This document shows positions 1-64,000 of a DNA stretch of 64,000 nt, in pieces. How positions within the stretch are numbered: position 1 is the stretch's first letter; every line of letters begins with the position of its first letter. Under the pieces are notes generated by a model that was not told the DNA's origin, did not search any database, and worked only from the letters and a program-made list of their open reading frames with translations. The stretch lies in assembly GCF_010728325.1 (NCBI RefSeq), contig NZ_AP022570.1, positions 744,001-808,000 of the forward strand. Reading direction: 5' to 3'. This DNA comes from Mycolicibacterium poriferae (GTDB taxonomy: Bacteria; Actinomycetota; Actinomycetes; Mycobacteriales; Mycobacteriaceae). The position numbers were made by a program, and so were the translations under genes.

Positions 1-1
1 C

Positions 2-1272
<1,271 letters not shown>

Positions 1273-1351
1273 GACCGATGGGCCTGTGGATGAAAACCGC
1301 TGTGGGGACAGCGATGCGGACACGTCGTAGCGCCGACCTAACCTCGCGACC

Positions 1352-2101
1352 ATGACAGACGACAAGATGCTGGCCCGTATTGCCGCGTTGCTGCGCCAGG
1401 CCGAGGGCACCGACAACCCGCACGAGGCCGAGGCGTTCATGGCCGCAGCCCAGCGGCTGGCCACCGCGACGTCGATCGATCTCGCCGTCGCGCGCTCGCA
1501 CTCGGACAAGCGCACCGCAGCGCAGGCCCCGGTGCAGCGCACCATCACCATCGGTGAGGCCGGCACCCGCGGATTGCGCACTTACGTCCAGCTTTTCGTC
1601 TTGATCGCCGCCGCCAACGACGTCAAGTGCGACATCGCCTCCAACTCCACGTTCGTCTACGCCTACGGCTTCGCCGAGGAGATCGACACCAGCCACACGC
1701 TCTACACGAGCCTCGTGCTGCAGATGGTGCGGGCGTCCAACGACTACATCGCCTCCGGCGCGCACCGGCCGACCCCGACGATCACCGCCCGGATCAACTT
1801 CCAGCTCGCGTTCGGCGCCCGCGTCGGTAAGCGGCTGGCCGATGCGCGGGAACAGGCCCAGCAGGAGGCCACCAAGGGTCCGGCGGCGGCGCCGGGCACC
1901 GCGATCGCCCTGCGCGACAAGGATCTGGAGTTGAAGGACTACTACCGTCAGGCTTCCCGGGCGCGCGGGACGTGGCGCGCGACGAGTGCGACCGCCGGGT
2001 ACTCGTCCGCCGCGCGGCAGGCCGGTGACCGGGCGGGCCGGCGGGCGCGGCTTGGCGGGAGTTCGGAGCTGAGCGGCGCCCGTCCGTCCCTGGAGCGATG
2101 A
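1352..2101 (+). CDS. DUF2786 domain protein (Rv0184-like)
   Basis: 249 residues. The N-terminus (KMLARIAALLRQAEGTDNPHEAEAF and following) is the DUF2786 signature, a helical region of unknown function found in actinobacteria and phages. The C-terminal 40 residues are Arg/Gly/Ala-rich and probably disordered. The gene overlaps the next (TIGR04338) by 4 bp (ATGA), the same pairing seen as Rv0184-Rv0185 in M. tuberculosis, so the two products probably act together. No catalytic motif is visible in this protein; function unknown. Confidence 0.85.
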   Translation: MTDDKMLARIAALLRQAEGTDNPHEAEAFMAAAQRLATATSIDLAVARSHSDKRTAAQAPVQRTITIGEAGTRGLRTYVQLFVLIAAANDVKCDIASNSTFVYAYGFAEEIDTSHTLYTSLVLQMVRASNDYIASGAHRPTPTITARINFQLAFGARVGKRLADAREQAQQEATKGPAAAPGTAIALRDKDLELKDYYRQASRARGTWRATSATAGYSSAARQAGDRAGRRARLGGSSELSGARPSLER

Positions 2102-2652
2102 CGGGAGACGCTCGACGCGGTACGGCCCGCGATGTGCAACGCGCGCGGGTCTATGCCGCCGAGAACTTCGTCCGGACGATGTTCGACCGGGCGGCCGAGC
2201 GCGGCAACCCCGTGGTGGACTTCTTCGGCGCCTCGTTGACGTTGCCCCCGGAGGCGAGGTTCTCGTCGTCGGAGACGGTGCAGCGGTACGTCGACGACGT
2301 GCTGGCCCATCCCGCGGTCCGCGAGAGGTGGCCGGGGGTCTCTCCGCTGCGGGTGCGTGCGCGTCGGGGACACACCGCCGCGCACTACGAGTGCACCGCC
2401 GACGCCGACGGACGCGACGAGGCTCGCGCCGCGGCGATCATCGCGGTGCCGGAGCGCGGTACCTCGTGGGCGCTGCGCGAGCTGGTGGTGCTGCACGAGA
2501 TCGCCCACCACCTCGTTCACCAGGTGAACGAGACAGCCGCCGCGCACGGACACGAGTTCGTCGTCACGTTCTGTGAGCTGGCCGCCGCGGTCATGGGGCC
2601 GGAGGTGGCGCACGTCCTGCGGGTCGTCTACGCCAAGGAGGGCGCACGGTAG
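2098..2652 (+). CDS. TIGR04338 family putative metallohydrolase (Rv0185-like)
   Basis: 184 residues; start ATG overlaps the stop of the DUF2786 gene, indicating translational coupling. The central motif HEIAHHLVHQ supplies an HExxH zinc site, and a later HGHEFV segment could provide the third ligand, as in minimal zincin-like proteins. This matches the TIGR04338 family, named as a putative metallohydrolase that travels with DUF2786 genes. No signal peptide or membrane segment is seen, so it is cytoplasmic. The substrate is unknown. Confidence 0.85.
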   Translation: MTGDARRGTARDVQRARVYAAENFVRTMFDRAAERGNPVVDFFGASLTLPPEARFSSSETVQRYVDDVLAHPAVRERWPGVSPLRVRARRGHTAAHYECTADADGRDEARAAAIIAVPERGTSWALRELVVLHEIAHHLVHQVNETAAAHGHEFVVTFCELAAAVMGPEVAHVLRVVYAKEGAR

Positions 2653-2680
2653 CGGCAGCCGGCGGAGGTACCGTCGGATC

Positions 2681-3346
2681 GTGACTGCCGACACCGACGC
2701 GGCGGCGTTGGACGACCTGTTCACCCGCCTCCTGCACACCGAGGACGACGCGCTGCGTGCGGCCCGCGACACCGCGACCAACGCGGGAATGCCGCCGATC
2801 GAGGTGTCGGCTCAGCACGCCAAGCTGTTGTCGCTGTTGGTGCGGATGGCCGGGGCACGCCGGGTTCTCGAGATCGGCACACTCGCCGGATACAGCACCA
2901 TTGCGCTCGCCCGGGCCGTCGGGGCCGACGGTGCGGTGGTGTCACTCGAATACGATCCCGCCCACGCCGAGTTGGCCCGCGCCAACCTCGACCGAGCCGG
3001 TGTCGCCGACCGGGTGGAGGTCCTGGTCGGCGCCGCGCTGGACACGCTGCCGCAGCTGCAGGGCCGTGGCGAGCTGTTCGACCTGGTGTTCGTCGACGCC
3101 GACAAGGAGAACAACATCGCCTACGTCGAATGGGCGATCACGCTGGGCCGCCCCGGCACCGTGATCGTCGTCGACAACATCGCGCGGCACGGCCGGGTGC
3201 TCGACCCGGCGCCGTCGGACGCGCAGGCGCACGCCGTGCGGGACATGATCGAGATGATGGGCGCGCACCCCCGATTGGACACCGCCGCCATCCAGACCGT
3301 CGGCACCAAGGGTTGGGACGGTTTCGCGGTAGCGCTGGTCGACTAG
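2681..3346 (+). CDS. Class I SAM-dependent O-methyltransferase (Rv0187-like)
   Basis: 221 residues from GTG 2681, chosen because the sequence before it is unlike the family. Shows SAM motif I (VLEIGTLAGYSTIALARA), the acidic ribose-binding strand (VSLEYDP) and the metal-site segment FVDADKENN, typical of the cation-dependent catechol/caffeoyl-CoA O-methyltransferase family. Order matches Rv0187 after Rv0184-Rv0185. The acceptor substrate cannot be deduced. The stop overlaps the convergent IclR stop in a shared CTAG at 3343-3346. Confidence 0.9.
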   Translation: MTADTDAAALDDLFTRLLHTEDDALRAARDTATNAGMPPIEVSAQHAKLLSLLVRMAGARRVLEIGTLAGYSTIALARAVGADGAVVSLEYDPAHAELARANLDRAGVADRVEVLVGAALDTLPQLQGRGELFDLVFVDADKENNIAYVEWAITLGRPGTVIVVDNIARHGRVLDPAPSDAQAHAVRDMIEMMGAHPRLDTAAIQTVGTKGWDGFAVALVD

Positions 3347-4101
3347 CGGGCCGCCGACTCCCAGACCGCAGCGGCCGCCGCGGCGCGCAGCGCCTCGACG
3401 ATCACCTCCTCGCGCAAGGTGAACCGATCCGTTGGCGCGGGCACCGAGACCGCCACGACGTGCCCGCCCGGTAGGCGGCCCGCGATCCCGGCCGCTGAGA
3501 TGCCGGCGGTGTGTTCGTCGCGATCGAAGGCCAGGCCGCCGGCACGGACCGGCGAGATCTGGTCCCGCAGTCTTCGGGCCATGTCAGAGGACTGGCGTGC
3601 CAGCACCGCGTCGAGTTCGGCGTCGTCCAGCGCCGCCAGCGCGGCCTTCCCGTTGGCGGTGCCGAGCAACGGAAACCGTCCGCCGATCGCCGACACCGCC
3701 CGTAGGCGGTGCGTCGACTCGATCTGATCGACGAACCACATCTGGTCCCCCCGAAGCACCGAGACGTCCACCGTCTCACCCGTGGCGTCGGCCACGGCCT
3801 CGATCACCGGGCGCACCGCCGCTGCCAGGTGGGCGCCGTCTGCGCTGGACAGACCCAGCAGCCGATCGCCGAGGCGGTAGCGGCCGGCGCTGTCGACGGC
3901 CGCGAAACCGACGTCCACCAGGCCGACCAGCAGCCTGCGCGCCGTCGACTTCGCCAAACCGAGTTGGGCGCCGATGTCGACCAACCTCAGCTGACCCGGC
4001 GCCGTCGCGATCTCGTCCAACGCCGACGCGGCCCGGCTGAGTACCTGCAGACCGTCGCGGGACTCCGGATCGACCTGCCGATTCTCTTCCGCCGTCGCCA
4101 T
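3343..4101 (-). CDS. IclR family transcriptional regulator
   Basis: 252 residues from the ATG at 4101 (a TTG further upstream at 4137 is possible). The N-terminal part holds the winged helix-turn-helix (LRLVDIGAQLGLAKSTARRLLVGL), and the C-terminal part is the IclR ligand domain (RLRAVSAIGGRFPLLGTANGKAALA). It is divergent from the flavin oxidoreductase and hydrolase genes at 4168-6278, the usual arrangement for a local IclR regulator of a catabolic operon. A strong dyad at 4116-4154 lies between them. The effector is unknown but is likely the pathway substrate. Confidence 0.88.
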   Translation of the reverse strand: MATAEENRQVDPESRDGLQVLSRAASALDEIATAPGQLRLVDIGAQLGLAKSTARRLLVGLVDVGFAAVDSAGRYRLGDRLLGLSSADGAHLAAAVRPVIEAVADATGETVDVSVLRGDQMWFVDQIESTHRLRAVSAIGGRFPLLGTANGKAALAALDDAELDAVLARQSSDMARRLRDQISPVRAGGLAFDRDEHTAGISAAGIAGRLPGGHVVAVSVPAPTDRFTLREEVIVEALRAAAAAAVWESAAR

Positions 4102-4115
4102 GAACCCACTATATT

Positions 4116-4154
4116 GATCCGCTGAACGGACCTTCAAGGTCCATTATCCGGATC
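4116..4154. promoter_or_regulatory. Candidate IclR operator in the divergent intergenic region
   Basis: A two-tier dyad is centred on base 4135. The core GGACCTTCAAGGTCC (4128-4142) has perfect 7-bp arms, and outer arms GATCCG (4116-4121) and CGGATC (4149-4154) share the same centre. It lies between the IclR start (4101, minus) and the oxidase start (4168, plus). Binding by this IclR protein is inferred from position and symmetry only. Confidence 0.55.
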
Positions 4155-4167
4155 GGAGCGCAGCGCT

Positions 4168-5508
4168 GTGAGCGAACTCCCTGCTGGACGCCACTTCTTC
4201 CGCGATGACGTGGGCTACGAAGAGGCCCGAGCAGCCACCGTGTGGAATGCGCGCACGCCGCAGCGCTGTCCGGACGTCGTGGTGCAGGCCACCGAGACCG
4301 CCGACGTGGTCGCCACGGTCCGGTACGCGCAGCGGCACGGCCTGAAGATCGGTGTCCGTTCCGGCGGGCACAGCTGGGCCGGCAACCACGTCCGTGACGG
4401 CGGGGTGCTCCTCGACGTCAGCCGCCTCGACGGCTGTGCGATCGACGCGTCCTCCCGAACCGCTGTGGTCGGCCCGGGCATGGGCGGCAGTGTGCTGGCC
4501 GGACGGCTGGCGGCGCAGGACCTGTTCTTCCCCGCGGGCCATTGCCAAGGCGTCTGCATCGGCGGCTACCTTCTGCAGGGCGGATACGGCTGGAACAGCC
4601 GCGTGCTCGGGCCGGCCTGCGAGAGCGTGCTGGGCCTCGATGTGGTCACCGCCGACGGGCAGTGCCTGCACATCGACCGGGACAACCACGCCGACCTCTA
4701 CTGGGCGGCGCGCGGTGCCGGCCCCGGCTTCTTCGCAGTGGTCACCGCTTTCCACCTCGAGCTCTATCCGCGGCCGCCCGTCTGCGGCAGCAGTCTCTAC
4801 GTCTATCCGATCGAGCTGGCAGACGAGATCTACCCCTGGGCCCGATCGATCAGCGCGGACGTGGACCGTCGAGTGGAATTGCAGATCGTCGCCTCGCGCG
4901 CCGTCCCCGGCGCCGGCCTGGACACGCCGGGCATCGTGATGGCCTCGCCGGTGTTCGCCGACTCCGAAGCCGAAGCGGCCGCGGCGCTCTCGCTGCTGGA
5001 AACCTGCCCGGCGCGGGAGCGGGCACTGGTCGCGGTGCCGTATGCCCCCGCCGATCTCGACACCTGGTACGCGGGCGTGATGAGCAACTACCCGAGCGGA
5101 TACCGCTACGCCACCGACAACATGTGGACCTCGGCGTCGGCGGACGACCTCATGCCGGGGATCGCCCGGATTCTCGAGACCATGCCCCCGCATCCCGCGC
5201 ATTTCCTGTGGCTGAACTGGGGCCCTTCGCCGCAGCGTCAGGACATGGCCTACAGCCTCGAGGACGACATCTATCTGGCGCTCTACGGCGTGTGGCGCGA
5301 CGCCGCCGACGACGGCGAGTACGCCGGCTGGGCCCGCACCAACATGGCGCAGATGGAACACCTGCAGACCGGAGTGCAGCTGGCCGACGAGAACCTCGGC
5401 GAACGGCCCGCGCCGTTCGCGAGCCCCGAGGCGATGGCCAGACTGGACCGGGTGCGAGCGGACTACGACCCCGACGGCCGATTCCACTCGTGGATGGGGC
5501 GGCCCTGA
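4168..5508 (+). CDS. FAD-linked oxidase, berberine-bridge-enzyme type
   Basis: 446 residues from GTG 4168. The PCMH-type FAD domain is clear: VRSGGHSWAGN carries the histidine normally bonded to the FAD 8-alpha carbon, and AGHCQGVCIGG carries a cysteine in the place of the second (6-S-cysteinyl) flavin bond, followed by GGYGWNSR. The C-terminus ends with the berberine-bridge-like VRADYDPDGRF. Such enzymes oxidise alcohols, sugars or phenolic ring systems with O2. No signal peptide. It overlaps the next gene by one base (TGATG), so the product probably feeds or receives from the PhlG-like hydrolase. Confidence 0.85.
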   Translation: MSELPAGRHFFRDDVGYEEARAATVWNARTPQRCPDVVVQATETADVVATVRYAQRHGLKIGVRSGGHSWAGNHVRDGGVLLDVSRLDGCAIDASSRTAVVGPGMGGSVLAGRLAAQDLFFPAGHCQGVCIGGYLLQGGYGWNSRVLGPACESVLGLDVVTADGQCLHIDRDNHADLYWAARGAGPGFFAVVTAFHLELYPRPPVCGSSLYVYPIELADEIYPWARSISADVDRRVELQIVASRAVPGAGLDTPGIVMASPVFADSEAEAAAALSLLETCPARERALVAVPYAPADLDTWYAGVMSNYPSGYRYATDNMWTSASADDLMPGIARILETMPPHPAHFLWLNWGPSPQRQDMAYSLEDDIYLALYGVWRDAADDGEYAGWARTNMAQMEHLQTGVQLADENLGERPAPFASPEAMARLDRVRADYDPDGRFHSWMGRP

Positions 5509-6278
5509 TGGCGCAGGCCTATCTGGGCTACCGCGACGGAGACGCCGACACGGACTACGGCGCGTTCTTCGACCCCGAGATGGCGGCGCTTCCCGACCAC
5601 GTTGTCACAGCTCTGCAGCACGGTCCGCAGGCCGACCAGGTGCTGCTCGAATTCGACCGGGCCGCAATGCTTCTCGACGAGGGCTACCAGCCGACCGAGA
5701 CGGGGTACGGCTGGCTGCGCACGGGGGGCTTCCAGGTGTCGGTGCGCACCGACATGCCCGGGGTGACTCCGCAGATGTGGCAGTGGTGGTTCGGCTGGCA
5801 CGGCAGCCAGACGAGACGCTACAAGCTGTGGCATCCCCGGGCGCACGCGTCGGCGCGCTGGGCCGACGGCGGTGGCGACGGCTCGTACGTCGGCCGCACG
5901 TCGCTGATCGAGGAGTACCTCGGATCGGCCTATGCCAAGGCCGCCATCCGGTTCCTCGAGCCCGCTGAGCTGGGGTTGGCGCCGGCGGCCGACGAGATCG
6001 CCGTCTGCGCACGTCTGGGCTCGTCGCAGGCTCCGGTCGACATCGGATGGTTCGTCCACCACGTGCGCCCGACTCCGGACGGCGCGGAGATGCGCTCACG
6101 CTTCTGGATGGGCGGACCGTGGATCACGGTCCGCGGGGTGGCCGGGACGGCGGACCGCCTGATCCGCCCGATCGCCGCGCGACAGCTGCCGGACCCGCGC
6201 GACCTGATGGTGCATTGCGCACAGGAGATGAACCACCTGGCCGGCTTCCTTCCGGAACTTCACCGACGGTTCAGCTGA
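5508..6278 (+). CDS. DAPG hydrolase (PhlG-like) family protein
   Basis: 256 residues; ATG overlaps the preceding stop. The segment WQWWFGWHGSQTRRYKLWHP and the C-terminal HCAQEMNHL (an HxxxE zinc-site pattern) match the 2,4-diacetylphloroglucinol hydrolase family, zinc enzymes that cleave a C-C bond in acylated phenols. Coupling with a flavin oxidase and control by an IclR dyad suggest a small catabolic unit for an aromatic or polyketide-like compound. The real substrate is not shown by sequence; many homologues are unassigned. Confidence 0.75.
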   Translation: MAQAYLGYRDGDADTDYGAFFDPEMAALPDHVVTALQHGPQADQVLLEFDRAAMLLDEGYQPTETGYGWLRTGGFQVSVRTDMPGVTPQMWQWWFGWHGSQTRRYKLWHPRAHASARWADGGGDGSYVGRTSLIEEYLGSAYAKAAIRFLEPAELGLAPAADEIAVCARLGSSQAPVDIGWFVHHVRPTPDGAEMRSRFWMGGPWITVRGVAGTADRLIRPIAARQLPDPRDLMVHCAQEMNHLAGFLPELHRRFS

Positions 6279-6302
6279 GCCCTGCTGGGCTACCCCTGCG
6301 CC

Positions 6303-6689
6303 GTGTGGACAGTGAGCAGACGGATTGCAGCGCCGGCCGAGGACGTCTGGCGCCTCCTCGTCGATCCCGAGGTGTGGCCGCGCTGGGGCCCCACGGTGGT
6401 GGCCGCCGAGATCGACGGCGGCTTCCTGCGTCACGGGGCCACCGGGCGGGTGTGGACGCCGGTGGGTGTCCCGCTGCCGTTCACGATCACCGACTTCGAA
6501 CCGGGCAGACACTGGTCGTGGCGAGTCGCCGGGGTTCCGGCCACCGGGCACAGCGTGGAACCGGACGGCGCGGGTTGCCGGGCGTGGATGAGCGCGCCGC
6601 TGTGGGCCCCGGCCTACCTGCCCGTCCTGCAGATCGCGCTGCGGCGAATCGACGAGATGGCGGTTCAAACCGGCGCTGGCGGGCAATAA
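6303..6689 (+). CDS. SRPBCC (START-like) family protein
   Basis: 128 residues from GTG 6303, 24 bp after the hydrolase gene. The opening VSRRIAAPAEDVWRLLVDPEVWPRWGP is the hallmark of polyketide cyclase/START-like SRPBCC folds, small helix-grip proteins that bind hydrophobic ligands. The short gap suggests that it belongs to the same operon. It could bind or tailor the substrate of the neighbouring oxidase/hydrolase pair, but this is inference. Confidence 0.8.
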   Translation: MWTVSRRIAAPAEDVWRLLVDPEVWPRWGPTVVAAEIDGGFLRHGATGRVWTPVGVPLPFTITDFEPGRHWSWRVAGVPATGHSVEPDGAGCRAWMSAPLWAPAYLPVLQIALRRIDEMAVQTGAGGQ

Positions 6690-6725
6690 TCCCGTTACCA
6701 GGTCTCACCGAGCAAGGAGAGCAAA

Positions 6726-7007
6726 GTGATCGGAACCATTCTCGGCGCCATCATCGTCGGCCTGATCGTCGGCGCGCTGGCACGCCTCGTGATGCCGGGT
6801 AAGCAGAACATCGGCGTGATCATGACCATCGTGCTCGGCGCCCTGGGCTCGTTCCTGGGCAGCTGGCTGGTGTACTCGCTGGGCTACTCCAACAGCAACG
6901 GCGGATTCGAGATCATCCCGTTCTTGGTGGGCATCATCGTGGCGGTGCTGCTGATCGCCGCGTATCTGGGCATCACCGGACGCAAGAACGCCAATCCGAA
7001 GGTGTAG
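6726..7007 (+). CDS. GlsB/YeaQ/YmgE family small membrane protein
   Basis: 93 residues; GTG 6726 preceded by an AAGGAG ribosome site at 6714-6719. Three hydrophobic helices (residues about 2-20, 27-47 and 59-79) with the family pattern GTILGAIIVGLIVGALARLVMPG identify the transglycosylase-associated/YeaQ family. These small inner-membrane proteins are often linked to general stress, but their biochemical role is unsettled. Monocistronic by spacing. Confidence 0.88.
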   Translation: MIGTILGAIIVGLIVGALARLVMPGKQNIGVIMTIVLGALGSFLGSWLVYSLGYSNSNGGFEIIPFLVGIIVAVLLIAAYLGITGRKNANPKV

Positions 7008-7030
7008 GAGGTCACCGCGACGTTGACGCG

Positions 7031-7645
7031 TCAGCGCGACGCGGCTGCCATGCGTGCCGCCAGCGCCACGTAGCTGACGGCGAAGGTGCGACGTAGCCAC
7101 GTCACCACCCCGGGTCGACGGGTCACCTCGTCGCGCACCGCCGCCGCGAACACTCCGTAGCAGGCGAACACGACGAGCGTCACCGCCATGAACACCGCAC
7201 TGAGCCGGAGCATCTGGGTCACCGCCGAGCCCTCGTCCGGTGCCACGAACTGCGGAAGAAACGCGAAGAAGAACAGCGTCAACTTCGGGTTGAGCAGGTT
7301 CACCGCCACCGCGGTGCCGACGATGCGCCACGTGCCTGGCGGCGCCGCAGGCTGGTTGACGGGCACGAACTCGGAGTCGTCGCGCCACATCGACCACGCC
7401 AGGTAGAGCAGGAATGCGATGCCGAGATACTTGAGCGTCTGAAACGCGACCGCGCTGCTGTGCAGCACAGCCGCCAGACCGGTGACCGCGGCCAGCATGT
7501 GCGGCACGATGCCCAGCGTGCAGCCGAGCGCGGCGACGGCCGCGGCCCGGCTGCCGTGGGCGAGGCCGGTGGCCACCGTGTACAGCGCCCCCGTACCCGG
7601 TGTGGCGACCACGACCAGCGTGGTGAGCAGGAACGCGACAGTCAT
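7031..7645 (-). CDS. LysE/RhtB family amino-acid exporter
   Basis: 204 residues with about six membrane segments. The opening TVAFLLTTLVVVATPGTGALYTVATGLAHGSRA is the LysE/RhtB signature with the PGTG motif in helix 1. It starts directly after the ilvD stop (no gap), so it is probably co-transcribed with branched-chain amino-acid synthesis. Export of an amino acid or related compound is a reasonable inference; the substrate is not known. Confidence 0.85.
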   Translation of the reverse strand: MTVAFLLTTLVVVATPGTGALYTVATGLAHGSRAAAVAALGCTLGIVPHMLAAVTGLAAVLHSSAVAFQTLKYLGIAFLLYLAWSMWRDDSEFVPVNQPAAPPGTWRIVGTAVAVNLLNPKLTLFFFAFLPQFVAPDEGSAVTQMLRLSAVFMAVTLVVFACYGVFAAAVRDEVTRRPGVVTWLRRTFAVSYVALAARMAAASR

Positions 7646-9355
<1,710 letters not shown>

Positions 9356-9400
9356 TCGTCGATTATGCGCCCGGGTGTTTGGCCCGGACAAACCGCTGGA

Positions 9401-9419
9401 GGTACCCCCTCGGGGTACC
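9401..9419 (+). promoter_or_regulatory. RicR/CsoR-type copper operator
   Basis: GGTACCCCCTCGGGGTACC is a perfect 8-bp inverted repeat with a 3-bp spacer. It contains TACCC-N5-GGGTA (9403-9417), the form known for mycobacterial RicR boxes. It lies 15 bp upstream of the DUF305 gene, whose operon includes ricR itself. A second overlapping pair, GGGTAC-CT-GTACCC, spans 9413-9426. TACCCT at 9422-9427 could be a -10 element placing transcription at or near the ATG (leaderless). Copper-relieved autorepression is predicted. Confidence 0.8.
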
Positions 9420-9434
9420 TGTACCCTGTCCGGT

Positions 9435-10070
9435 ATGCGTTCCCTGACCAGTCGCTTCGTCGCCGGGTTGGCCGCGCTCGGGCTGGCATTGTTGTTGACC
9501 GCGTGTGGCAGCGACACGGCGGACGCCGGGCATTCAAGCCATCCCACCACGGACGAACCGGTCATCACCGGCGAGCCCGCGGGATACAACGCCGCCGATG
9601 TCGCCTTCGCCACGAACATGGTCCCGCACCACAAGCAGGCGGTCGACCTCGCCGCGATGGTTCCCGAGCGCAGTGCCAACAACGAGTTGGGCCGGCTCGC
9701 GAGCGAGATCACCGCCACGCAGGTGCCGGAGATCAACATCCTCAACGTGTTCCTGGTCCAGTGGAACGAGAACCCCGAAATCGGCAGTGGCGAGAACGGC
9801 GGTGAGCATGCCGCGCACGCCGAGCACGCCATGAAAGGCATGGTCGACCAGGCCACGATGACGCGGTTGGAGTCGCTGGAAGGCCCCGAGTTCGACAGGC
9901 TGTGGCTGGAGTCGATGATCAGCCATCACCAGGGCGCGGTGGAGATGGCCAAGGCGGAGGTCGCCGACGGCAAGAACGTCGACGCCATCGCGATGGCCGA
10001 GATGATGATCACCACCCAGGAGGCGGAGATCGCCCAGATGCAGCAGATGCTGGAGGAGATTCGGCCGTGA
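9435..10070 (+). CDS. DUF305 lipoprotein, probably copper-related
   Basis: 211 residues from ATG 9435. Residues 1-24 form a signal peptide ending in LLTAC, a clear lipobox, so it is lipid-anchored outside the membrane. Two DUF305 repeats carry paired histidines and methionines: [15 protein letters not shown] and [14 protein letters not shown], with further His/Met-rich stretches ([31 protein letters not shown]). DUF305 proteins occur in copper and other metal-resistance loci. The copper operator just upstream and ricR downstream support a role in periplasmic copper handling; direct function is not established. Confidence 0.85.
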
Positions 10071-10140
10071 GCGACCAACAGACCATCAGTGGCGACCAAC
10101 AGACCATGGGTGGCGACCAACAATGAGTGACGACCAACCG
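10067..10140 (+). repeat. Short tandem duplication at the ricR start
   Basis: Four consecutive units beginning GTG(A)GCGACCAAC or GTGACGACCAAC start at 10067, 10089, 10110 and 10127, with a period of about 21 bp in the first copies. The last overlaps the ricR ATG (10123). Translated, the units give SDQQT-like peptides resembling the RicR N-terminus MSDDQP. It fills the gap between the DUF305 and ricR genes and encodes only a 19-codon reading frame, which is probably not a gene. Confidence 0.8.
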
Positions 10141-10461
10141 GTGAACCGCGATCTGGTCACCAGCCAGTCCGATGCCGGAGGGCACGGCTACTCGGCGCAC
10201 AAGGAGAACTACGCCAAGCGGCTGCGCCGCATCGAGGGCCAGGTGCGCGGCATCGCCCGGATGATCGACGAGGACAAGTACTGCATCGACGTCCTCACCC
10301 AGATCAGTGCGGTGAACAGCGCTCTGCAGTCGGTCGCGCTCGGCTTGCTCGATGAGCACCTGGGCCACTGTGTATCCCACGCCGTGGCCAGCGGTGGTTC
10401 CGAGGCCGACGCCAAGCTCGCCGAAGCGTCAGCGGCGATCGCCCGACTGGTGCGTTCCTGA
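10123..10461 (+). CDS. ricR: Copper-sensing repressor, CsoR/RicR family
   Basis: 112 residues. The DUF156 helical core (RLRRIEGQVRGIARMIDEDKYCIDVLTQI) is complete and the Cu(I) ligands occur with CsoR spacing: Cys54, His79 and Cys83 (25 and 4 residues apart). The flexible N-terminal 25 residues are longer than in CsoR. Position after ilvD matches Rv0190 (RicR), which represses copper-protection genes and itself until Cu(I) binds. The operator at 9401-9419 fronts this operon. A hairpin follows the stop. Confidence 0.92.
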   Translation: MSDDQPVNRDLVTSQSDAGGHGYSAHKENYAKRLRRIEGQVRGIARMIDEDKYCIDVLTQISAVNSALQSVALGLLDEHLGHCVSHAVASGGSEADAKLAEASAAIARLVRS

Positions 10462-10463
10462 AT

Positions 10464-10491
10464 CGCGAGGCTGGCGAAAGCCGGCACCGCG
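10464..10491. terminator. Hairpin between convergent ricR and DUF222 genes
   Basis: CGCG and GCTGGC pair with GCCGGC and CGCG around a GAAA tetraloop, with one G-U pair and a 2x2 internal loop. It lies between two convergent stops (10461 and 10502). No T-run follows, as is common in mycobacteria, so it is only a probable bidirectional terminator. Confidence 0.5.
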
Positions 10492-10501
10492 ACGAGGAAA
10501 C

Positions 10502-11884
10502 CTAGCTCTGCGGGTCAGGCGGATCGGGGTCACCGCGCAGTAGTTCGTCGGGGTGGTGCGCGTGGTTGATCCGCTCGGGTGTGGTGCCGTCGGACCAGGC
10601 CAGGCGGCCCTCGGCGGTGACGTGGGTCGTGAGATGACCCTTGGTGACCTCGGCGTGGTCGGGTCCGCAGGCGAAGAACAGCGCATCGGCGTCGCTGCGC
10701 CCGGCGGGATTCCAGTCCGGGCTGTGGTGGACCTCGCAGTGGTAGCCGGGTTGCAGGCAGTCGGGCCGGGTGCAGCCGCCGTCGCGCGCGTAGCAGATGA
10801 TGCGCTGGTCGGTGGTCGCGATGCGGGTTTGGCGGCCCAGATACAGCGGGCGCCCGGTGTGATCGTCGAAGACGGCCAGGTAGTGGATCGCATCGGCCGC
10901 CATCCGGATGACATCGCGCATGGGAAGGGCGCTGCCACCGCCGGTGCGAGCCGGGGTGGGCATGGGGATCGCGGGGTCGGTCACGGCGTGGGCGGCCTGA
11001 TTCAGTTCGGCCAGCGTGGTGCGCACGATGACGGTGACCGGATGTCCGCGGTGCGAACCCATCTGCCGGGACGCTATGCCGGCCTTGAGGCCGAGTTTGA
11101 GGCCGTCGTGGCGCCGCTGAGACATGCTGCGGTCGTCGGGAGTTTCTTCGACCGAGCCATCGGGCAGGTGTCGGCCCGGGCGGACAGCGGCGGTGACAGC
11201 TTCGAGGTAGGCGCGGGTTTCGGGGTCGATCCAACCCGACAGCTTCGACATGCCGTCGGGCTGCTGCGGGCCCAGGGCCAGGCCGCGTCGGCGCGCTCGG
11301 TCGGATTCGTCGAAGTGTCCGTCGGGATTGAACAGATCATCGAGATGGGTGCCGAGGTCCTTGACGAACGCGGCGTCGTGCTTGCCGGCGGCGCGGGCGA
11401 GGGTGGCTTCGATATCGGCACGCTCGTCGGCGGAGATGGAGGACGCCAGCTTCTTCATGGTTTCGGTGATGACGGCCAGGTGATCGTCGCCGATCGCCCC
11501 CGATTCCACCGCCTCTGCGGCCGCGGGTAACAGCGGTGGTAGCGGAGGGCCGGTGATCTGGCGGCGGGGACGAATCGTCTCTGCGACTTTGATGCGGCGC
11601 TTGATCTCGACATCGGAGATGCGCAACCGCGCGGCCAGCCGCTTGACCAGATCGGGCATCGGGGCGGCCTCGTCGGGCGGATCGGCCAGTTCGCTGACCA
11701 TGCGGTACATCAGCCCCCGGTTGGTCCGGTGCTGTGTTTCGAGGCGCTCGGCCACCTGCGCGCGAAACCTGCTGCTGACGTCGTCGGTGGACAACGCTCG
11801 CATTTCAGCGTGGGCGGCGTCGACCGCATCGAGCAGCGCCATGAACCGCTGCCGTGCCGCCTCGGCGGTGACGAACTCACCCAT
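10502..11884 (-). CDS. 13E12-type DUF222 / HNH endonuclease-like protein
   Basis: 460 residues. A helical DUF222 region (about residues 30-330) is followed by a C-terminal HNH motif: CTRPDCLQPGYHCEVHHSPDW then FFACGPDHAEVTKG, with cysteines and histidines for a zinc/nuclease site. This is the architecture of the actinobacterial 13E12 repeat family, present in many chromosomal copies and sometimes associated with mobile DNA. No terminal repeats or target duplication are seen here. It sits between ricR and a thiamine-binding gene; such copies are frequently lineage-specific. Cellular role unknown. Confidence 0.88.
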   Translation of the reverse strand: MGEFVTAEAARQRFMALLDAVDAAHAEMRALSTDDVSSRFRAQVAERLETQHRTNRGLMYRMVSELADPPDEAAPMPDLVKRLAARLRISDVEIKRRIKVAETIRPRRQITGPPLPPLLPAAAEAVESGAIGDDHLAVITETMKKLASSISADERADIEATLARAAGKHDAAFVKDLGTHLDDLFNPDGHFDESDRARRRGLALGPQQPDGMSKLSGWIDPETRAYLEAVTAAVRPGRHLPDGSVEETPDDRSMSQRRHDGLKLGLKAGIASRQMGSHRGHPVTVIVRTTLAELNQAAHAVTDPAIPMPTPARTGGGSALPMRDVIRMAADAIHYLAVFDDHTGRPLYLGRQTRIATTDQRIICYARDGGCTRPDCLQPGYHCEVHHSPDWNPAGRSDADALFFACGPDHAEVTKGHLTTHVTAEGRLAWSDGTTPERINHAHHPDELLRGDPDPPDPQS

Positions 11885-12021
11885 GACCTGACGGTATCGA
11901 ACAAATGTGCGAATCCTGACTATTGCCTGTTTGAACAGCGCGATCTGTGGATGAATCCGCGATTGGGGATAACTCGGTGTGGGCTCAGCCCAGTATTCGG
12001 CGTGGTTCAGCTGAGGCCATG

Positions 12022-12164
12022 GCGTGGCTCAGCCCGGACCCTGCGTGGCTCAGCCCGGAACCGGCGTGGCTCAGCCCGGACCCTGCGTGGCTCAGCCCGG
12101 ACCCTGCGTGGCTCAGCCCGGACCCTGCGTGGCTCAGCCCAGAACCCGCCGCGGCTCAGCCCAG
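12022..12164. repeat. 21-bp tandem repeat (minisatellite) next to a gene end
   Basis: About seven contiguous copies of a 21-bp unit beginning GCGTGGCTCAGCCCGGACC: starts at 12022, 12043, 12064, 12085, 12106, 12127 and a degenerate copy at 12149. Copies at 12022, 12064, 12085 and 12106 look identical. Degenerate relatives occur just upstream (11979-11996 and 12000-12010). The last copy contains the stop codon of the minus-strand gene at 12156. In the plus direction it would encode AWLSPDP repeats, which look non-coding. The 11885-12155 gap holds nothing else recognised. Confidence 0.9.
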
Positions 12165-12452
12165 TGCGTCCTCGATGCGCTGCACCTTCGCGGTGAGCTG
12201 GCCGGTGTAACCGGGGCGGATGTCGGCCTTGAGCACGAGGCTGACCCGTGGTGAAACTGCCGCGACCGCGTCAACAGCCTGCTTGACCAAAGCCATCACC
12301 TCATCCCACTCACCTTCGATGTTGGTGAACATCGCATTGGTCTCATTGGGCAACCCGGAAGCACGCACGACCCGCACGGCTTCGGCGACCGCGGCACTGA
12401 CACCACCGCTCTCGTCGCCACCGGACGGGCTGATGCTGAACGCGACGATCAC
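12156..12452 (-). CDS. MTH1187/YkoF-like thiamine-binding family protein
   Basis: 98 residues from GTG 12452, chosen because VIVAFSISP begins the first strand of the fold. The sequence ([27 protein letters not shown], then [22 protein letters not shown]) matches the MTH1187 (DUF77) family, small ferredoxin-like proteins reported to bind thiamine-type ligands. Full length for the family, with no export signal. Its stop codon lies inside the last copy of the 21-bp repeat, so the end of this gene borders expandable DNA. Confidence 0.82.
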
Positions 12453-12592
12453 GAGTCGAGCGTAGTTCGCGCCCACCTGGGTAACGCCTGGGAGCCCGGA
12501 GGCGATGAAAAGTGCAGTTCAACGCCCTTCTGGTCGAGAGCGCGTCGCGCGCTGTGCCACACTGGGGTGAATTGCGAATTGGAGGTACACGC

Positions 12593-13582
12593 ATGCGGCT
12601 GCGCAATCGAAGCCGACTGCTCGCCACGATGACCGCCGCCGTTGTGCTCGCGGGTCTGGCGCTGACAGCGCCCTCTGCACTGGCACAGCCGGCGCCGCCC
12701 CCGCCACCACCTGCCCCGGCGCCGCCGCCACCGGCTCCCTTCGTCCTTCCGAATCCGTTCGCGCCCCCGCCGCCGCCGGCCGCTGCCAGCCCGATGGCCG
12801 CCGCGCAGCCCTCGACGATTCCGCCGGGTACCCCGGCCGGGCAGAACCCGACGCCCTACGTCGGCGAGCCGGTGTTCCTGCCGCCGTCGTTCAACCCGGT
12901 CAACGGCTCGATCGTCGGCGCCGCGAAGCCGATCTACATCAACTTCCAGCGGCCCATCGCCGACCGTCAGATGGCCGAAGACGCGATCCACATCTCGTCC
13001 GTGCCGCCGGTGCCCGGCAGGTTCTACTGGACCAGCGACACCCAGGTGCGCTGGCGCCCGCAGGACTTCTGGCCGGCCGGAACCGTCGTCAACATCGACG
13101 CGGGCGGCACCAAGTCGAGCTTCAGCGTGCCCGAACAGCTGGTCGCCACCATCGACAACAACACCAAGCAGATGGAGGTCATGCGGGACGGCGAGCTCGT
13201 CAAGACCTTCCCGGTCTCGATGGGCAAGTCCGGTTACGAGACCAAGAACGGCACCTACTACGTGCTGGAGAAGTTCGACGAGATCGTGATGGATTCCTCG
13301 ACCTACGGCGTGCCGGTCGACGACCCGTCCGGCGAGGGCTACAAGCTCGACGTCGAGTACGCGGTGCGGATCGACAACAGCGGCATCTTCGTGCACAGCG
13401 CGCCGTGGTCGGTCGGCTCCCAGGGTGAGAGCAACGTCAGCCACGGCTGCATCAACCTCAGCCCCGCCAACGCGAAGTGGTTCTACGAGAACTTCGGTAG
13501 CGGCGATGCGGTCGTCATCAAGAACACCGACGGCGGGTGGTACACGCAGCCCGACGGTGGCTCCGACTGGCAGATGTTCTGA
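12593..13582 (+). CDS. L,D-transpeptidase, YkuD family (Rv0192-like)
   Basis: 329 residues; ATG 12593 with GGAGG about 7 bases upstream. A signal peptide ending near ALAQP is followed by a proline-rich stretch (residues about 36-62), an Ig-like domain and the YkuD catalytic domain. [16 protein letters not shown] contains His284 and the nucleophile Cys286. These enzymes make 3-3 cross-links in peptidoglycan outside the membrane and are a target of carbapenems. Position relative to ricR matches Rv0192 (LdtMt4-like), though intervening genes differ. The Pro-rich linker probably spans part of the wall. Confidence 0.93.
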
Positions 13583-13680
13583 CCGCCTGACCCTTTTACG
13601 GCGCGGCGCGGCCTCCGCGTGCCACCATGGGCACAGGCCGACGGCGTCCGGCCGCCGGTGCTGGATCCGAGGGTGGGCCG

Positions 13681-14613
13681 ATGCCCGGCGACGGCAGGAC
13701 GGTGGCACGCACGATCGCGGTGATCGTGCTGGTTCTGTTCGCCACCGTCGCCCTGGGCGGTTATCTGCCCGGTGCCGCGCAGCCGGATGAGACCCAGGAG
13801 GCCACCGAGGGTTCGGGCAGCCTGATCGCCGTCGTCGCGATGCTGGTGGTGTCGATGACGGTCATCGCGCTGTCCCTGCTCAAACGGCCCCCACCCCGGC
13901 GGGCTGCACCCGCCCGGGCGGAACTGCCGAGCGACAGACGCGGATACGGGCTGCCCTGGCGCCCACTGCTGCTTGCCGCGGCGGCACTGCTGATCTGGCT
14001 GGCGGTGCTCTACCTGCTTCTGCGCTGGGCGGCGCCGCAGCCGGTGGATCCACCGCCGCCTGCCCCGGGGACAGATACCGCGCCGCCGACCGACACCGCG
14101 CCGCCCGAGCGCCGCGACCCCGTGCCCGACAGTGGCAGCGACATGTTCGCGATCCTGGCGGTGACGACGCTGGTGCTGGTGGTGCTCACAGTCGTCGCCG
14201 CGATCAGGGGCCGCCGCAGGCCACCGGTCTCCGCCACCGTCTCCGCGGCGGCGCCCGAACCGGAGCCGTCGGCGCCGCCCGCCGACTCGGATCTGGCCAG
14301 GGCCGCCGAACTGGGTCTGGCCGAGATCGGTGACCTGAGCCGTGACCCTCGCCAAGCCATCATCGCCTGCTACGCGGCGATGGAACGAGAACTGGGCAAG
14401 TCGCCGGGCGCGTCGCCTCAGGACTCCGACACACCGACCGAGGTGCTCGCGCGGGCGATCGACACGCAGGTGTTGCGCTCGGGTAGCGCCGGTGAGCTGG
14501 TGGACCTCTTCGAGGAGGCCCGGTTCAGCGCGCACGTCATGGACGAGGGGCACCGGGCCGAGGCCGTGCGCGCTCTTCAGCTCGTGCAACGCGAACTGGC
14601 TGGTGTGCCATGA
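13681..14613 (+). CDS. DUF4129 domain membrane protein
   Basis: 310 residues from ATG 13681, preceded by GAGGGTGG; an in-frame ATG at 13627 is less likely. Four hydrophobic segments alternate with Pro/Asp-rich linkers, and the C-terminal cytoplasmic part (AIIACYAAMERELGK to LVDLFEEARFSAHVMDEGHR) is the DUF4129 signature, shared with the end of transglutaminase-like membrane proteins. It overlaps the next gene by 4 bp and opens a coupled set with MoxR and DUF58 genes. Function unknown, but families in this set are linked to complex maturation and envelope stress. Confidence 0.82.
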   Translation: MPGDGRTVARTIAVIVLVLFATVALGGYLPGAAQPDETQEATEGSGSLIAVVAMLVVSMTVIALSLLKRPPPRRAAPARAELPSDRRGYGLPWRPLLLAAAALLIWLAVLYLLLRWAAPQPVDPPPPAPGTDTAPPTDTAPPERRDPVPDSGSDMFAILAVTTLVLVVLTVVAAIRGRRRPPVSATVSAAAPEPEPSAPPADSDLARAAELGLAEIGDLSRDPRQAIIACYAAMERELGKSPGASPQDSDTPTEVLARAIDTQVLRSGSAGELVDLFEEARFSAHVMDEGHRAEAVRALQLVQRELAGVP

Positions 14614-15092
14614 CGAAACTCGTTGTCGGCGCAGTGGCTCTGGTGGTTGCGGTGCAAGCGTTCGCGTTCACCCAGCTCGAACGCGAACTCGTGCTGACGG
14701 CGACGGGGGCTGCCCTGGTCGTGGCTCTGCTGGCGCTGCGCCGACGTCTCGTGCCCAACCGTGACCCCGAGGACGAGCACGTCGGCGACGAGGCCGACGC
14801 GGCGCTTCGCCGGTGGCGGGGCCGCACCGAAACGTTGATTGCGTGGGCGGAGTCGTCGCGCGCGGACTGGGACCGACGCCTGCGTCCGATGCTGGCCAGG
14901 CAGTTCGAACTCGCCGGTGGACACCGAAAAGCCAAGGACCCGAACGTGTATCAAATGACAGGACGCATGGTGTTCGGTGATGAGTTGTGGCAGTGGGTGG
15001 ATCCGCAGAACATCTCGCGCACCGGCGGGCGGGAACCGGGGCCCGGTCGTGAGGTCCTTCACGACATTCTCGTGCGGTTGGCGAAGCTGTGA
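14610..15092 (+). CDS. Hypothetical membrane protein of the MoxR operon
   Basis: 160 residues. Two hydrophobic segments (about residues 4-20 and 28-45) precede a cytoplasmic helical region with HVGDEADAALRRWRGRTETLI and ELWQWVDPQNISR. I recognise no named domain. It is coupled on both sides by 4-bp overlaps, between DUF4129 and MoxR genes, where actinobacterial operons often carry a small protein of this type. Probably part of the same membrane assembly. Confidence 0.75.
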   Translation: MTKLVVGAVALVVAVQAFAFTQLERELVLTATGAALVVALLALRRRLVPNRDPEDEHVGDEADAALRRWRGRTETLIAWAESSRADWDRRLRPMLARQFELAGGHRKAKDPNVYQMTGRMVFGDELWQWVDPQNISRTGGREPGPGREVLHDILVRLAKL

Positions 15093-16054
15093 CGCGCAGT
15101 TCCGGTCCGGCGACCACGACCGCCCAGTGCGAGGCCGTCCTCGACGAGATCGGCCGCGCCGTCGTCGGCAAACGCCGGGCGTTGAACCTGATCCTCACCA
15201 CGATGCTGGCCCGCGGCCACATGCTGATCGAGGACCTGCCCGGGCTGGGAAAGACGTTGATCGCCAAGTCGTTCGCAGCGGCGCTCGGCCTGGAGTTCAC
15301 CCGTGTGCAGTTCACGCCCGATCTGCTGCCTGCGGACCTGCTGGGTTCGACCATCTACGACATGCAGTCGGGACGCTTCGAATTCCGTCGCGGGCCCGTG
15401 TTCACCAACCTGCTCCTGGGCGACGAGATCAACCGGACCCCACCCAAGACACAGGCAGCGCTGCTCGAGGCGATGGCCGAGCGGCAGGTCAGCATCGACG
15501 GCGTGACACATCGTCTGCCGGAACCGTTCCTGGTGCTGGCCACCGACAATCCGATCGAGTACGAGGGCACCTATCCGCTCCCCGAGGCGCAACTGGACCG
15601 CTTCTCGGTGCGGTTGGAGCTCAAGTACCTCTCGGAACAGGAGGAGGCAACCATGTTGCGGCGGCGCCTGGACCGCGGCTCGGCGCCGCCGTCGGTGCAG
15701 CGGGTGGTCGACGTGCACGATCTGCTCGCCATGCAGGAGTCGGTCGAGCAGGTGTCGGTGCACGATGACGTCCTGCAGTACGTGGTCACACTGGCGGCCG
15801 CCAGCCGTTCCCATCCGCAGGTCGCGGTAGGCGCCAGCCCACGTGCCGAACTCGATCTGGTGCAGCTGGCCCGCGCCCATGCATTGCTCCAAGGACGCGA
15901 CTACGTCATTCCGGAGGACGTCAAGGCCCTGGCGGTGCCCACGATGGCGCACCGGATCAGCCTGCGTCCGGAGATGTGGGTCCGGCGCGTGCAGGGCGCC
16001 GACGTCGTCGAAGAGCTGCTGCGCCGCACGCCGGTACCCCGAGCCGACCGATGA
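15089..16054 (+). CDS. MoxR family AAA+ ATPase
   Basis: 321 residues. Walker A (DLPGLGKTLIAKSFA), Walker B (LLGDEINRTPPKTQAALLEAMAERQVSIDG), sensor region (LATDNPIEYEGTYPLPEAQLDRF) and the C-terminal helical lid are all present and of standard length. MoxR ATPases act with DUF58/von Willebrand-type partners to mature or insert ligands into protein complexes. Start GTG overlaps the preceding stop, and the DUF58 gene follows with another 4-bp overlap. Confidence 0.93.
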   Translation: MTRSSGPATTTAQCEAVLDEIGRAVVGKRRALNLILTTMLARGHMLIEDLPGLGKTLIAKSFAAALGLEFTRVQFTPDLLPADLLGSTIYDMQSGRFEFRRGPVFTNLLLGDEINRTPPKTQAALLEAMAERQVSIDGVTHRLPEPFLVLATDNPIEYEGTYPLPEAQLDRFSVRLELKYLSEQEEATMLRRRLDRGSAPPSVQRVVDVHDLLAMQESVEQVSVHDDVLQYVVTLAAASRSHPQVAVGASPRAELDLVQLARAHALLQGRDYVIPEDVKALAVPTMAHRISLRPEMWVRRVQGADVVEELLRRTPVPRADR

Positions 16055-17262
16055 CAGAGGTCGAAATACGTTGGCGTGCATCATCGTTGACGCTCGCCAT
16101 CGCGACGTGCGCGGCCGCCGCACTGGGCGGCGCTGTGCTCACCGGCCGGGCGGACCTCGTGGTGTTCGCCGCACCCCTGCTGGGTGTGTTGTGTTCGATC
16201 GGGTGGCAGCGTCGTCCGCCTACGGTGACGGTACAGGCGCAACCGCCACTGCACCGGTGCTTCGAAGACGAGGCGGTGCGCGTGATCGTCACCGCCGCGG
16301 CGGATGACGACGCGCCCGTCGCGGTGACATGCTCCGGTCCGGCAGGAATGCATCTCGAGACTGTGGCGCCCGGGATCGTCGACGCGCGCGCCCCACGATG
16401 GGGCCGCTACCCGATCCGCGCTGCCGTACGGGTGCCCGGCCGTGGTGGACTGCTGGACGGCGTCGGCGCCGTCGATGCCGCCGAGGTCTGCGTATTCCCC
16501 GTGGCCCCACCGCAATCCACGGCGATTCCGCGCACCGAACTGCTCGACAGGTTGGGCACCCATCTCACCCGCCACCATGGTCCCGGTGTCGAATACGCCG
16601 ACATCCGTCCCTACGTCCCCGGCGATCTCCTGCGGTCGGTCAACTGGCCGGTCAGCGCACGTCGCGGCGCCCTGCACGTCACCGAGCGGTTGACCGATCG
16701 CGCGGCCGACGTTGTCGTGCTCTTCGACACCTATCCTCAGCCGCCCGGCCCGGCGACCGAGGCGATGGAACGCACCGCGCGCGGGGCGGCGCAGGTGGTA
16801 CAGAGCGCCCTGCGGTACGGCGACCGGGCAGGTTTGGTTGCTCTGGGGCAGCGCCGAACCCGCTGGCTGGGTGCCGACATCGGACAGCGCCAGTTCTACC
16901 GGATCCTCGACACCATGCTCGGCGCCGGTGACACCTTCGAAACCGCTCCCGGAACACTCACACCCCGGGCCGCCGTCCCCACCGGGGCGATCATCATCGC
17001 GTTCTCGACCTTGCTGGACACCGAGTTCGCGCTCGCATTGATCGACCTGCGCAAGCGCGGTCACACCGTGGTGGCAGTGGATGTGCTGGAGGGCAGCCCG
17101 ATTCAGGGGGAGCGGGATCCGCTGGTGGACCGGATGTGGACGATGCAACGCTCGTTCATGTACCGCGACATGGCCACGGTGGGGGTCGACATCATCAGTT
17201 GGCCCGCTGACACCACCCTGGATCAGGCGATGACGCTGGTGCCGGATCGGAGGCACCGGTGA
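16051..17262 (+). CDS. DUF58 domain protein, MoxR partner
   Basis: 403 residues from ATG 16051. Two N-terminal membrane helices (about 10-50) are followed by a beta-rich segment and the DUF58 core, EYADIRPYVPGDLLRSVNWPVSARR, with a von Willebrand-like C-terminal part (VVVLFDTYP). It is translationally coupled to moxR upstream and a small membrane gene downstream. DUF58 proteins are the usual partner of MoxR ATPases; the client complex here is unknown. Confidence 0.92.
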   Translation: MTEVEIRWRASSLTLAIATCAAAALGGAVLTGRADLVVFAAPLLGVLCSIGWQRRPPTVTVQAQPPLHRCFEDEAVRVIVTAAADDDAPVAVTCSGPAGMHLETVAPGIVDARAPRWGRYPIRAAVRVPGRGGLLDGVGAVDAAEVCVFPVAPPQSTAIPRTELLDRLGTHLTRHHGPGVEYADIRPYVPGDLLRSVNWPVSARRGALHVTERLTDRAADVVVLFDTYPQPPGPATEAMERTARGAAQVVQSALRYGDRAGLVALGQRRTRWLGADIGQRQFYRILDTMLGAGDTFETAPGTLTPRAAVPTGAIIIAFSTLLDTEFALALIDLRKRGHTVVAVDVLEGSPIQGERDPLVDRMWTMQRSFMYRDMATVGVDIISWPADTTLDQAMTLVPDRRHR

Positions 17263-17684
17263 CCGCCGCCGCAAGCAGACTGCTGCCGTTGGTGTTCGGC
17301 GTGTTGATGGCCGTCGCTGCGGCGTACCGCGCCGACGGATCCGCCGTGTTCGTCGCGGCGGCAGCCGTGGTCGCGGTCGCCTGGTCGGTCTGGTGGCGAC
17401 CGGCGAGCACCGCCGCGGTGCTGTTGACGGTGCTGACCGTCGCGCTGGCGGGGCCGGTGGAGATGTTCACCGCGCTGGCCGGTCTGTCCGCTGCCGCGTA
17501 TCTGGTTGTGCGCCACACGAACCCGACCGCACCGACGATGGTGTCGGCAGTCGGGTTCACCGCGGCCGGCACCGTGGCGGTCGCCGTGCCCGCCACAGTG
17601 CCATGGCTTCCGATGGCGGCGCCGCTGGCGCTGCTCGTCGGGTACCTCGTGGCGGTGCGGCCGTATCTGGCCGCACGCCGCTAA
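17259..17684 (+). CDS. Small integral membrane protein at the end of the MoxR operon
   Basis: 141 residues from GTG 17259 (4-bp overlap with DUF58). The sequence is almost entirely hydrophobic with four to five helices and no recognised domain. Coupling implies co-production with DUF4129, MoxR and DUF58 proteins. Its stop overlaps the convergent zmp1 stop at 17681-17684. Confidence 0.78.
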   Translation: MTAAASRLLPLVFGVLMAVAAAYRADGSAVFVAAAAVVAVAWSVWWRPASTAAVLLTVLTVALAGPVEMFTALAGLSAAAYLVVRHTNPTAPTMVSAVGFTAAGTVAVAVPATVPWLPMAAPLALLVGYLVAVRPYLAARR

Positions 17685-19705
17685 TTCCAGATGTGCACGC
17701 GCTGATCCGGAGCCAGGTAGAGCTCGTCGGAGTCGCTGACGTCGAACGCCTCATAGAACGCGTCCATGTTGCGGACGACGCCGTTGCACCGGAACTCCGG
17801 CGGCGAATGCGGATCCACCGCCAGCCGCCGGATCGCCTCGGCCTCTCGGGATTTGGTGCGCCACACCTGCGCCCACCCGAAGAAGACGCGCTGCTCCCCG
17901 GTCAATCCGTCGATCACCGGCGCCGGCCGGCCCTGTAGCGACAGTTTGTAGGCCAGCAGAGCGATGGACAGCCCACCGAGGTCGCCGATGTTCTCGCCGA
18001 CGGTGAACGCGCCGTTGACGTGGTGCGACTCGGCGAGGCCGCGCGGCACGAACTTCTCGAACTGCTCGATCAGCGCCTTGGTGCGTACCCCGAACTCGGC
18101 GCGGTCGTCGTCGGTCCACCAGTCCACCAGGTTTCCGTCGCCGTCGTACTTGGCGCCCTGATCGTCGAAGCCGTGCCCGATCTCGTGCCCGATGACCGCC
18201 CCGATGCCGCCATAGTTGGCCGCGTCGTCGGCATCGGCGTCGAAGAACGGCGGCTGCAGAATCGCTGCCGGGAAGACGATTTCGTTCATGCCCGGGTTGT
18301 AGTACGCGTTGACGGTCTGCGGCGTCATGAACCACTCGTCACGGTCCACCGGCCCGCCGAGCTTGGCCAGCTCGCGGGCGTACTCGACGGCGTAACCGCG
18401 CCGGTAGTTCCCGTACAGGTCGTCGCGGGCGATCACGAGCGCCGAATAGTCCCGCCACTTTTCGGGATAGCCGATCTTGGCGGTGAACTTGTCGAGCTTG
18501 ACCAGAGCCTTCTCCCGGGTCTGCGGGGTCATCCAGTCCAGCTCGTTGATGCTCACCCGGTAGGCCTCTCGCAGGTTGGCCACCAGTTCGTCCATCCGCG
18601 CCTTGGCCGCCGGCGGGAAGTGCCGCTCGACATACATCCGGCCCAGCGCGTCACCCATCAGGTTCTCCACCACCGACACCCCGCGCTTCCACCGCTCGCG
18701 GATCTGCTCGGTCCCCGACAGCAGCCGGCCGTAGAACGCGAAGTCCTCGGCCACCAGCTCGTCCGGCAGCAGGAAGGCCCGCGCGTGGATCAGGCGCCAG
18801 CGCAACCAGTTCTTCCAGGTCTCGAGATCCTCGTCGGCCCACAGCTGCGCGAACGCGGTCAGGTAGTCGGGCTGGCGGACCACCAGCTCGGCGGCCTGTT
18901 CGTCGGTGATGCCCAGCCCGGTGAACCAGCCGGTCCAGTCGAAGCCGGGCGCTTCACCGGTCAGTTCGGCGAAGGTGCGCAGGTTGTACGTCAGGTCGGC
19001 GTCGCGGCGCTTGACCACATCCCAGTGCGCGGCGGCGATCTTGGTCTCCAGCGCGACGATGCTCGCGGCGGTGCCCGCGTGCTCGTCGGTCGAGCCGCCG
19101 AGCGCCAGCGCGAACATGGCCGCGATGTGGCCGGGATAGGCGGCCAGGATCTCGGCGTGCTGCTCGTCGCGGAAATAGGACTCGTCGGGCAGGCCGATGC
19201 CGGACTGGCTCAGATGAAGCAGGTAGCGGCTGGAGTTCTTGGAGTCGGTGTCGACGTACATGCCGGTCCCGCCGCCGATCCCGGTGCGCTGCAACGACGC
19301 CAGCACCGCGGCCAACTCGTCGGCGGTGGTGGCCGCGTCGATCGCGGCCAGTTCCTCCCGCAGGGGGGAGAGGCCGCGTTCGCGCACCGTCTGCTCGTCC
19401 ATGAAGCTGGCATACAGGTCGCCGATGCGCTGCTCGTCGGTACCCGACGTCACCGCCGGATCGTTGCCTGATGTCGCCGCCGCCGCGGCTCCGGTGATCA
19501 GGTCGCGGATCTGCTCCTCGGCGCGGTCGTACAGCGTGCGGAAGGCGCCGTCGGTGGCTCGGTCGGGCGGGATCTGGTAGTCGGCCAACCAGCGACCGTT
19601 GACGTGGCCGAAGAGGTCATCCTGCGGTCGGGCCGAGTCATCGACGTAGCGCAGATCGATTCCGGAAACGAGATTCGACTTGTTCGATGTTGCTTCTACC
19701 GTCAC
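17681..19705 (-). CDS. zmp1: M13 (neprilysin-like) zinc metallopeptidase
   Basis: 674 residues from GTG 19705. Contains NAYYNPGMNEIVFPAAILQPPFF, the zinc motif VIGHEIGHGFDDQGAKYD (HExxH near residue 505), the third ligand ENIGDLGG near residue 573, and the family end motif CNGVVRNMDAFYEAF. In M. tuberculosis Zmp1 (Rv0198c) degrades peptides and interferes with inflammasome signalling; in an environmental species the role is probably peptide processing. No signal peptide is visible. Position before omamA matches the tuberculosis order. Confidence 0.95.
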   Translation of the reverse strand: MTVEATSNKSNLVSGIDLRYVDDSARPQDDLFGHVNGRWLADYQIPPDRATDGAFRTLYDRAEEQIRDLITGAAAAATSGNDPAVTSGTDEQRIGDLYASFMDEQTVRERGLSPLREELAAIDAATTADELAAVLASLQRTGIGGGTGMYVDTDSKNSSRYLLHLSQSGIGLPDESYFRDEQHAEILAAYPGHIAAMFALALGGSTDEHAGTAASIVALETKIAAAHWDVVKRRDADLTYNLRTFAELTGEAPGFDWTGWFTGLGITDEQAAELVVRQPDYLTAFAQLWADEDLETWKNWLRWRLIHARAFLLPDELVAEDFAFYGRLLSGTEQIRERWKRGVSVVENLMGDALGRMYVERHFPPAAKARMDELVANLREAYRVSINELDWMTPQTREKALVKLDKFTAKIGYPEKWRDYSALVIARDDLYGNYRRGYAVEYARELAKLGGPVDRDEWFMTPQTVNAYYNPGMNEIVFPAAILQPPFFDADADDAANYGGIGAVIGHEIGHGFDDQGAKYDGDGNLVDWWTDDDRAEFGVRTKALIEQFEKFVPRGLAESHHVNGAFTVGENIGDLGGLSIALLAYKLSLQGRPAPVIDGLTGEQRVFFGWAQVWRTKSREAEAIRRLAVDPHSPPEFRCNGVVRNMDAFYEAFDVSDSDELYLAPDQRVHIWN

Positions 19706-19745
19706 CCCGACATCCTTCCAGAAATGTCGCGGTACCCTCACGCGC

Positions 19746-20348
19746 ATGCCCGACGACGAGCAGGAACCCACCCCCGAGCCGGAGCGGAACGTGCAGGCCG
19801 ACCGCGTCTTCACCGGCTACGGAATCGCCTCGGCCGTGCTCGGGGTGGTGGCGGTCGTCGCAGTCGTTCTGGCCGCGGTGATCTGGACGCAGCACCGCGC
19901 GCACGAGGAGGAACTGGACTACCGGTCGAGGGCCCTGCAGACCGCCGCGGAATGGACCGGCGTGCTGATCAACATGTCCCCGGAGACCATCGACCAGGAC
20001 CTCACCACCCTGCACGAGGGCACGGTGGGGCAGCTCAACGTCGATTTCGAGTCGACCATGGCGCCGTTTCGGAGGCTGGTTCAGACCCTCGACTCGCGGA
20101 CCTCCGGTCTGGTCGACTCGGTGGCCCTGGAGACGATCCACCACGATCCGCCCGGTGCCCCGCCGCGGGAGCCGCGCAGCGATCTGGAGGGGCTGGCGGA
20201 TCGCACCGACACTGTGATGGTGGTGGCGACCTCGGTCAGTGACAACGCCGGTTCCGACACCCCGCAGACGGTGCGGTGGAATTTGCGCCTGGACGTCTCC
20301 GAGGTCGACGGCGAGATGCTGATCTCGCGGCTGGAGCCGATCCGATGA
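19746..20348 (+). CDS. omamA: Orphan Mce-associated membrane protein OmamA (Rv0199-like)
   Basis: 200 residues from ATG 19746. A charged cytoplasmic head is followed by one membrane helix (about 28-50) and an NTF2-like extracytoplasmic domain (DYRSRALQTAAEWTGVLINMSPETIDQDL). OmamA stabilises the MceG ATPase and is needed for Mce lipid import in M. tuberculosis. The second Omam gene overlaps by 4 bp. Divergent from zmp1. Assignment rests on architecture plus position. Confidence 0.82.
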   Translation: MPDDEQEPTPEPERNVQADRVFTGYGIASAVLGVVAVVAVVLAAVIWTQHRAHEEELDYRSRALQTAAEWTGVLINMSPETIDQDLTTLHEGTVGQLNVDFESTMAPFRRLVQTLDSRTSGLVDSVALETIHHDPPGAPPREPRSDLEGLADRTDTVMVVATSVSDNAGSDTPQTVRWNLRLDVSEVDGEMLISRLEPIR

Positions 20349-21034
20349 GGAACCGTCTGCGGGTTGCCGCCTTCGACGTGCTGGCGCCGGTCGCTGTCCT
20401 GGCCGCCCTGATCTACATCGGCGTCGCGCTGCGCTGGCCGCTGTGGTGGGTGTCGGTGTGCTCGGTGCTGTGCCTGCTGGTCGTGCAGGCGGTTGTGGTC
20501 GACTTCGTGCTGGCCCGCCGAGACAGGGTGACCGTCGGCACCGACGACGAAGGCCCGGGACTGCGGTTGGCGGTGGTCGCGACGGCGACCGGCGCGCTCG
20601 TCGCGGCGGTCGCGGTGGGTTATCTACAGTGGACCAGACCGGACCGGGCGTTGGAGGCCGACTCGGCGGCGGTGACGGGCATCGCCAGCAGCGTGGCCGA
20701 GGCTTCGGCGACGTTCACCCCGCAGAACCCCACCGCCTCGATCGACCGCGCGGTGAGCATGATGACGCCCGAAGCCGCCGACCGGTTCCGAAACGAATTC
20801 GCCAACGTCGCCGAGGACATGGCGGGGCGCAACGTGTCGGCCCAGGCCAGCACGGTGTCGGCGGGGGTGGAGGCGATCGGCCCGAAGGCTGCCAGCGTGG
20901 CGGTCATCCTGCGGGGCACCCAGAACTCGCCGGGCCAACCACCGGACACCGCTGTGCTGGCGTTGCGCGTCACGCTGGGCGAGACCGACGGCCGCTGGTT
21001 GGTGCAGGACGTCGCACCCATCCACAACCGCTGA
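20345..21034 (+). CDS. omamB: Orphan Mce-associated membrane protein OmamB (Rv0200-like)
   Basis: 229 residues; ATG 20345 overlaps the omamA stop. Three membrane helices (two within residues 1-55 and one near 75-97) precede a soluble domain resembling OmamA (SIDRAVSMMTPEAADRFRNEFANVAEDM), ending DGRWLVQDVAPIHNR. Order matches Rv0199-Rv0200. Likely partner in Mce transporter stability. Convergent with a hydrolase gene; the 53-bp gap shows no strong terminator. Confidence 0.8.
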   Translation: MRNRLRVAAFDVLAPVAVLAALIYIGVALRWPLWWVSVCSVLCLLVVQAVVVDFVLARRDRVTVGTDDEGPGLRLAVVATATGALVAAVAVGYLQWTRPDRALEADSAAVTGIASSVAEASATFTPQNPTASIDRAVSMMTPEAADRFRNEFANVAEDMAGRNVSAQASTVSAGVEAIGPKAASVAVILRGTQNSPGQPPDTAVLALRVTLGETDGRWLVQDVAPIHNR

Positions 21035-21087
21035 TCGCGAGCGAGAAGCCAGGGCTGTGCCTGCGGGCCCGACCACGACCGGGAATG

Positions 21088-21765
21088 CTATTTCGCGGGC
21101 AGAAGGCGGGCCGCGACCTCGTCGGGATGGCTCAGCGCCGCCAGATGACCACCGGGGATCACCTCGACCTCGAGGCCGAGTCGCTCCCGGGTGACCCGGC
21201 GCTGGAACTCCAGCGGGAACAACCGGTCGTCGCGGCCGGCCAGCACCCGCGTCGGCACGTCGGGCCAGTCGGGCAGCGGCCACGGCCCCGCGAACGGGGT
21301 CTCGGACTGCTCCGGCTCGGGATGTCTCTCGGCCTCGGCGCGCACGTCGGCGGGGACGTCGTGGAAGAAGTCCTCGACGAAGTCGAATTCCTCCCGGCCC
21401 AGACCGATCTCGCGGAAGTAGGCGACCTGCGCGGCCTGCTGGTCGGTGGCGGTCCACCACTGCCCCGGCGATTCGCCGGGGCGCGGCACCATCGGGTTGA
21501 GCAACACCAGCGCCGCCGTCGGGAGGCGCTCGGCCACGATCGGGGCGGTCAGCGCTCCCATCGACTGCCCGACGACGGTCAGCGGCCCGTCGGCGTCCAA
21601 CACCGCGGTCGAGGCGATGTCGGCGTAGGTGATGAGGTCGGCATCGTCGTCGTCGGCGGGCAGATCGACCGCGATCGCCTGCTCACCGTGCTGCTCCAGC
21701 AGGGCGACGACGCGGTGCCAGTACCAGGCGCTGCCGCCGGCACCGGGAATCAGCAGAAACGTCAC
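21088..21765 (-). CDS. Alpha/beta hydrolase
   Basis: 225 residues. TFLLIPGAGGSAWYWHRV gives the oxyanion loop, VVGQSMGALTAP the nucleophile elbow (GQSMG), GRDDRLFP the acid, and GGHLAALSHPDEV the histidine: a complete triad. Resembles small esterases/PnbA-unrelated hydrolases of actinobacteria; substrate unknown. Starts in a 4-bp overlap with the Rv0201c-like gene, so it belongs to the mmpL11 transcription unit. This gene is not at this position in the tuberculosis order. Confidence 0.87.
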   Translation of the reverse strand: MTFLLIPGAGGSAWYWHRVVALLEQHGEQAIAVDLPADDDDADLITYADIASTAVLDADGPLTVVGQSMGALTAPIVAERLPTAALVLLNPMVPRPGESPGQWWTATDQQAAQVAYFREIGLGREEFDFVEDFFHDVPADVRAEAERHPEPEQSETPFAGPWPLPDWPDVPTRVLAGRDDRLFPLEFQRRVTRERLGLEVEVIPGGHLAALSHPDEVAARLLPAK

Positions 21766-22253
21766 TGGTCGGCGCGTTGGGCCCGCATCCGGGCGAAGCG
21801 GTCGGACAGCCGCCCCATCCGGATCATCAGGGAGGCCGGCGGGCTGACGCTGCCCTGCAGGTAGGTGGCGAAGTCCTCGGCGGGAACCCCGATTCGCGAG
21901 GCGAATTCCTGTTCACCGAGGCCGGAGCGCTCCAGCAGCAGATGCACGTGTTTGGCCACCTCGGCGCACTCGTTGGCCTCGAGGTGTTCGCGGGTGCGCA
22001 CCAGCACCTCAGACATCGCCCGGGACACCCCGTACGGGCGTGCCGTTTCGAGGACCTCCTCGACCTGGCGGGCGGTGCGGCCGTAGGGGTCGCGCTTGAT
22101 CGCGACCACGATGCGCTGCCACACACTCAGGTCGTCGTTCTCGAGTGCGGCGCGGATGGCCGCCGTCGGCCAGAACTCGACGGGCCGGGTGTCCACCGGC
22201 GGCGGGGAAGCCGCGTCACGGTTCGATCCCCGTACCTCCCCGGTCACCGTCAC
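21762..22253 (-). CDS. Conserved mycobacterial protein (Rv0201c-like)
   Basis: 163 residues from GTG 22253, which overlaps the mmpL11 stop; this start makes the length agree with relatives. The middle (WQRIVVAIKRDPYGRTARQVEEVLET) is helical, and the C-terminal part (ERSGLGEQEFASRIGVPAEDFATYLQG) resembles a Cro/C1 helix-turn-helix, so DNA binding is possible. Always next to mmpL11 in mycobacteria as far as I recall. Function unknown. Confidence 0.8.
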   Translation of the reverse strand: MTVTGEVRGSNRDAASPPPVDTRPVEFWPTAAIRAALENDDLSVWQRIVVAIKRDPYGRTARQVEEVLETARPYGVSRAMSEVLVRTREHLEANECAEVAKHVHLLLERSGLGEQEFASRIGVPAEDFATYLQGSVSPPASLMIRMGRLSDRFARMRAQRADQ

Positions 22254-25177
22254 CTCGCCTCCTCCAGCATCGCCACTGCCACGGTCAGGCACCGCTGCCG
22301 GACCCGAGCCCACTCCGCCTCGGCGCCCTCCCGGGTGAAATCGGGACCGTCGGACGGTTGCGGGTCGGCCAGCCTGCGCACCAGCTGGGTCGCCACCCAG
22401 TGCCCGTTGAGGGTGTTGGCTCGCTGAGCACCTGCCGGTGGACCAGAGTAATACCGGTCCATGCCGGTGAGCACTTCCGCGGCGGTCTGCGTGTCCATGG
22501 CGTCGACGAGGTCGGCCAGCTCGGTGTAGTCGCGGGCGTTGTTGCGCGCCATGATCAGGAAACTCTTCAACCGCAGCGTCTCGGCGCCGGTGGGGATCTG
22601 CAGCCGGTCACCGGTGGGCAGCAACACGTTGGTGGTCTCCATCGGGTCGGTGCGCTGCAGCGGCGACCCGCCGTCCGGCCCGCCGGCCTGCACGCCCAGC
22701 GCATCGAGTGCGACGTCGAGGCGGCCCCGCCACATCGTCACCGGATGCTTGGGCAGCTTGACGGCGACGGTCTTGCCGTGGGCCCGGTTGCCGACCGCGA
22801 CCGGGGTCCGCTTCTCCACCAGCCTGCCGCCCATCGACTTCGCGCACGGCTGGCAGCCCGAGAACGCCAGCGGATCGGCGACGGTGATCGCTTGCGGCGC
22901 CAGCGTTTTCAGCTTGGCGGCGGACTTGACGACGGTGCGCAGATCCGCCCCCGACGGCGCCAGCGCGGAGATGTCGTCGGGGATGATGACCAGGTCACCG
23001 ATGTCGGCCTTGGGCAGCGGCTTCTCGAAGTCCACCGACGGCAGGATCCGGTCCAGCCAGCGCGGCAGCCACCAGTTCCACTCGTCGAACATCGCCATCA
23101 GCGCCGGCACCAGCACCAGCCGCACCACCGTGGCATCCACCGCGATCGCGACGGCCGACGCCACACCCAGCTGCGCGACCAGCGGCATACCGGAGAACGC
23201 GAATCCGATGAACACCGCGATCATGATCAACGCGGCGCTGGTGATCGTGCGGGCGCTGGTGCTCACGCCGTAGGCCACGGCGTCGCGGGTGTTGCCGGTC
23301 TGCAGGAACCGCTCCCGGATCCGGGTCAGCAGGAAGATCTCGTAATCCATCGACAGCCCGAACGTCAGCGCCAGCACCAGCGGCGGGATGGTGCTGTCCA
23401 GCGACGAGAGCTGTTTGAAGCCCAGATCCGAGAGCCAACCCCACTGGAAGACGACCACCAGGCTGCCGTAGGCGGCGGCCACCGACAGCACCGTCATCAG
23501 CACGCCCTTGAGCGCCAGGAACACCGACCGGATCGAGATCAGCAGCATGACGAACGCGATCAGCGCAACGAATCCGAACACCAGCGGCTGGGTCTTCGCG
23601 ACCCGGTCGTCGAAGTCCTTGATCAGCGCCGTCGGGCCGCCCACGTTCACCAGTGCCTGACCCTCGGCCACGGCCGGAAGCTGATCGCGCATCCAGTCGA
23701 CGGTGTCGCGCGCCCCCATCTCCTCCGGGTCCACCGACAGCACCGCAGACAGCAGCGCGCTGCGGTAGTCGTTGCCGAACACCGCCGGGGTCACCGACAC
23801 GACGTTGGGCGCCTCGGTCATCTTCTGCCGCACCGCGTTCAGCAGGGGTTCCTTGGCCGGCGCCGACGCGGCGTTGCCGTCGGGGAAGGTGACCAGCACC
23901 CGGACCGGCCCCAGTGCGCCGGGGCCCAGCGCCACCGCGGCCGCGTTGACCCCGCCGCGGATCTCGTGGGTCGGCTCGAACTGTCGTTGCATGCTGTTGC
24001 CCAGCGTCATCGAGAACGCCGGCGCGGCCAGCGTCAGCAGCAACGCCGCGGCGGCCAGGGCCGACGCCCACGGCCGGCGCATCACCCAGCCTGTCCACCG
24101 GGTCCAGAACCTCGACTGGGTGGCCTCCACCCGGCGACCCCAGTGCAGGTACGACGACCGTTTGGCGGCGCGGCGGCCGAAAGTGGCCAGCACGGCCGGG
24201 GTCAGCGTCGTCGACGTCAGCACCGCGACCGCGACGGCCAGGATCGCGCCGGTGGCCATCGACTGCAGCACCGGCGTGTTGATCAGATACAGCCCGGTCA
24301 CTGACGCGATGACCGTCAACCCTGACAGCACCACGGCCAAACCGGACGTGGCCATCGCGGCGTCGGCGGCGTCCTGGGGTTCCCGCCCGGCGCGCAACTC
24401 CTCGCGGAAGCGCATCAGGATGAACAGCGAGTAGTCGATGGCGACCGCGATGCCGAACATCGACACCGTCGACGTGACGAACACCGACATCGTCATGTGC
24501 ATCGACAGCAGGAAGACCAGGCCCATCGTCACCGCGACCGTGCAGATACCCAGCAGCAGCGGCATCGCGGCAGCGGCCAGCGACCCGAACACCGCCAGCA
24601 GGATGAGCAGGACGATCGGGAAATTCCACTTCTCGGCCTGCGCGATGTCGTTCTTGGTGGCCAACGTCGCGGCGGCGCCCAGAGCGCCCTGTCCGATGAC
24701 GTAGAGCCGGACCTTGCCGTTGTCCATTTCGCCGGCGTCTTCGCCGTCGATGCCGACCTTCTCGCGCAGCTGATTGGCGATGTCCACGGCGCCGGTGTTG
24801 TCGAAGCTGATCTGCAGGGTCAGCACATACGGGCGGTCGGGCTGCGGCGGCGGCTGTTGCGGGTTCGGCATCACCGTGACGCTGGGCACCTCGGCGGCCA
24901 CCCGTTCCAGGAAGGCCACCGCCTCGTTCATGTCGTCGAACGATGCGTCCGGGCGCGGGTCGGCCACCAGCGCCAACGGAGACGCCCCTTGGTCAGGGAA
25001 CTGGGCTTCGAGCTGGCGCTGCACATACAGCGACTGTGAGCCCTCGACCTCGAAGCCGCCGCCGGTGAGGTTGCCGGACTGGTTGAGTGCGAGGTGCACC
25101 GAGGGCACCAGGAGAAGGATCCAGACCGCGAACACCGCCCAGCGGAACCTGCGCAGGTTGCTGCTCACGCGCATCAT
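22250..25177 (-). CDS. mmpL11: MmpL11 RND-type lipid/heme transporter
   Basis: 975 residues, 12 membrane helices in the RND layout. The proton-relay Asp-Tyr pairs are in VAIDYSLFILMRFREE (near residue 245) and LSMDYEIFLLTRIRE (near 611). A long C-terminal cytoplasmic tail ends the protein. In mycobacteria MmpL11 exports storage lipids such as mycolate wax esters and long-chain triacylglycerols, and has been linked to heme uptake with the Rv0203 hemophore. Here two hemophore-like genes lie divergently upstream, keeping that pairing. A palindrome at 25232-25248 may control it. Confidence 0.93.
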   Translation of the reverse strand: MMRVSSNLRRFRWAVFAVWILLLVPSVHLALNQSGNLTGGGFEVEGSQSLYVQRQLEAQFPDQGASPLALVADPRPDASFDDMNEAVAFLERVAAEVPSVTVMPNPQQPPPQPDRPYVLTLQISFDNTGAVDIANQLREKVGIDGEDAGEMDNGKVRLYVIGQGALGAAATLATKNDIAQAEKWNFPIVLLILLAVFGSLAAAAMPLLLGICTVAVTMGLVFLLSMHMTMSVFVTSTVSMFGIAVAIDYSLFILMRFREELRAGREPQDAADAAMATSGLAVVLSGLTVIASVTGLYLINTPVLQSMATGAILAVAVAVLTSTTLTPAVLATFGRRAAKRSSYLHWGRRVEATQSRFWTRWTGWVMRRPWASALAAAALLLTLAAPAFSMTLGNSMQRQFEPTHEIRGGVNAAAVALGPGALGPVRVLVTFPDGNAASAPAKEPLLNAVRQKMTEAPNVVSVTPAVFGNDYRSALLSAVLSVDPEEMGARDTVDWMRDQLPAVAEGQALVNVGGPTALIKDFDDRVAKTQPLVFGFVALIAFVMLLISIRSVFLALKGVLMTVLSVAAAYGSLVVVFQWGWLSDLGFKQLSSLDSTIPPLVLALTFGLSMDYEIFLLTRIRERFLQTGNTRDAVAYGVSTSARTITSAALIMIAVFIGFAFSGMPLVAQLGVASAVAIAVDATVVRLVLVPALMAMFDEWNWWLPRWLDRILPSVDFEKPLPKADIGDLVIIPDDISALAPSGADLRTVVKSAAKLKTLAPQAITVADPLAFSGCQPCAKSMGGRLVEKRTPVAVGNRAHGKTVAVKLPKHPVTMWRGRLDVALDALGVQAGGPDGGSPLQRTDPMETTNVLLPTGDRLQIPTGAETLRLKSFLIMARNNARDYTELADLVDAMDTQTAAEVLTGMDRYYSGPPAGAQRANTLNGHWVATQLVRRLADPQPSDGPDFTREGAEAEWARVRQRCLTVAVAMLEEAR

Positions 25178-25181
25178 GAAC

Positions 25182-25248
25182 TGCTGTATGGGATCTCCCC
25201 GCTTTCTCCCCGGCGTTTCGTAGCGAGAGCGTACAGCAGCTTGCTGTA
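25182..25248. promoter_or_regulatory. Candidate operator upstream of mmpL11
   Basis: TACAGCAGCTTGCTGTA (25232-25248) has perfect 7-bp arms with a 3-bp spacer. A further TGCTGTA half-site is at 25182-25188, immediately before the mmpL11 start. The symmetry suits a TetR- or similar dimeric regulator. The bound protein is unknown. The rest of the 25178-25442 gap also contains GACCGGTTAG at 25268-25277. Confidence 0.45.
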
Positions 25249-25442
25249 GGGTGACTCGCCCTCGACCGACCGGTTAGAGAACCTTTATCCAGCTGCCATC
25301 TTCGCCGCTGGGCTCGCCGGTTGGCCAGTGCGGCGCCGCGGATGGCAGGATGTGCGCGGGAAGTATCGCGTCGGGGATCCTTTGCTACTGATCGCAGCGA
25401 GCCCGCGGCACTCAGCGTGTCGGCGAGCTGATGGGAGACATG

Positions 25443-25985
25443 ATGGACGCACCGACGACCTTCGTCGCACCGTTCGTGCGGACTGCGCTGGGCGCCGTCG
25501 CCGCCGGTGGCGCGGTCACGCTGGCTTTGGTGACCGGCCCGGCAGCCGGGGCGGCGCCCGATCCGTGCGCGGCCAGCTCCGTCGCCAAGACGGTCGGGGC
25601 GGTCGCCACCAACACCGGCGTCTACCTCGCCGCCCACCCCGAGACCGATCAGGCGCTGACCGCGATCTCGCAGCAGCCGCCGGGACCGCAGTCGGTGGCG
25701 ATGCTGAAGGCGTATTTCGATTCCAACCCGGAGGTGGCCACCGACATGCAGCGGTTGCCGCAGCCGCTGGCGACGCTGTCGGGTCGCTGCCGGCTGCCGG
25801 TCACACTGCCGCAGATGCTGGGTCTGCTGCAGAGCGTCCAGCAGGGCCAGGGCCAAAGCGTCCAGCAGGGCCAGGGGCAGGGCCTGCCCGCCCAGCTTCC
25901 GGCTACGCAGAACGTCGGCGCGGAGACGACCCCCGCGCCGGGGGCGCGCGGTGCGGTGTCGGGGACGCGCGGCGCAGTCTCGTAG
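25443..25985 (+). CDS. Hemophore-related secreted protein (Rv0203 family), repeat-tailed
   Basis: 180 residues from ATG 25443 (GGGAG five bases before it; ATGs at 25431 and 25440 are alternatives). A signal peptide ends near AAGAAPD; the following domain has two cysteines (DPCAASS and SGRCRLP) and the pattern VYLAAHPETDQALTA, as in the mycobacterial Rv0203/Rv1174c hemophore-related family. The tail is low complexity: two SVQQGQGQ units and RGAVSGTRGAVS. The stop falls inside a 21-22 bp DNA repeat. It probably binds heme outside the cell next to MmpL11; this is inference. Confidence 0.78.
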   Translation: MDAPTTFVAPFVRTALGAVAAGGAVTLALVTGPAAGAAPDPCAASSVAKTVGAVATNTGVYLAAHPETDQALTAISQQPPGPQSVAMLKAYFDSNPEVATDMQRLPQPLATLSGRCRLPVTLPQMLGLLQSVQQGQGQSVQQGQGQGLPAQLPATQNVGAETTPAPGARGAVSGTRGAVS

Positions 25986-26025
25986 GACGCGCGGCGCGGT
26001 GTCGTAGGGCGCGCGGCGCGGCGGC
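25940..26025. repeat. 21-22 bp GC-rich tandem repeat across a stop codon
   Basis: Four degenerate units built on GACGCGCGGCGCGGTGTC start near 25940, 25961, 25982 and 26004. The first two are 21 bp and in frame with the hemophore gene; an added base in the third unit creates GTAG and hence the stop at 25983-25985. The remaining gap to 26196 holds GACCGGTTAG (26060-26069) and the ribosome site of the next gene. Confidence 0.7.
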
Positions 26026-26196
26026 GCTTTCAGGACCCAGCGCGACGTCCTGGCCCGGGACCGGTTAGGTCCAATCGGCGATTAAACGCTCGCTTGGCGG
26101 GAAAGTCGGCAGATGTTCTGTTTACATTTCTAGGATGGTCTCGACCGGGGCCCGACACGGGTCCGGTCTTGTCTACCTCTTGACGAAGGAGCCCCC

Positions 26197-26583
26197 ATGT
26201 TGTTCTCGGCCCCTACGGTGCGGCGCGCGGTCGCGGGCGCCCTGGGTGCAGGTGCCCTCGGTGCGACGCTGTTCGGTGTCCTGCCGGCGGCATCCGCTCA
26301 GCCCGCCCCGCCGAATTGCACCGCCGCCGACTTCGCCGGCGTGGCTTCCGGTGTGTCGGCTGCCTCGTCGGCCTACCTGTTCACCCATCCGGACGTGAAC
26401 GACTTCTTCACCAGCCTGCACGGGCTGCCGCGTGAGGAGATCAAGACCCGGGTCATGGACTACATGAACGCCCACCCGCAGGAGCGGGACGAGCTGACCG
26501 CGATCCGCCAGCCGCTGGTCGACATCAAGAACCGCTGCGGCTACGCGTTCGCGGATGCCGGCGACCCGGACATGCCCGAATAG
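26197..26583 (+). CDS. Hemophore-related secreted protein (Rv0203 family)
   Basis: 128 residues; ATG preceded by AAGGAG. A signal peptide ends at ASAQP; the mature part has two cysteines (PPNCTAADF and KNRCGYAF), presumably a disulphide, and VSAASSAYLFTHPDVNDFFTSL, matching the Rv0203/Rv1174c hemophore-related family. It is a paralogue of the gene at 25443 without the repeat tail and is the better match in length. Proposed role: extracellular heme capture for MmpL transporters. Followed after 6 bp by the response regulator. Confidence 0.83.
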   Translation: MLFSAPTVRRAVAGALGAGALGATLFGVLPAASAQPAPPNCTAADFAGVASGVSAASSAYLFTHPDVNDFFTSLHGLPREEIKTRVMDYMNAHPQERDELTAIRQPLVDIKNRCGYAFADAGDPDMPE

Positions 26584-26589
26584 CCGCCG

Positions 26590-27336
26590 GTGCGCGACAG
26601 GGTGGATGCTCCGCCCGCTCGTGAGGGGGAGCTGTCCATCCAGGACGGCGCGGGTCGGACAGTGTTGATGGTCGACGACGACCCGGATGTCCGGACCTCG
26701 GTAGCCCGGGGTCTGCGGCATTCGGGCTTCGACGTTCGCGTGGCGGCGACGGGCCGGGAGGCGCTGCGGCTGTTGTCCAGCGAACCGCACGACGCGCTGG
26801 TGCTCGACGTGCAGATGCCCGAACTCGACGGTGTCGCCGTGGTCACCGCGTTGCGCGCGTTGGGCAACGACATCCCGATCTGCGTGCTGTCGGCCCGCGA
26901 CACCGTCAACGACCGCATCGCCGGTCTGGAAGCCGGCGCCGACGATTATCTGACCAAGCCGTTCGACCTCGGTGAGCTGGTCGCCCGGCTGCATGCGCTG
27001 CTGCGCCGGGCACACCATTCCGACCCCGGGTCGGACACCCTGACCGTGGGTTCGCTGACCATCGACACCGCGCGGCGGCTGGTGTTCGTCGCCGGGGAAC
27101 GGGTCGAGCTCACCAAGCGGGAATTCGACCTGCTGGCCGCGCTGGCCGAGAACGCCGGCGTGGTGCTGAGCAGGCAGCGTCTGCTCGAGCTGGTGTGGGG
27201 CTACGACTTCGACGTCGACACCAACGTCGCCGACGTGTTCGTGTCCTATCTGCGGCGCAAGCTGGAACGCGACGGACTGCCGCGGGTGATCCACACGGTG
27301 CGCGGAATCGGGTACGTGCTGCGAGAAGATCCGTAA
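26590..27336 (+). CDS. OmpR-family response regulator, PrrA-like
   Basis: 248 residues from GTG 26590. The receiver domain has the acidic pocket (MVDDDPDV), phospho-acceptor Asp73 in [12 protein letters not shown], and the lysine in DDYLTKPF. The C-terminal winged helix ([56 protein letters not shown]) is very close to mycobacterial PrrA, so this is probably a PrrA paralogue. The kinase follows after 15 bp, and the gene begins 6 bp after a hemophore-like gene, suggesting read-through. Confidence 0.9.
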
Positions 27337-27351
27337 GAACCCGATCTGTTG

Positions 27352-28707
27352 GTGACACGTCCGAAACTTCCCCGGTTCCTGCGGTCGGCCTCGCTGCGCA
27401 CGCGGGTGGCGATCGCCTCCGCGGCGGCGGCCGCGGCCGTGGTCGCGGCGTTCACGATTCTGACCTCGGTTGTGCTGGCCAACAACGACGCCACCCAGCT
27501 CGACCGCCGGCTCGACGCGATCGTCGACGCCAGCATGTTTCCCGAGGAACTGTCCGACCCGCGCCGCGGCGTGCTCACCACCGGCCGGGACCGCACCTCG
27601 GGCCAGGTGGTGTTCCAGCGCGGCTTCCAGCTTCCGCCGCTGCCTCCGGGAACCGAGACCGCCTTCGTCAACGGCGTCGAGTACCGCGTGCGTACGGTGC
27701 CGGTGGAGCAGGACGGTGGCCTGCTGATGTCCATCGGAATCCGCGCCGACAGCGTGCTGCTCAACCGGGCCCGGATACCGCTCTATATCGCGGTTGGTGT
27801 GGTGACGGTGCTGATTGCCGCGGGGCTGGGCTGGCTGCTGGCCGGCCCGGCGATCCGGCCGCTGCGCAAGCTGACCGAGAACACCAAGAGGCTGGGCAAG
27901 GACGCCGAGGACATCCCTGCGGTGCACGGCGTACGCGAGGCCGAAGATCTCTCGGAAGCCATGAGCGCGATGCTCAGCCGGTTGGCCGCCGCGCAACGGG
28001 CCACCACGAACTCGCTGCAGGCGGCCCAGGACTTCGCCGCCAACGCCGCCCACGAGCTGCGCACCCCACTGACGGCGATGCGCGCCGACCTCGACACCCT
28101 GCGTATCCACAACCTTCCTGACGACGAACGCGACGAGGTGGTCGCTGACCTGTCCCGCGCGCAGCGCCGCGTCGAGGGCATCATCACCGCGCTCGGCCAA
28201 CTCGCGTCGGGGCAACTGGCCCAGGTCGAGGACCGCGAGGTGATCGACCTGACCGACATGCTGGACCGGGTGGCGCGGGAGAACATGCGCGGTGCCAACC
28301 AGGTGCAGATCGACGTGGTGCTCGACGACGATCTCGGCACCCTGCTGGGCTGGCCGAGCGGGCTCCGGCTGGCCGTCGACAACCTGGTGCGCAACGCGGT
28401 GACCCACGGCCAGGCGAGCCGCATCGTGCTGTCGTCACACCGCCACGGCGGGGTGGTGACGATCGTCGTCGACGACAACGGCCGGGGACTGCCCGCCGAT
28501 GAACACGAAACGGTGCTGGGGCGCTTCTCCCGGGGCAGCAACGCCGCCCCCGGTGGCTCGGGGCTCGGGTTGGCGTTGGTGGCGCAGCAGGCCGCGCTGC
28601 ATGGCGGCACCATCGAGCTGTCCGACAGCCCGCTGGGCGGGCTGAGGGCGACGCTCACCGTGTCCACGGCGCCGAACGAATCGTGGACGCCCCCGAACGA
28701 GATCTGA
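27352..28707 (+). CDS. Sensor histidine kinase, PrrB-like
   Basis: 451 residues from GTG 27352 (TTG 27349 is possible). Two membrane helices (about 18-42 and 144-165) flank a 100-residue extracytoplasmic sensor; then HAMP, and the H-box NAAHELRTPLTAMRADL with His234. The ATP domain has N (NLVRNAVTHG), G1 (VDDNGRGLP) and G2 (GGSGLGLALVAQ) boxes. Best resemblance is to PrrB. Stimulus unknown. The gene ends next to short GC-rich repeats and a hairpin. Confidence 0.9.
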   Translation: MTRPKLPRFLRSASLRTRVAIASAAAAAAVVAAFTILTSVVLANNDATQLDRRLDAIVDASMFPEELSDPRRGVLTTGRDRTSGQVVFQRGFQLPPLPPGTETAFVNGVEYRVRTVPVEQDGGLLMSIGIRADSVLLNRARIPLYIAVGVVTVLIAAGLGWLLAGPAIRPLRKLTENTKRLGKDAEDIPAVHGVREAEDLSEAMSAMLSRLAAAQRATTNSLQAAQDFAANAAHELRTPLTAMRADLDTLRIHNLPDDERDEVVADLSRAQRRVEGIITALGQLASGQLAQVEDREVIDLTDMLDRVARENMRGANQVQIDVVLDDDLGTLLGWPSGLRLAVDNLVRNAVTHGQASRIVLSSHRHGGVVTIVVDDNGRGLPADEHETVLGRFSRGSNAAPGGSGLGLALVAQQAALHGGTIELSDSPLGGLRATLTVSTAPNESWTPPNEI

Positions 28708-28777
28708 GCGCCGGGCGTCGACACATTGTGGGCGAAGGTGCCGAAGGATTTCTGAGCGCGGCGCGCCGAAACAAATC

Positions 28778-28794
28778 TGAGCGCGGCGCGCTCA
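28778..28794. terminator. Hairpin between kinase and DUF3054 genes
   Basis: TGAGCGC-GGC-GCGCTCA forms a 7-bp stem with a 3-base loop and overlaps the DUF3054 stop (28792-28794). The 16-bp word TCTGAGCGCGGCGCGC occurs at 28751 and 28776, and a shorter form at 28704. Probably ends transcription from both convergent genes; no T-run. Confidence 0.4.
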
Positions 28795-29160
28795 GCGGCG
28801 GCTCACCGCGCGGGCGCCGGCGCGCCAGCCCAGCAGCAGTACGGCGGTCGTCAACGACGCCACGACGATGAAGCTGGCGGCGGTGCCCTGCCCGGTGGCC
28901 TTGCGCAGCAGCATGCCGACGACGACCGTGGCCAACCACACGGCCAGCCCCGTAGGAATCACGGCGATCGGGCGGCGCCAGGCCTGCGCCAGCAGCCAGC
29001 CGACCGCGGTACCGGCCAGGAACGGCCATGCCGTCTCGGCGATTCCGGCCACCGTCAGCCCCTCGGCGTGGCTACGGCGTCCGATGGTGCAGAACACCAC
29101 GACACACACCGCGTCGGCGGCGAGTGCCTTGACGGCGGTGGAACGGTCAGCTTTCGGCAT
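28792..29160 (-). CDS. DUF3054 family membrane protein
   Basis: 122 residues, four membrane helices. The pattern AADAVCVVVFCTIGRRSHAEGL, then ETAWPFLAGTAVGWLL, is the DUF3054 signature, a small actinobacterial membrane family of unknown function. It overlaps the M23 lipoprotein gene by 14 bp, so it is the last gene of the YbhN-M23-DUF3054 unit. Confidence 0.87.
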   Translation of the reverse strand: MPKADRSTAVKALAADAVCVVVFCTIGRRSHAEGLTVAGIAETAWPFLAGTAVGWLLAQAWRRPIAVIPTGLAVWLATVVVGMLLRKATGQGTAASFIVVASLTTAVLLLGWRAGARAVSRR

Positions 29161-30397
29161 AGGTCATCACATCGTAAACCAGTGGGCTGGTGCCGCTTTC
29201 GTCCCGCGGAGCGAATCCCGGCTCGAGCTCGGCAGGCTTGCCCTCCAGCAGTGCGTCCAGGTCGCCGGTGGAGCGGGAGTCCAGCCGGAAGTCGGTGAAC
29301 ACGAACGGCAACCCGTTGGACCGCAGCGGATCCGGGGTGCTCATGACGTGGAAGTGCAGGTGCGGGGCGTCGGAGTTGCCGCTGTTGCCCAAGGCGCCCA
29401 ACACCTGTCCGGTGCTCAGATGGTCGCCGGGCTGAACCTGCACCGAGCCCGTCTGCAGGTGGGCGTAGAACGCGTAATTGCCGCCGCCGAGGTCCTGGAC
29501 GACATGGTTGCCGCCGTACTCCTCGAGCGGCAGATCGGTCGGCGCGGTACCCGGAACCTGTTCGGGCAGACCGTCGACGACCGACACCACCGGCCCCTCG
29601 CCGACGGCCACCACGTCCGATCCCACGTAGGGGTAGCTGTCCAATTGAGTTTCGTCACCGGCGAACAACCGGCCGTCCGGACCCAGTTGCACGTAGTCGA
29701 TCGCGAACCGCTCGGCGGCCCAGATCTCGCCGTCGATGGGATTCAACGCCGTGCGGTGCGCGGACATGTCGCAGCAGCTGTCGCCGTCGAGCCAGTTCGG
29801 GCCCTTCAACGGTGGTGCGATCGAGATGGGTTGCCGGGTCTGCACCGTGACCGGCGCGATGTTCTCAGTGAGCGAGGCGGGAATCAGCGGAGGCGACGGA
29901 TCGGTCACCGAGATCGCAACGGTGTGGCTGAGTTCCGCGGGGACGGTCTCGTCGGGATCCACCGCCACATCCAGCCACACATAGCCGGTCTGGGCGGGCC
30001 CGAGAGTCGTGGTGGGGACCGGGTTGCCCGCCAGCCTGGTCCAGTAGGTGAGCCGCTCACCCGGCAGGCTGAGCAGGGTGCGGTCACCGGCCCGCACGTC
30101 CACCCCCGTCAGCGTGACGTCCTGGGGAGTGGTGTTGGTCAACACCAGCTCGTAGGCCAGATGGATCTTGCCGTCGGTGGCGGGAACCGGGATCGGCGCC
30201 GCCAGCACCCGGCCCACCACCGGTGTGAGGACCGCGGGCCCGGGCAGCGGTGGCGGCGTCGAGTCGGCCGCGGCGGGCGGTGGCGGGGTGGCCTGCGCGG
30301 TGGTCCCGGCGTTCTTCGTTTCCGGGTCGGTGGCGCAGGCTGCGCACAGCATCAGCGTCGTCAGCGACGCAGCGGCGATCAACGGACGAATCTGCAT
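29147..30397 (-). CDS. M23 family peptidoglycan peptidase-like lipoprotein
   Basis: 416 residues. Residues 1-21 are a signal sequence with a lipobox-like LCAAC. After a Pro/Ala linker comes a beta domain and then an M23/LytM domain near the C-terminus: GGNHVVQDLGGGNYAFYAHL, then APHLHFHVMSTPDPL. HLHFH is the LytM zinc motif; the first LytM ligand motif (HxxxD) is not obvious: the nearest segment is YVQLGPDGRLFAGDETQ, so activity is uncertain. Anchored outside the membrane, it may cut or bind peptidoglycan. Co-transcribed with YbhN upstream (18-bp gap). Confidence 0.82.
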   Translation of the reverse strand: MQIRPLIAAASLTTLMLCAACATDPETKNAGTTAQATPPPPAAADSTPPPLPGPAVLTPVVGRVLAAPIPVPATDGKIHLAYELVLTNTTPQDVTLTGVDVRAGDRTLLSLPGERLTYWTRLAGNPVPTTTLGPAQTGYVWLDVAVDPDETVPAELSHTVAISVTDPSPPLIPASLTENIAPVTVQTRQPISIAPPLKGPNWLDGDSCCDMSAHRTALNPIDGEIWAAERFAIDYVQLGPDGRLFAGDETQLDSYPYVGSDVVAVGEGPVVSVVDGLPEQVPGTAPTDLPLEEYGGNHVVQDLGGGNYAFYAHLQTGSVQVQPGDHLSTGQVLGALGNSGNSDAPHLHFHVMSTPDPLRSNGLPFVFTDFRLDSRSTGDLDALLEGKPAELEPGFAPRDESGTSPLVYDVMTYAES

Positions 30398-30415
30398 GCT
30401 GCGACGACTCTTTCG

Positions 30416-31582
30416 CTAAGGACCGGGCTGACCCGGTGGATGGGGAGCCTCGGGATCGGGGCTGAACAGCAACGGTAGATGGGTGTCGGTGGAACGGAGC
30501 GGGGTCGCGTCGGGGTTGGCGGGATCGCGGTCGGGGTCGAGGTCCTTCTCGGTGCGGAACATGATCAGGAACACCACCCAGCCGATCGCGGCGATGAAGA
30601 TCCAGCTGACCAACCGGTAGATCAACATGGCTGAGATCGCCGAGGCCAGCGACATCCCGCTGGACACCAGACCGGGGACCAGAACCGCCTCGACGACCAG
30701 CAACCCACCGGGCATCAACGGGATCGAGCCGACCGCCCGGGCCGCGGCATAGGCGACTGTCACTCCGGCCACCGAGGGGTGCCCGCCGGTGGCGTAACAG
30801 GCGAACAGCAGGCACCCGACGTCGGCGACCCAGTTGAACAGCGACCAACTGAACGCCTCGCCGAGGTCACGACGACCCAGTTGCACCGACTCGAGTTGCA
30901 CCAGGGTGGCGCGCCATTTCGTCAGCCCGGTATCGGCGGGCTTGCCGCGCACCGAGTTGAACCAGGACAGCAGGCGCACCCCGATGCCGTCGATGAGCTC
31001 CGGCCGGCTCGCCACGGCCTGCGCGAGCAGGATCAGCGCGACGAAACCGCCGAGCGAGAAGATCAGCGACAGCGGATTCTTGCTCGCCCCCAACATGAAA
31101 GCCCCGCCCAGGCCGAGCAGCGCCAAACCGATGACCTGCAGCGCGCCCGACATCACCAGCTGCCAGGACGCCACCACGGGCGACGCGCCCCACATCCGCT
31201 GCTGGCGGTAGATGAACGTCGCCGACAGGACCGGGCCGCCCGGCATGGTGGTGGACAGAGCGTTGCCGGCGTAGAACGCCGCCTCGGAGCGCCACTGATG
31301 CACGTGCACACCCGCCGAGCGGAGCAGCGTTCGCTGAATCTGGGCGAAGCTGTGCATCGACGCCATCGCCGCCACCACCGCGGCCAGCACCCACATCCAG
31401 TTGGCGGAATACAGGCTCTTCCATGCCTTGGCCAACTGGTCGTGCACCAGCGCCAATTCGACGGTCAGCACCACCAGTGCCAGCGCGATCAGCGCCCAGC
31501 GCAGCCACCAGTACTTGCCGCGGCTGCGCTCCGGGTTGGCGGCCCCTGCCGGGCTGCCGCTCGCTGGAGCGTCGTGTGACAC
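30416..31582 (-). CDS. YbhN/UPF0104 family membrane protein (Rv0204c-like)
   Basis: 388 residues from GTG 31582, with about eight membrane helices. The segment EAAFYAGNALSTTMPGGPVLSATFIYRQQRMWGASPVVASW is typical of the lysylphosphatidylglycerol-synthase transmembrane/YbhN family; no aminoacyl-transfer domain is attached, so it is the membrane part only, possibly a lipid flippase-like protein. Order matches Rv0204c, divergent from the Rv0205 homologue. Confidence 0.87.
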   Translation of the reverse strand: MSHDAPASGSPAGAANPERSRGKYWWLRWALIALALVVLTVELALVHDQLAKAWKSLYSANWMWVLAAVVAAMASMHSFAQIQRTLLRSAGVHVHQWRSEAAFYAGNALSTTMPGGPVLSATFIYRQQRMWGASPVVASWQLVMSGALQVIGLALLGLGGAFMLGASKNPLSLIFSLGGFVALILLAQAVASRPELIDGIGVRLLSWFNSVRGKPADTGLTKWRATLVQLESVQLGRRDLGEAFSWSLFNWVADVGCLLFACYATGGHPSVAGVTVAYAAARAVGSIPLMPGGLLVVEAVLVPGLVSSGMSLASAISAMLIYRLVSWIFIAAIGWVVFLIMFRTEKDLDPDRDPANPDATPLRSTDTHLPLLFSPDPEAPHPPGQPGP

Positions 31583-31659
31583 GCAAGTAAGGGTAAGGCG
31601 TGGGTCAACGGTTTCCGCAGATCGGCGGGTGAGACCCGCGTGCCCGTTACGCTACCGGG

Positions 31660-32811
31660 ATGTCCGCAGGACCCTCCCTCGATCCACTCGCCGACGAGTC
31701 GGTGACCCCGCTGGTGCGCAAAACCGCTGCGTGGGCGTGGCGGCTGCTGATCATCCTGGCTGCGGTGGTGGCGCTGGGATGGTTGATCCTGCGGTTGGAG
31801 ATCCTGTTCGTCCCGGTCGCGCTGGCCACGATCGTGGCGGCGCTGCTGATGCCCGTCGTCGACTTCCTGGACCGCCGGGGTGCGCCGCGCAGCGGTGCGG
31901 TCGCGCTGGTGCTGCTCAGCGGGTTCGCGGTGTTCGGTGGGCTGCTGGCGTTCGTCATCACCCAGTTCATCGAGGGCGTACCGGCCTTGGCGGGCCAGGT
32001 CTCGACCAGCATCGAGGGGGTCGGCGCCTGGCTGACCGACGGTCCACTGAAGGTCAGCGAGCAGCAGATCAACCAGTTCCGCGACTCGGCGCTCGAGGCG
32101 CTGCGGGACAACCAGGAACGGTTGACCAGCGGGGCCGTGTCCACCGCAGCCACCGTCACCGAAATCGTCACCGGTGCGCTGCTGATGCTGTTCACGCTGA
32201 TCTTCCTGCTGTACGGCGGCCGCAACATCTTCACGTTCGTCACCGGCGTCGTCCCGACCGGCGTGCGCGCCCGCGTGCGCAACGCCGGCCGCGCCGGATT
32301 CCACACGTTGATCGGCTACGTGCGGGCCACGTTCCTGGTGGCCGCGGTGGATGCGACCGGCATCGGGTTGGGGCTCGCGATCATGGGTGTCCCGCTGGCG
32401 CTGCCGCTCGCATCGCTGGTGTTCATGGGTGCGTTCGTGCCGCTGGTCGGCGCGGTGGTCACCGGGTTCCTGGCCGTCATCGTCGCGCTGATCGCGAAGG
32501 GCTGGATCTATGCGCTGATCACGCTGGGGTTGATCATCGCCGTGCAGCAGCTCGAAGGTCACGTGCTGCAGCCGCTGGTGATGGGCCGCGCGGTGTCGAT
32601 CCATCCGCTGGCCATCGTGCTCGCGATCGCCGGCGGGGCCGTGCTGGCCGGCATCGTCGGCGCCATGCTGGCCGTGCCGGTGCTGGCATTCCTCAACAGT
32701 GCGGTGCGGGTGCTGCTGGCCGACGACCCGGTCGCCGAGGAAGAGGCGCAAGAAGCCGACGACGCCCCGGTGATCGAAGCCGAGCCCGACGACGTGGAGC
32801 AGCTCGAGTAG
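31660..32811 (+). CDS. AI-2E family transporter (Rv0205-like)
   Basis: 383 residues with about eight membrane helices; contains the family pattern [16 protein letters not shown] and [26 protein letters not shown], then [22 protein letters not shown], the conserved AI-2E transporter C-terminal motif. Some members export quorum signals; others are ion antiporters, so the substrate is unassigned. The acidic tail is short. It is followed by a strong hairpin and converges on the first giant gene. Confidence 0.92.
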
Positions 32812-32858
32812 CGGGGCCGCTTGCCTCGGATGCCTGCCTCGGGCGCCGAGAATGCGCT

Positions 32859-32892
32859 GAGGGTCGTGCCCAAGCAGCTGGGCACGACCCTC
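32859..32892. terminator. Strong bidirectional terminator hairpin
   Basis: A perfect 14-bp stem (GAGGGTCGTGCCCA paired with TGGGCACGACCCTC) closes a 6-base loop AGCAGC. It lies 47 bp after the transporter stop and 15 bp after the stop of the convergent giant gene, so it can end both transcripts. Confidence 0.85.
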
Positions 32893-32907
32893 ATTGCGCT
32901 TTCGCCG

Positions 32908-35900
32908 CTACATGTTCTGCGCTTGACCTATTCCGATCACGGCGGCGTTGGTGAGTTCGTCGTCGACGCCTCCGCCGACCGTGGTCTGATAGGCGGTGTT
33001 GCCAGGATCGATGATCGGACCACCGATGGCGTTACCGTCGATCTGATAGGTCGCCAGAACAGGATCGGTGGGGTTGTCCGGGTCGATCACCGTGATCTCG
33101 GTGAGGAACCCGCCTGGTTGCAGCGTCTCCGTGGTCACATAGACGATCCCGTTGCTGTCGACGGCCACGATGCTGCCCTGGTTCGGCGGTGAGCCGGCGG
33201 TTTCGAGATCCACCCGGATCGTGGTCGCTGGGTTCTCCGGATCGACGACGGTCAGGCTCGTGGTGTAGACGAATTCACCGTTGACTTCGGTTTCGGTGTT
33301 GATGACGACGTATGCTCTGCCATCCTGTCCGACAACGATGTTGGTCCTATCGAAGATGTCCTCGGTGACAACGCGGCCCTCCAGTTCAACGGCGAAGGAG
33401 GCGCCGGGATTCTGCGGGTCGATCACGACCAACTGCTCGGTGGTGACGGTCTCCGGGAAGCCGCTGAAGTCGGTGACCGTCACACCGGCATAGATGGTGC
33501 CAGTCGGACCGACGAGTACTTGTCCGGTCAGCGCGCCCTCAATCTGGTGGACTAGCGGGTCGCCGGCCTGCGCTGGATCGATCCTCGTGATGTCCGTGAT
33601 CGTCTTCAGGGTGGAGAAGTCGTCGCCCTCGATGAAGATCTCGGCAGACGTCTGATACGCGGCACCGTCCGGCCCGAGAGCGACTCCGTGGAATGGAGAT
33701 CCACCTATCTCGAACTGCGTCGGCGAGCCGGTGACCGGGTCGAGCAGCACGACGTGGGTGGTCGCGGTGTCATCGTCGGCGGTCCACGTGGTGAGATAGA
33801 TGGATCCATCCGGGGCGGAGACAAAACCACCGGAGGGCATTTGCCCCGGACTCTCGGCAACCACCGTCAGCGGATCCGCGGGCGAGGTGATGTCGATCTC
33901 GACGATCTGCACACGTTCGGCACCGAGGGTGGGCACATTGGTCAGGTAGGGAGTCCCGTTGCTCTGGTTGAACATCACCGGTCCGTCGGGATCAATGCCG
34001 GTCAGCGCGAGCATTGCCGGGTCTGAGGTGTTTTCCGGGTCGACGACGACGAGTTGCCCACCCGACAACACATAGGCGGAGCCGTCGGGGCTGATGGACA
34101 GGTCGTCGCTGAAGATGCGGTCGTTGCCGATCAGCACCGTCGAGAATGTCCCCGGGTTCTGCAGGTCGATGACCAGCAGGTTCCCCTCTTGGCTGTCGTA
34201 GTCGAACGTGGTTACGTAGGCGAATCGCTCCGGTGCGAACTTCAGTGTGCTGTCCGCCCCACCTTCGGCCATGTCAACCACGGGATTCTGCGGTACCGAA
34301 CCATCTGGGTTGAGCGCGTACACCGACGTGTGCTGGTTCGAGGTGCCCACGCCGAACACCACCACCTGATAAGCAGTGCCGTCCGGGCCGATCACGGGAG
34401 GAAGATGAGGATCTCCTTCCAGTTCGGCAATTCCTTGCAGCGTCGGTGTTGTGTCCGACTCGGGCTGAGCGGCAACGGGAACGTTGATGGTGGTGCTCGC
34501 GGACAGGCCGTCGGGGTCGGTGGCAGTGACGGTGAAGGCGTCGGCGCCGTCGGGTTCACCGGCTGCCGGCCGGCTGGTGGGGGTGTAGCTGAAGGAGCCG
34601 TCGGGGTTGATGGTGATCGAGCCGTTGCCAGGGTCGTTGGTGACGGTGTAGGCGAGCTGGTCGTCATCGGGGTCGGTGAAGCCCAGTGTTCCGGTGACGG
34701 TACCGGTTTCGGGATCGACGGTCTGTTCGCCGGGGGTCCCGGCCACTGGGGCCTGGTTGTCGGGTTCGGGCAGTGCGACGACGGGGACGTTGATGGTGGT
34801 CATCGCTGACAGGCCGCCGGGGTCGGTGGCGATGACGGTGAACACGTCGGCGCCGTCCTCCTCGCCGAAATCCGGCCGGGTGGCGGGGGTGTAGGTGTAG
34901 GTGCCGTTCACTGCGTCGAACGTGACCGAGCCGTTGGCCGGTTCGGCGTAGACCGTGTAGGTCAGGTCGTCACCGTCGGGGTCGGTGAAGCCCAGAGATC
35001 CCGTGACGGAACCCGTTTCGGGGTCGACGGTCTGCTCTCCCGGAGTACCTGCGACGGGGGCCTGGTTGTCGGGTTCGGGCAGCGCGGTGACGGGAACTTC
35101 GATCCCGATGGTGGAGCTGGCTTGACCGTCGGAGGCGGTGAGCGTGAAGGCGTCGACGCCGTCCTCTTGCCCGAAGGCCGGCCGAGCCTCGGGGTCCGGG
35201 GTGTAGGTGTAGGTGCCGGTTTGGGCGTCGAGGGTGACGGTGCCGTTGGCGGGCGTGGAAACGGTGTAGGTCAGGTCGTCGCCGTCGGGGTCCGTGAAGC
35301 TGAAGGTGGCGGTGACGGCGCCGGTTTCGGGGTCCACGGTCTGCTCGCCGAGGTCCCCGGGAACAGGAGCGTTGTTATCCGGGTCGGGCAGTGCGGTGAC
35401 CGGGACGTCGATGGTGGTGCTGGCGGACAGGCCGTCGGGGTCGGTGGCGGTGACGGTGAAGGCGTCGGCGCCGTCCGGTTCACCGGCTTCCGGTCGGGTG
35501 GCCGGGGTGTAGGTGTAGGTGCCGGCTTGCGCGTCGATGGTGACCGAGCCGTTGGTGGGATCGGTTGCGGTGTAGGTCAGTTCGTCGCCGTCGGGGTCGG
35601 TGAAGCCCAGAGACCCGCTGATCGAACCGGTTTCGGGGTTGACAGTCTGTTCGCCGGGGGTCCCTGCCACGGGCGCTTGGTTGTCGGGCTCGGGGAGCGC
35701 AACGATGGGCAAGCCGATGGTGTTGGTTGCCGTCAGTCCGTCGGGGTCGGAGGCAACCACGGTGAAGGAGTCCTCCCCGTCGGGTTGACCGGGTTCCGGA
35801 CGGGTTTCGGGCGTGTAGGTGTAGGTGCCGGCCTCGTTGTCGACGGTGACGACGCCGTTGTCGGGCTGCTCGGTGACCTCGTAGGTCAGCGGGTCACCGT

Positions 35901-38160
35901 CGGGGTCGGTGAAACCGAGTGCTCCGGTGACCGTGCCGGTTCCGGGGTCGACAGTCTGCTCGCCGGGGGTGCCGGCTTGCGGCGCTTGGTTGCCGGGCTC
36001 GGGCAGTGCGGTGACGGGCACGTCGATGGTGGTGCTCGCGGACAGGCCGGCGGGATCGGTGGCGGTGACGGTGAACGCGTCGGCGCCGTCGGGGTCGCCG
36101 AAGTCGGGTCGGGTGGCCGGGGTGTAGGTGTAGGTACCGGCTGCGGCGTTGAGAGTGACCGACCCGTTGGCGGGGGTGCTCGCGGTGTAGGTCAGGGTGT
36201 CGCCGTCGGGGTCGGTGAAGCCGAGGGTGCCGGTGACGGCGCCGGTTTCGGGGTCGACGGTCTGGGCGCCGGGGGTTCCAGCGACGGGCGCCTGGTTCTC
36301 GGGGTCGAAGGGCTGGCCGTAGACGGTGCGTCCGTCGCCGGGGCCGGTGTCGGCGAGCAGGTTGTTGCCGAAGGTCAACGCGTTGTTGTAGATGCCTGGG
36401 CCGGCGACGGCGCGGGAGTCGTCGCCCCACACGAACGCGGTGTTCTGCTCACCCAGCGCACTTGCGGTACTGCGGTCGCCCCAGACGCGGGCGAGGCTGC
36501 CGGGGCCGTTGGCGGTCGCCGAGCTGCTGTCCCCGGAGATCACGGCCTTGCCGTCGTTGGCTTCCGCGGCGTTGCCGTCACCATACGTGATGGCCTCGGC
36601 GCGGGCTTCGACCGCGTTGGCCGACGCGGCACTGTCATCGCCGGTGATCCGGGCGATCGACGTCTCACCGAGCGCATCACTGGACGCGACGTTGGAATCG
36701 CCGGTGATGCGGGCGGCGGCGTAACCGTCGGCGTCGGCGTCGGCCACCGCGGTGCTTCCGTCGCCGATGATCCGGACCAGGGCGGTGGAATCGTCCTCCG
36801 CCGACGCTGTGGCCGAGTTCTCGTCGCCACGCACCGTGATCTGGGCACGAGACCCGTTGGTGGCCAACACGGTGGCATCGTTGTCGTCGCCGGTGACTGT
36901 GGCGCGGGTGCCGTCTCCGGTGCCGGTGACCGCGTTGCCGACCCCACGGACGTAGATCGAGGTGTAGGCGCCGGTGGTCTCGGCGGTGTTCTGGTCGCCG
37001 TAGATGCTGGCTCGGCTGCCCGGTCCGTCGGCTCCGGCGGTGTTGTCGTCGCCGCGCACCCGCACCCGGGTGAAGTTGCCCTCGGAGGTGGCTGTGGAGT
37101 CATCGCCGCGCACGATGGCGACGTTGAACAGCCCCGAGGCCGATGCGACCGCGTTCTCACCGTGGGCGATCGCAAACGAGCCGAACCCTTGCGAGGTGGC
37201 GTAGGCGGTGCCGTTCTGCACGATCTGGCGTCCGCCGATGGAGATGCTGAAGTTGGCGAAGGTGTCGTCGAGTTCACGGCGCACCCACGACAGCACGCCC
37301 CACATCAACGGCTGCGCCGACGGTGCCGCCGGAGCGGCCGGCGTCGTGACAAACGGGGCGATCACCGCCGAGAGCATCGACGACGCAACCTCGAGGAACG
37401 TGCCCGGCTGGGCCTGCAACGCCTTGGCCGGCGCCTCCGTGATCTCCTCGGTGCTGGTGCGCGCCGACATCACCGACGCCGACGTGTACGACGACCGGGA
37501 GCTGGCCGGTTCAGTGCCGGCGGGTTCGGTGAGCGCGGTCGGGGCAGAGGTGGTCTCGATCGGCTCGGCGGGGGCATCCTCGATGGCCGGCTCCGAATCA
37601 TCAGCCACCACCTCGGGTGCCCCTGTGTCCGGTGCGACCGATCCGCGCGAACCGCCGGAGTCGACCGCGACGTCCTCCACCTCGTCGACCGCCTCATCGA
37701 CGATGGCTTCCGCTGCCTCGTCGGCCTCCTGCTCCTCGATGGCATCGTCATCGCCGCTGGACGACGCATCCTCGTTCTCGAGTTCTTCTTCCAGTTCTTC
37801 TGCGATCTCTTCGCTGAGTTCCGCATCGAGTTCTTCGGCTTCGGTGTCAGTGTCGGTGTCACCATCAGAGCCGTCGTCAGAGGTTGCCGGGGTCTCGTCG
37901 GCGTCCGCCCCCTCAGCCGCCGGGTCGTTTGTCGTTGCGCTCTTGTTCGAGTCGGGCTCACTCGTCGCAGACGATTCGCTCGCCCCCGAGGCACCCTCTG
38001 TTTCGGCGGCCGCCGCCCACGGCGCCACAAAGAGCATCGCGCCAACGCCCAGCGCGGCGGCCAGCCCACCGACGCGGCCGATGCAGTCCGCCGCTGAACG
38101 CGCCCCGCGCGTGGTGGAACCTGTCGAAACGAACGTGTGCCCGAGCCGCTGCTTGCTCAT
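32908..38160 (-). CDS. Giant secreted repeat protein A (GDxN solenoid, six Ig-like repeats, propeller-like end)
   Basis: 1750 residues from ATG 38160 (MSKQRLG), the start shared with its paralogue; an extension to 38214 has no counterpart. Order: twin basic head and signal peptide (about 1-50, ending WAAAAE), acidic Ser/Asp/Glu-rich region (50-220), helical VRRELDDTFANFSI linker near 300, about 15 units of 19-21 residues with GD-x-N/S-x-A (about 320-615), six VCBS/cadherin-like repeats of about 102 residues starting NQAPVAGTPG (about 622-1235), and propeller-like VVDPENP/PDGxxY repeats to the end. No LPxTG, no C-terminal helix. A secreted or surface adhesin is likely; function unknown. Confidence 0.85.
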   Translation of the reverse strand: MSKQRLGHTFVSTGSTTRGARSAADCIGRVGGLAAALGVGAMLFVAPWAAAAETEGASGASESSATSEPDSNKSATTNDPAAEGADADETPATSDDGSDGDTDTDTEAEELDAELSEEIAEELEEELENEDASSSGDDDAIEEQEADEAAEAIVDEAVDEVEDVAVDSGGSRGSVAPDTGAPEVVADDSEPAIEDAPAEPIETTSAPTALTEPAGTEPASSRSSYTSASVMSARTSTEEITEAPAKALQAQPGTFLEVASSMLSAVIAPFVTTPAAPAAPSAQPLMWGVLSWVRRELDDTFANFSISIGGRQIVQNGTAYATSQGFGSFAIAHGENAVASASGLFNVAIVRGDDSTATSEGNFTRVRVRGDDNTAGADGPGSRASIYGDQNTAETTGAYTSIYVRGVGNAVTGTGDGTRATVTGDDNDATVLATNGSRAQITVRGDENSATASAEDDSTALVRIIGDGSTAVADADADGYAAARITGDSNVASSDALGETSIARITGDDSAASANAVEARAEAITYGDGNAAEANDGKAVISGDSSSATANGPGSLARVWGDRSTASALGEQNTAFVWGDDSRAVAGPGIYNNALTFGNNLLADTGPGDGRTVYGQPFDPENQAPVAGTPGAQTVDPETGAVTGTLGFTDPDGDTLTYTASTPANGSVTLNAAAGTYTYTPATRPDFGDPDGADAFTVTATDPAGLSASTTIDVPVTALPEPGNQAPQAGTPGEQTVDPGTGTVTGALGFTDPDGDPLTYEVTEQPDNGVVTVDNEAGTYTYTPETRPEPGQPDGEDSFTVVASDPDGLTATNTIGLPIVALPEPDNQAPVAGTPGEQTVNPETGSISGSLGFTDPDGDELTYTATDPTNGSVTIDAQAGTYTYTPATRPEAGEPDGADAFTVTATDPDGLSASTTIDVPVTALPDPDNNAPVPGDLGEQTVDPETGAVTATFSFTDPDGDDLTYTVSTPANGTVTLDAQTGTYTYTPDPEARPAFGQEDGVDAFTLTASDGQASSTIGIEVPVTALPEPDNQAPVAGTPGEQTVDPETGSVTGSLGFTDPDGDDLTYTVYAEPANGSVTFDAVNGTYTYTPATRPDFGEEDGADVFTVIATDPGGLSAMTTINVPVVALPEPDNQAPVAGTPGEQTVDPETGTVTGTLGFTDPDDDQLAYTVTNDPGNGSITINPDGSFSYTPTSRPAAGEPDGADAFTVTATDPDGLSASTTINVPVAAQPESDTTPTLQGIAELEGDPHLPPVIGPDGTAYQVVVFGVGTSNQHTSVYALNPDGSVPQNPVVDMAEGGADSTLKFAPERFAYVTTFDYDSQEGNLLVIDLQNPGTFSTVLIGNDRIFSDDLSISPDGSAYVLSGGQLVVVDPENTSDPAMLALTGIDPDGPVMFNQSNGTPYLTNVPTLGAERVQIVEIDITSPADPLTVVAESPGQMPSGGFVSAPDGSIYLTTWTADDDTATTHVVLLDPVTGSPTQFEIGGSPFHGVALGPDGAAYQTSAEIFIEGDDFSTLKTITDITRIDPAQAGDPLVHQIEGALTGQVLVGPTGTIYAGVTVTDFSGFPETVTTEQLVVIDPQNPGASFAVELEGRVVTEDIFDRTNIVVGQDGRAYVVINTETEVNGEFVYTTSLTVVDPENPATTIRVDLETAGSPPNQGSIVAVDSNGIVYVTTETLQPGGFLTEITVIDPDNPTDPVLATYQIDGNAIGGPIIDPGNTAYQTTVGGGVDDELTNAAVIGIGQAQNM
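34470..36300 (-). repeat. Six tandem Ig/cadherin-like coding repeats of about 306 bp
   Basis: Six units encode NQAPVAGTPGEQTVDPETG, then LGFTDPDGD and TYTYTPATRPxxGEPDGADAFTVTATDPDGLSAS. The recurring DNA word around GACGGTCTGCTCGCC appears near 34710, 35020, 35330, 35640, 35945 and 36255. Similarity between units is high enough for copy-number change by recombination. Confidence 0.85.
36677..37494 (-). repeat. 818-bp tract shared with giant gene B (copy A)
   Basis: Matches 42880-43697 without gaps (constant offset 6203), with nine mismatches found by eye, about 99% identity, most at third codon positions. It covers residues about 223-495 of protein A: the end of the acidic region, the VRREL linker and roughly half of the GDxN repeats. 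Flanking coding sequence is much more diverged. Confidence 0.9.
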
Positions 38161-38215
38161 CCGAAACCCCCTGTACGGCAACAGCAGGAACGCCTGTATG
38201 ACAGGGCAGTACAAG

Positions 38216-38296
38216 CGAACTCTGCGGAAGCGCTGAAAATTGGCTGTGCATGACGTTAGGCCGAAGCGAACGCACGGGAATCAGGGAAAACCCTAC
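38216..38296 (-). promoter_or_regulatory. Conserved upstream element of giant gene A
   Basis: Aligns without gaps to 44413-44493 upstream of giant gene B, at the same 56-bp distance from the start codon. Two conserved blocks, 38216-38255 (two mismatches in 40) and GGAATCAGGGAAAWCCCTAC at 38277-38296 (one difference), flank a 21-bp diverged spacer. The second block holds the dyad AGGG/CCCT. Read on the minus strand, this is a shared promoter/operator region; sigma class not recognised. Confidence 0.65.
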
Positions 38297-38326
38297 GCGG
38301 GCACCCTCTAGATCGAGGGTGCCCGC
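38297..38326 (-). terminator. Terminator after giant gene B
   Basis: A perfect 12-bp stem, GCGGGCACCCTC with GAGGGTGCCCGC, closes loop TAGATC. It lies about 50 bp downstream of the gene B stop (38376, minus strand) and immediately before the conserved upstream element of gene A, so the two giants appear to be separately transcribed. Confidence 0.8.
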
Positions 38327-38375
38327 GGGGTTGGGTCGCCGTGCGCCGACAGCGGACCGTGGTTCACATGCACTG

Positions 38376-41300
38376 TCAGACGTCTATGGCGGAACCCGCG
38401 ACGCCGATCGTCGTCAGCTGCCGGTTGCGCACACCGTCCTCGACGGTTTCGGTGAGCTGGTAGACCACTCCGTCGGCGCCGATCGTCACCGGCCCGACCG
38501 CTTGCCCCAGGAGGTCGACGACCACGGGGTTGGCGGGGTCTTCGGGGTCGATCACGACCACGTGGGTGAACCACGTGGGGATGAACTCGCGATTGTTGGT
38601 GCCGACGGTCTGATAGGCGGTGCCGTCGGGGGCGATCACCACGGCACCGTCGGGATTGCCCGCCACGTCGATGGTGATGGCGTTCTCCGGCTCGGCCGGG
38701 TCGATCACCGTCACCCGAGTCGCCGAGGGGTAGTCGATGCCGTCGAGGTCGGTCGCCGTGTTGGTCAGGAAGGCGGTGCCGTCCTCGCCGACTCGCAAAC
38801 CGGGGTCGTATCCATTTGTCAGGGAGTAGTTGAAGAACGGGTCGTACTGGGTCCGTTCGACGGTGGCAGGGTTGGCCGGGTCCTCCGGATCGATGATCGT
38901 CACATGCACGGTGTACAGACTCGTGACGCCGCTGTAGCTCGTCTGGTACAGGGTCCCGTCGCCGCCGGTCAGCAGCTCGCCGACCGGGTAGCCGGGTAGG
39001 TCGATGACGGTGGGGGTGGTCGGGTTCGCCGGGTCGATCACCGCAACGTGGAAGAATTTGTCCCCACTGGGGTCGATGGTCCGAAGGCGTTGGTAGACAG
39101 TTCCGTCGGCGCCGATCACCCGGGTCAGGATCTGCTGGCCGGCCAGGTCGACGGTGGTGTAGTTGGTGAGATCCGCCGGGTCGATCACGGTGAGATGCGT
39201 GACGTACTCGTCGGTGCCGGGGGTGCGAGTCTCGCTGAACTGGTAGGCGGTGCCGTCGGGGAAGAACCCCACCGGCTCATCGTGTGTCCCCGGCAGAGCG
39301 ATGACGGTCCGGTTGGTGGGGTCGGTCGGGTCGATCACCGTCACATGGGTTGTGGTGGTGCCGGTTCTGCTGGTCACATACGCGTCGCCGGTGTCGCTGA
39401 AGGTGACCTCTTCTGTCCGGTAGCCGGTGAGCGTGATGGTGACCGGGTTGGTGAAGTCCTGCGGATCGATCAGCGTCACATATGAACGGCTGAAATCACC
39501 GAGGAGTTGGTAGCCGGTGCCTTCGGGACCGAACATCACGGACCCGTCGGGGTCCTCCGTCAGGTCGATCGTGGTCGGATTTGCGAGAGTGCCGAGATCG
39601 AACTTCGTCACGTGGGTGAGGTACCCCGAGGAGAAGCTGCCGGAATAACTGGTCTGGTAGCCGCCTCCGGGACCGAAAACAACCGGCTCGGAAGTGAATC
39701 CGGGCAGTTCGATCGTGATGGCAGCCGCCGGATTCGCCGGGTCGATGACGGTCACGTGGGTGATGTCGTCGCCACCCGATGTGCTGCGGGTGGTCTGGTA
39801 CACCAGCCCGTCGGGACCGATCACCAACGGGTCGGCCGGTTCACCGGTCAGGTCCACGGTGACGGCGCCGGTGGGGGCAGTCGGGTCGATGACCGTCACG
39901 TGGGTGGCGGTGCTTCCGGTTCCGGTGACGAGGTAGGTGGTGTCGCCGTCGAACACGGTGTACTCGAAGCTGCCGGGCACCTCCAGGATGGTGGCCTCGG
40001 CCGGTGCGGACGGATCGATCACCGCCACGTGGGTGACGTCGCCGGCGGTGCTGATCTGATAGGCGGTGCCGTCGGTGCCGAATTGCACTGCATCGGTGGC
40101 GCTGCCGGGCAGCTCGACGGTGATCGCGCTGGTCGGATCGGACGGGTCGACCACCGTCACGTACACGACACCATCGGTCTCGGTCGTCTGGTACGCGAGG
40201 CCGTCGGCCCCGATCACCAGCGGCCCCACCAGTTCACCGGGCAGCTCGACAGTGCCCAGGGCGACTGGGTCGCCGCCGACCGCGTTCACCGTGATGGCGG
40301 CTGTTGCCGTGTCCGTGAGTGCACCGTCGCTGACCGCGTAGGTGAAGCTGTCGGTACCGGCGAAACCGTCGGACGGGGTGTAGGTGAACGTGCCGTCCGG
40401 GCTTAACGACAGGGTGCCGTTTGCGGGTCCGGTGACCAGTTCCGCGGTGAGGCTGTCGCCGTCGACGTCGAAATCGTTCGCCAGCACATTGCCTGTCACG
40501 GCGGCGTTCTCGTTGGTGATGAAAGTGTCCTCGCCGGCGCTGGGCGCATTGTTGTAGGGATCCGCGGAGGGGCCCAGATAGATCACCGACACGGTTTCGT
40601 CGTTGTCGTTGACGACGTAGAGGTGGGTGCCGTCGGCGCTGATCGCCAGTGCATCCGGCCGCGCGCCGACGCTGATCGGATCGCCGATCACGAAGTTGAA
40701 CGTGATGCTGCTCGGGTCGGTGTCGATGACCACCACCTCGCCGTCGAAACCGTTGGCGACATAGGCGCGGGTGCCATCGGGGGTGAACACGAGCGACTGG
40801 GGAAGGTCGCCGACCGGGATCGGATTGCCGATCACCGTGTTGTAGGTGGCGCTCAGCGGATTGGTGTCGATCACCGAGACGGTGTCGTCGCCCGCGTTGA
40901 CCACGTAGGCGCGCGCGCCGTTCGGCGCGATCTCGATGTCGTCGGGTGAGTCCCCGACAGCGATCGGGTCCCCGATGAGAGTGCCGTAACCGTCGCTGTC
41001 GGGGTTGATGTCGAGCACCACCACGGTGTCTGCCCCGGACCTCGGGATCGTGATGTAGGCGCGGCTGCCCTGTGGGGTGAGCGCCAGTGCCCGCGGTGAG
41101 GAGTTCGCGACTCTGATGGGCGTGCCGATCAGCGTGTGGAAGCTGGCGCTGGTGGGGTCGGTGTCGAGTATGACGACGTCGAGGCTGGACTGGTTGAGGA
41201 TGATCGCTCGGGTGCCGTCGGGCGTGAATTCGATGTCGGTGGGGCCGTCGCCGACCTCGATCGGGTCACCGATCACGGTGTTGTAGGTGGCGCTGGCGGG

Positions 41301-44300
41301 GTCGGTGTCGATGACCAGCAGGTGCCCGTTGCCGCCGACGACATTGTCGTAGGCGACGTATGCGCGCAGCCCGTCTGGGCTGATTTCGATCTCCCGCGGG
41401 TTGTAGATGTCGAACGGGATCGTCTGCAGCACCGTGGGGTTGGCGGGGTCGGAGACGTCGATGACAGTCACCGAGGCGTTGTCCTCGTTGAACAGGTTGC
41501 CGCCGTTGACGACGTAGACCCGGGTTCCGTCGGGGGTGACGCTCACCGCGTTGGGGTTCTCGCCGACGTCGACGGTGCCGATCACCGTATTGGGCGGATC
41601 GACAACGGCCGGGTTGACGGTGATTGTCACTGTGGCGGTTTCACTGACGAGTGCACCGTCGGTGGCGGTGTAGGTGAAGGAGTCGGCGCCGGTGTAGCCG
41701 CTGTCAGGGGTGTAGGTGAACGAGCCGTCCGGGTTGAGCACAAAGGAGCCGTTCACCGGGCCGGCACTCAGCACTGCGGTCAGCCCGTCGGACTCGGCGT
41801 CGGTGTCATTGCCGAGAACGCCCGGGCCGGTGACGACCAGCACGGTGTCCTCGTCGACCGAGTAGGTGTCCGGGTTGGCGACTGGCGCGGTGTTACCGGG
41901 TTGGGGGAGGGCGGTGACGGGCACGTCGATGGTGGTGCTCGCGGACAGGCCGGCGGGGTCGGTGGCGGTGACGGTGAAGGCGTCGGTGCCGTTGGGTTCA
42001 CCGGCAGCAGGCCGGGTGGCCGGGGTGTAGGTGTAGGTACCGTCGGTGTTGACGGTGACCGAGCCGTTGCCGGGAGCGGTTGCAGTGTAAGTCAGTTCGT
42101 CGCCGTCGGGGTCGGTGAAGCCGAGTGTTCCGGTGACCGTGCCGGTTTCGGGGTCGACAGTCTGCTCGCCGGGGGTGCCGGCGACGGGGGCTTGGTTGCC
42201 GGGTTCGGGCTGTGCGGTGACGGGCACGTCGATGGTGGCAGTGGCGGTGGCTTGGCCGTCGGAGGCGGTGACGGTGAAGGAGTCGGCGCCGTCGGGATCG
42301 CCGAAGTCGGGTCGGGTGGCCGGGGTGTAGGTGTAGGTGCCGTTGGCGTTGACGGTGACCGAGCCGTTGGCTGGGTCAGTGGTGACGGAGTAGGTGAGGG
42401 TGTCGCTGTCGGGGTCGGTGAAGCCGAGGGTGCCGGTGACGGTACCGGTTTGGGGGTCGACGGTTTGTGCGCCGGGCGCGCCCGCCACCGGAGCCTGGTT
42501 CTCGGGGTCGAACGGCTGGCCGTAGACGGTGTTGCCGTCACCGGGGCCGGTGTCGGCGATGAGGTTGTTGCCCAAAGAGATCGCGGTGTTCCCGGTACCC
42601 GGGCCGGCGATGGCGCGGGAGTCGTCGCCCCACACGAACGCGGTGTTGTCCTCGCCCAGCGCACTGGCCGTACTGCCGTCGCCCCAGACCCGGGCGACGC
42701 TGCCGGGCCCGTCGGCATCGGCAATACTGCCGTCACCGGAGATCACGGCGTTGCCGTCGGTGGCTTCGGCGAAGTTGCTGTCGCCGAAGACGGTGGCCTC
42801 GGCGCGGGCCTGGCTCGCGGTGGCCCAGGCGGCGTTGTCGTCGCCGGTGATCCGGACGATCGACGTCTCGCCCATGGCGTCACTGGACGCGACGTTGGAA
42901 TCGCCGGTGATGCGGGCGGCGGCGTAACCGTCGGCCTCTGCGTCGGCCACCGCGGTGCTTCCGTCGCCGATGATCCGGACCAGGGCGGTGGAATCGTCCT
43001 CCGCCGACGCTGTGGCCGAGTTCTCGTCGCCACGCACCGTGATCTGGGCACGAGACCCGTTGGTGGCCAACACGGTGGCATCGTTGTCGTCGCCGGTGAC
43101 TGTGGCGCGGGTGCCGTCTCCGGTGCCGGTGACCGCGTTGCCGACCCCACGGACGTAGATCGAGGTGTAGGCGCCGGTGGTCTCGGCGGTGTTCTGGTCG
43201 CCGTAGATGCTGGCGCGGCTGCCCGGTCCGTCGGCTCCGGCGGTGTTGTCGTCGCCGCGCACCCGCACCCGGGTGAAGTTGCCCTCGGAGGTGGCCGTGG
43301 AGTCATCGCCGCGCACGATGGCGACGTTGAACAGCCCCGAGGCCGATGCGACCGCGTTCTCACCGTGGGCGATCGCGAATGAGCCGAACCCTTGCGAGGT
43401 GGCGTAGGCGGTGCCGTTCTGCACGATCTGGCGTCCGCCGATGGAGATGCTGAAGTTGGCGAAGGTGTCGTCGAGTTCACGGCGCACCCACGACAGCACG
43501 CCCCACATCAACGGCTGCGCCGACGGTGCCGCCGGAGCGGCCGGCGTCGTGACGAACGGGGCGATCACCGCCGAGAGCATCGACGACGCCACCTCGAGGA
43601 ACGTGCCCGGCTGGGCCTGCAACGCCTTGGCCGGCGCCTCCGTGATCTCCTCGGTGCTGGTGCGCGCCGACATCACCGACGCCGACGTATACGACGAGCG
43701 AGATGGGGCCGTTTCCTCGACCTCGATCATCATCGCCTCGACCGGCGCCGATTCGGGCAGCACCTCAGGCGCGGCCGGCACCGCAGCATCGACGTCCACG
43801 ACCGGCTCGGACTCCGACTCGACGGGACCGCTGCCGCCCCCGGAATCCACGTCCTCCTCCACGGTCACGACCTCGGCCACAGTATCGGCCGCGGTCACGT
43901 CATCGAGATCGACCGGGGCGTCGCCATCGCCTGAAGACGACCCATCCTCCTCCTCGCTGTCGGTGTCGTCCTCGATGTCGTCGAGCTCCTCGCCGAGTTC
44001 TTCGGTGAGCTCGGCCTCGAGATCGCCGTCATCCGAGGAGGATTCCGGCTCAGCATCGTCGGATTCGGTCTCGCCGGCGGACGAGTCGCCTGTCGAATCG
44101 TCGGTGGCCTGTGCCGTCGACGACGACTCGGTCGACTCCGTCGAGCCAGCCTCGGATGTCGAGGACGTGTCGCCGGAGCCTGACGACCCCTCGGCGTCAG
44201 CGGCGGCCGTCCACGGCGCGGCGAACAGCACCGCCCCCACCCCGAGAGAAGCGGCCAACGCCCCGACCCGGCCGATGCACTCCGCCGCCGAACGCGACGA

Positions 44301-44357
44301 CCAGCGCGTGGTGGAACCTGCCGAAACGAACGCCTGCCCGAGCCGCTGCTTGCTCAT
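38376..44357 (-). CDS. Giant secreted repeat protein B (GDxN solenoid, cadherin-like domains, seven-bladed and VIDP propellers)
   Basis: 1993 residues from ATG 44357. Order: signal peptide (about 1-52, ending TAAADA), acidic Ser/Asp/Glu region (52-218), VRREL linker, about 15 GDxN units (about 315-610), two VCBS-like repeats (620-820), a cadherin-like domain (NTAPVANPDTYSVDEDT, 823-920), seven YVTN-type blades (PDGTRAYVVN pattern, about 925-1262), a second cadherin-like domain (1267-1365) and 12-13 repeats of about 50 residues with THVTVIDPxxP and IGPDGTAYQT to the end. No sortase motif or C-terminal membrane helix. Paralogous to protein A but with a different C-terminal domain set. Probable secreted/surface protein. 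Confidence 0.85.
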   Translation of the reverse strand: MSKQRLGQAFVSAGSTTRWSSRSAAECIGRVGALAASLGVGAVLFAAPWTAAADAEGSSGSGDTSSTSEAGSTESTESSSTAQATDDSTGDSSAGETESDDAEPESSSDDGDLEAELTEELGEELDDIEDDTDSEEEDGSSSGDGDAPVDLDDVTAADTVAEVVTVEEDVDSGGGSGPVESESEPVVDVDAAVPAAPEVLPESAPVEAMMIEVEETAPSRSSYTSASVMSARTSTEEITEAPAKALQAQPGTFLEVASSMLSAVIAPFVTTPAAPAAPSAQPLMWGVLSWVRRELDDTFANFSISIGGRQIVQNGTAYATSQGFGSFAIAHGENAVASASGLFNVAIVRGDDSTATSEGNFTRVRVRGDDNTAGADGPGSRASIYGDQNTAETTGAYTSIYVRGVGNAVTGTGDGTRATVTGDDNDATVLATNGSRAQITVRGDENSATASAEDDSTALVRIIGDGSTAVADAEADGYAAARITGDSNVASSDAMGETSIVRITGDDNAAWATASQARAEATVFGDSNFAEATDGNAVISGDGSIADADGPGSVARVWGDGSTASALGEDNTAFVWGDDSRAIAGPGTGNTAISLGNNLIADTGPGDGNTVYGQPFDPENQAPVAGAPGAQTVDPQTGTVTGTLGFTDPDSDTLTYSVTTDPANGSVTVNANGTYTYTPATRPDFGDPDGADSFTVTASDGQATATATIDVPVTAQPEPGNQAPVAGTPGEQTVDPETGTVTGTLGFTDPDGDELTYTATAPGNGSVTVNTDGTYTYTPATRPAAGEPNGTDAFTVTATDPAGLSASTTIDVPVTALPQPGNTAPVANPDTYSVDEDTVLVVTGPGVLGNDTDAESDGLTAVLSAGPVNGSFVLNPDGSFTYTPDSGYTGADSFTYTATDGALVSETATVTITVNPAVVDPPNTVIGTVDVGENPNAVSVTPDGTRVYVVNGGNLFNEDNASVTVIDVSDPANPTVLQTIPFDIYNPREIEISPDGLRAYVAYDNVVGGNGHLLVIDTDPASATYNTVIGDPIEVGDGPTDIEFTPDGTRAIILNQSSLDVVILDTDPTSASFHTLIGTPIRVANSSPRALALTPQGSRAYITIPRSGADTVVVLDINPDSDGYGTLIGDPIAVGDSPDDIEIAPNGARAYVVNAGDDTVSVIDTNPLSATYNTVIGNPIPVGDLPQSLVFTPDGTRAYVANGFDGEVVVIDTDPSSITFNFVIGDPISVGARPDALAISADGTHLYVVNDNDETVSVIYLGPSADPYNNAPSAGEDTFITNENAAVTGNVLANDFDVDGDSLTAELVTGPANGTLSLSPDGTFTYTPSDGFAGTDSFTYAVSDGALTDTATAAITVNAVGGDPVALGTVELPGELVGPLVIGADGLAYQTTETDGVVYVTVVDPSDPTSAITVELPGSATDAVQFGTDGTAYQISTAGDVTHVAVIDPSAPAEATILEVPGSFEYTVFDGDTTYLVTGTGSTATHVTVIDPTAPTGAVTVDLTGEPADPLVIGPDGLVYQTTRSTSGGDDITHVTVIDPANPAAAITIELPGFTSEPVVFGPGGGYQTSYSGSFSSGYLTHVTKFDLGTLANPTTIDLTEDPDGSVMFGPEGTGYQLLGDFSRSYVTLIDPQDFTNPVTITLTGYRTEEVTFSDTGDAYVTSRTGTTTTHVTVIDPTDPTNRTVIALPGTHDEPVGFFPDGTAYQFSETRTPGTDEYVTHLTVIDPADLTNYTTVDLAGQQILTRVIGADGTVYQRLRTIDPSGDKFFHVAVIDPANPTTPTVIDLPGYPVGELLTGGDGTLYQTSYSGVTSLYTVHVTIIDPEDPANPATVERTQYDPFFNYSLTNGYDPGLRVGEDGTAFLTNTATDLDGIDYPSATRVTVIDPAEPENAITIDVAGNPDGAVVIAPDGTAYQTVGTNNREFIPTWFTHVVVIDPEDPANPVVVDLLGQAVGPVTIGADGVVYQLTETVEDGVRNRQLTTIGVAGSAIDV
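42880..43697 (-). repeat. 818-bp tract shared with giant gene A (copy B)
   Basis: Partner of 36677-37494, same orientation, constant offset 6203. The sharp change at 43697 (into the acidic region) and near 42880 (into diverged solenoid units) suggests gene conversion or a recent partial duplication rather than uniform divergence. Confidence 0.9.
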
Positions 44358-44412
44358 CCGAACCCCCCCTGTGTCGCCCGACAGTCATGCCGGTACGTCA
44401 CAGGTGCACAGG

Positions 44413-44493
44413 CGAATTCTGCGGAAGCGCTGAATATTGGCTGTGCATGACGGTAGAGCGCAGGGCCCCCGCAGGAATCAGGGAAATCCCTAC
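44413..44493 (-). promoter_or_regulatory. Conserved upstream element of giant gene B
   Basis: Counterpart of 38216-38296: the same two blocks, the same 21-bp spacer and the same 56-bp distance to the ATG. It fills most of the 194-bp gap after mmpL3. Nothing else recognisable lies in that gap. Confidence 0.65.
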
Positions 44494-44551
44494 CCGAGGA
44501 CCCTCGACATTGCGGGGGATGGAGTGTCGCGGCCGGCCGTGCGCGCGAGTG

Positions 44552-47524
44552 CTAGAGCCGGCCCTCGCGCCGCAACAACTCCTGAGCGCTGACCCCGCTG
44601 GAGCCGCCACGCCGCTGACGCTCGTCGTCGCCGCGGGTGTTCAGCTTCTCGGTGGCCGCTTCCGCGTCACCGCGCCGGGCCGTCGGGATGGCGCGAGTCT
44701 CCTCGGCGGAGTCGTCCTGCTGCGGTCGGGGCTCGCGCTGGGCCGGGATCGCGGTCGTCGGCTCGTTACCACCGGGCTCGGGCATCGCCCGGGTCGGCTC
44801 CGCCGACGGCGGCTTGGGTTGCGGCGCGACCGGAGCTGCTCCGGTGCCCCGCAGGTCGCCGAGCCAGGACTCGATCTCGCGATCTTCCCGCTTGGGAGCC
44901 GGCGGGGGTGTGGCCCGCGGCGTGCGCTGCGTGACCGCCGTGGCGTTGGTGACGGCGTTGCGTACCGCATCCTTGGCGATGGACAGCCGGGTGGTCTGCG
45001 GCTCCTCAGCCGGAGCCGGCCGGGGCGGGGCGCTCGGCAACCGGCTGGTGCCTGCGGCGGACGGACCGCTGGGCCGCGGGGGCGTCCCGCGGCCGGGGAC
45101 GCCCGGACCGGGATGCGTCGGGTCGTGGGGTTGTACGCGGCCCGACACGGCCACCGGCGGACCGCCGGCACCGACCAGCGCCTCGGGATGGGCCGGCTCC
45201 GCCGGCTGGCTGGGCTCACCGGATTCCCGCACCGACGGGCGTTTGCGCTCGTCGGGCAGCTCGGTCTCGCCGAGGCCGAGCCGGTCCTGGAGGCGCTTCA
45301 TCCAGCGGGGCGCCCACCAGCAGTCGTCGCCGAGCAGCTTCATGATCGCCGGCACCAGGAACATCCGGATGATCGTGGCGTCCAACAGCAGCGCGATCAG
45401 CAGACCGAACGCCAGGTACTTCATCATCACCAGGTCGGAGAACACGAACGCGCCGGCAACCACCGCCAGCACCAGCGCGGCGCCGGTGATGAGACGCCCG
45501 GTGGTGGCGGTGCCGATGCGGATCGCCTCGGCGGTCGACATGCCGCGTTCGCGCGCCTCCACCATGCGGGAGACCAGGAACACCTCGTAGTCGGTGGACA
45601 GACCCCAGATCACCGCGATGATCAGACCGATCATCGGCGCCATCAGCGGCTGGGGGGTGTAGTTCATCAGCCCGGACCCGTGGCCTTCGACGAACATCCA
45701 GGTCAAGATGCCCATCGTCGAGCCGAGGGTCAACGCGCTCATCAACGCGGCCTTGATCGGCAACACCACCGACCCGAACGCCAGGAACATCAGGATCGTC
45801 GTCGTGACGATCAGCACCGTCACCATCAGCGGCAGCTTGTCGAACAGGCTGTGGATGCTGTCCTGTTCCAAGGCGGGCGTCCCGCCCACCGACAGCGTGA
45901 TGCCGCGCGGTGGACTGATGGCCCGCAGCTCGTCGATCTTCTCCGCCGCGTCGTTGCGGTTCACCAGACCGTTCTGGATCACCCGCACCGACGGGTCCTC
46001 CGAACCGCCCTCCTGAACGGATCGCTCCTGCCACATCTTCGTCGGGTCGTTGTCCGGATCGGTGAAGCCGCTGATGTTCATCGCCTTGGACCGGATCTCG
46101 GCCATCTGCTGGTCGGTGACCGGCTCACCGTCGTCGCGCTCGACCACCAGCGTCAGCGGTTCGGTGCGGAAGCCCGGGAAGCTCTGATCGAAGTTCTCCT
46201 GCGCCAACCGGACCGAGTTGTCCGGGGGCAGGTACTTCTCGCTGATGCCGCCCAGGGACAGCTGTCCCAACGGAATCACCAGCAGGATCATCACGATCAG
46301 GATCGGCGCGGCGAACGCGATCGGCCGCTTCATCACGACGTTGACCAGTCGCCCCCAGAAGCCCTTCTCGACCTCCTCGCGGGTCTTGGTCTTCTGCAAC
46401 CGGTCGGCGAGCCAATTGAGCCACCAGTTCATCGGCTTCCAGTTGCGGAAGAACGGCACCCGCAGCAACGTGCGCACGCCGAGCGCGTCGACGTTGCGGC
46501 CCAGGATGCCCAGCGTCGCCGCCAGCACGGTGATCGACAGGATCGACGCCAGCATGACGGAGGCGATGATCGCGTAGGTGATCGACTTCAGGAAGCCCTG
46601 CGGGAACAGCAGCAGCGGCAGCGACGACGCGACGATGATCACCGCGGAGAACATCACCGTGCGGCCGGACGTCATGATGGTGCGGCGCACCGCGGCTTCG
46701 GTGTCGTAGCCCTCCGCGATCTCCTCGCGGAAGCGGCTGACGATGAACAGGCCGTAGTCGATCGCGATGCCGAGGCCGATCAGTGTCACGACCGGTTGGG
46801 CGAAGAAGTGCACGGGCATGAATTCGGCGGCGAAGCGCATCACGCCCAGGGCGCCGGCGATCGTCAGGCCGCCGATGATGGCCGGCAAGCTGGCCGCCAC
46901 CACACCGCCGAAGACGAAGAACAGCACCACCGCGACCAGTGGGATGGCGGCCACCTCGGCGCGCTTCTGGTCCTCGCCGATGGTGCCGGTCAGTTCGCTG
47001 GCCAGCGGGTTGAGCCCGGCGAGTTGGATGTCGCCGTCGTTGACCTTCTTCAGATCCGGTTCGATGGCCTGGTAGTTCTTCAGGATGGTGTCGTCGTCAT
47101 CGCCCTTGAGCGGGATGCTGATGAAGGTCTTGGAATCATCGGCGGTCTTCATCTGCTGAACCTGCGCAGAGTCGGTGTCGGGGGCGCGCAGCCACCCGAC
47201 CCAGCTGACGATCTGGTCCGGATGCTCTTCGACCAGGTCGTTCAGCTCGCCGGTGACCTTCTCCATCCACTGCGGATCGGTGACCTTCTCACCGTCGGGC
47301 GGAGTGAGGATGGCCACCACGTGGCTGGTCCGGTCACGCCCGTAGGCCTCGTCGGAGACCAGGGACGCGTGAACTGATTCACTGCCCTCGTCGTAAAAAC
47401 CGCTCTGTGTGACGTGCTGTCCCAGGCTGATGCCGTAGACGCCGCCGCCCAGGCACAGTGCCACCATGACACCGATAACGATGTATCGGTACTGGTACAC
47501 CGTTCGACCCCACCAGGCGAACAC
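44552..47524 (-). CDS. mmpL3: MmpL3 trehalose-monomycolate transporter
   Basis: 990 residues from GTG 47524 (AGGAG seven bases upstream). The RND layout has 12 helices; proton-relay pairs are in GIAIDYGLFIVSRFREE (near residue 256) and LSTDYEVFLVSRMVE (near 645). Two extracytoplasmic domains and a long Pro/Arg-rich cytoplasmic tail (after about 760) complete it. MmpL3 flips trehalose monomycolate for outer-membrane assembly and is essential in mycobacteria; several drug candidates target it. In the tuberculosis order it follows Rv0205 directly; here the two giant genes intervene. Confidence 0.97.
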   Translation of the reverse strand: MFAWWGRTVYQYRYIVIGVMVALCLGGGVYGISLGQHVTQSGFYDEGSESVHASLVSDEAYGRDRTSHVVAILTPPDGEKVTDPQWMEKVTGELNDLVEEHPDQIVSWVGWLRAPDTDSAQVQQMKTADDSKTFISIPLKGDDDDTILKNYQAIEPDLKKVNDGDIQLAGLNPLASELTGTIGEDQKRAEVAAIPLVAVVLFFVFGGVVAASLPAIIGGLTIAGALGVMRFAAEFMPVHFFAQPVVTLIGLGIAIDYGLFIVSRFREEIAEGYDTEAAVRRTIMTSGRTVMFSAVIIVASSLPLLLFPQGFLKSITYAIIASVMLASILSITVLAATLGILGRNVDALGVRTLLRVPFFRNWKPMNWWLNWLADRLQKTKTREEVEKGFWGRLVNVVMKRPIAFAAPILIVMILLVIPLGQLSLGGISEKYLPPDNSVRLAQENFDQSFPGFRTEPLTLVVERDDGEPVTDQQMAEIRSKAMNISGFTDPDNDPTKMWQERSVQEGGSEDPSVRVIQNGLVNRNDAAEKIDELRAISPPRGITLSVGGTPALEQDSIHSLFDKLPLMVTVLIVTTTILMFLAFGSVVLPIKAALMSALTLGSTMGILTWMFVEGHGSGLMNYTPQPLMAPMIGLIIAVIWGLSTDYEVFLVSRMVEARERGMSTAEAIRIGTATTGRLITGAALVLAVVAGAFVFSDLVMMKYLAFGLLIALLLDATIIRMFLVPAIMKLLGDDCWWAPRWMKRLQDRLGLGETELPDERKRPSVRESGEPSQPAEPAHPEALVGAGGPPVAVSGRVQPHDPTHPGPGVPGRGTPPRPSGPSAAGTSRLPSAPPRPAPAEEPQTTRLSIAKDAVRNAVTNATAVTQRTPRATPPPAPKREDREIESWLGDLRGTGAAPVAPQPKPPSAEPTRAMPEPGGNEPTTAIPAQREPRPQQDDSAEETRAIPTARRGDAEAATEKLNTRGDDERQRRGGSSGVSAQELLRREGRL

Positions 47525-47594
47525 GTTAGCTCCTATTGGTCTTGAACATCACCGTCGACCTGCGCACGGTAGAAATGTCTGGTTTCATCTTGTT

Positions 47595-48311
47595 CTACAC
47601 ACGCGAGGCCAGTAGCGAGGACAGCGGCCGGAATGGCTGCAGCCATGCGCCCTGCTCAGGTAGCGAATCGAGGCCGATTCGCGGTAGCGGCTCCCGGAAG
47701 ACACCGTCGATGTCCTCCAGGTCGACGAACTCCAAGGTATCCGACGCTAGCGCCCAACTGGCATGTTCGCGAAATCCGAGGACCTGAACCTCGACGCCTT
47801 CTTCAGCGAGGTTCTCGAGCGGCTGTTTGAACGCCTGCCCGTCCGCCGAGGCGACCAGCACGGCGGCCAGTCCCTCGGTGCGGCGCACCGCGATGTGCTC
47901 GAGCATGTCGGAGTCCACATCGCTGTCGTCGTCGATCTTGGGCTTGGCGAACACGGCGAAGCCGACGTTGCGCAACGCCTCCACCCAGGGACGTACGACG
48001 TCCGCGCTGCCCGGCGCGATGTTGGTGAACACCGTGGCCTCCGGCTCGAGCGCCACGCTGCGGCCGGCCTGCGCGTGTTGCGCGGACAGGTCGGCGGTGC
48101 GCGCCAGCAGCCATCGGCCCAGCGCGTCGAAACGTGGTCGGTGCGCCGCGGTGGGCCGACCACCCAGAATCGACCCCAGCCCCATGTCCAGGTTCGGGGC
48201 GTCCCAGACCAGCAGCACGCGGGAGGCAGTGGGCGTGCCGGGGGCCCTGGCGTCGTCTCCGGGGACGGTGCCGTCCGCGCTCATGTCCGGGATGTTCTCG
48301 GTCACGCTCAC
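47595..48311 (-). CDS. NYN domain protein (Rv0207c-like)
   Basis: 238 residues from GTG 48311, which overlaps the trmB stop. The fold begins RVLLVWDAPNLDMGLGSILGG, with acidic residues at DAPNLD, IDDDSDVDSDMLEH and VLVASADGQAF, the pattern of the NYN (PIN-like) nuclease domain. It is always between trmB and mmpL3 in mycobacteria as far as I recall. RNA processing is a plausible role, not shown by the sequence. Confidence 0.88.
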   Translation of the reverse strand: MSVTENIPDMSADGTVPGDDARAPGTPTASRVLLVWDAPNLDMGLGSILGGRPTAAHRPRFDALGRWLLARTADLSAQHAQAGRSVALEPEATVFTNIAPGSADVVRPWVEALRNVGFAVFAKPKIDDDSDVDSDMLEHIAVRRTEGLAAVLVASADGQAFKQPLENLAEEGVEVQVLGFREHASWALASDTLEFVDLEDIDGVFREPLPRIGLDSLPEQGAWLQPFRPLSSLLASRV

Positions 48312-49093
48312 GGGATGCGCTCCCACAGCAGCTCCGTGACGATGGGGCCGGCCAGCGCTTTGCGCTCGTACTTCGTCACCGGCCGGGACACCGAGATGGG
48401 CAGCTCGGCGGTGTCGCGGTCGATTCGGCGCAGCCGGGGCTCGGCGTCACCGACCTCGGCGATGTGTTCGGCGTAACCGAGATGGTCGGTTGCGGCGTGC
48501 AGCACACCGCCGGGTCGCAGTCGATCGGCGATCAACGCCATCGTGTCCGCCTGCAGCAGACGCCGTTTGTGGTGCCGGGCCTTGGGCCACGGGTCGGGGA
48601 AGAAGACCCGTACGCCGGTCAGCGAATCCGGCCCGACCATGTGAGTCAGCACGTCCACGCCGTCCCCGCGGACCAGCCGGATGTTGGTCACCTCGGCGCG
48701 GTCGATGGCACTGAGCAGCTGGGCCAGCCCCCGGCGGTACACCTCGACGGCGATGACGTCGAGGTCCGGCTCGGCCTGCGCCATCGCCAGCGTCGAGGTG
48801 CCGGTGCCGCACCCGATCTCCAGGATCAGCGGCGCCTGCCGGCCGAACCACGCGTCGGTGTCCAGCAGCGGTGCGGAAGACTCCCCGTGTCGGGCCTCGG
48901 TACCCAGCTGCGGCCAGCGCTCGTCCCAGACCGCCTGCTGACGGTCCGAGATCGTCGACCGCCGGGCCCGGAAGCTGGTGACGCGGCGGTGACCATGCGT
49001 AGGGGCGTCCTGACCAGGGACGACGGACCCGGACGACGCCAGCTCATCGGCGACGTCAGGGCCCGGAGCATGCATCCGTCCATGGTCGCTCAT
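48308..49093 (-). CDS. trmB: tRNA (guanine-N7)-methyltransferase
   Basis: 261 residues from ATG 49093 (a TTG one codon earlier is possible). SAM motif LILEIGCGTGTSTLAMA, acidic strand VIAVEVYRRG, and the TrmB signature FFPDPWPKARHHKRRL are all present. It methylates G46 of tRNA to m7G. The N-terminal 40 residues are a variable extension. Coupled by 4 bp to the NYN gene. Corresponds to Rv0208c. Confidence 0.96.
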   Translation of the reverse strand: MSDHGRMHAPGPDVADELASSGSVVPGQDAPTHGHRRVTSFRARRSTISDRQQAVWDERWPQLGTEARHGESSAPLLDTDAWFGRQAPLILEIGCGTGTSTLAMAQAEPDLDVIAVEVYRRGLAQLLSAIDRAEVTNIRLVRGDGVDVLTHMVGPDSLTGVRVFFPDPWPKARHHKRRLLQADTMALIADRLRPGGVLHAATDHLGYAEHIAEVGDAEPRLRRIDRDTAELPISVSRPVTKYERKALAGPIVTELLWERIP

Positions 49094-49242
49094 CAACGCC
49101 TGACTCCCTGCATCGTGTTACAGATTGATACCCAACAGTTGCCTACCATGCCTACCCGCTGGTAACCGGTCCGGCGAGCACTGGATCGAGCCCGGAAAAA
49201 GGTGTCCGGGGTGGTCCACCCGTGGTGGGAGGATTCCTGTGC

Positions 49243-50253
49243 ATGAGCTGGACATTTTCCAGCCCTGACCGGGGGCGGCACATCTTCGCTGATGTGCTGG
49301 CGCGGTATGCGGCGCAGACAGGCGACGGGCGACTGGGCACCGTCGAGAGTCGCGTGCGCGCTGCTGTCAGGGTAGCGGTGACCGGCCGGCAGGGGGTGGG
49401 CCGAAGCCAGGTCGCCACCGCGCTCTCCGGTGCCGGGCTCGTGGTCACGCCCGACGTGGATGGCGCCGACGCGCACGTGCGGGTCATCGCCGAGGCGCTC
49501 AAGCCCGAGGACGAGCGGGCGCTTCGGGATCGCTCGGTGCCCGCCGTGGTGGTGTTGAACAAGGCGGACCTGGCCGGCGCCGACCCGGGCGGGCCGTTGG
49601 CCGGGGCGGAGCGCACGGCCGCCCGGTTGGCGGCCGAACGCGGGCTGACCGTCGTGCCGATGGTCGCCTCGCTCGCCGACGTCGCGTTGGGTGACGAGGA
49701 TATGGCGGCGCTGCGGGCTCTGGCGCGCTGCGCGGCCGACATGACGTCCACCGACGCGTTCGTCGCGGCACCGCACGACGTACCGGGTGCGGTGCGGTCG
49801 CGGCTGCTGGTCATGCTGGACCGGTTCGGGCTGGCGCACGCCATTCTCGCCGTGGCCGAGGGCGCTGCGGCCGGCCCGGTGGCGCAGCGGTTGCGGGAGC
49901 TCAGCCACCTCGACCGGGTCCTGGACCGGGTGACGGCCGCGGCGGCACCGGTCCGCTATCACCGGATCGCTGCCGCGCTGGTCGAACTGCGCATTCTCGC
50001 CGCGTGCAGTGGTGACGAGCAGCTCGCGGCATTCTGCTGCGCGGACGACACGGTGCTCGCGGTCAGCGCCGCCGCCGTCGACGTCGTCGAGGCCAGCGGG
50101 GGCAGCGTCGCCGGCGGGGACGGCCCGGAGGATCACCTGAAGCGGGCGCTGCGGTGGCGGAGCTACGGCCAGGGTCCCGTGAGCCCGCTCCATCAGCGCT
50201 GCGCGGACGACATCGTGCGGGGCTCGCTGCGGCTGCTGGACCGCGTCCGGTGA
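49243..50253 (+). CDS. Degenerate GTPase-like protein (Rv0209-like)
   Basis: 336 residues from ATG 49243, with GGGAGGA about 9 bases upstream (GTG 49222 is an alternative). VRVAVTGRQGVGRSQVATAL resembles a P-loop but has Arg in place of the usual Lys in GxxGxGK[ST]; VVVLNKADLAG is a good G4 (NKxD) motif. The rest is alpha-helical without membrane segments. It is coupled (GTGA overlap) to a second GTPase-like gene that carries membrane helices, so the two may form one membrane-linked device. Role unknown. Confidence 0.8.
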   Translation: MSWTFSSPDRGRHIFADVLARYAAQTGDGRLGTVESRVRAAVRVAVTGRQGVGRSQVATALSGAGLVVTPDVDGADAHVRVIAEALKPEDERALRDRSVPAVVVLNKADLAGADPGGPLAGAERTAARLAAERGLTVVPMVASLADVALGDEDMAALRALARCAADMTSTDAFVAAPHDVPGAVRSRLLVMLDRFGLAHAILAVAEGAAAGPVAQRLRELSHLDRVLDRVTAAAAPVRYHRIAAALVELRILAACSGDEQLAAFCCADDTVLAVSAAAVDVVEASGGSVAGGDGPEDHLKRALRWRSYGQGPVSPLHQRCADDIVRGSLRLLDRVR

Positions 50254-51623
50254 CGGTGCTGACGGCGAGGACGACGGTGGTGCACGTCACCGGGCCGCCG
50301 CGGGCCGGGGTCAGCAGCGTCGCCGCGTGTCTGCGCGACCGGATGCCCGATGTGACCGTGGTCGACGCCGCCGACCCGGCCCGTACGCGCGACGTCCCCG
50401 ACGTCCCCGATGTTGTCGTCTTCGTCGTCTCGGCGGTCGCGCCGATCACCGAGTCGGACTGCGCGCTGGCCGTCTCGGCCTGCCGGTCGACGGATGCGGT
50501 GATCGCGGTGCTCACCAAGATCGACGACCACCGCGACTGGCGCGGTGTGCTGGCCACCAGCCGGCAGCGGCTGGCCGACTGTGCGGCCCGATTCGCGTCG
50601 GTGCGCTGGGTGACCGCCGCCGCCGCGCCCCGGCTCGGCGAGCCTGCGGTCGACGACGTCGTCGCTGCGCTCACTGCGGCGCTGTCCGACCCCGATCTCG
50701 CGCGACGCAACACGCTGCGCCGGTGGGAAGCCCGCCTCGGCGCGGCGCTCACCGGGATGCACGCCGCGGACTCCGGGCACCTTGCCCGGGTGAGCACGCT
50801 GCGCGCACACCGGGATACGTTGGTGCGCAACCATCTTCCGTCGGGGGCGGTGTCCGTGCGCCATCCGATGCAGCGCGCCCGGCTGGAGTTGGCCTCGGCC
50901 GCGCGGCAACGGTGCGTGACGCTGCGCACCGAACTCTTGGGGGCTGCGGCCGAGACGACCGCGGTCGCGGAGATCGAGGAGCGCGTGCGCCGACGATGCG
51001 GCGAGGTGATCGCCGAGGTCGACGAGCAGACAGAACGGCGGCTGCACGACCTGGCGAGCGAGCTCGGGGCGAGCCTGCCGGAGCCGTCGGCAATGGCCGA
51101 GGTGTGTCTCGGGGATCCGCCGCTGCGGCAGCGGCGTCTGGAGGCGCGTGTGACGACGGTGCTCGGGGCCGGCTTCGGATTCGGTGCCGGCCTGGTGGTG
51201 GCGCGCTGGGTCACCGGCCTCGCGCCCGGGCTGACCGTGGCCGGGGCGCTGGTCGGGGCGGCGGTCGGGCTCGCCCTGACGCTGTGGGTGGTGGCCGCGC
51301 GGGCGCTGCTGTATCGACGCGCGGTTCTGGCCCAGTGGATCGGGGAGGCGACTGGCACGGTCCGCGCGGCGCTCGACGAGCGGATCGCGTCGCGTCTGCT
51401 GGCCGCCGAGGCGGCGGTCACCACCGCCCGGCTGGCCCAGCGCGCCGGCATGGCCGAGCGCGTCGCCGAGTGCGACGCGCAGCTGCGCGGCCACGTTCTC
51501 GCCGCCCGCCGCGCCCAGGCGCTCCGGGAGGCCAGTGAACCCGGGCTGGCGCGGGTGTTGACCGTCGTGCGGGACGGTTTGCGGGAACCGGATTCGACGC
51601 GCACACTTGTTACCGATCGGTAG
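50250..51623 (+). CDS. GTPase-like membrane protein (Rv0210-like)
   Basis: 457 residues from GTG 50250. N-terminal TVVHVTGPPRAGVSSVAACL is a P-loop-like segment without the lysine; VLTKIDDHRDW gives a G4-like TKxD. A long helical region follows, then a hydrophobic hairpin (about residues 308-355: GAGFGFGAGLVVARWV and AGALVGAAVGLALTLWVVAA) and a coiled-coil-like end. The order GTPase head, helical stalk, membrane hairpin, helical stalk is reminiscent of bacterial dynamin-like proteins, but sequence alone does not prove this. Confidence 0.75.
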   Translation: MTVLTARTTVVHVTGPPRAGVSSVAACLRDRMPDVTVVDAADPARTRDVPDVPDVVVFVVSAVAPITESDCALAVSACRSTDAVIAVLTKIDDHRDWRGVLATSRQRLADCAARFASVRWVTAAAAPRLGEPAVDDVVAALTAALSDPDLARRNTLRRWEARLGAALTGMHAADSGHLARVSTLRAHRDTLVRNHLPSGAVSVRHPMQRARLELASAARQRCVTLRTELLGAAAETTAVAEIEERVRRRCGEVIAEVDEQTERRLHDLASELGASLPEPSAMAEVCLGDPPLRQRRLEARVTTVLGAGFGFGAGLVVARWVTGLAPGLTVAGALVGAAVGLALTLWVVAARALLYRRAVLAQWIGEATGTVRAALDERIASRLLAAEAAVTTARLAQRAGMAERVAECDAQLRGHVLAARRAQALREASEPGLARVLTVVRDGLREPDSTRTLVTDR

Positions 51624-51818
51624 CAGGCCCGGTGGAGGGCATCTGAATCGTTCCTGTGAGTGAACGGACATAGTCCTGAATTCCCGCGGGTATGTCACCC
51701 GCGTTAACCTCGATACCAGGGGCGGCGCTGGCTGCTACCGATTTCGGGCCTGTGGCCCCGGATCGCGCAGCTGCGTCCCGGCAGACATCTCGCAGGACGA
51801 TGCAGGAGACGACACAGC

Positions 51819-53645
51819 ATGACCGCAGCGACCATTCCAGGTCTGGATTCCGCACCGACGAAGCATGAGGGGCTGCTGGCCTGGGTGCGGGAGGTCGCGG
51901 AGCTGACTCAGCCCGATCGCGTCGCCTGGGCCGACGGGTCCGACGAGGAGAACCAGGCCCTGTGCGACCAGCTGGTCGAGGCGGGCACGTTCCAGAAGCT
52001 CAACCCGGAGAAGAAGCCCAACTCCTACCTGGCGCTGTCCGATCCGTCCGACGTGGCGCGCGTCGAGTCGCGCACCTTCATCTGTTCGCAGCGTGAGATC
52101 GACGCCGGCCCGACGAACAACTGGATGGATCCGGCCGAGATGCGCGGCCTCATGACCGACCTGTACCGCGGCAGCATGCGGGGCCGCACGATGTGGGTGG
52201 TCCCGTTCTGCATGGGTCCGCTCGAGGCCGAGGATCCCAAGCTGGGCGTCGAGATCACCGACTCTGAGTACGTCGTCGTCTCGATGCGCACCATGACCCG
52301 GATGGGTAGGGCCGCGCTGGACAAGATGGGCACCGACGGCTTCTTCGTCAAGGCGCTGCACTCCATCGGTGCCCCGCTGGAGCCGGGCGAGAAGGACGTG
52401 CCGTGGCCCTGCAACGACACCAAATACATCACGCACTTCCCCGAGACCCGCGAGATCTGGAGCTTCGGTTCCGGCTACGGCGGCAACGCGCTGCTGGGTA
52501 AGAAGTGCTACTCGCTGCGCATCGCGTCGGCGATGGCGCACGACGAGGGCTGGCTCGCCGAGCACATGCTGATCCTCAAGTTGATCTCCCCGGAGAACAA
52601 GGCCTACTACATCGCCGCGGCGTTCCCGTCGGCGTGCGGCAAGACCAACCTCGCGATGCTGCAGCCGACCATCCCGGGCTGGCGCGCCGAGACCGTCGGT
52701 GACGACATCGCCTGGATGCGCTTCGGCAAGGACGGCCGCCTCTATGCCACCAACCCCGAGTTCGGGTTCTTCGGTGTCGCGCCGGGCACCAACTGGGACT
52801 CCAACCCCAACGCCATGAAGACCATCGCCGCCGGCAACACCGTGTTCACCAACGTCGCGAAGACCGACGACGGCGACGTGTGGTGGGAAGGCCTGGAGGG
52901 TGAGCCCGACCACCTGATCGACTGGAAGGGCAACGACTACATCCTGCGGGAGACGGAAACCAAGGCGGCGCACCCGAATTCGCGCTACTGCACACCGATC
53001 TCGCAGTGCCCCACGTTGGCTCCGGAGTGGGACGACCCGCAGGGCGTGCCGATCTCGGCGATCCTGTTCGGCGGACGCCGCAAGACCACCGTCCCGTTGA
53101 TCACCGAGGCGCGCGACTGGCAGCACGGTGTGTTCATCGGGGCCACGTTGGGCAGCGAGCAGACGGCCGCGGCCGAGGGCAAGGTCGGCACCGTGCGTCG
53201 CGACCCGATGGCGATGCTGCCGTTCATGGGCTACAACGTCGGTGACTACTTCCAGCACTGGATCAACATCGGCAAGCAGGCCGACGAGTCCAAGTTGCCG
53301 AAGGTGTTCTTCGTCAACTGGTTCCGCCGCGGCGACGACGGCCGGTTCCTGTGGCCCGGCTTCGGTGAGAACAGCCGGGTGCTCAAGTGGGCCATCGAGC
53401 GCATCGAGCACACGGCCGACGGCAAGAGCACGCCGATCGGCATCGTGCCCACCGCCGCCGATCTGGATCTGGACGGGCTCGACGTCGACGCCGCTGATGT
53501 CGACGAGGCGCTGAAGGTGGTCCCCGACGAGTGGCGCAACGAGCTGCCGCTGATCGAGGAATGGTTCGAGTTCGTCGGCGAGAAGTTGCCCACCAGCATC
53601 AAGGACGAGTTCGACGCGCTCAAGCACCGCCTCGACGAAGCCTGA
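51819..53645 (+). CDS. pckG: GTP-dependent phosphoenolpyruvate carboxykinase
   Basis: 608 residues, the usual length. The nucleotide-binding loop [12 protein letters not shown] (near residue 270), the metal-binding region GDDIAWM, and the GTP-enzyme segment [19 protein letters not shown] identify the GTP class. It interconverts oxaloacetate and PEP, the first step of gluconeogenesis, important in mycobacteria growing on fatty acids. Corresponds to Rv0211. The 195-bp gap upstream has no clear promoter that I could assign. Confidence 0.97.
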
Positions 53646-53706
53646 CAAGGCCTGCGCGCCCACCGATTGTTCGGCCTCGCGAGAGTGCGGGTCTACACGC
53701 CGACTG

Positions 53707-53722
53707 CTTGACACCTGTCAAG
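53707..53722. promoter_or_regulatory. Palindromic operator over the fadD4 promoter
   Basis: CTTGACACCTGTCAAG has perfect 7-bp arms around a 2-bp spacer and contains a TTGACA -35 (53708-53713). A TATTCT -10 lies at 53733-53738 (19-bp spacing), 6 bases before the ATG, suggesting a leaderless transcript. A repressor bound here would cover the -35; a TetR-type fatty-acid regulator is a guess. Confidence 0.6.
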
Positions 53723-53744
53723 TACGGCGAAGTATTCTCACCGC

Positions 53745-55268
53745 ATGCAGATCCGCGACACTGCCGTTGCCACCCCCGACAAGCCCGCCGTCATCATGTA
53801 TCCCTCGGGGACGGTGGTGACCTTCGGTGAACTGGAGGCCCGGGCCAACCGCCTGGCGCACCTGTTCCGCAAGGCCGGACTGGTCGAGGGCGACGCGGTC
53901 GCGATCCTGATGGAGAACAACGCCCACATGCACGCGGTCATGTGGGCCGCCCGCCGTGCGGGGCTGTACTACGTGCCGATCAACACGCACCTGACCGCGG
54001 CGGAGGCGGCCTACATCATCGACAACAGCGCAGCCAAGGCGATTGTCGGATCGGCCAAGCTGACCGACACCCTGGCAGGCTTGGCCGACGAACTGCCCAA
54101 CGGCCTACCGTCGTTGCTGCTGATCGCCGACGGCACCCTGCCGGGATGGTCGAGCTACCCCGAATGCGTGGCCGACCAACCGGATACCCCGATCGACGAC
54201 GAGATCGAGGGCGATCTGCTGCAGTACTCCTCGGGCACGACCGGCCGCCCCAAGGGCATCAAACGCGAACTGCCGCACGTACCGCCGTCGGAGGCGCCGG
54301 GCCTGATGGCCGCACTGGTGTCGTTCTGGATGCACCCTGACACGGTGTATCTGAGTCCCGCACCGCTTTATCACACCGCCCCCTCGGTGTGGTCGATGCA
54401 GACCCAGGCCGGCGGCATCACCACGGTGGTGATGGAGAAGTTCGACGCCGAGGGCGCCCTGGACGCGATCGCCAAACATCGCGTCACCCACGGCCAGTTC
54501 GTCCCGGTGATGTTCACCCGCATGCTCAAGCTCCCCGACGAGGTCCGCAAGGCCTACGACGTGTCGAGCCTGGAGCGGGTCATGCATGCCGCGGCGCCGT
54601 GCCCGGTGGAGATCAAGAAGCAGATGATCGACTGGTGGGGCCCGATCGTCGACGAGTACTACGCCTCGTCCGAAGCGCACGGCTCGACATTGATCACCGC
54701 TGAGGAGTGGCTCACCCACCCGGGCTCGGTCGGCCGCCCGCTGGCCGGTGCGGTGCACATCGTCGGCGAAGACGGCACCGAGTTGCCGCCCGGTGAGCCC
54801 GGCGAGATCTATTTCGAGGGCGGCTTCGACTTCGAGTACCTCAACGACCCCGACAAGACGGCGTCGTCGCGACATGCCAGCGGCTGGAAGACCGTCGGCG
54901 ACATCGGCTACGTCGACGAGGAGGGCTACCTGTACCTCACCGACCGCAGGCACCACATGATCATCTCCGGCGGGGTGAACATCTACCCGCAGGAGGCGGA
55001 GAACCTGCTGGTCACCCATCCGAAGGTGATGGATGCCGCGGTGTTCGGCGTGCCGGACGACGAAATGGGTCAACGCGTCAAGGCGGTCGTGCAGACCGTC
55101 GACCCCGCCGACGCCACACCGGAGTTCGCCGACGAACTCCTGGCCTGGCTGCGCGATCGCCTCGCGCACTACAAGTGCCCACGATCGATATCGTTCGAGG
55201 CGCAGCTGCCCCGCACCGACACCGGCAAGCTGTACAAGCAGGAACTGATCGCGAGATACTCGCGCTGA
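53745..55268 (+). CDS. fadD4: Acyl-CoA synthetase FadD4
   Basis: 507 residues. AMP-binding signature LQYSSGTTGRPKGIKRE, the EAHGST motif, GDIGYVDEEGYLYLTDRRHHMIISGGVNIYPQEAENLL, and the C-terminal catalytic-lysine region TDTGKLYKQEL. It activates a carboxylic acid (fatty or aromatic) to its CoA ester through an adenylate. Corresponds to Rv0214 by order; homologues of Rv0212c-Rv0213c are absent here. The stop overlaps the start of a crotonase gene by one base, so the acid activated is probably then processed by that enzyme. Confidence 0.93.
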   Translation: MQIRDTAVATPDKPAVIMYPSGTVVTFGELEARANRLAHLFRKAGLVEGDAVAILMENNAHMHAVMWAARRAGLYYVPINTHLTAAEAAYIIDNSAAKAIVGSAKLTDTLAGLADELPNGLPSLLLIADGTLPGWSSYPECVADQPDTPIDDEIEGDLLQYSSGTTGRPKGIKRELPHVPPSEAPGLMAALVSFWMHPDTVYLSPAPLYHTAPSVWSMQTQAGGITTVVMEKFDAEGALDAIAKHRVTHGQFVPVMFTRMLKLPDEVRKAYDVSSLERVMHAAAPCPVEIKKQMIDWWGPIVDEYYASSEAHGSTLITAEEWLTHPGSVGRPLAGAVHIVGEDGTELPPGEPGEIYFEGGFDFEYLNDPDKTASSRHASGWKTVGDIGYVDEEGYLYLTDRRHHMIISGGVNIYPQEAENLLVTHPKVMDAAVFGVPDDEMGQRVKAVVQTVDPADATPEFADELLAWLRDRLAHYKCPRSISFEAQLPRTDTGKLYKQELIARYSR

Positions 55269-56224
55269 TGCATGTCGCCGACCTGTCGGAGCCCCCGCCG
55301 CTCGAGGACGCGGGCCCGCCGGGCGTCGTGGTCGCAGTCGGCGACCTCGACTCGGCACACGCCGAATACTGGCTGCAGCGTGCTAGTTTCACGCTGACCG
55401 AGCACTCGAGCGCCGACCCCCGCACGGTGTGCGTCGATTCGGTGCCCGACGTCCTCGCCGTCCTGCAACGGCGGTGCAGCACCTGGCCGGTGGCGGCGGC
55501 GACCGGTGACGACGTGCTGCGAACGGTCGACATCTCGGCGCCCGCCTTCGCCGGGGTGATCACCGAGTCGCTGGCCTACTCGACGCTGCAAAGCGGCGCC
55601 GAGTTCGCCGCCTGGCTGCACCGTCGCGGACCCAGAACCGTTCCCGACGATGCAGATCCGGTACTGGCCGACCGCGACGCGGACACGCTGCGCATCCGGT
55701 TCAACCGGCCGCGACGGCACAACGCGTTCACCACCGCAGCACGGGCGGCCTTGCTCGACGCCCTCACCGTCGCCAGGCTGGACCCGACCGTCACCGAGGT
55801 CGTGCTCGCCGGAACCGGCCCTTCGTTCTGCAGCGGCGGTGATCTCGACGAGTTCGGCACGTTCACCGACCCGGCCGCCGCGCATCTGGCCCGCACCCGC
55901 CACAGCCCCGCGCTGGCGCTGGACGAACTGCGCGGCTGCCTCGGTCAGCGGCTCCGCGCGCAGATACACGGACAGGTGCTCGGCAGCGGCCTGGAGATGG
56001 CGGCGTTCTGCGGTCGGGTGAGCGCCGACCCGCAGACGCGGATGGGGCTGCCCGAGCTCGAGCTCGGCCTCATCCCGGGTGCGGGCGGGACCGTGAGCAT
56101 CACCCGCCGAATCAGACGATGGCGCACCGCCTATCTGTTCCTGACCGGTGCTCTCATCGACGCGCGGCAGGCACTGCAGTGGGGCTTGGTCGACGAGGTC
56201 ACCGCTGACGGGCCGGCCGGATGA
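55268..56224 (+). CDS. Enoyl-CoA hydratase/isomerase with N-terminal extension
   Basis: 318 residues from ATG 55268. The crotonase fold starts only near residue 135 (IRFNRPRRHNAFT); oxyanion-hole segments FCSGGDLDEFG and GQVLGSGLEMAAFC and the second catalytic glutamate in LPELELGLIPGAGG are intact. The first 130 residues form an extra domain I do not recognise, containing VDSVPDVLAVLQRRC. Co-transcribed with fadD4. The last 26 bp overlap the convergent SDR gene. Confidence 0.87.
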   Translation: MHVADLSEPPPLEDAGPPGVVVAVGDLDSAHAEYWLQRASFTLTEHSSADPRTVCVDSVPDVLAVLQRRCSTWPVAAATGDDVLRTVDISAPAFAGVITESLAYSTLQSGAEFAAWLHRRGPRTVPDDADPVLADRDADTLRIRFNRPRRHNAFTTAARAALLDALTVARLDPTVTEVVLAGTGPSFCSGGDLDEFGTFTDPAAAHLARTRHSPALALDELRGCLGQRLRAQIHGQVLGSGLEMAAFCGRVSADPQTRMGLPELELGLIPGAGGTVSITRRIRRWRTAYLFLTGALIDARQALQWGLVDEVTADGPAG

Positions 56225-56927
56225 TCATCTCGTTGACATCCACGTCGGCCGGCTGGGCGATGGCGAATGCGACCGCGGCTGCGATGGCGTCCGGGGAGAT
56301 CGCCGCGGCCCGGTAGTCGCGCATCGCCGCGCTCGCAGTCGGATCGGTGATCGTCTGCGCTAGTTCGGATTCGACGACGCCCGGCGACACGGTGGTCACC
56401 CGGATCGACGGGTCGGACTCCAGACGCAGGCCCTCGGTGATCGCCCACGCCGCGTGCTTGGTCGCCGAATAGACCGCCGCGGTGGGGACCACCTCGTGCG
56501 CGCCGACCGACGCGACGGTGATGACGTGCCCTGCGCCCTGCCGCTGAAAGTGGGGGAGGGTGGCGGCGATGCCGTGCAGCAGGCCACGCACATTCACGTC
56601 GATCATCCAGTTCCACTGCTCGACGAGCAGGGCATCCAGCCGTGACAGCGGCATCACGCCGGCGTTGTTGACGATGACGTCCACCCGGCCGTGCGCCGCG
56701 ACGGTGGCGTCGACGAAGGCCCTCACGTCCGCCGGGTCGGTGACGTCGAGACGGCGTGTCTCGATGCTGCCGCCGGTGCCCTCGACGCTGTGGGCCAGAT
56801 CGGTCAGCCGGTCGGTGCGTCGCGCGCCGGCAACGACATGGTGCCCCGCTGCGGCGAGCCGCGTGGCCACGGCTGCACCGATTCCGCTGCTGGCTCCGGT
56901 GACGAGGACGATCTTCGATTCGGTCAT
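56199..56927 (-). CDS. Short-chain dehydrogenase/reductase
   Basis: 242 residues from ATG 56927. TGASSGIGAAVA is the NAD(P)-binding motif, NNAG and the catalytic YSATK are present (AAVYSATKHAAWAI). Arg residues after the second strand (ARRTDR) favour NADP(H). Divergent from the MmyB-like regulator gene, a pairing common in actinobacteria. Substrate unknown. Confidence 0.92.
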   Translation of the reverse strand: MTESKIVLVTGASSGIGAAVATRLAAAGHHVVAGARRTDRLTDLAHSVEGTGGSIETRRLDVTDPADVRAFVDATVAAHGRVDVIVNNAGVMPLSRLDALLVEQWNWMIDVNVRGLLHGIAATLPHFQRQGAGHVITVASVGAHEVVPTAAVYSATKHAAWAITEGLRLESDPSIRVTTVSPGVVESELAQTITDPTASAAMRDYRAAAISPDAIAAAVAFAIAQPADVDVNEMIIRPARQR

Positions 56928-56962
56928 GCTCCCAGCTTCGACAACCGAGGCCGGCTCAACCA

Positions 56963-56977
56963 GGGTGCATTGCACCC
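56963..56977. promoter_or_regulatory. Palindrome between SDR and its divergent regulator
   Basis: GGGTGCATTGCACCC has perfect 7-bp arms around one T. It sits 36 bp upstream of each divergent start codon (SDR start 56927; regulator start 57014). Probable operator for the MmyB-like regulator controlling both genes. Confidence 0.65.
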
Positions 56978-57013
56978 ATCCGGCGCCGCGGTAGCGGCTC
57001 CTATGCTGGCGGG

Positions 57014-57826
57014 ATGGGTGACCTCGGGGACTACCTACGCAGCCGGCGGGCCGCGGTCGCGCCGGCCGACGTCGGCCTGCCCGGCGCCGGGCTGCGACGG
57101 GTCCCGGGCCTGCGCCGCGAGGAGGTGGCGCTGCTGGCCGGTGTCAGCGTGGACTACTACACCCGTCTGGAGCAGGGTCGCGAACGCTCACCGTCGGTGC
57201 AGGTCCTCGACGCGCTGGCGGCGTCGCTGCGCCTCGACGCCGACGGCCGGCGGCACCTGTTCGGGCTGGCCGGCCTGACACCGCGGCCGGGTGGCGGCCC
57301 GGTGTCCGGCACCGTCGACCCGGGACTGCTGCGCCTGATGCAGGCGTGGCCCGACAATCCCGCTCTGGTCTACAACCGCGCCTTCGACGTGTTGGCTGCC
57401 AATGCAATGGCCGCCGCGTTGTTCGGCGGGTTCGGCACCGTCGGCAATCTGATGCTGCTGGTGTTCACCGAGCCAGCGTCGCGGACGTTCTACGCCGACT
57501 GGCCGGTGGTGGCCGCCGACGCCGTCGCCGGGTTCCGGATGTCCTACGGCACCGACCCCGATGACCCGCGCGTCCGAGAGGTGCTGGCGCAGCTGCTGGC
57601 GACCAGCGAGGAGTTCCGCCGGCTGTGGGCCCGCCACGACGCCCGGCGAAAGAGCGCCAGTGTGAAGAGGTTTCATCACCCCGAGGTCGGTTCGCTGACG
57701 CTGACCATGCAGACGTTCGATGTGCGGTCCGCCCCCGGCCAGGAACTCGTGGTCTACGACGCGGAACCGGGCGGTCCGGACGCCGATGCGCTGGCCATCC
57801 TGGGCAGCGTGGCGGCGCAGCGCTGA
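57014..57826 (+). CDS. XRE-type regulator with MmyB-like ligand domain
   Basis: 270 residues. N-terminal helix-turn-helix (RREEVALLAGVSVDYYTRLEQGRERSPSVQVLDALAASLRL) followed by the MmyB-like PAS-type domain (PALVYNRAFDVLAANAMAAALFG, then DPDDPRVREVLAQLLATSEEF, SLTLTMQTFDV). The fatty-acid-like ligand pocket of the family has been described; such regulators usually neighbour a divergent SDR gene, as here. Confidence 0.92.
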   Translation: MGDLGDYLRSRRAAVAPADVGLPGAGLRRVPGLRREEVALLAGVSVDYYTRLEQGRERSPSVQVLDALAASLRLDADGRRHLFGLAGLTPRPGGGPVSGTVDPGLLRLMQAWPDNPALVYNRAFDVLAANAMAAALFGGFGTVGNLMLLVFTEPASRTFYADWPVVAADAVAGFRMSYGTDPDDPRVREVLAQLLATSEEFRRLWARHDARRKSASVKRFHHPEVGSLTLTMQTFDVRSAPGQELVVYDAEPGGPDADALAILGSVAAQR

Positions 57827-57827
57827 G

Positions 57828-58565
57828 TCAGCCCGACCGGCGCAGCGTCACCCGGTAGGTGTACTGCTCGGGCAGGAACTGGCTGACCGCCAATTCCATT
57901 GCCCGCCCGTCGCTGTCGGTGTAGAGCCGGTCGACACGCAGCATCGGGTGCCCAGGTGGGCAGCCCACCGCGGCCGCGGCGGCGTCGGTGGCTGCCGAGA
58001 CGGTGATCGATTGAGCGGCTTCGGCGATCGGAACCGGTGAGCACGGCTCGAGCAGCCCGATCACGGTGTGGGTGCTGGTCGCCCCGGTGGCCAGGTGCGG
58101 TGAGCCGGACACGGTTTCGGCCACCGCCGGGGGCAGGTGGACGACGGTGTGGCCGAACGCGATGCCGGCGTGCAGCCGGCGGAACACCACCGTGTACACG
58201 ACGTCACCGTCCAGGCGCAGTCGGCTCGCGGCTTCGATGTCCACCCGGCGGCGCAGACCTTCGAGGACCTCCATCGTGGTGTCCTGCGACAGGCTCATCA
58301 GGTCCTCGATCGACCCCAGCTGACGCAGATACCGTCGCCCTTGTCCACCGGCGTAGCTGCCGCGCCCCGGCACTCTGAACACAACTCCCTCGGCGACCAG
58401 GTCCTGGAAGGCGCGTCGGACCGTCTGGCGCGACAACCCGTGGCGGGCGACCAGTTCGGACTCGGTCGGCAACCGCGTGCCGTCCGGGTAGTGTCCCGCC
58501 GCGATGTCGGCCCGGAGTTGTTCCCGCAGAATCTGATACGCGGGTGCCCGGGTGGTGACCACCAT
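57828..58565 (-). CDS. GntR family regulator with UTRA domain
   Basis: 245 residues. Winged helix LPTESELVARHGLSRQTVRRAFQDLVAEG, then a UTRA ligand domain ending VDRLYTDSDGRAMELAVSQFLPEQYTYRVTL (HutC subfamily). Its ATG overlaps the fadE3 stop by one base (TGATG), so it is co-transcribed with and probably regulates the acyl-CoA dehydrogenase operon. Confidence 0.9.
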   Translation of the reverse strand: MVVTTRAPAYQILREQLRADIAAGHYPDGTRLPTESELVARHGLSRQTVRRAFQDLVAEGVVFRVPGRGSYAGGQGRRYLRQLGSIEDLMSLSQDTTMEVLEGLRRRVDIEAASRLRLDGDVVYTVVFRRLHAGIAFGHTVVHLPPAVAETVSGSPHLATGATSTHTVIGLLEPCSPVPIAEAAQSITVSAATDAAAAAVGCPPGHPMLRVDRLYTDSDGRAMELAVSQFLPEQYTYRVTLRRSG

Positions 58566-59722
58566 CAGATGCCGCCTCGGGCCACCAGCTGGCCGGCGAT
58601 GACGTTGCGCTGGATCTCGTTGGTGCCCTCACCGACGATCATCAGGGGGGCGTCGCGGAAGTACCGCTCGACGTCGAACTCGGTGGAATAGCCGTAGCCG
58701 CCGTGGATGCGGACCGCGTTCAGCGCGATCTCCATCGCCACCTCGGAGGCGAACAGCTTGGCCATCCCGGCCTCCATGTCGGCGCGCCGGCCGTCGTCGT
58801 ACCGGTCGGCGGCATGCAGGGTCAGCTGACGGGCCGCGGTCAGTTTGGTCGCCATGTCGGCGAGGTAATGGCCGACGGCCTGGTGCTTCCAGATCGGCTG
58901 CCCGAAGCTCTCCCGGCTCTGGGCGTAGTCCAGGGCATCCTGTAGCGCCGCGGACGCGACGCCCAGCGCGCGGGCGGCCACCTGGATGCGGCCGGTCTCC
59001 AGGCCTTTCATCATCTGGGCGAATCCGCGACCGGGGGCGTCGCCCAGAATCGCCGACGCCGGCACGCGGCAGTCGTCGAAGCTCAGCTCACACGACTCGA
59101 CGCCCTTGTATCCCAGCTTGGGCAGGTCGCGTGACACCGTCAGCCCCGGGGCCGGGTTCTCCACCAGGACGACGGAGATGCCGGCGTGCCGGGGCGTGGC
59201 GTGCGGGTCGGTCTTGCACAGCAGTGCGATGAGCCCGGACCGGCGGGCGTTGGAGATCCACGTTTTCGCGCCGTTGATCAGCAGATCGTCACCGTCGCGG
59301 CGGGCCACCGTGGCCATGTTCTGCAAGTCCGAGCCGCCACCGGGTTCGGTCAGCGCCATGGTGGCACGCGTGTCACCGGTGGCCAGTGCGGGCAGATAGC
59401 GCTGCTTCTGGGCGTCGGTGCCGAACAGGGCCAGCAGCTTGACCACCACGGTGTGGCCACCCATCGCACCGGCCAGACTCATCCAGCCTCGGGCCAGTTC
59501 CTGGGTGACATGCACATAGCACCGCGTCGAGACGGGGGTGCCGCCGTACTCCTCGGGGACCGCCAGGCCGTAGATGCCGAGCTGCTTCATCTGCTCGATC
59601 CATGCCTCGGGGTAGGTGTTGGCGTGTTCGACGTCGCGGACCCCGGGTTTGACGTCGCGATCGACGAACGCCCGCACCGTGTCGACCAGCATGACCTCTT
59701 CGTCGGTCAGTCCGTCGCTCAC
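58565..59722 (-). CDS. fadE3: Acyl-CoA dehydrogenase FadE3
   Basis: 385 residues. FAD/substrate motifs MALTEPGGGSDLQNM and YSTEFDVERYFRDAPLMIVGEGTNEIQR (the usual catalytic glutamate position at GEGT), plus KHQAVGHYLADMATKL. It oxidises acyl-CoA to 2-enoyl-CoA. Order matches Rv0215c. Divergent from the Rv0216-like gene across 86 bp. Confidence 0.93.
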   Translation of the reverse strand: MSDGLTDEEVMLVDTVRAFVDRDVKPGVRDVEHANTYPEAWIEQMKQLGIYGLAVPEEYGGTPVSTRCYVHVTQELARGWMSLAGAMGGHTVVVKLLALFGTDAQKQRYLPALATGDTRATMALTEPGGGSDLQNMATVARRDGDDLLINGAKTWISNARRSGLIALLCKTDPHATPRHAGISVVLVENPAPGLTVSRDLPKLGYKGVESCELSFDDCRVPASAILGDAPGRGFAQMMKGLETGRIQVAARALGVASAALQDALDYAQSRESFGQPIWKHQAVGHYLADMATKLTAARQLTLHAADRYDDGRRADMEAGMAKLFASEVAMEIALNAVRIHGGYGYSTEFDVERYFRDAPLMIVGEGTNEIQRNVIAGQLVARGGI

Positions 59723-59808
59723 GCAGCTTCCTCCTCCACCCGAAAGGTACGGCCATTTGTGCCTCGGCCTCGCCCGAATGTTGACACAGCTTGGGACGTA
59801 GTGCCAGC

Positions 59809-60819
59809 ATGCCCGCTGTGACTTTGTCCGGCCAAATTGCGGGGGGCCCGTTCTTCGACGACCTGACCGTCGGTCAGGTGTTCGACACCGCTCCGTCGAT
59901 GACCCTCACCCCGGGTGCGGCGGCCACGCATCAGGCGATCCTCGGGGACCGGCTCAGGTTGGCCCTCGACGCGGAACTCGCGACCGCCGTCGTGGGTGCC
60001 ACCGCGCCGCTGGCGCATCCGGCACTGGTCTGTGACGTGGCGATCGGGCAGTCCACGGTGGTGACCCAGCGGGTCAAGGCCAACCTGTTCTACCGGGGTC
60101 TGACATTTCACCGGTTCCCGGTCATCGGCGACACGCTGTTCACCAGGACCGAGGTGGTCGGGTTGCGGCAGAACACGGCGAAACCGGGCCGAGCACCCAC
60201 CGGTCTGGCGGCCCTGCGGATGACCACGATCGACGGCGTAGGGCGGCTGGTGCTGGACTTCTACCGGTGCGCGATGCTGCCGTGCAGCGGTGACGGGGTC
60301 GAGACGGGGCATCGCGACGACCTGGGCGGCATAGGGGCCGACGTCCCGCCGCAGGCTGAGCCCACGGCGGACTGGGACGCGGCCGTCTACCGGACGCGGG
60401 TGCGGGGCGACCACTTCGACGTCGTGTCGGCCGGCACAGTGCTGCGCAGCACCGCCGACGTCGTCAGCGGCGCACCCGAGCTGGCCCGGCTCACGTTGAA
60501 CATCGCTGCCACTCATCATGATTCGCGGGCCGGCGGTCGCCGGCTGGTCTACGGCGGACATACGATCGGGCTGGCGCTGGCGCAGGCCTGCAGGTTGCTC
60601 CCCAACCTGGTGACCGTGCTGGGCTGGCAGTCCTGCGATCACACCGGGCCCGTACACGAGGACGACACGCTCTACAGCGACCTGCACATCGAACACGCGG
60701 AACCGCGACCCGACGGACGTGGCGGCCTGCTGCGGCTGCGTTCGGTGGTGTTCGCCGCCGCCGACAGCGGGGACGACCGACAGGTGTTGGACTGGCGCTT
60801 CACCGCGCTGATGTTCTGA
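59809..60819 (+). CDS. Double-hotdog MaoC-like hydratase family protein (Rv0216-like)
   Basis: 336 residues from ATG 59809, close to the length of Rv0216. Two hotdog halves are visible: FFDDLTVGQVFDTAPSMTLT in the first and DHFDVVSAGTVLRSTADVV to VYGGHTIGLALAQACRLLPN in the second. Such proteins hydrate or bind acyl-CoA thioesters; the active-site residues are not clearly conserved, so the activity is uncertain. Confidence 0.86.
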   Translation: MPAVTLSGQIAGGPFFDDLTVGQVFDTAPSMTLTPGAAATHQAILGDRLRLALDAELATAVVGATAPLAHPALVCDVAIGQSTVVTQRVKANLFYRGLTFHRFPVIGDTLFTRTEVVGLRQNTAKPGRAPTGLAALRMTTIDGVGRLVLDFYRCAMLPCSGDGVETGHRDDLGGIGADVPPQAEPTADWDAAVYRTRVRGDHFDVVSAGTVLRSTADVVSGAPELARLTLNIAATHHDSRAGGRRLVYGGHTIGLALAQACRLLPNLVTVLGWQSCDHTGPVHEDDTLYSDLHIEHAEPRPDGRGGLLRLRSVVFAAADSGDDRQVLDWRFTALMF

Positions 60820-60845
60820 GTGCGGACGGTGGCGGCCACAATGGG

Positions 60846-61964
60846 ATGGTGACGCCCGTGACAGTGCCGACCGCCGTGCTCGAGCACGCGGGCGTGGTCG
60901 CGCGCGAGGTCGCCGCCGAGCTGGGCATCGACATCGACGTGCAGGAGCTGCTGGGCGGCCGCGCCGCCATGCTGGGCCTGACCGCCGGCGAACAGGTCTC
61001 TGCCGGCGGCGCCACACGATTGCTGCCCGGCCACGACGGGTGGTGCGCGCTGACGCTGTCCCGCCCCGACGACATCGAGGCGGTGCCCGCTCTGGTCGAG
61101 CGCGACGGCGTCGGCGCCGACCCGTGGCCGGCGGTGCGGCACGGTGTGCGCCGCCTCGGGGTGTCGGCATTCGCCGAGCGGGCCCGCCTGCTCGGGCTGC
61201 CCATCGGGGTGCTCGGCGAGACCGGGCCCGCCCCGATACGGTTGCGCCGCATCGGCGATCGGCTACCTCGCCCGGTGTTGACGGACCTGCTGGTGGCCGA
61301 CCTGTCCTCGATGTGGGCCGGTCCGCTGTGCGGTGCGCTGCTGGCCCGAGCCGGTGCGACGGTGGTCAAGGTCGAGACCGCAACGCGGCCCGACGGGACC
61401 AGGTTCGGCTCGACGGCCTTCTTCGACTGGATGAACGGCGACAAGCTCTCCTACCGGGTGGATTTCGAAGCACCGGAAGGTCTGTGCAGATTGCTGCGAG
61501 TCGCCGATGTGGTGATCGAATCCTCCCGCCCGGGTGCGCTGGAGCGGCACGGCGTCGGAGTCGCCGACCTCGGCCCGCGCGATGGCGGGATGTGGATCCG
61601 GATCACCGGACATGGCACCGAGGGCGAACGCGGCGGGTGGGTGGCCTTCGGCGACGATGCCGCGGTGTCCGGCGGTTTGGTCGGTGGCCGGGAGTCGTCT
61701 CCGCAGTTCTGTGGGGACGCCCTGGCAGACCCGTTGACGGGGTTGCACGCCACCCGCGCGGTGCTGCGGTCACTGGCGCGCGGTGGAGGAGAGCTCGCTG
61801 ATCTCTCGATGGCCGCTGTCGCTGCGCACTATGCCGGTGTGCCGCGTGACGCCGAAACACCGTGCAGCGTAGTGCCGCAGCGCATCACGTCGGCGTCCGA
61901 GCTGGGCGCCGACACGACGCGCGTCGAGGCCCTCGTCGCCGGGCGGCTGGCCGCGCGATGCTGA
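60846..61964 (+). CDS. Class III CoA-transferase (CaiB/BaiF family)
   Basis: 372 residues from the ATG at 60846. LVADLSSMWAGPLCGALLARAGATVVKVETATRPDG carries the family N-terminal motif, including the position of the catalytic aspartate further on (FDWMNGDKLS), and VVIESSRPGALERHGVG the second. It lacks part of the usual N-terminus, which here is a separate 130-residue region. It moves CoA between carboxylates. The next gene overlaps by 7 bp, suggesting a shared operon. Confidence 0.83.
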   Translation: MVTPVTVPTAVLEHAGVVAREVAAELGIDIDVQELLGGRAAMLGLTAGEQVSAGGATRLLPGHDGWCALTLSRPDDIEAVPALVERDGVGADPWPAVRHGVRRLGVSAFAERARLLGLPIGVLGETGPAPIRLRRIGDRLPRPVLTDLLVADLSSMWAGPLCGALLARAGATVVKVETATRPDGTRFGSTAFFDWMNGDKLSYRVDFEAPEGLCRLLRVADVVIESSRPGALERHGVGVADLGPRDGGMWIRITGHGTEGERGGWVAFGDDAAVSGGLVGGRESSPQFCGDALADPLTGLHATRAVLRSLARGGGELADLSMAAVAAHYAGVPRDAETPCSVVPQRITSASELGADTTRVEALVAGRLAARC

Positions 61965-63262
61965 TCCAGCGGGCCGTGCTGCTCGACGGTACGCCCGCCG
62001 ACATCCGGGTCGGAGCACGGATCGTCGACGTCGCCGACAGGTTGGTGCCGCGACCCGGCGAGGATGTCTACGACGCGGCGGGCGGCACCGTGCTGCCCGG
62101 GTTGCACGACCACCACCTGCACATCCGCGCGGCCGCGGCGGCGATGACGTCGGTGCATGTCGGCCCCGAGGTGGTGCGGAACCTCGACGATCTGCGCCGG
62201 CTGCTCACGGGGGCACCCGTCGGTGCCGACGGCTGGATTCGGGCGGTCGGCTATCACGACGCCGGCGCAGGCGAACTCGACCGCGGGGTGCTCGACGCGG
62301 CTGGCCCGCCTGTGCCGGTGCGGGTGCAGCACCGCAGCGGCGTGCTGTGGGCGGTGAATTCGGCTGGGCTGCAACGGCTCGGGCTGCCCGGGCATCCCGA
62401 CGGCCGGCTGCGCAGCGCCGACATCTCGTGGTCGGCGGCGCTGCCGCGCACCGAGCCGGACCTGGCGCAGTTCAGCAACCGCTTGAGCGGTTACGGTGTC
62501 ACCGGTCTGACCGACGCGACGCCCGATCTCGGTGCCGCGGACGCGGCGGTGATGGCCGAGGCGCGCCGGCGCGGGGACTTGCGTCAGGGCGTGCACCTTC
62601 TGGCGCCGGGCAAGAGAATCCTGCACGACGACGGTCTCGATCTCGACGAGCTCACCCGGTGGGTGGGTGACCGGCATGCCGAGAATGTGCCTGTCGCGCT
62701 GCACTGCGTCACCGCCGCGCAGCTGATCGTGGCGTTGGCGGCGCTGCGCAGCGCCGGCCGGCACCCAGCCGACCGCATCGAGCACGCCGCGACCGTGCCC
62801 GACGACGCCGTCGCCGAGCTGGCCGCCGCCGGGGTCACCGTGGTGACGCAGCCGAACTTCGTCGCCGAGCGTGGCGATCAGTACCTGGTCGATGTTCCGG
62901 CCGCACAACATCATGAGCTGTGGCGGGTGGCCACGCTGACCCGCGCCGGGGTTCCGGTCGCGCTGTCGACCGATGCACCGTTCGGCGATGCCGACCCGTG
63001 GGCGGCGATGCGCGCGGCGGTCCACCGACGCACCCCCGGTGGCGCCGTCCTGGGCCCGCGGGAAAGGATTTCGGCGCAAGCGGCGTTGACGATGTTCCTC
63101 GGCACCGCACAAGCGCCACTGTCCCCACGCCGGGTCTGCCCCGACGCCCCGGCAGATCTCTGTGTGCTGTCGGAGCCACCCGCGACTGTGCTCGGTGAAC
63201 TCGACGCCGGCCTGGTCGCGGCGACGGTGCTCGCGGGTGAGCTCGTGCTCGACCGCGGCTGA
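61958..63262 (+). CDS. Amidohydrolase family protein
   Basis: 434 residues from ATG 61958. Metal ligands typical of the YtcJ/amidohydrolase-3 group: LHDHHLHIRAA at the start, ALHCVTAAQ, RIEHAATVPDD and STDAPFGDADPW. The final segment DAPADLCVLSEPP returns to the beta-sandwich. It hydrolyses an amide or ester ring; the substrate is unknown. Overlaps the CoA-transferase gene, and the two may degrade one compound. Confidence 0.88.
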   Translation: MLIQRAVLLDGTPADIRVGARIVDVADRLVPRPGEDVYDAAGGTVLPGLHDHHLHIRAAAAAMTSVHVGPEVVRNLDDLRRLLTGAPVGADGWIRAVGYHDAGAGELDRGVLDAAGPPVPVRVQHRSGVLWAVNSAGLQRLGLPGHPDGRLRSADISWSAALPRTEPDLAQFSNRLSGYGVTGLTDATPDLGAADAAVMAEARRRGDLRQGVHLLAPGKRILHDDGLDLDELTRWVGDRHAENVPVALHCVTAAQLIVALAALRSAGRHPADRIEHAATVPDDAVAELAAAGVTVVTQPNFVAERGDQYLVDVPAAQHHELWRVATLTRAGVPVALSTDAPFGDADPWAAMRAAVHRRTPGGAVLGPRERISAQAALTMFLGTAQAPLSPRRVCPDAPADLCVLSEPPATVLGELDAGLVAATVLAGELVLDRG

Positions 63263-63267
63263 GTGTC

Positions 63268-64000
63268 TCAGGCCGCGGCCGGCGCGAAGGCGGTGGTGAG
63301 CATCGCGCACTGGCTTCGGAAGAACGACTGTGACACATCGGCTTTGGGGGTGATGCCGTCGAACCCGTGGAACGCTCCCTCGATCACCATGACCTCGCAG
63401 GCCACTCCGGCCGCGCGGAGGCGTTCGGCGTAGGCGAGGTCTTCGTCATGGAACAGATCGAACGTCCCCACGCCGATCCAGGCCGGGGGCAGCCCGGCCA
63501 GATCGTCGCGACGAGCGGGGACGGCTCGATCCGGATCGGCGTCGCCGAGGTAGGCGCGCCAACCGAACCGGTTGCTGGACTGGTTCCACAGCCGGTGCCC
63601 GGGATGATCCAGATCCTTGCGCAGCACGGTGCGATCGTCGAGCATCGGATACACCAGAAGTTGTGCGGCCACAGGGATCTCCCCGATATCGCGGGCGTGC
63701 AGTGCCAGGGCGGCAGCCAGTCCGCCACCCGCGCTGGCCCCACCGATCGCCACTCGGCCCGGATCCACCGCGGGCAGCGCGACCAACCAGCGCAGCGCTG
63801 CATAGCAGTCTTCGAGACCAGCCGGGTACGGGTGCTCCGGGGCCAGCCGATAGTCCACCGCCACCACCGTGGCACCGAGCTCGGCGGCGAACCGGCGGCA
63901 CAGCACGTCGTCCTGGGCGGCGTCGCCGATGACGTATCCGCCGCCGTGGATCCACAGCAGCGCGGGCCCCGGCCCGCTGCCGGTGGGCGGGCGGTGCAGG
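63268..64000 (-). CDS. lipW: Alpha/beta hydrolase, HSL family esterase LipW-like (5' end missing)
   Basis: About 244 residues are visible; the start lies beyond the right edge. Motifs of the hormone-sensitive-lipase family: WIHGGGYV (oxyanion), VDYRLAPEHPYPAGLED, IGGASAGGGLA (nucleophile), GTFDLFHDED (acid) and GAFHGFDG (histidine). It hydrolyses short-chain esters in the family. Position after the Rv0216-like gene matches Rv0217c (LipW), although three genes are inserted. Confidence 0.87.
   Translation of the reverse strand, partial: LHRPPTGSGPGPALLWIHGGGYVIGDAAQDDVLCRRFAAELGATVVAVDYRLAPEHPYPAGLEDCYAALRWLVALPAVDPGRVAIGGASAGGGLAAALALHARDIGEIPVAAQLLVYPMLDDRTVLRKDLDHPGHRLWNQSSNRFGWRAYLGDADPDRAVPARRDDLAGLPPAWIGVGTFDLFHDEDLAYAERLRAAGVACEVMVIEGAFHGFDGITPKADVSQSFFRSQCAMLTTAFAPAAA

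Follow-up and report, generated by a model that had tools for sequence, protein, structure and literature searches.

What are the products of two giant genes that lie in tandem beside mmpL3 in Mycolicibacterium poriferae, and what might control them? To our knowledge, little has been learnt about the proteins that environmental mycobacteria carry on their surface. The window analysed here, a stretch of 64,000 nucleotides, carries gene A (32908-38160, ATG start, 1750 amino acids) and gene B (38376-44357, 1993 amino acids), both giant, predicted to be exported and on the minus strand, as are all their features given below. They are flanked by an Rv0205-like gene on the plus strand (31660-32811) and by a minus-strand mmpL3 homologue (44552-47524), which lies outside the A/B system. 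On balance we favour the reading that A and B are Sec-exported modular proteins of the surface or wall, with a solenoid head, Ig-like spacers and variable propeller ends, under LuxR/MalT control through an upstream site, TAGGGWTTTCCCTGATT.

Modular build of A and B

Both proteins begin with a signal peptide, read by eye from the sequence (A, 38005-38160; B, 44199-44357), followed by an acidic low-complexity stalk (37486-38004 and 43689-44198), a WVRREL linker and a head made of a cap (SISIGGRQIVQNGTAYATS... in A, 37126-37248; 43329-43451 in B) and GDx(N/S) coils (36325-37125 and 42528-43328). The strict GDx(N/S) motif occurred 12 times in the head of A and 13 times in that of B, where 10,000 shuffles per head averaged 0.66 and 0.73 and never gave more than 5. 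The repeat described in an earlier note on this DNA thus stands far above shuffled sequence, but the period of 19-21 residues given for it has to be set a little lower, because the units of A are spaced by 16-21 residues, with 18 in six of 12 intervals. A beta-solenoid had been proposed for the head, and structure prediction agreed: AlphaFold modelled the head of B as a confident solenoid with two strands per 18-21 residues (pLDDT 87.2, pTM 0.84), and the head of A is 91% identical to that of B. The repeat had also been held to be unlike RTX, and the count of the GGxGxD nonapeptide was indeed 0 in both heads; RTX was rejected as its identity, as only weak RTX-type models matched (MARTX_Nterm, E 0.0014 in two of 16 heads).

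Behind the head, A has six Ig-like domains of the Big_9/tandem-95 type (34471-36297) and a C-terminal beta-propeller assigned by predicted structure (32911-34470). In B there are three Ig-like domains (41598-42500), a YVTN-type propeller (40572-41597), a fourth Ig-like domain (40272-40553) and C-terminal propeller-like repeats assigned by sequence comparison (38379-40262). Pfam Big_9 matched six stretches in A and four in B, and both proteins were above the 90-bit cut-off of NF012211 (tandem-95), with 153.8 bits for A and 185.1 for B. The propeller of B is of the YVTN/lactonase type (TIGR02276, 31.5 against a cut-off of 27.85), and further repeated propeller-like units were found in the C-termini of both. 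The C-terminus of A was modelled as a propeller with a pLDDT of 79.6, and a PDB search with this model yielded 311 matches with E no higher than 0.001, whose titles name propellers, though with low TM-scores of 0.15-0.44 among the 50 matches listed. Residues 1266-1987 of B and 1029-1747 of A were 28.6% identical. Comparison of the two sequences bore out the description of tandem giants with the same N-terminus and different C-terminal halves, as well as the Ig-like and propeller build of these halves, and the exported modular build of A and B is supported.

A tract of 750 bp with about 99% DNA identity is common to A (residues 226-475, 36736-37485) and B (residues 224-473, 42939-43688) and covers the linker and the first half of the head. 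In the signal peptide and stalk, DNA identity between A, B and the gene of PO1 was only 61-65%; the mmpL3 gene here and that of PO1 were 96.4% identical. Judged from these alignments, the tract is best read as the product of gene conversion. The idea of a diversified pair holds for the stalk and the C-termini, which have diverged, but not for the linker and the first half of the head. Such a head, kept near-identical in part with the rest diverging, suggests that one part stays constant while the ends change.

The head profile was run beyond the genus, and only one of 76 genera of the order matched; within the genus there were capped-head matches in 108 of 396 genomes, and a contig search gave 12 head loci, all from the Mycobacterium group. 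The capped head is a module of mycobacteria, and no genome searched outside this group had it. Secreted proteins of short length and PPE proteins carry it as well, and a third paralogue in the same genome apparently consists of the head only. Modules have been shuffled in two homologues: that of M. palauense (L042), whose frame stops after the YVTN propeller, and a homologue of B in G085 (59% over 1976 columns), which lies 464 kb from its own mmpL3. No description of the A/B architecture was found in the literature searched, so the claim of novelty stands for the whole, but the Ig-like part passes tandem-95 and one fragment of the head scores above the DUF3060 cut-off.

The upstream site and LuxR/MalT-type regulators

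The site TAGGGWTTTCCCTGATT is present on both genes, as a putative operator at 44476-44492 for B (TAGGGATTTCCCTGATT) and at 38279-38295 for A (TAGGGTTTTCCCTGATT), each accompanied by a conserved 32-nt leader block (44414-44445 for B; 38217-38248 for A, with two differences from the block of B). The genome contains three exact copies, one each for A, B and a head-gene remnant; with two mismatches allowed there were four matches, against one for the reversed control. At up to four mismatches the site was present in 14 of the 17 usable upstream regions of the A/B head group, from seven genomes, and in 0.33% of shuffled upstream regions; at up to one mismatch, 198 genomes gave 27 sites and none for the reversed pattern. 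Weaker sites were seen at the third paralogue (four mismatches) and at L052 and L048 (five), the upstream region of L051 had none, and no short or PPE head locus had the site followed by its own head frame. The site also stands at two genes that look like PE_PGRS on inspection by eye, and 11 of the 27 targets are without identification.

In some relatives the site lies 3' of a LuxR/MalT-type regulator gene and 5' of a giant or PE_PGRS-like gene, the order in some being regulator, in places a small gene, then site and target. Homologues of one LuxR-type regulator were found nearby in L042, L046, L050, L067 (TPR part only), L106, L113 and L129, and a regulator was near four of 14 foreign loci of the A/B head group within the DNA examined. 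The GerE domain was above its cut-off of 23.5 bits in the two regulators tested (L106, 58.3; L129, 52.6), and the L106 regulator also passed TPR_12 (40.9 against 30.1) and matched TPR_MalT below the cut-off (20.1 against 45). Four of five small genes from these cassettes matched the SCO4226-like family below its cut-off (best 22.5 against 28.5), and the fifth gave no match. No LuxR/MalT-type regulator was found in the window at E 1e-5; one with the site lies about 557 kb from A and B in the same genome (G000:C1:1342549-1345305), with only the head-gene remnant in the place of a target. A regulator of this type may act on A and B through TAGGGWTTTCCCTGATT; the ancestors of the pair would once have stood next to such a gene and later moved to the mmpL3 interval, where A and B could still be under its control.

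It is doubtful that TAGGGWTTTCCCTGATT is instead a promoter element, or the site of some other regulator, common to unrelated genes and no LuxR operator. Its presence upstream of a lactate-dehydrogenase-like gene in two of the 27 loci (L112, L127) would fit this alternative, as would the three other LuxR paralogues of the genome that are without a nearby site at up to three mismatches (L143 has one with four). However, in L042, L046, L050, L106 and L113 the site is placed after the regulator, in most cases also after the small gene, and before the target, and it holds the inverted repeat AGGGA-TT-TCCCT. More tentatively than the reading of A and B as regulated surface proteins, we propose an undescribed mycobacterial regulon, in which a MalT-like LuxR protein and a small SCO4226-like partner would bind TAGGGWTTTCCCTGATT and switch an interchangeable cargo for the surface, made up of solenoid giants, further modular proteins with a GRVG signal and PE_PGRS proteins, the capped solenoid being a module specific to mycobacteria and exported through both Sec and type VII (PPE). 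If true, a module common to Sec-type giants and PPE proteins, together with an upstream site common to such giants and PE_PGRS-like genes, would offer a handle on the control and function of these surface families.

Possible function and the mmpL3 interval

As Sec-exported modular proteins, A and B would be located at the cell surface or in the cell wall, with a rigid beta-solenoid head, then Ig-like spacers and then C-terminal propellers as variable, probably ligand-binding ends, and they may mediate attachment or recognition there. We think it rather unlikely that they are structural cell-wall or biofilm-matrix proteins with no specific ligand, in which solenoid, Ig-like domains and propellers build long rods only. 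The single enzyme family above cut-off on the pair, a generic Lactonase propeller in B, and the apparently head-only third paralogue would agree with such rods, but the C-terminal halves of A and B differ, and beta-propellers are common binding platforms.

The pair had been described as separating the homologues of Rv0205 and mmpL3, genes that we take to be adjacent in M. tuberculosis; this position is real, yet looks incidental. Both markers were on one contig in 87 of 98 genomes of the genus, this one included, and the distance from the mmpL3 fragment (amino acids 560-760) to the Rv0205 match was below 1 kb in 75 of the 87 and 12.4 kb here. Relatives whose interval was read have other genes in it, and it seems to be a place that tolerates insertions. 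No link of A and B to mmpL3 was found in the interval content, the relatives or the NF048007 profile. A joint action with MmpL3, the propeller of B acting like the MmpL3/TtfA stabiliser MSMEG_5308 (Rv1057), is very improbable: the genes adjoin mmpL3 and NF048007 matches in B, but with 26.9 bits against a cut-off of 600, and B scores higher with the model of hydrazine synthase beta (89.8 bits). A far better NF048007 match, itself below the cut-off, lies elsewhere in the same genome, at C1:4996049 (323.4 bits, against 29.7 for B), most relatives have no room for such a gene in the interval, and the B homologue of G085 is remote from mmpL3. That A and B deliver contact-dependent toxins or effectors, as giant size, repeat stalk and variable C-termini could suggest, can hardly be maintained given propeller-like C-termini, no toxin family at curated cut-off on either protein, and matches of Stx2A (11.4 bits against 736) and MARTX_Nterm that look like chance. 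With the preferred reading of A and B as regulated surface proteins, a little-known mycobacterial surface-protein family and its control become testable.

Comparison with known families

Tandem-95 (Big_9) giants and large bacterial adhesins resemble A and B in their tandem Ig-like domains, but A and B differ by having a WVRREL linker and a mycobacterial solenoid head ahead of these domains, and by the propeller C-termini. The repeat partially matches DUF3060 (PF11259), which scored 30.4 on a fragment of the B head (its first 150 residues) against a cut-off of 23.1, and below that cut-off on the whole proteins (A, 20.2; B, 18.8). Six of 16 heads matched it at E up to 1. Of seven longer pieces of heads or giants, one gave a match when E was limited to 0.1, and its score was under the cut-off; a genus scan for DUF3060 found three other places in this genome, A and B not among them. 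YadA-type heads and curlin are short-period beta-solenoids, and the G-x-x-N-x-A of the heads presumably resembles curlin. A viral fold search gave YadA-like and curlin-labelled phage models at E 0.07-0.12. The YadA head was rejected (YadA_head, E 0.23 in one of 16 heads), with E values up to 1 allowed, A and B matched no Pfam family of trimeric C-terminal membrane anchors and Curlin_rpt matched none of the 16 heads, and Q-x-G-x-x-N-x-(A/V) occurred in neither the A nor the B head.

The PPE and PE_PGRS proteins are alike in module and site: the capped repeat is also present on part of the PPE proteins, and the upstream site at the two genes read as PE_PGRS. A and B differ from them by a Sec-type signal peptide, read by eye, and have no PE or PPE N-terminus. 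The genes Rv2488c to Rv2490c presumably follow in this order in M. tuberculosis. In BCG, according to a published account, PE_PGRS43b (BCG_2509c) lies two locus tags from the LuxR regulator BCG_2507c (Rv2488c) (PMC9912546), a likeness in gene position to the present cassette, in that a LuxR gene stands near a PE_PGRS gene.

Architecture and predicted folds of A and B

The two neighbouring genes A (32908-38160, minus strand, 1750 aa) and B (38376-44357, minus strand, 1993 aa) encode proteins with 69% identity over A 1-940. The strict GDx(N/S) motif was counted 12 times in the A head and 13 times in the B head, and 10,000 shuffles of each reached five at most. The regular repeat described in the earlier note was found, with a measured spacing (16-21 residues, 18 the commonest) slightly below the unit of 19-21 residues given there. 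RTX nonapeptides were absent from the head by motif count, in agreement with the proposed difference from RTX repeats. Pfam returned the six Ig-like repeats expected in A as Big_9 stretches and four such stretches in B, which also carries a YVTN/lactonase-like propeller (Pfam and NCBIfam).

AlphaFold was applied to the B head aligned with ten relatives. The beta-solenoid suggested earlier was supported for the B head, which was modelled as a regular solenoid (mean pLDDT 87.2, pTM 0.84) with strands mostly 9-11 residues apart, and therefore two strands per 18-21-residue unit. The head gave no match to solved structures by sequence and none by Foldseek at E 0.001, and VIA-align grouped it with generic beta-helices. 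The C-terminus of A (aa 1228-1750) was modelled as all-beta (pLDDT 79.6). Judged by E-value, Foldseek paired this model with propellers in the PDB, at low TM-scores; the C-terminus of B could be aligned to that of A by sequence comparison.

A near-identical tract and the mmpL3-Rv0205 interval

The DNA encoding A aa 226-475 and B aa 224-473 is about 99% identical. Upstream of this tract the identity is 59-68% (85% in the first 40 codons), and downstream it is 76-90% in the next windows and then lower. A homologue in Mycobacterium sp. PO1 adjoins the mmpL3 gene of that strain, which is 96.4% identical to mmpL3 of the window genome. Downstream of the tract, A is closer to the PO1 homologue than to B (0.88 vs 0.83 in head C, 0.88 vs 0.79 in Ig2, 0.93 vs 0.61 in Ig3). 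Within it, A and B are 0.99 identical, more than either is to PO1 (head 0.77-0.78, linker 0.93-0.94), and in the signal peptide and stalk all three pairs lie at 0.61-0.65, A-B being marginally highest. From these comparisons inside, upstream and downstream of the tract, the near-identity is read as probable gene conversion of A and B with each other, later than the split from PO1.

Measured from an mmpL3 fragment (aa 560-760) to the Rv0205 match, the two markers were less than 1 kb apart in 75 of the 87 genomes with both on one contig. The insert is another secreted Ig and repeat giant in G018 (L064 928-4545), a 577-codon frame in G085, which we take from its resemblance to be an HNH/DUF222-type endonuclease, and a 307-codon frame in G039; inserts also occur in G037 (masked sequence) and G082. 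In G050, G088 and G092, 15-17 kb separate mmpL3 from the nearest Rv0205-like match. A match to an MmpL3 stabiliser (PMC6593404) was set aside as generic. The inserts differ among the genomes read, and we conclude that the interval is probably a permissive site.

Elsewhere in the window, ARAGORN called a 95-nt tRNA-Cys at 5317-5411 (minus strand), but no Rfam family reached its gathering score anywhere in this stretch; the call is probably false.

Distribution of the head module

These searches scored a subset of the candidates in every genome, so the following counts, which include the own genome, may be low: the B head as sole query matched at least 27 of 198 genus genomes (E <=1e-3), a 16-row head profile, with all rows from the genus of the window genome, matched at least 108 of 396 at 1e-8, and an order-wide search matched at least 15 of 298 at 1e-6, all within one of 76 genera. 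When genome_contigs was scanned with a pattern, 12 loci were returned, every one from the Mycobacterium group. The module is found by itself in shorter frames of about 250-960 codons, in WVRREL giants and in PPE proteins. The locus L015 has a PPE domain at 177.2 bits (cut-off 26), and its capped repeat aligned with the B head far better than shuffled sequence did, at z 12.8 for the cap and 14.8 for the head, with z <=2.5 for three other B stretches as control. A third paralogue in the own genome, a 951-codon frame near C1:670 kb, is apparently head only. From the module types and the occurrence of the head in PPE proteins too we infer that A and B would be exported, surface-located and involved in attachment.

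The upstream site and the LuxR-type regulator

The element TAGGG(A/T)TTTCCCTGATT is common to the upstream regions of A and B, as is a 32-nt leader element; the B copy contains the inverted repeat AGGGA-TT-TCCCT. The own genome has three exact copies, one for each of the two genes and one at G000:C1:1345664, and a scan with 2 mismatches found four sites vs one with the reversed control. Ahead of the third exact site stand a LuxR-type gene, with a frame of 919 codons, and a small SCO4226-like gene that uses the TAG of the site as its stop codon. The site falls within a 75-codon frame whose last 50 or so codons, directly after the site, are the end of a head gene, and is read as part of a gene remnant (L106 1501-1708, equal to G000:C1:1345664-1345871). 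The own genome encodes three more close LuxR paralogues, and no site at <=3 mismatches lies near any of them; one of the three, a LuxR/MalT-type gene starting just beyond the window end (L143 2268-5042), has a 4-mismatch site only.

Among 18 upstream regions of the head group, 14 of the 17 usable carried the site at <=4 mismatches; these 14 regions, some of them near-duplicates, come from seven genomes. The short and PPE head loci showed no site with a head frame after it. At <=1 mismatch, the 198 genomes held 27 sites spread over 19 genomes, and none of the reversed pattern. Targets, taken by eye as the first downstream frame, were assigned for 16 of the 27: nine proteins, A, B and G085b included, that begin like a signal peptide, two PE_PGRS-like proteins (by eye), one each of the remnant, a small secreted protein and the small gene beside LuxR, and two that are presumably lactate-dehydrogenase-like. 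The last two (L112, L127), each behind a one-mismatch site, match each other. A similar site and similar-looking frames are common to L109, L110, L117, L122 and L123. Regulator homologues were found near L042, L046, L050, L067 (where the available sequence spans the TPR part only), L106, L113 and L129, with the small gene near all of these except L042; the regulator was seen in four of 14 foreign head-group loci (12 from the genome_contigs scan, two of G085). In L139 (G030), a stretch of ~5 kb surrounding a single LuxR-type gene contains five site-like matches (0-4 mismatches).

The most economical model would place a family of modular surface proteins under LuxR control; one portion of their rod may stay uniform while stalk and ends diverge. 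In BCG, the locus tags of a LuxR gene and of PE_PGRS43b differ by two (PMC9912546).
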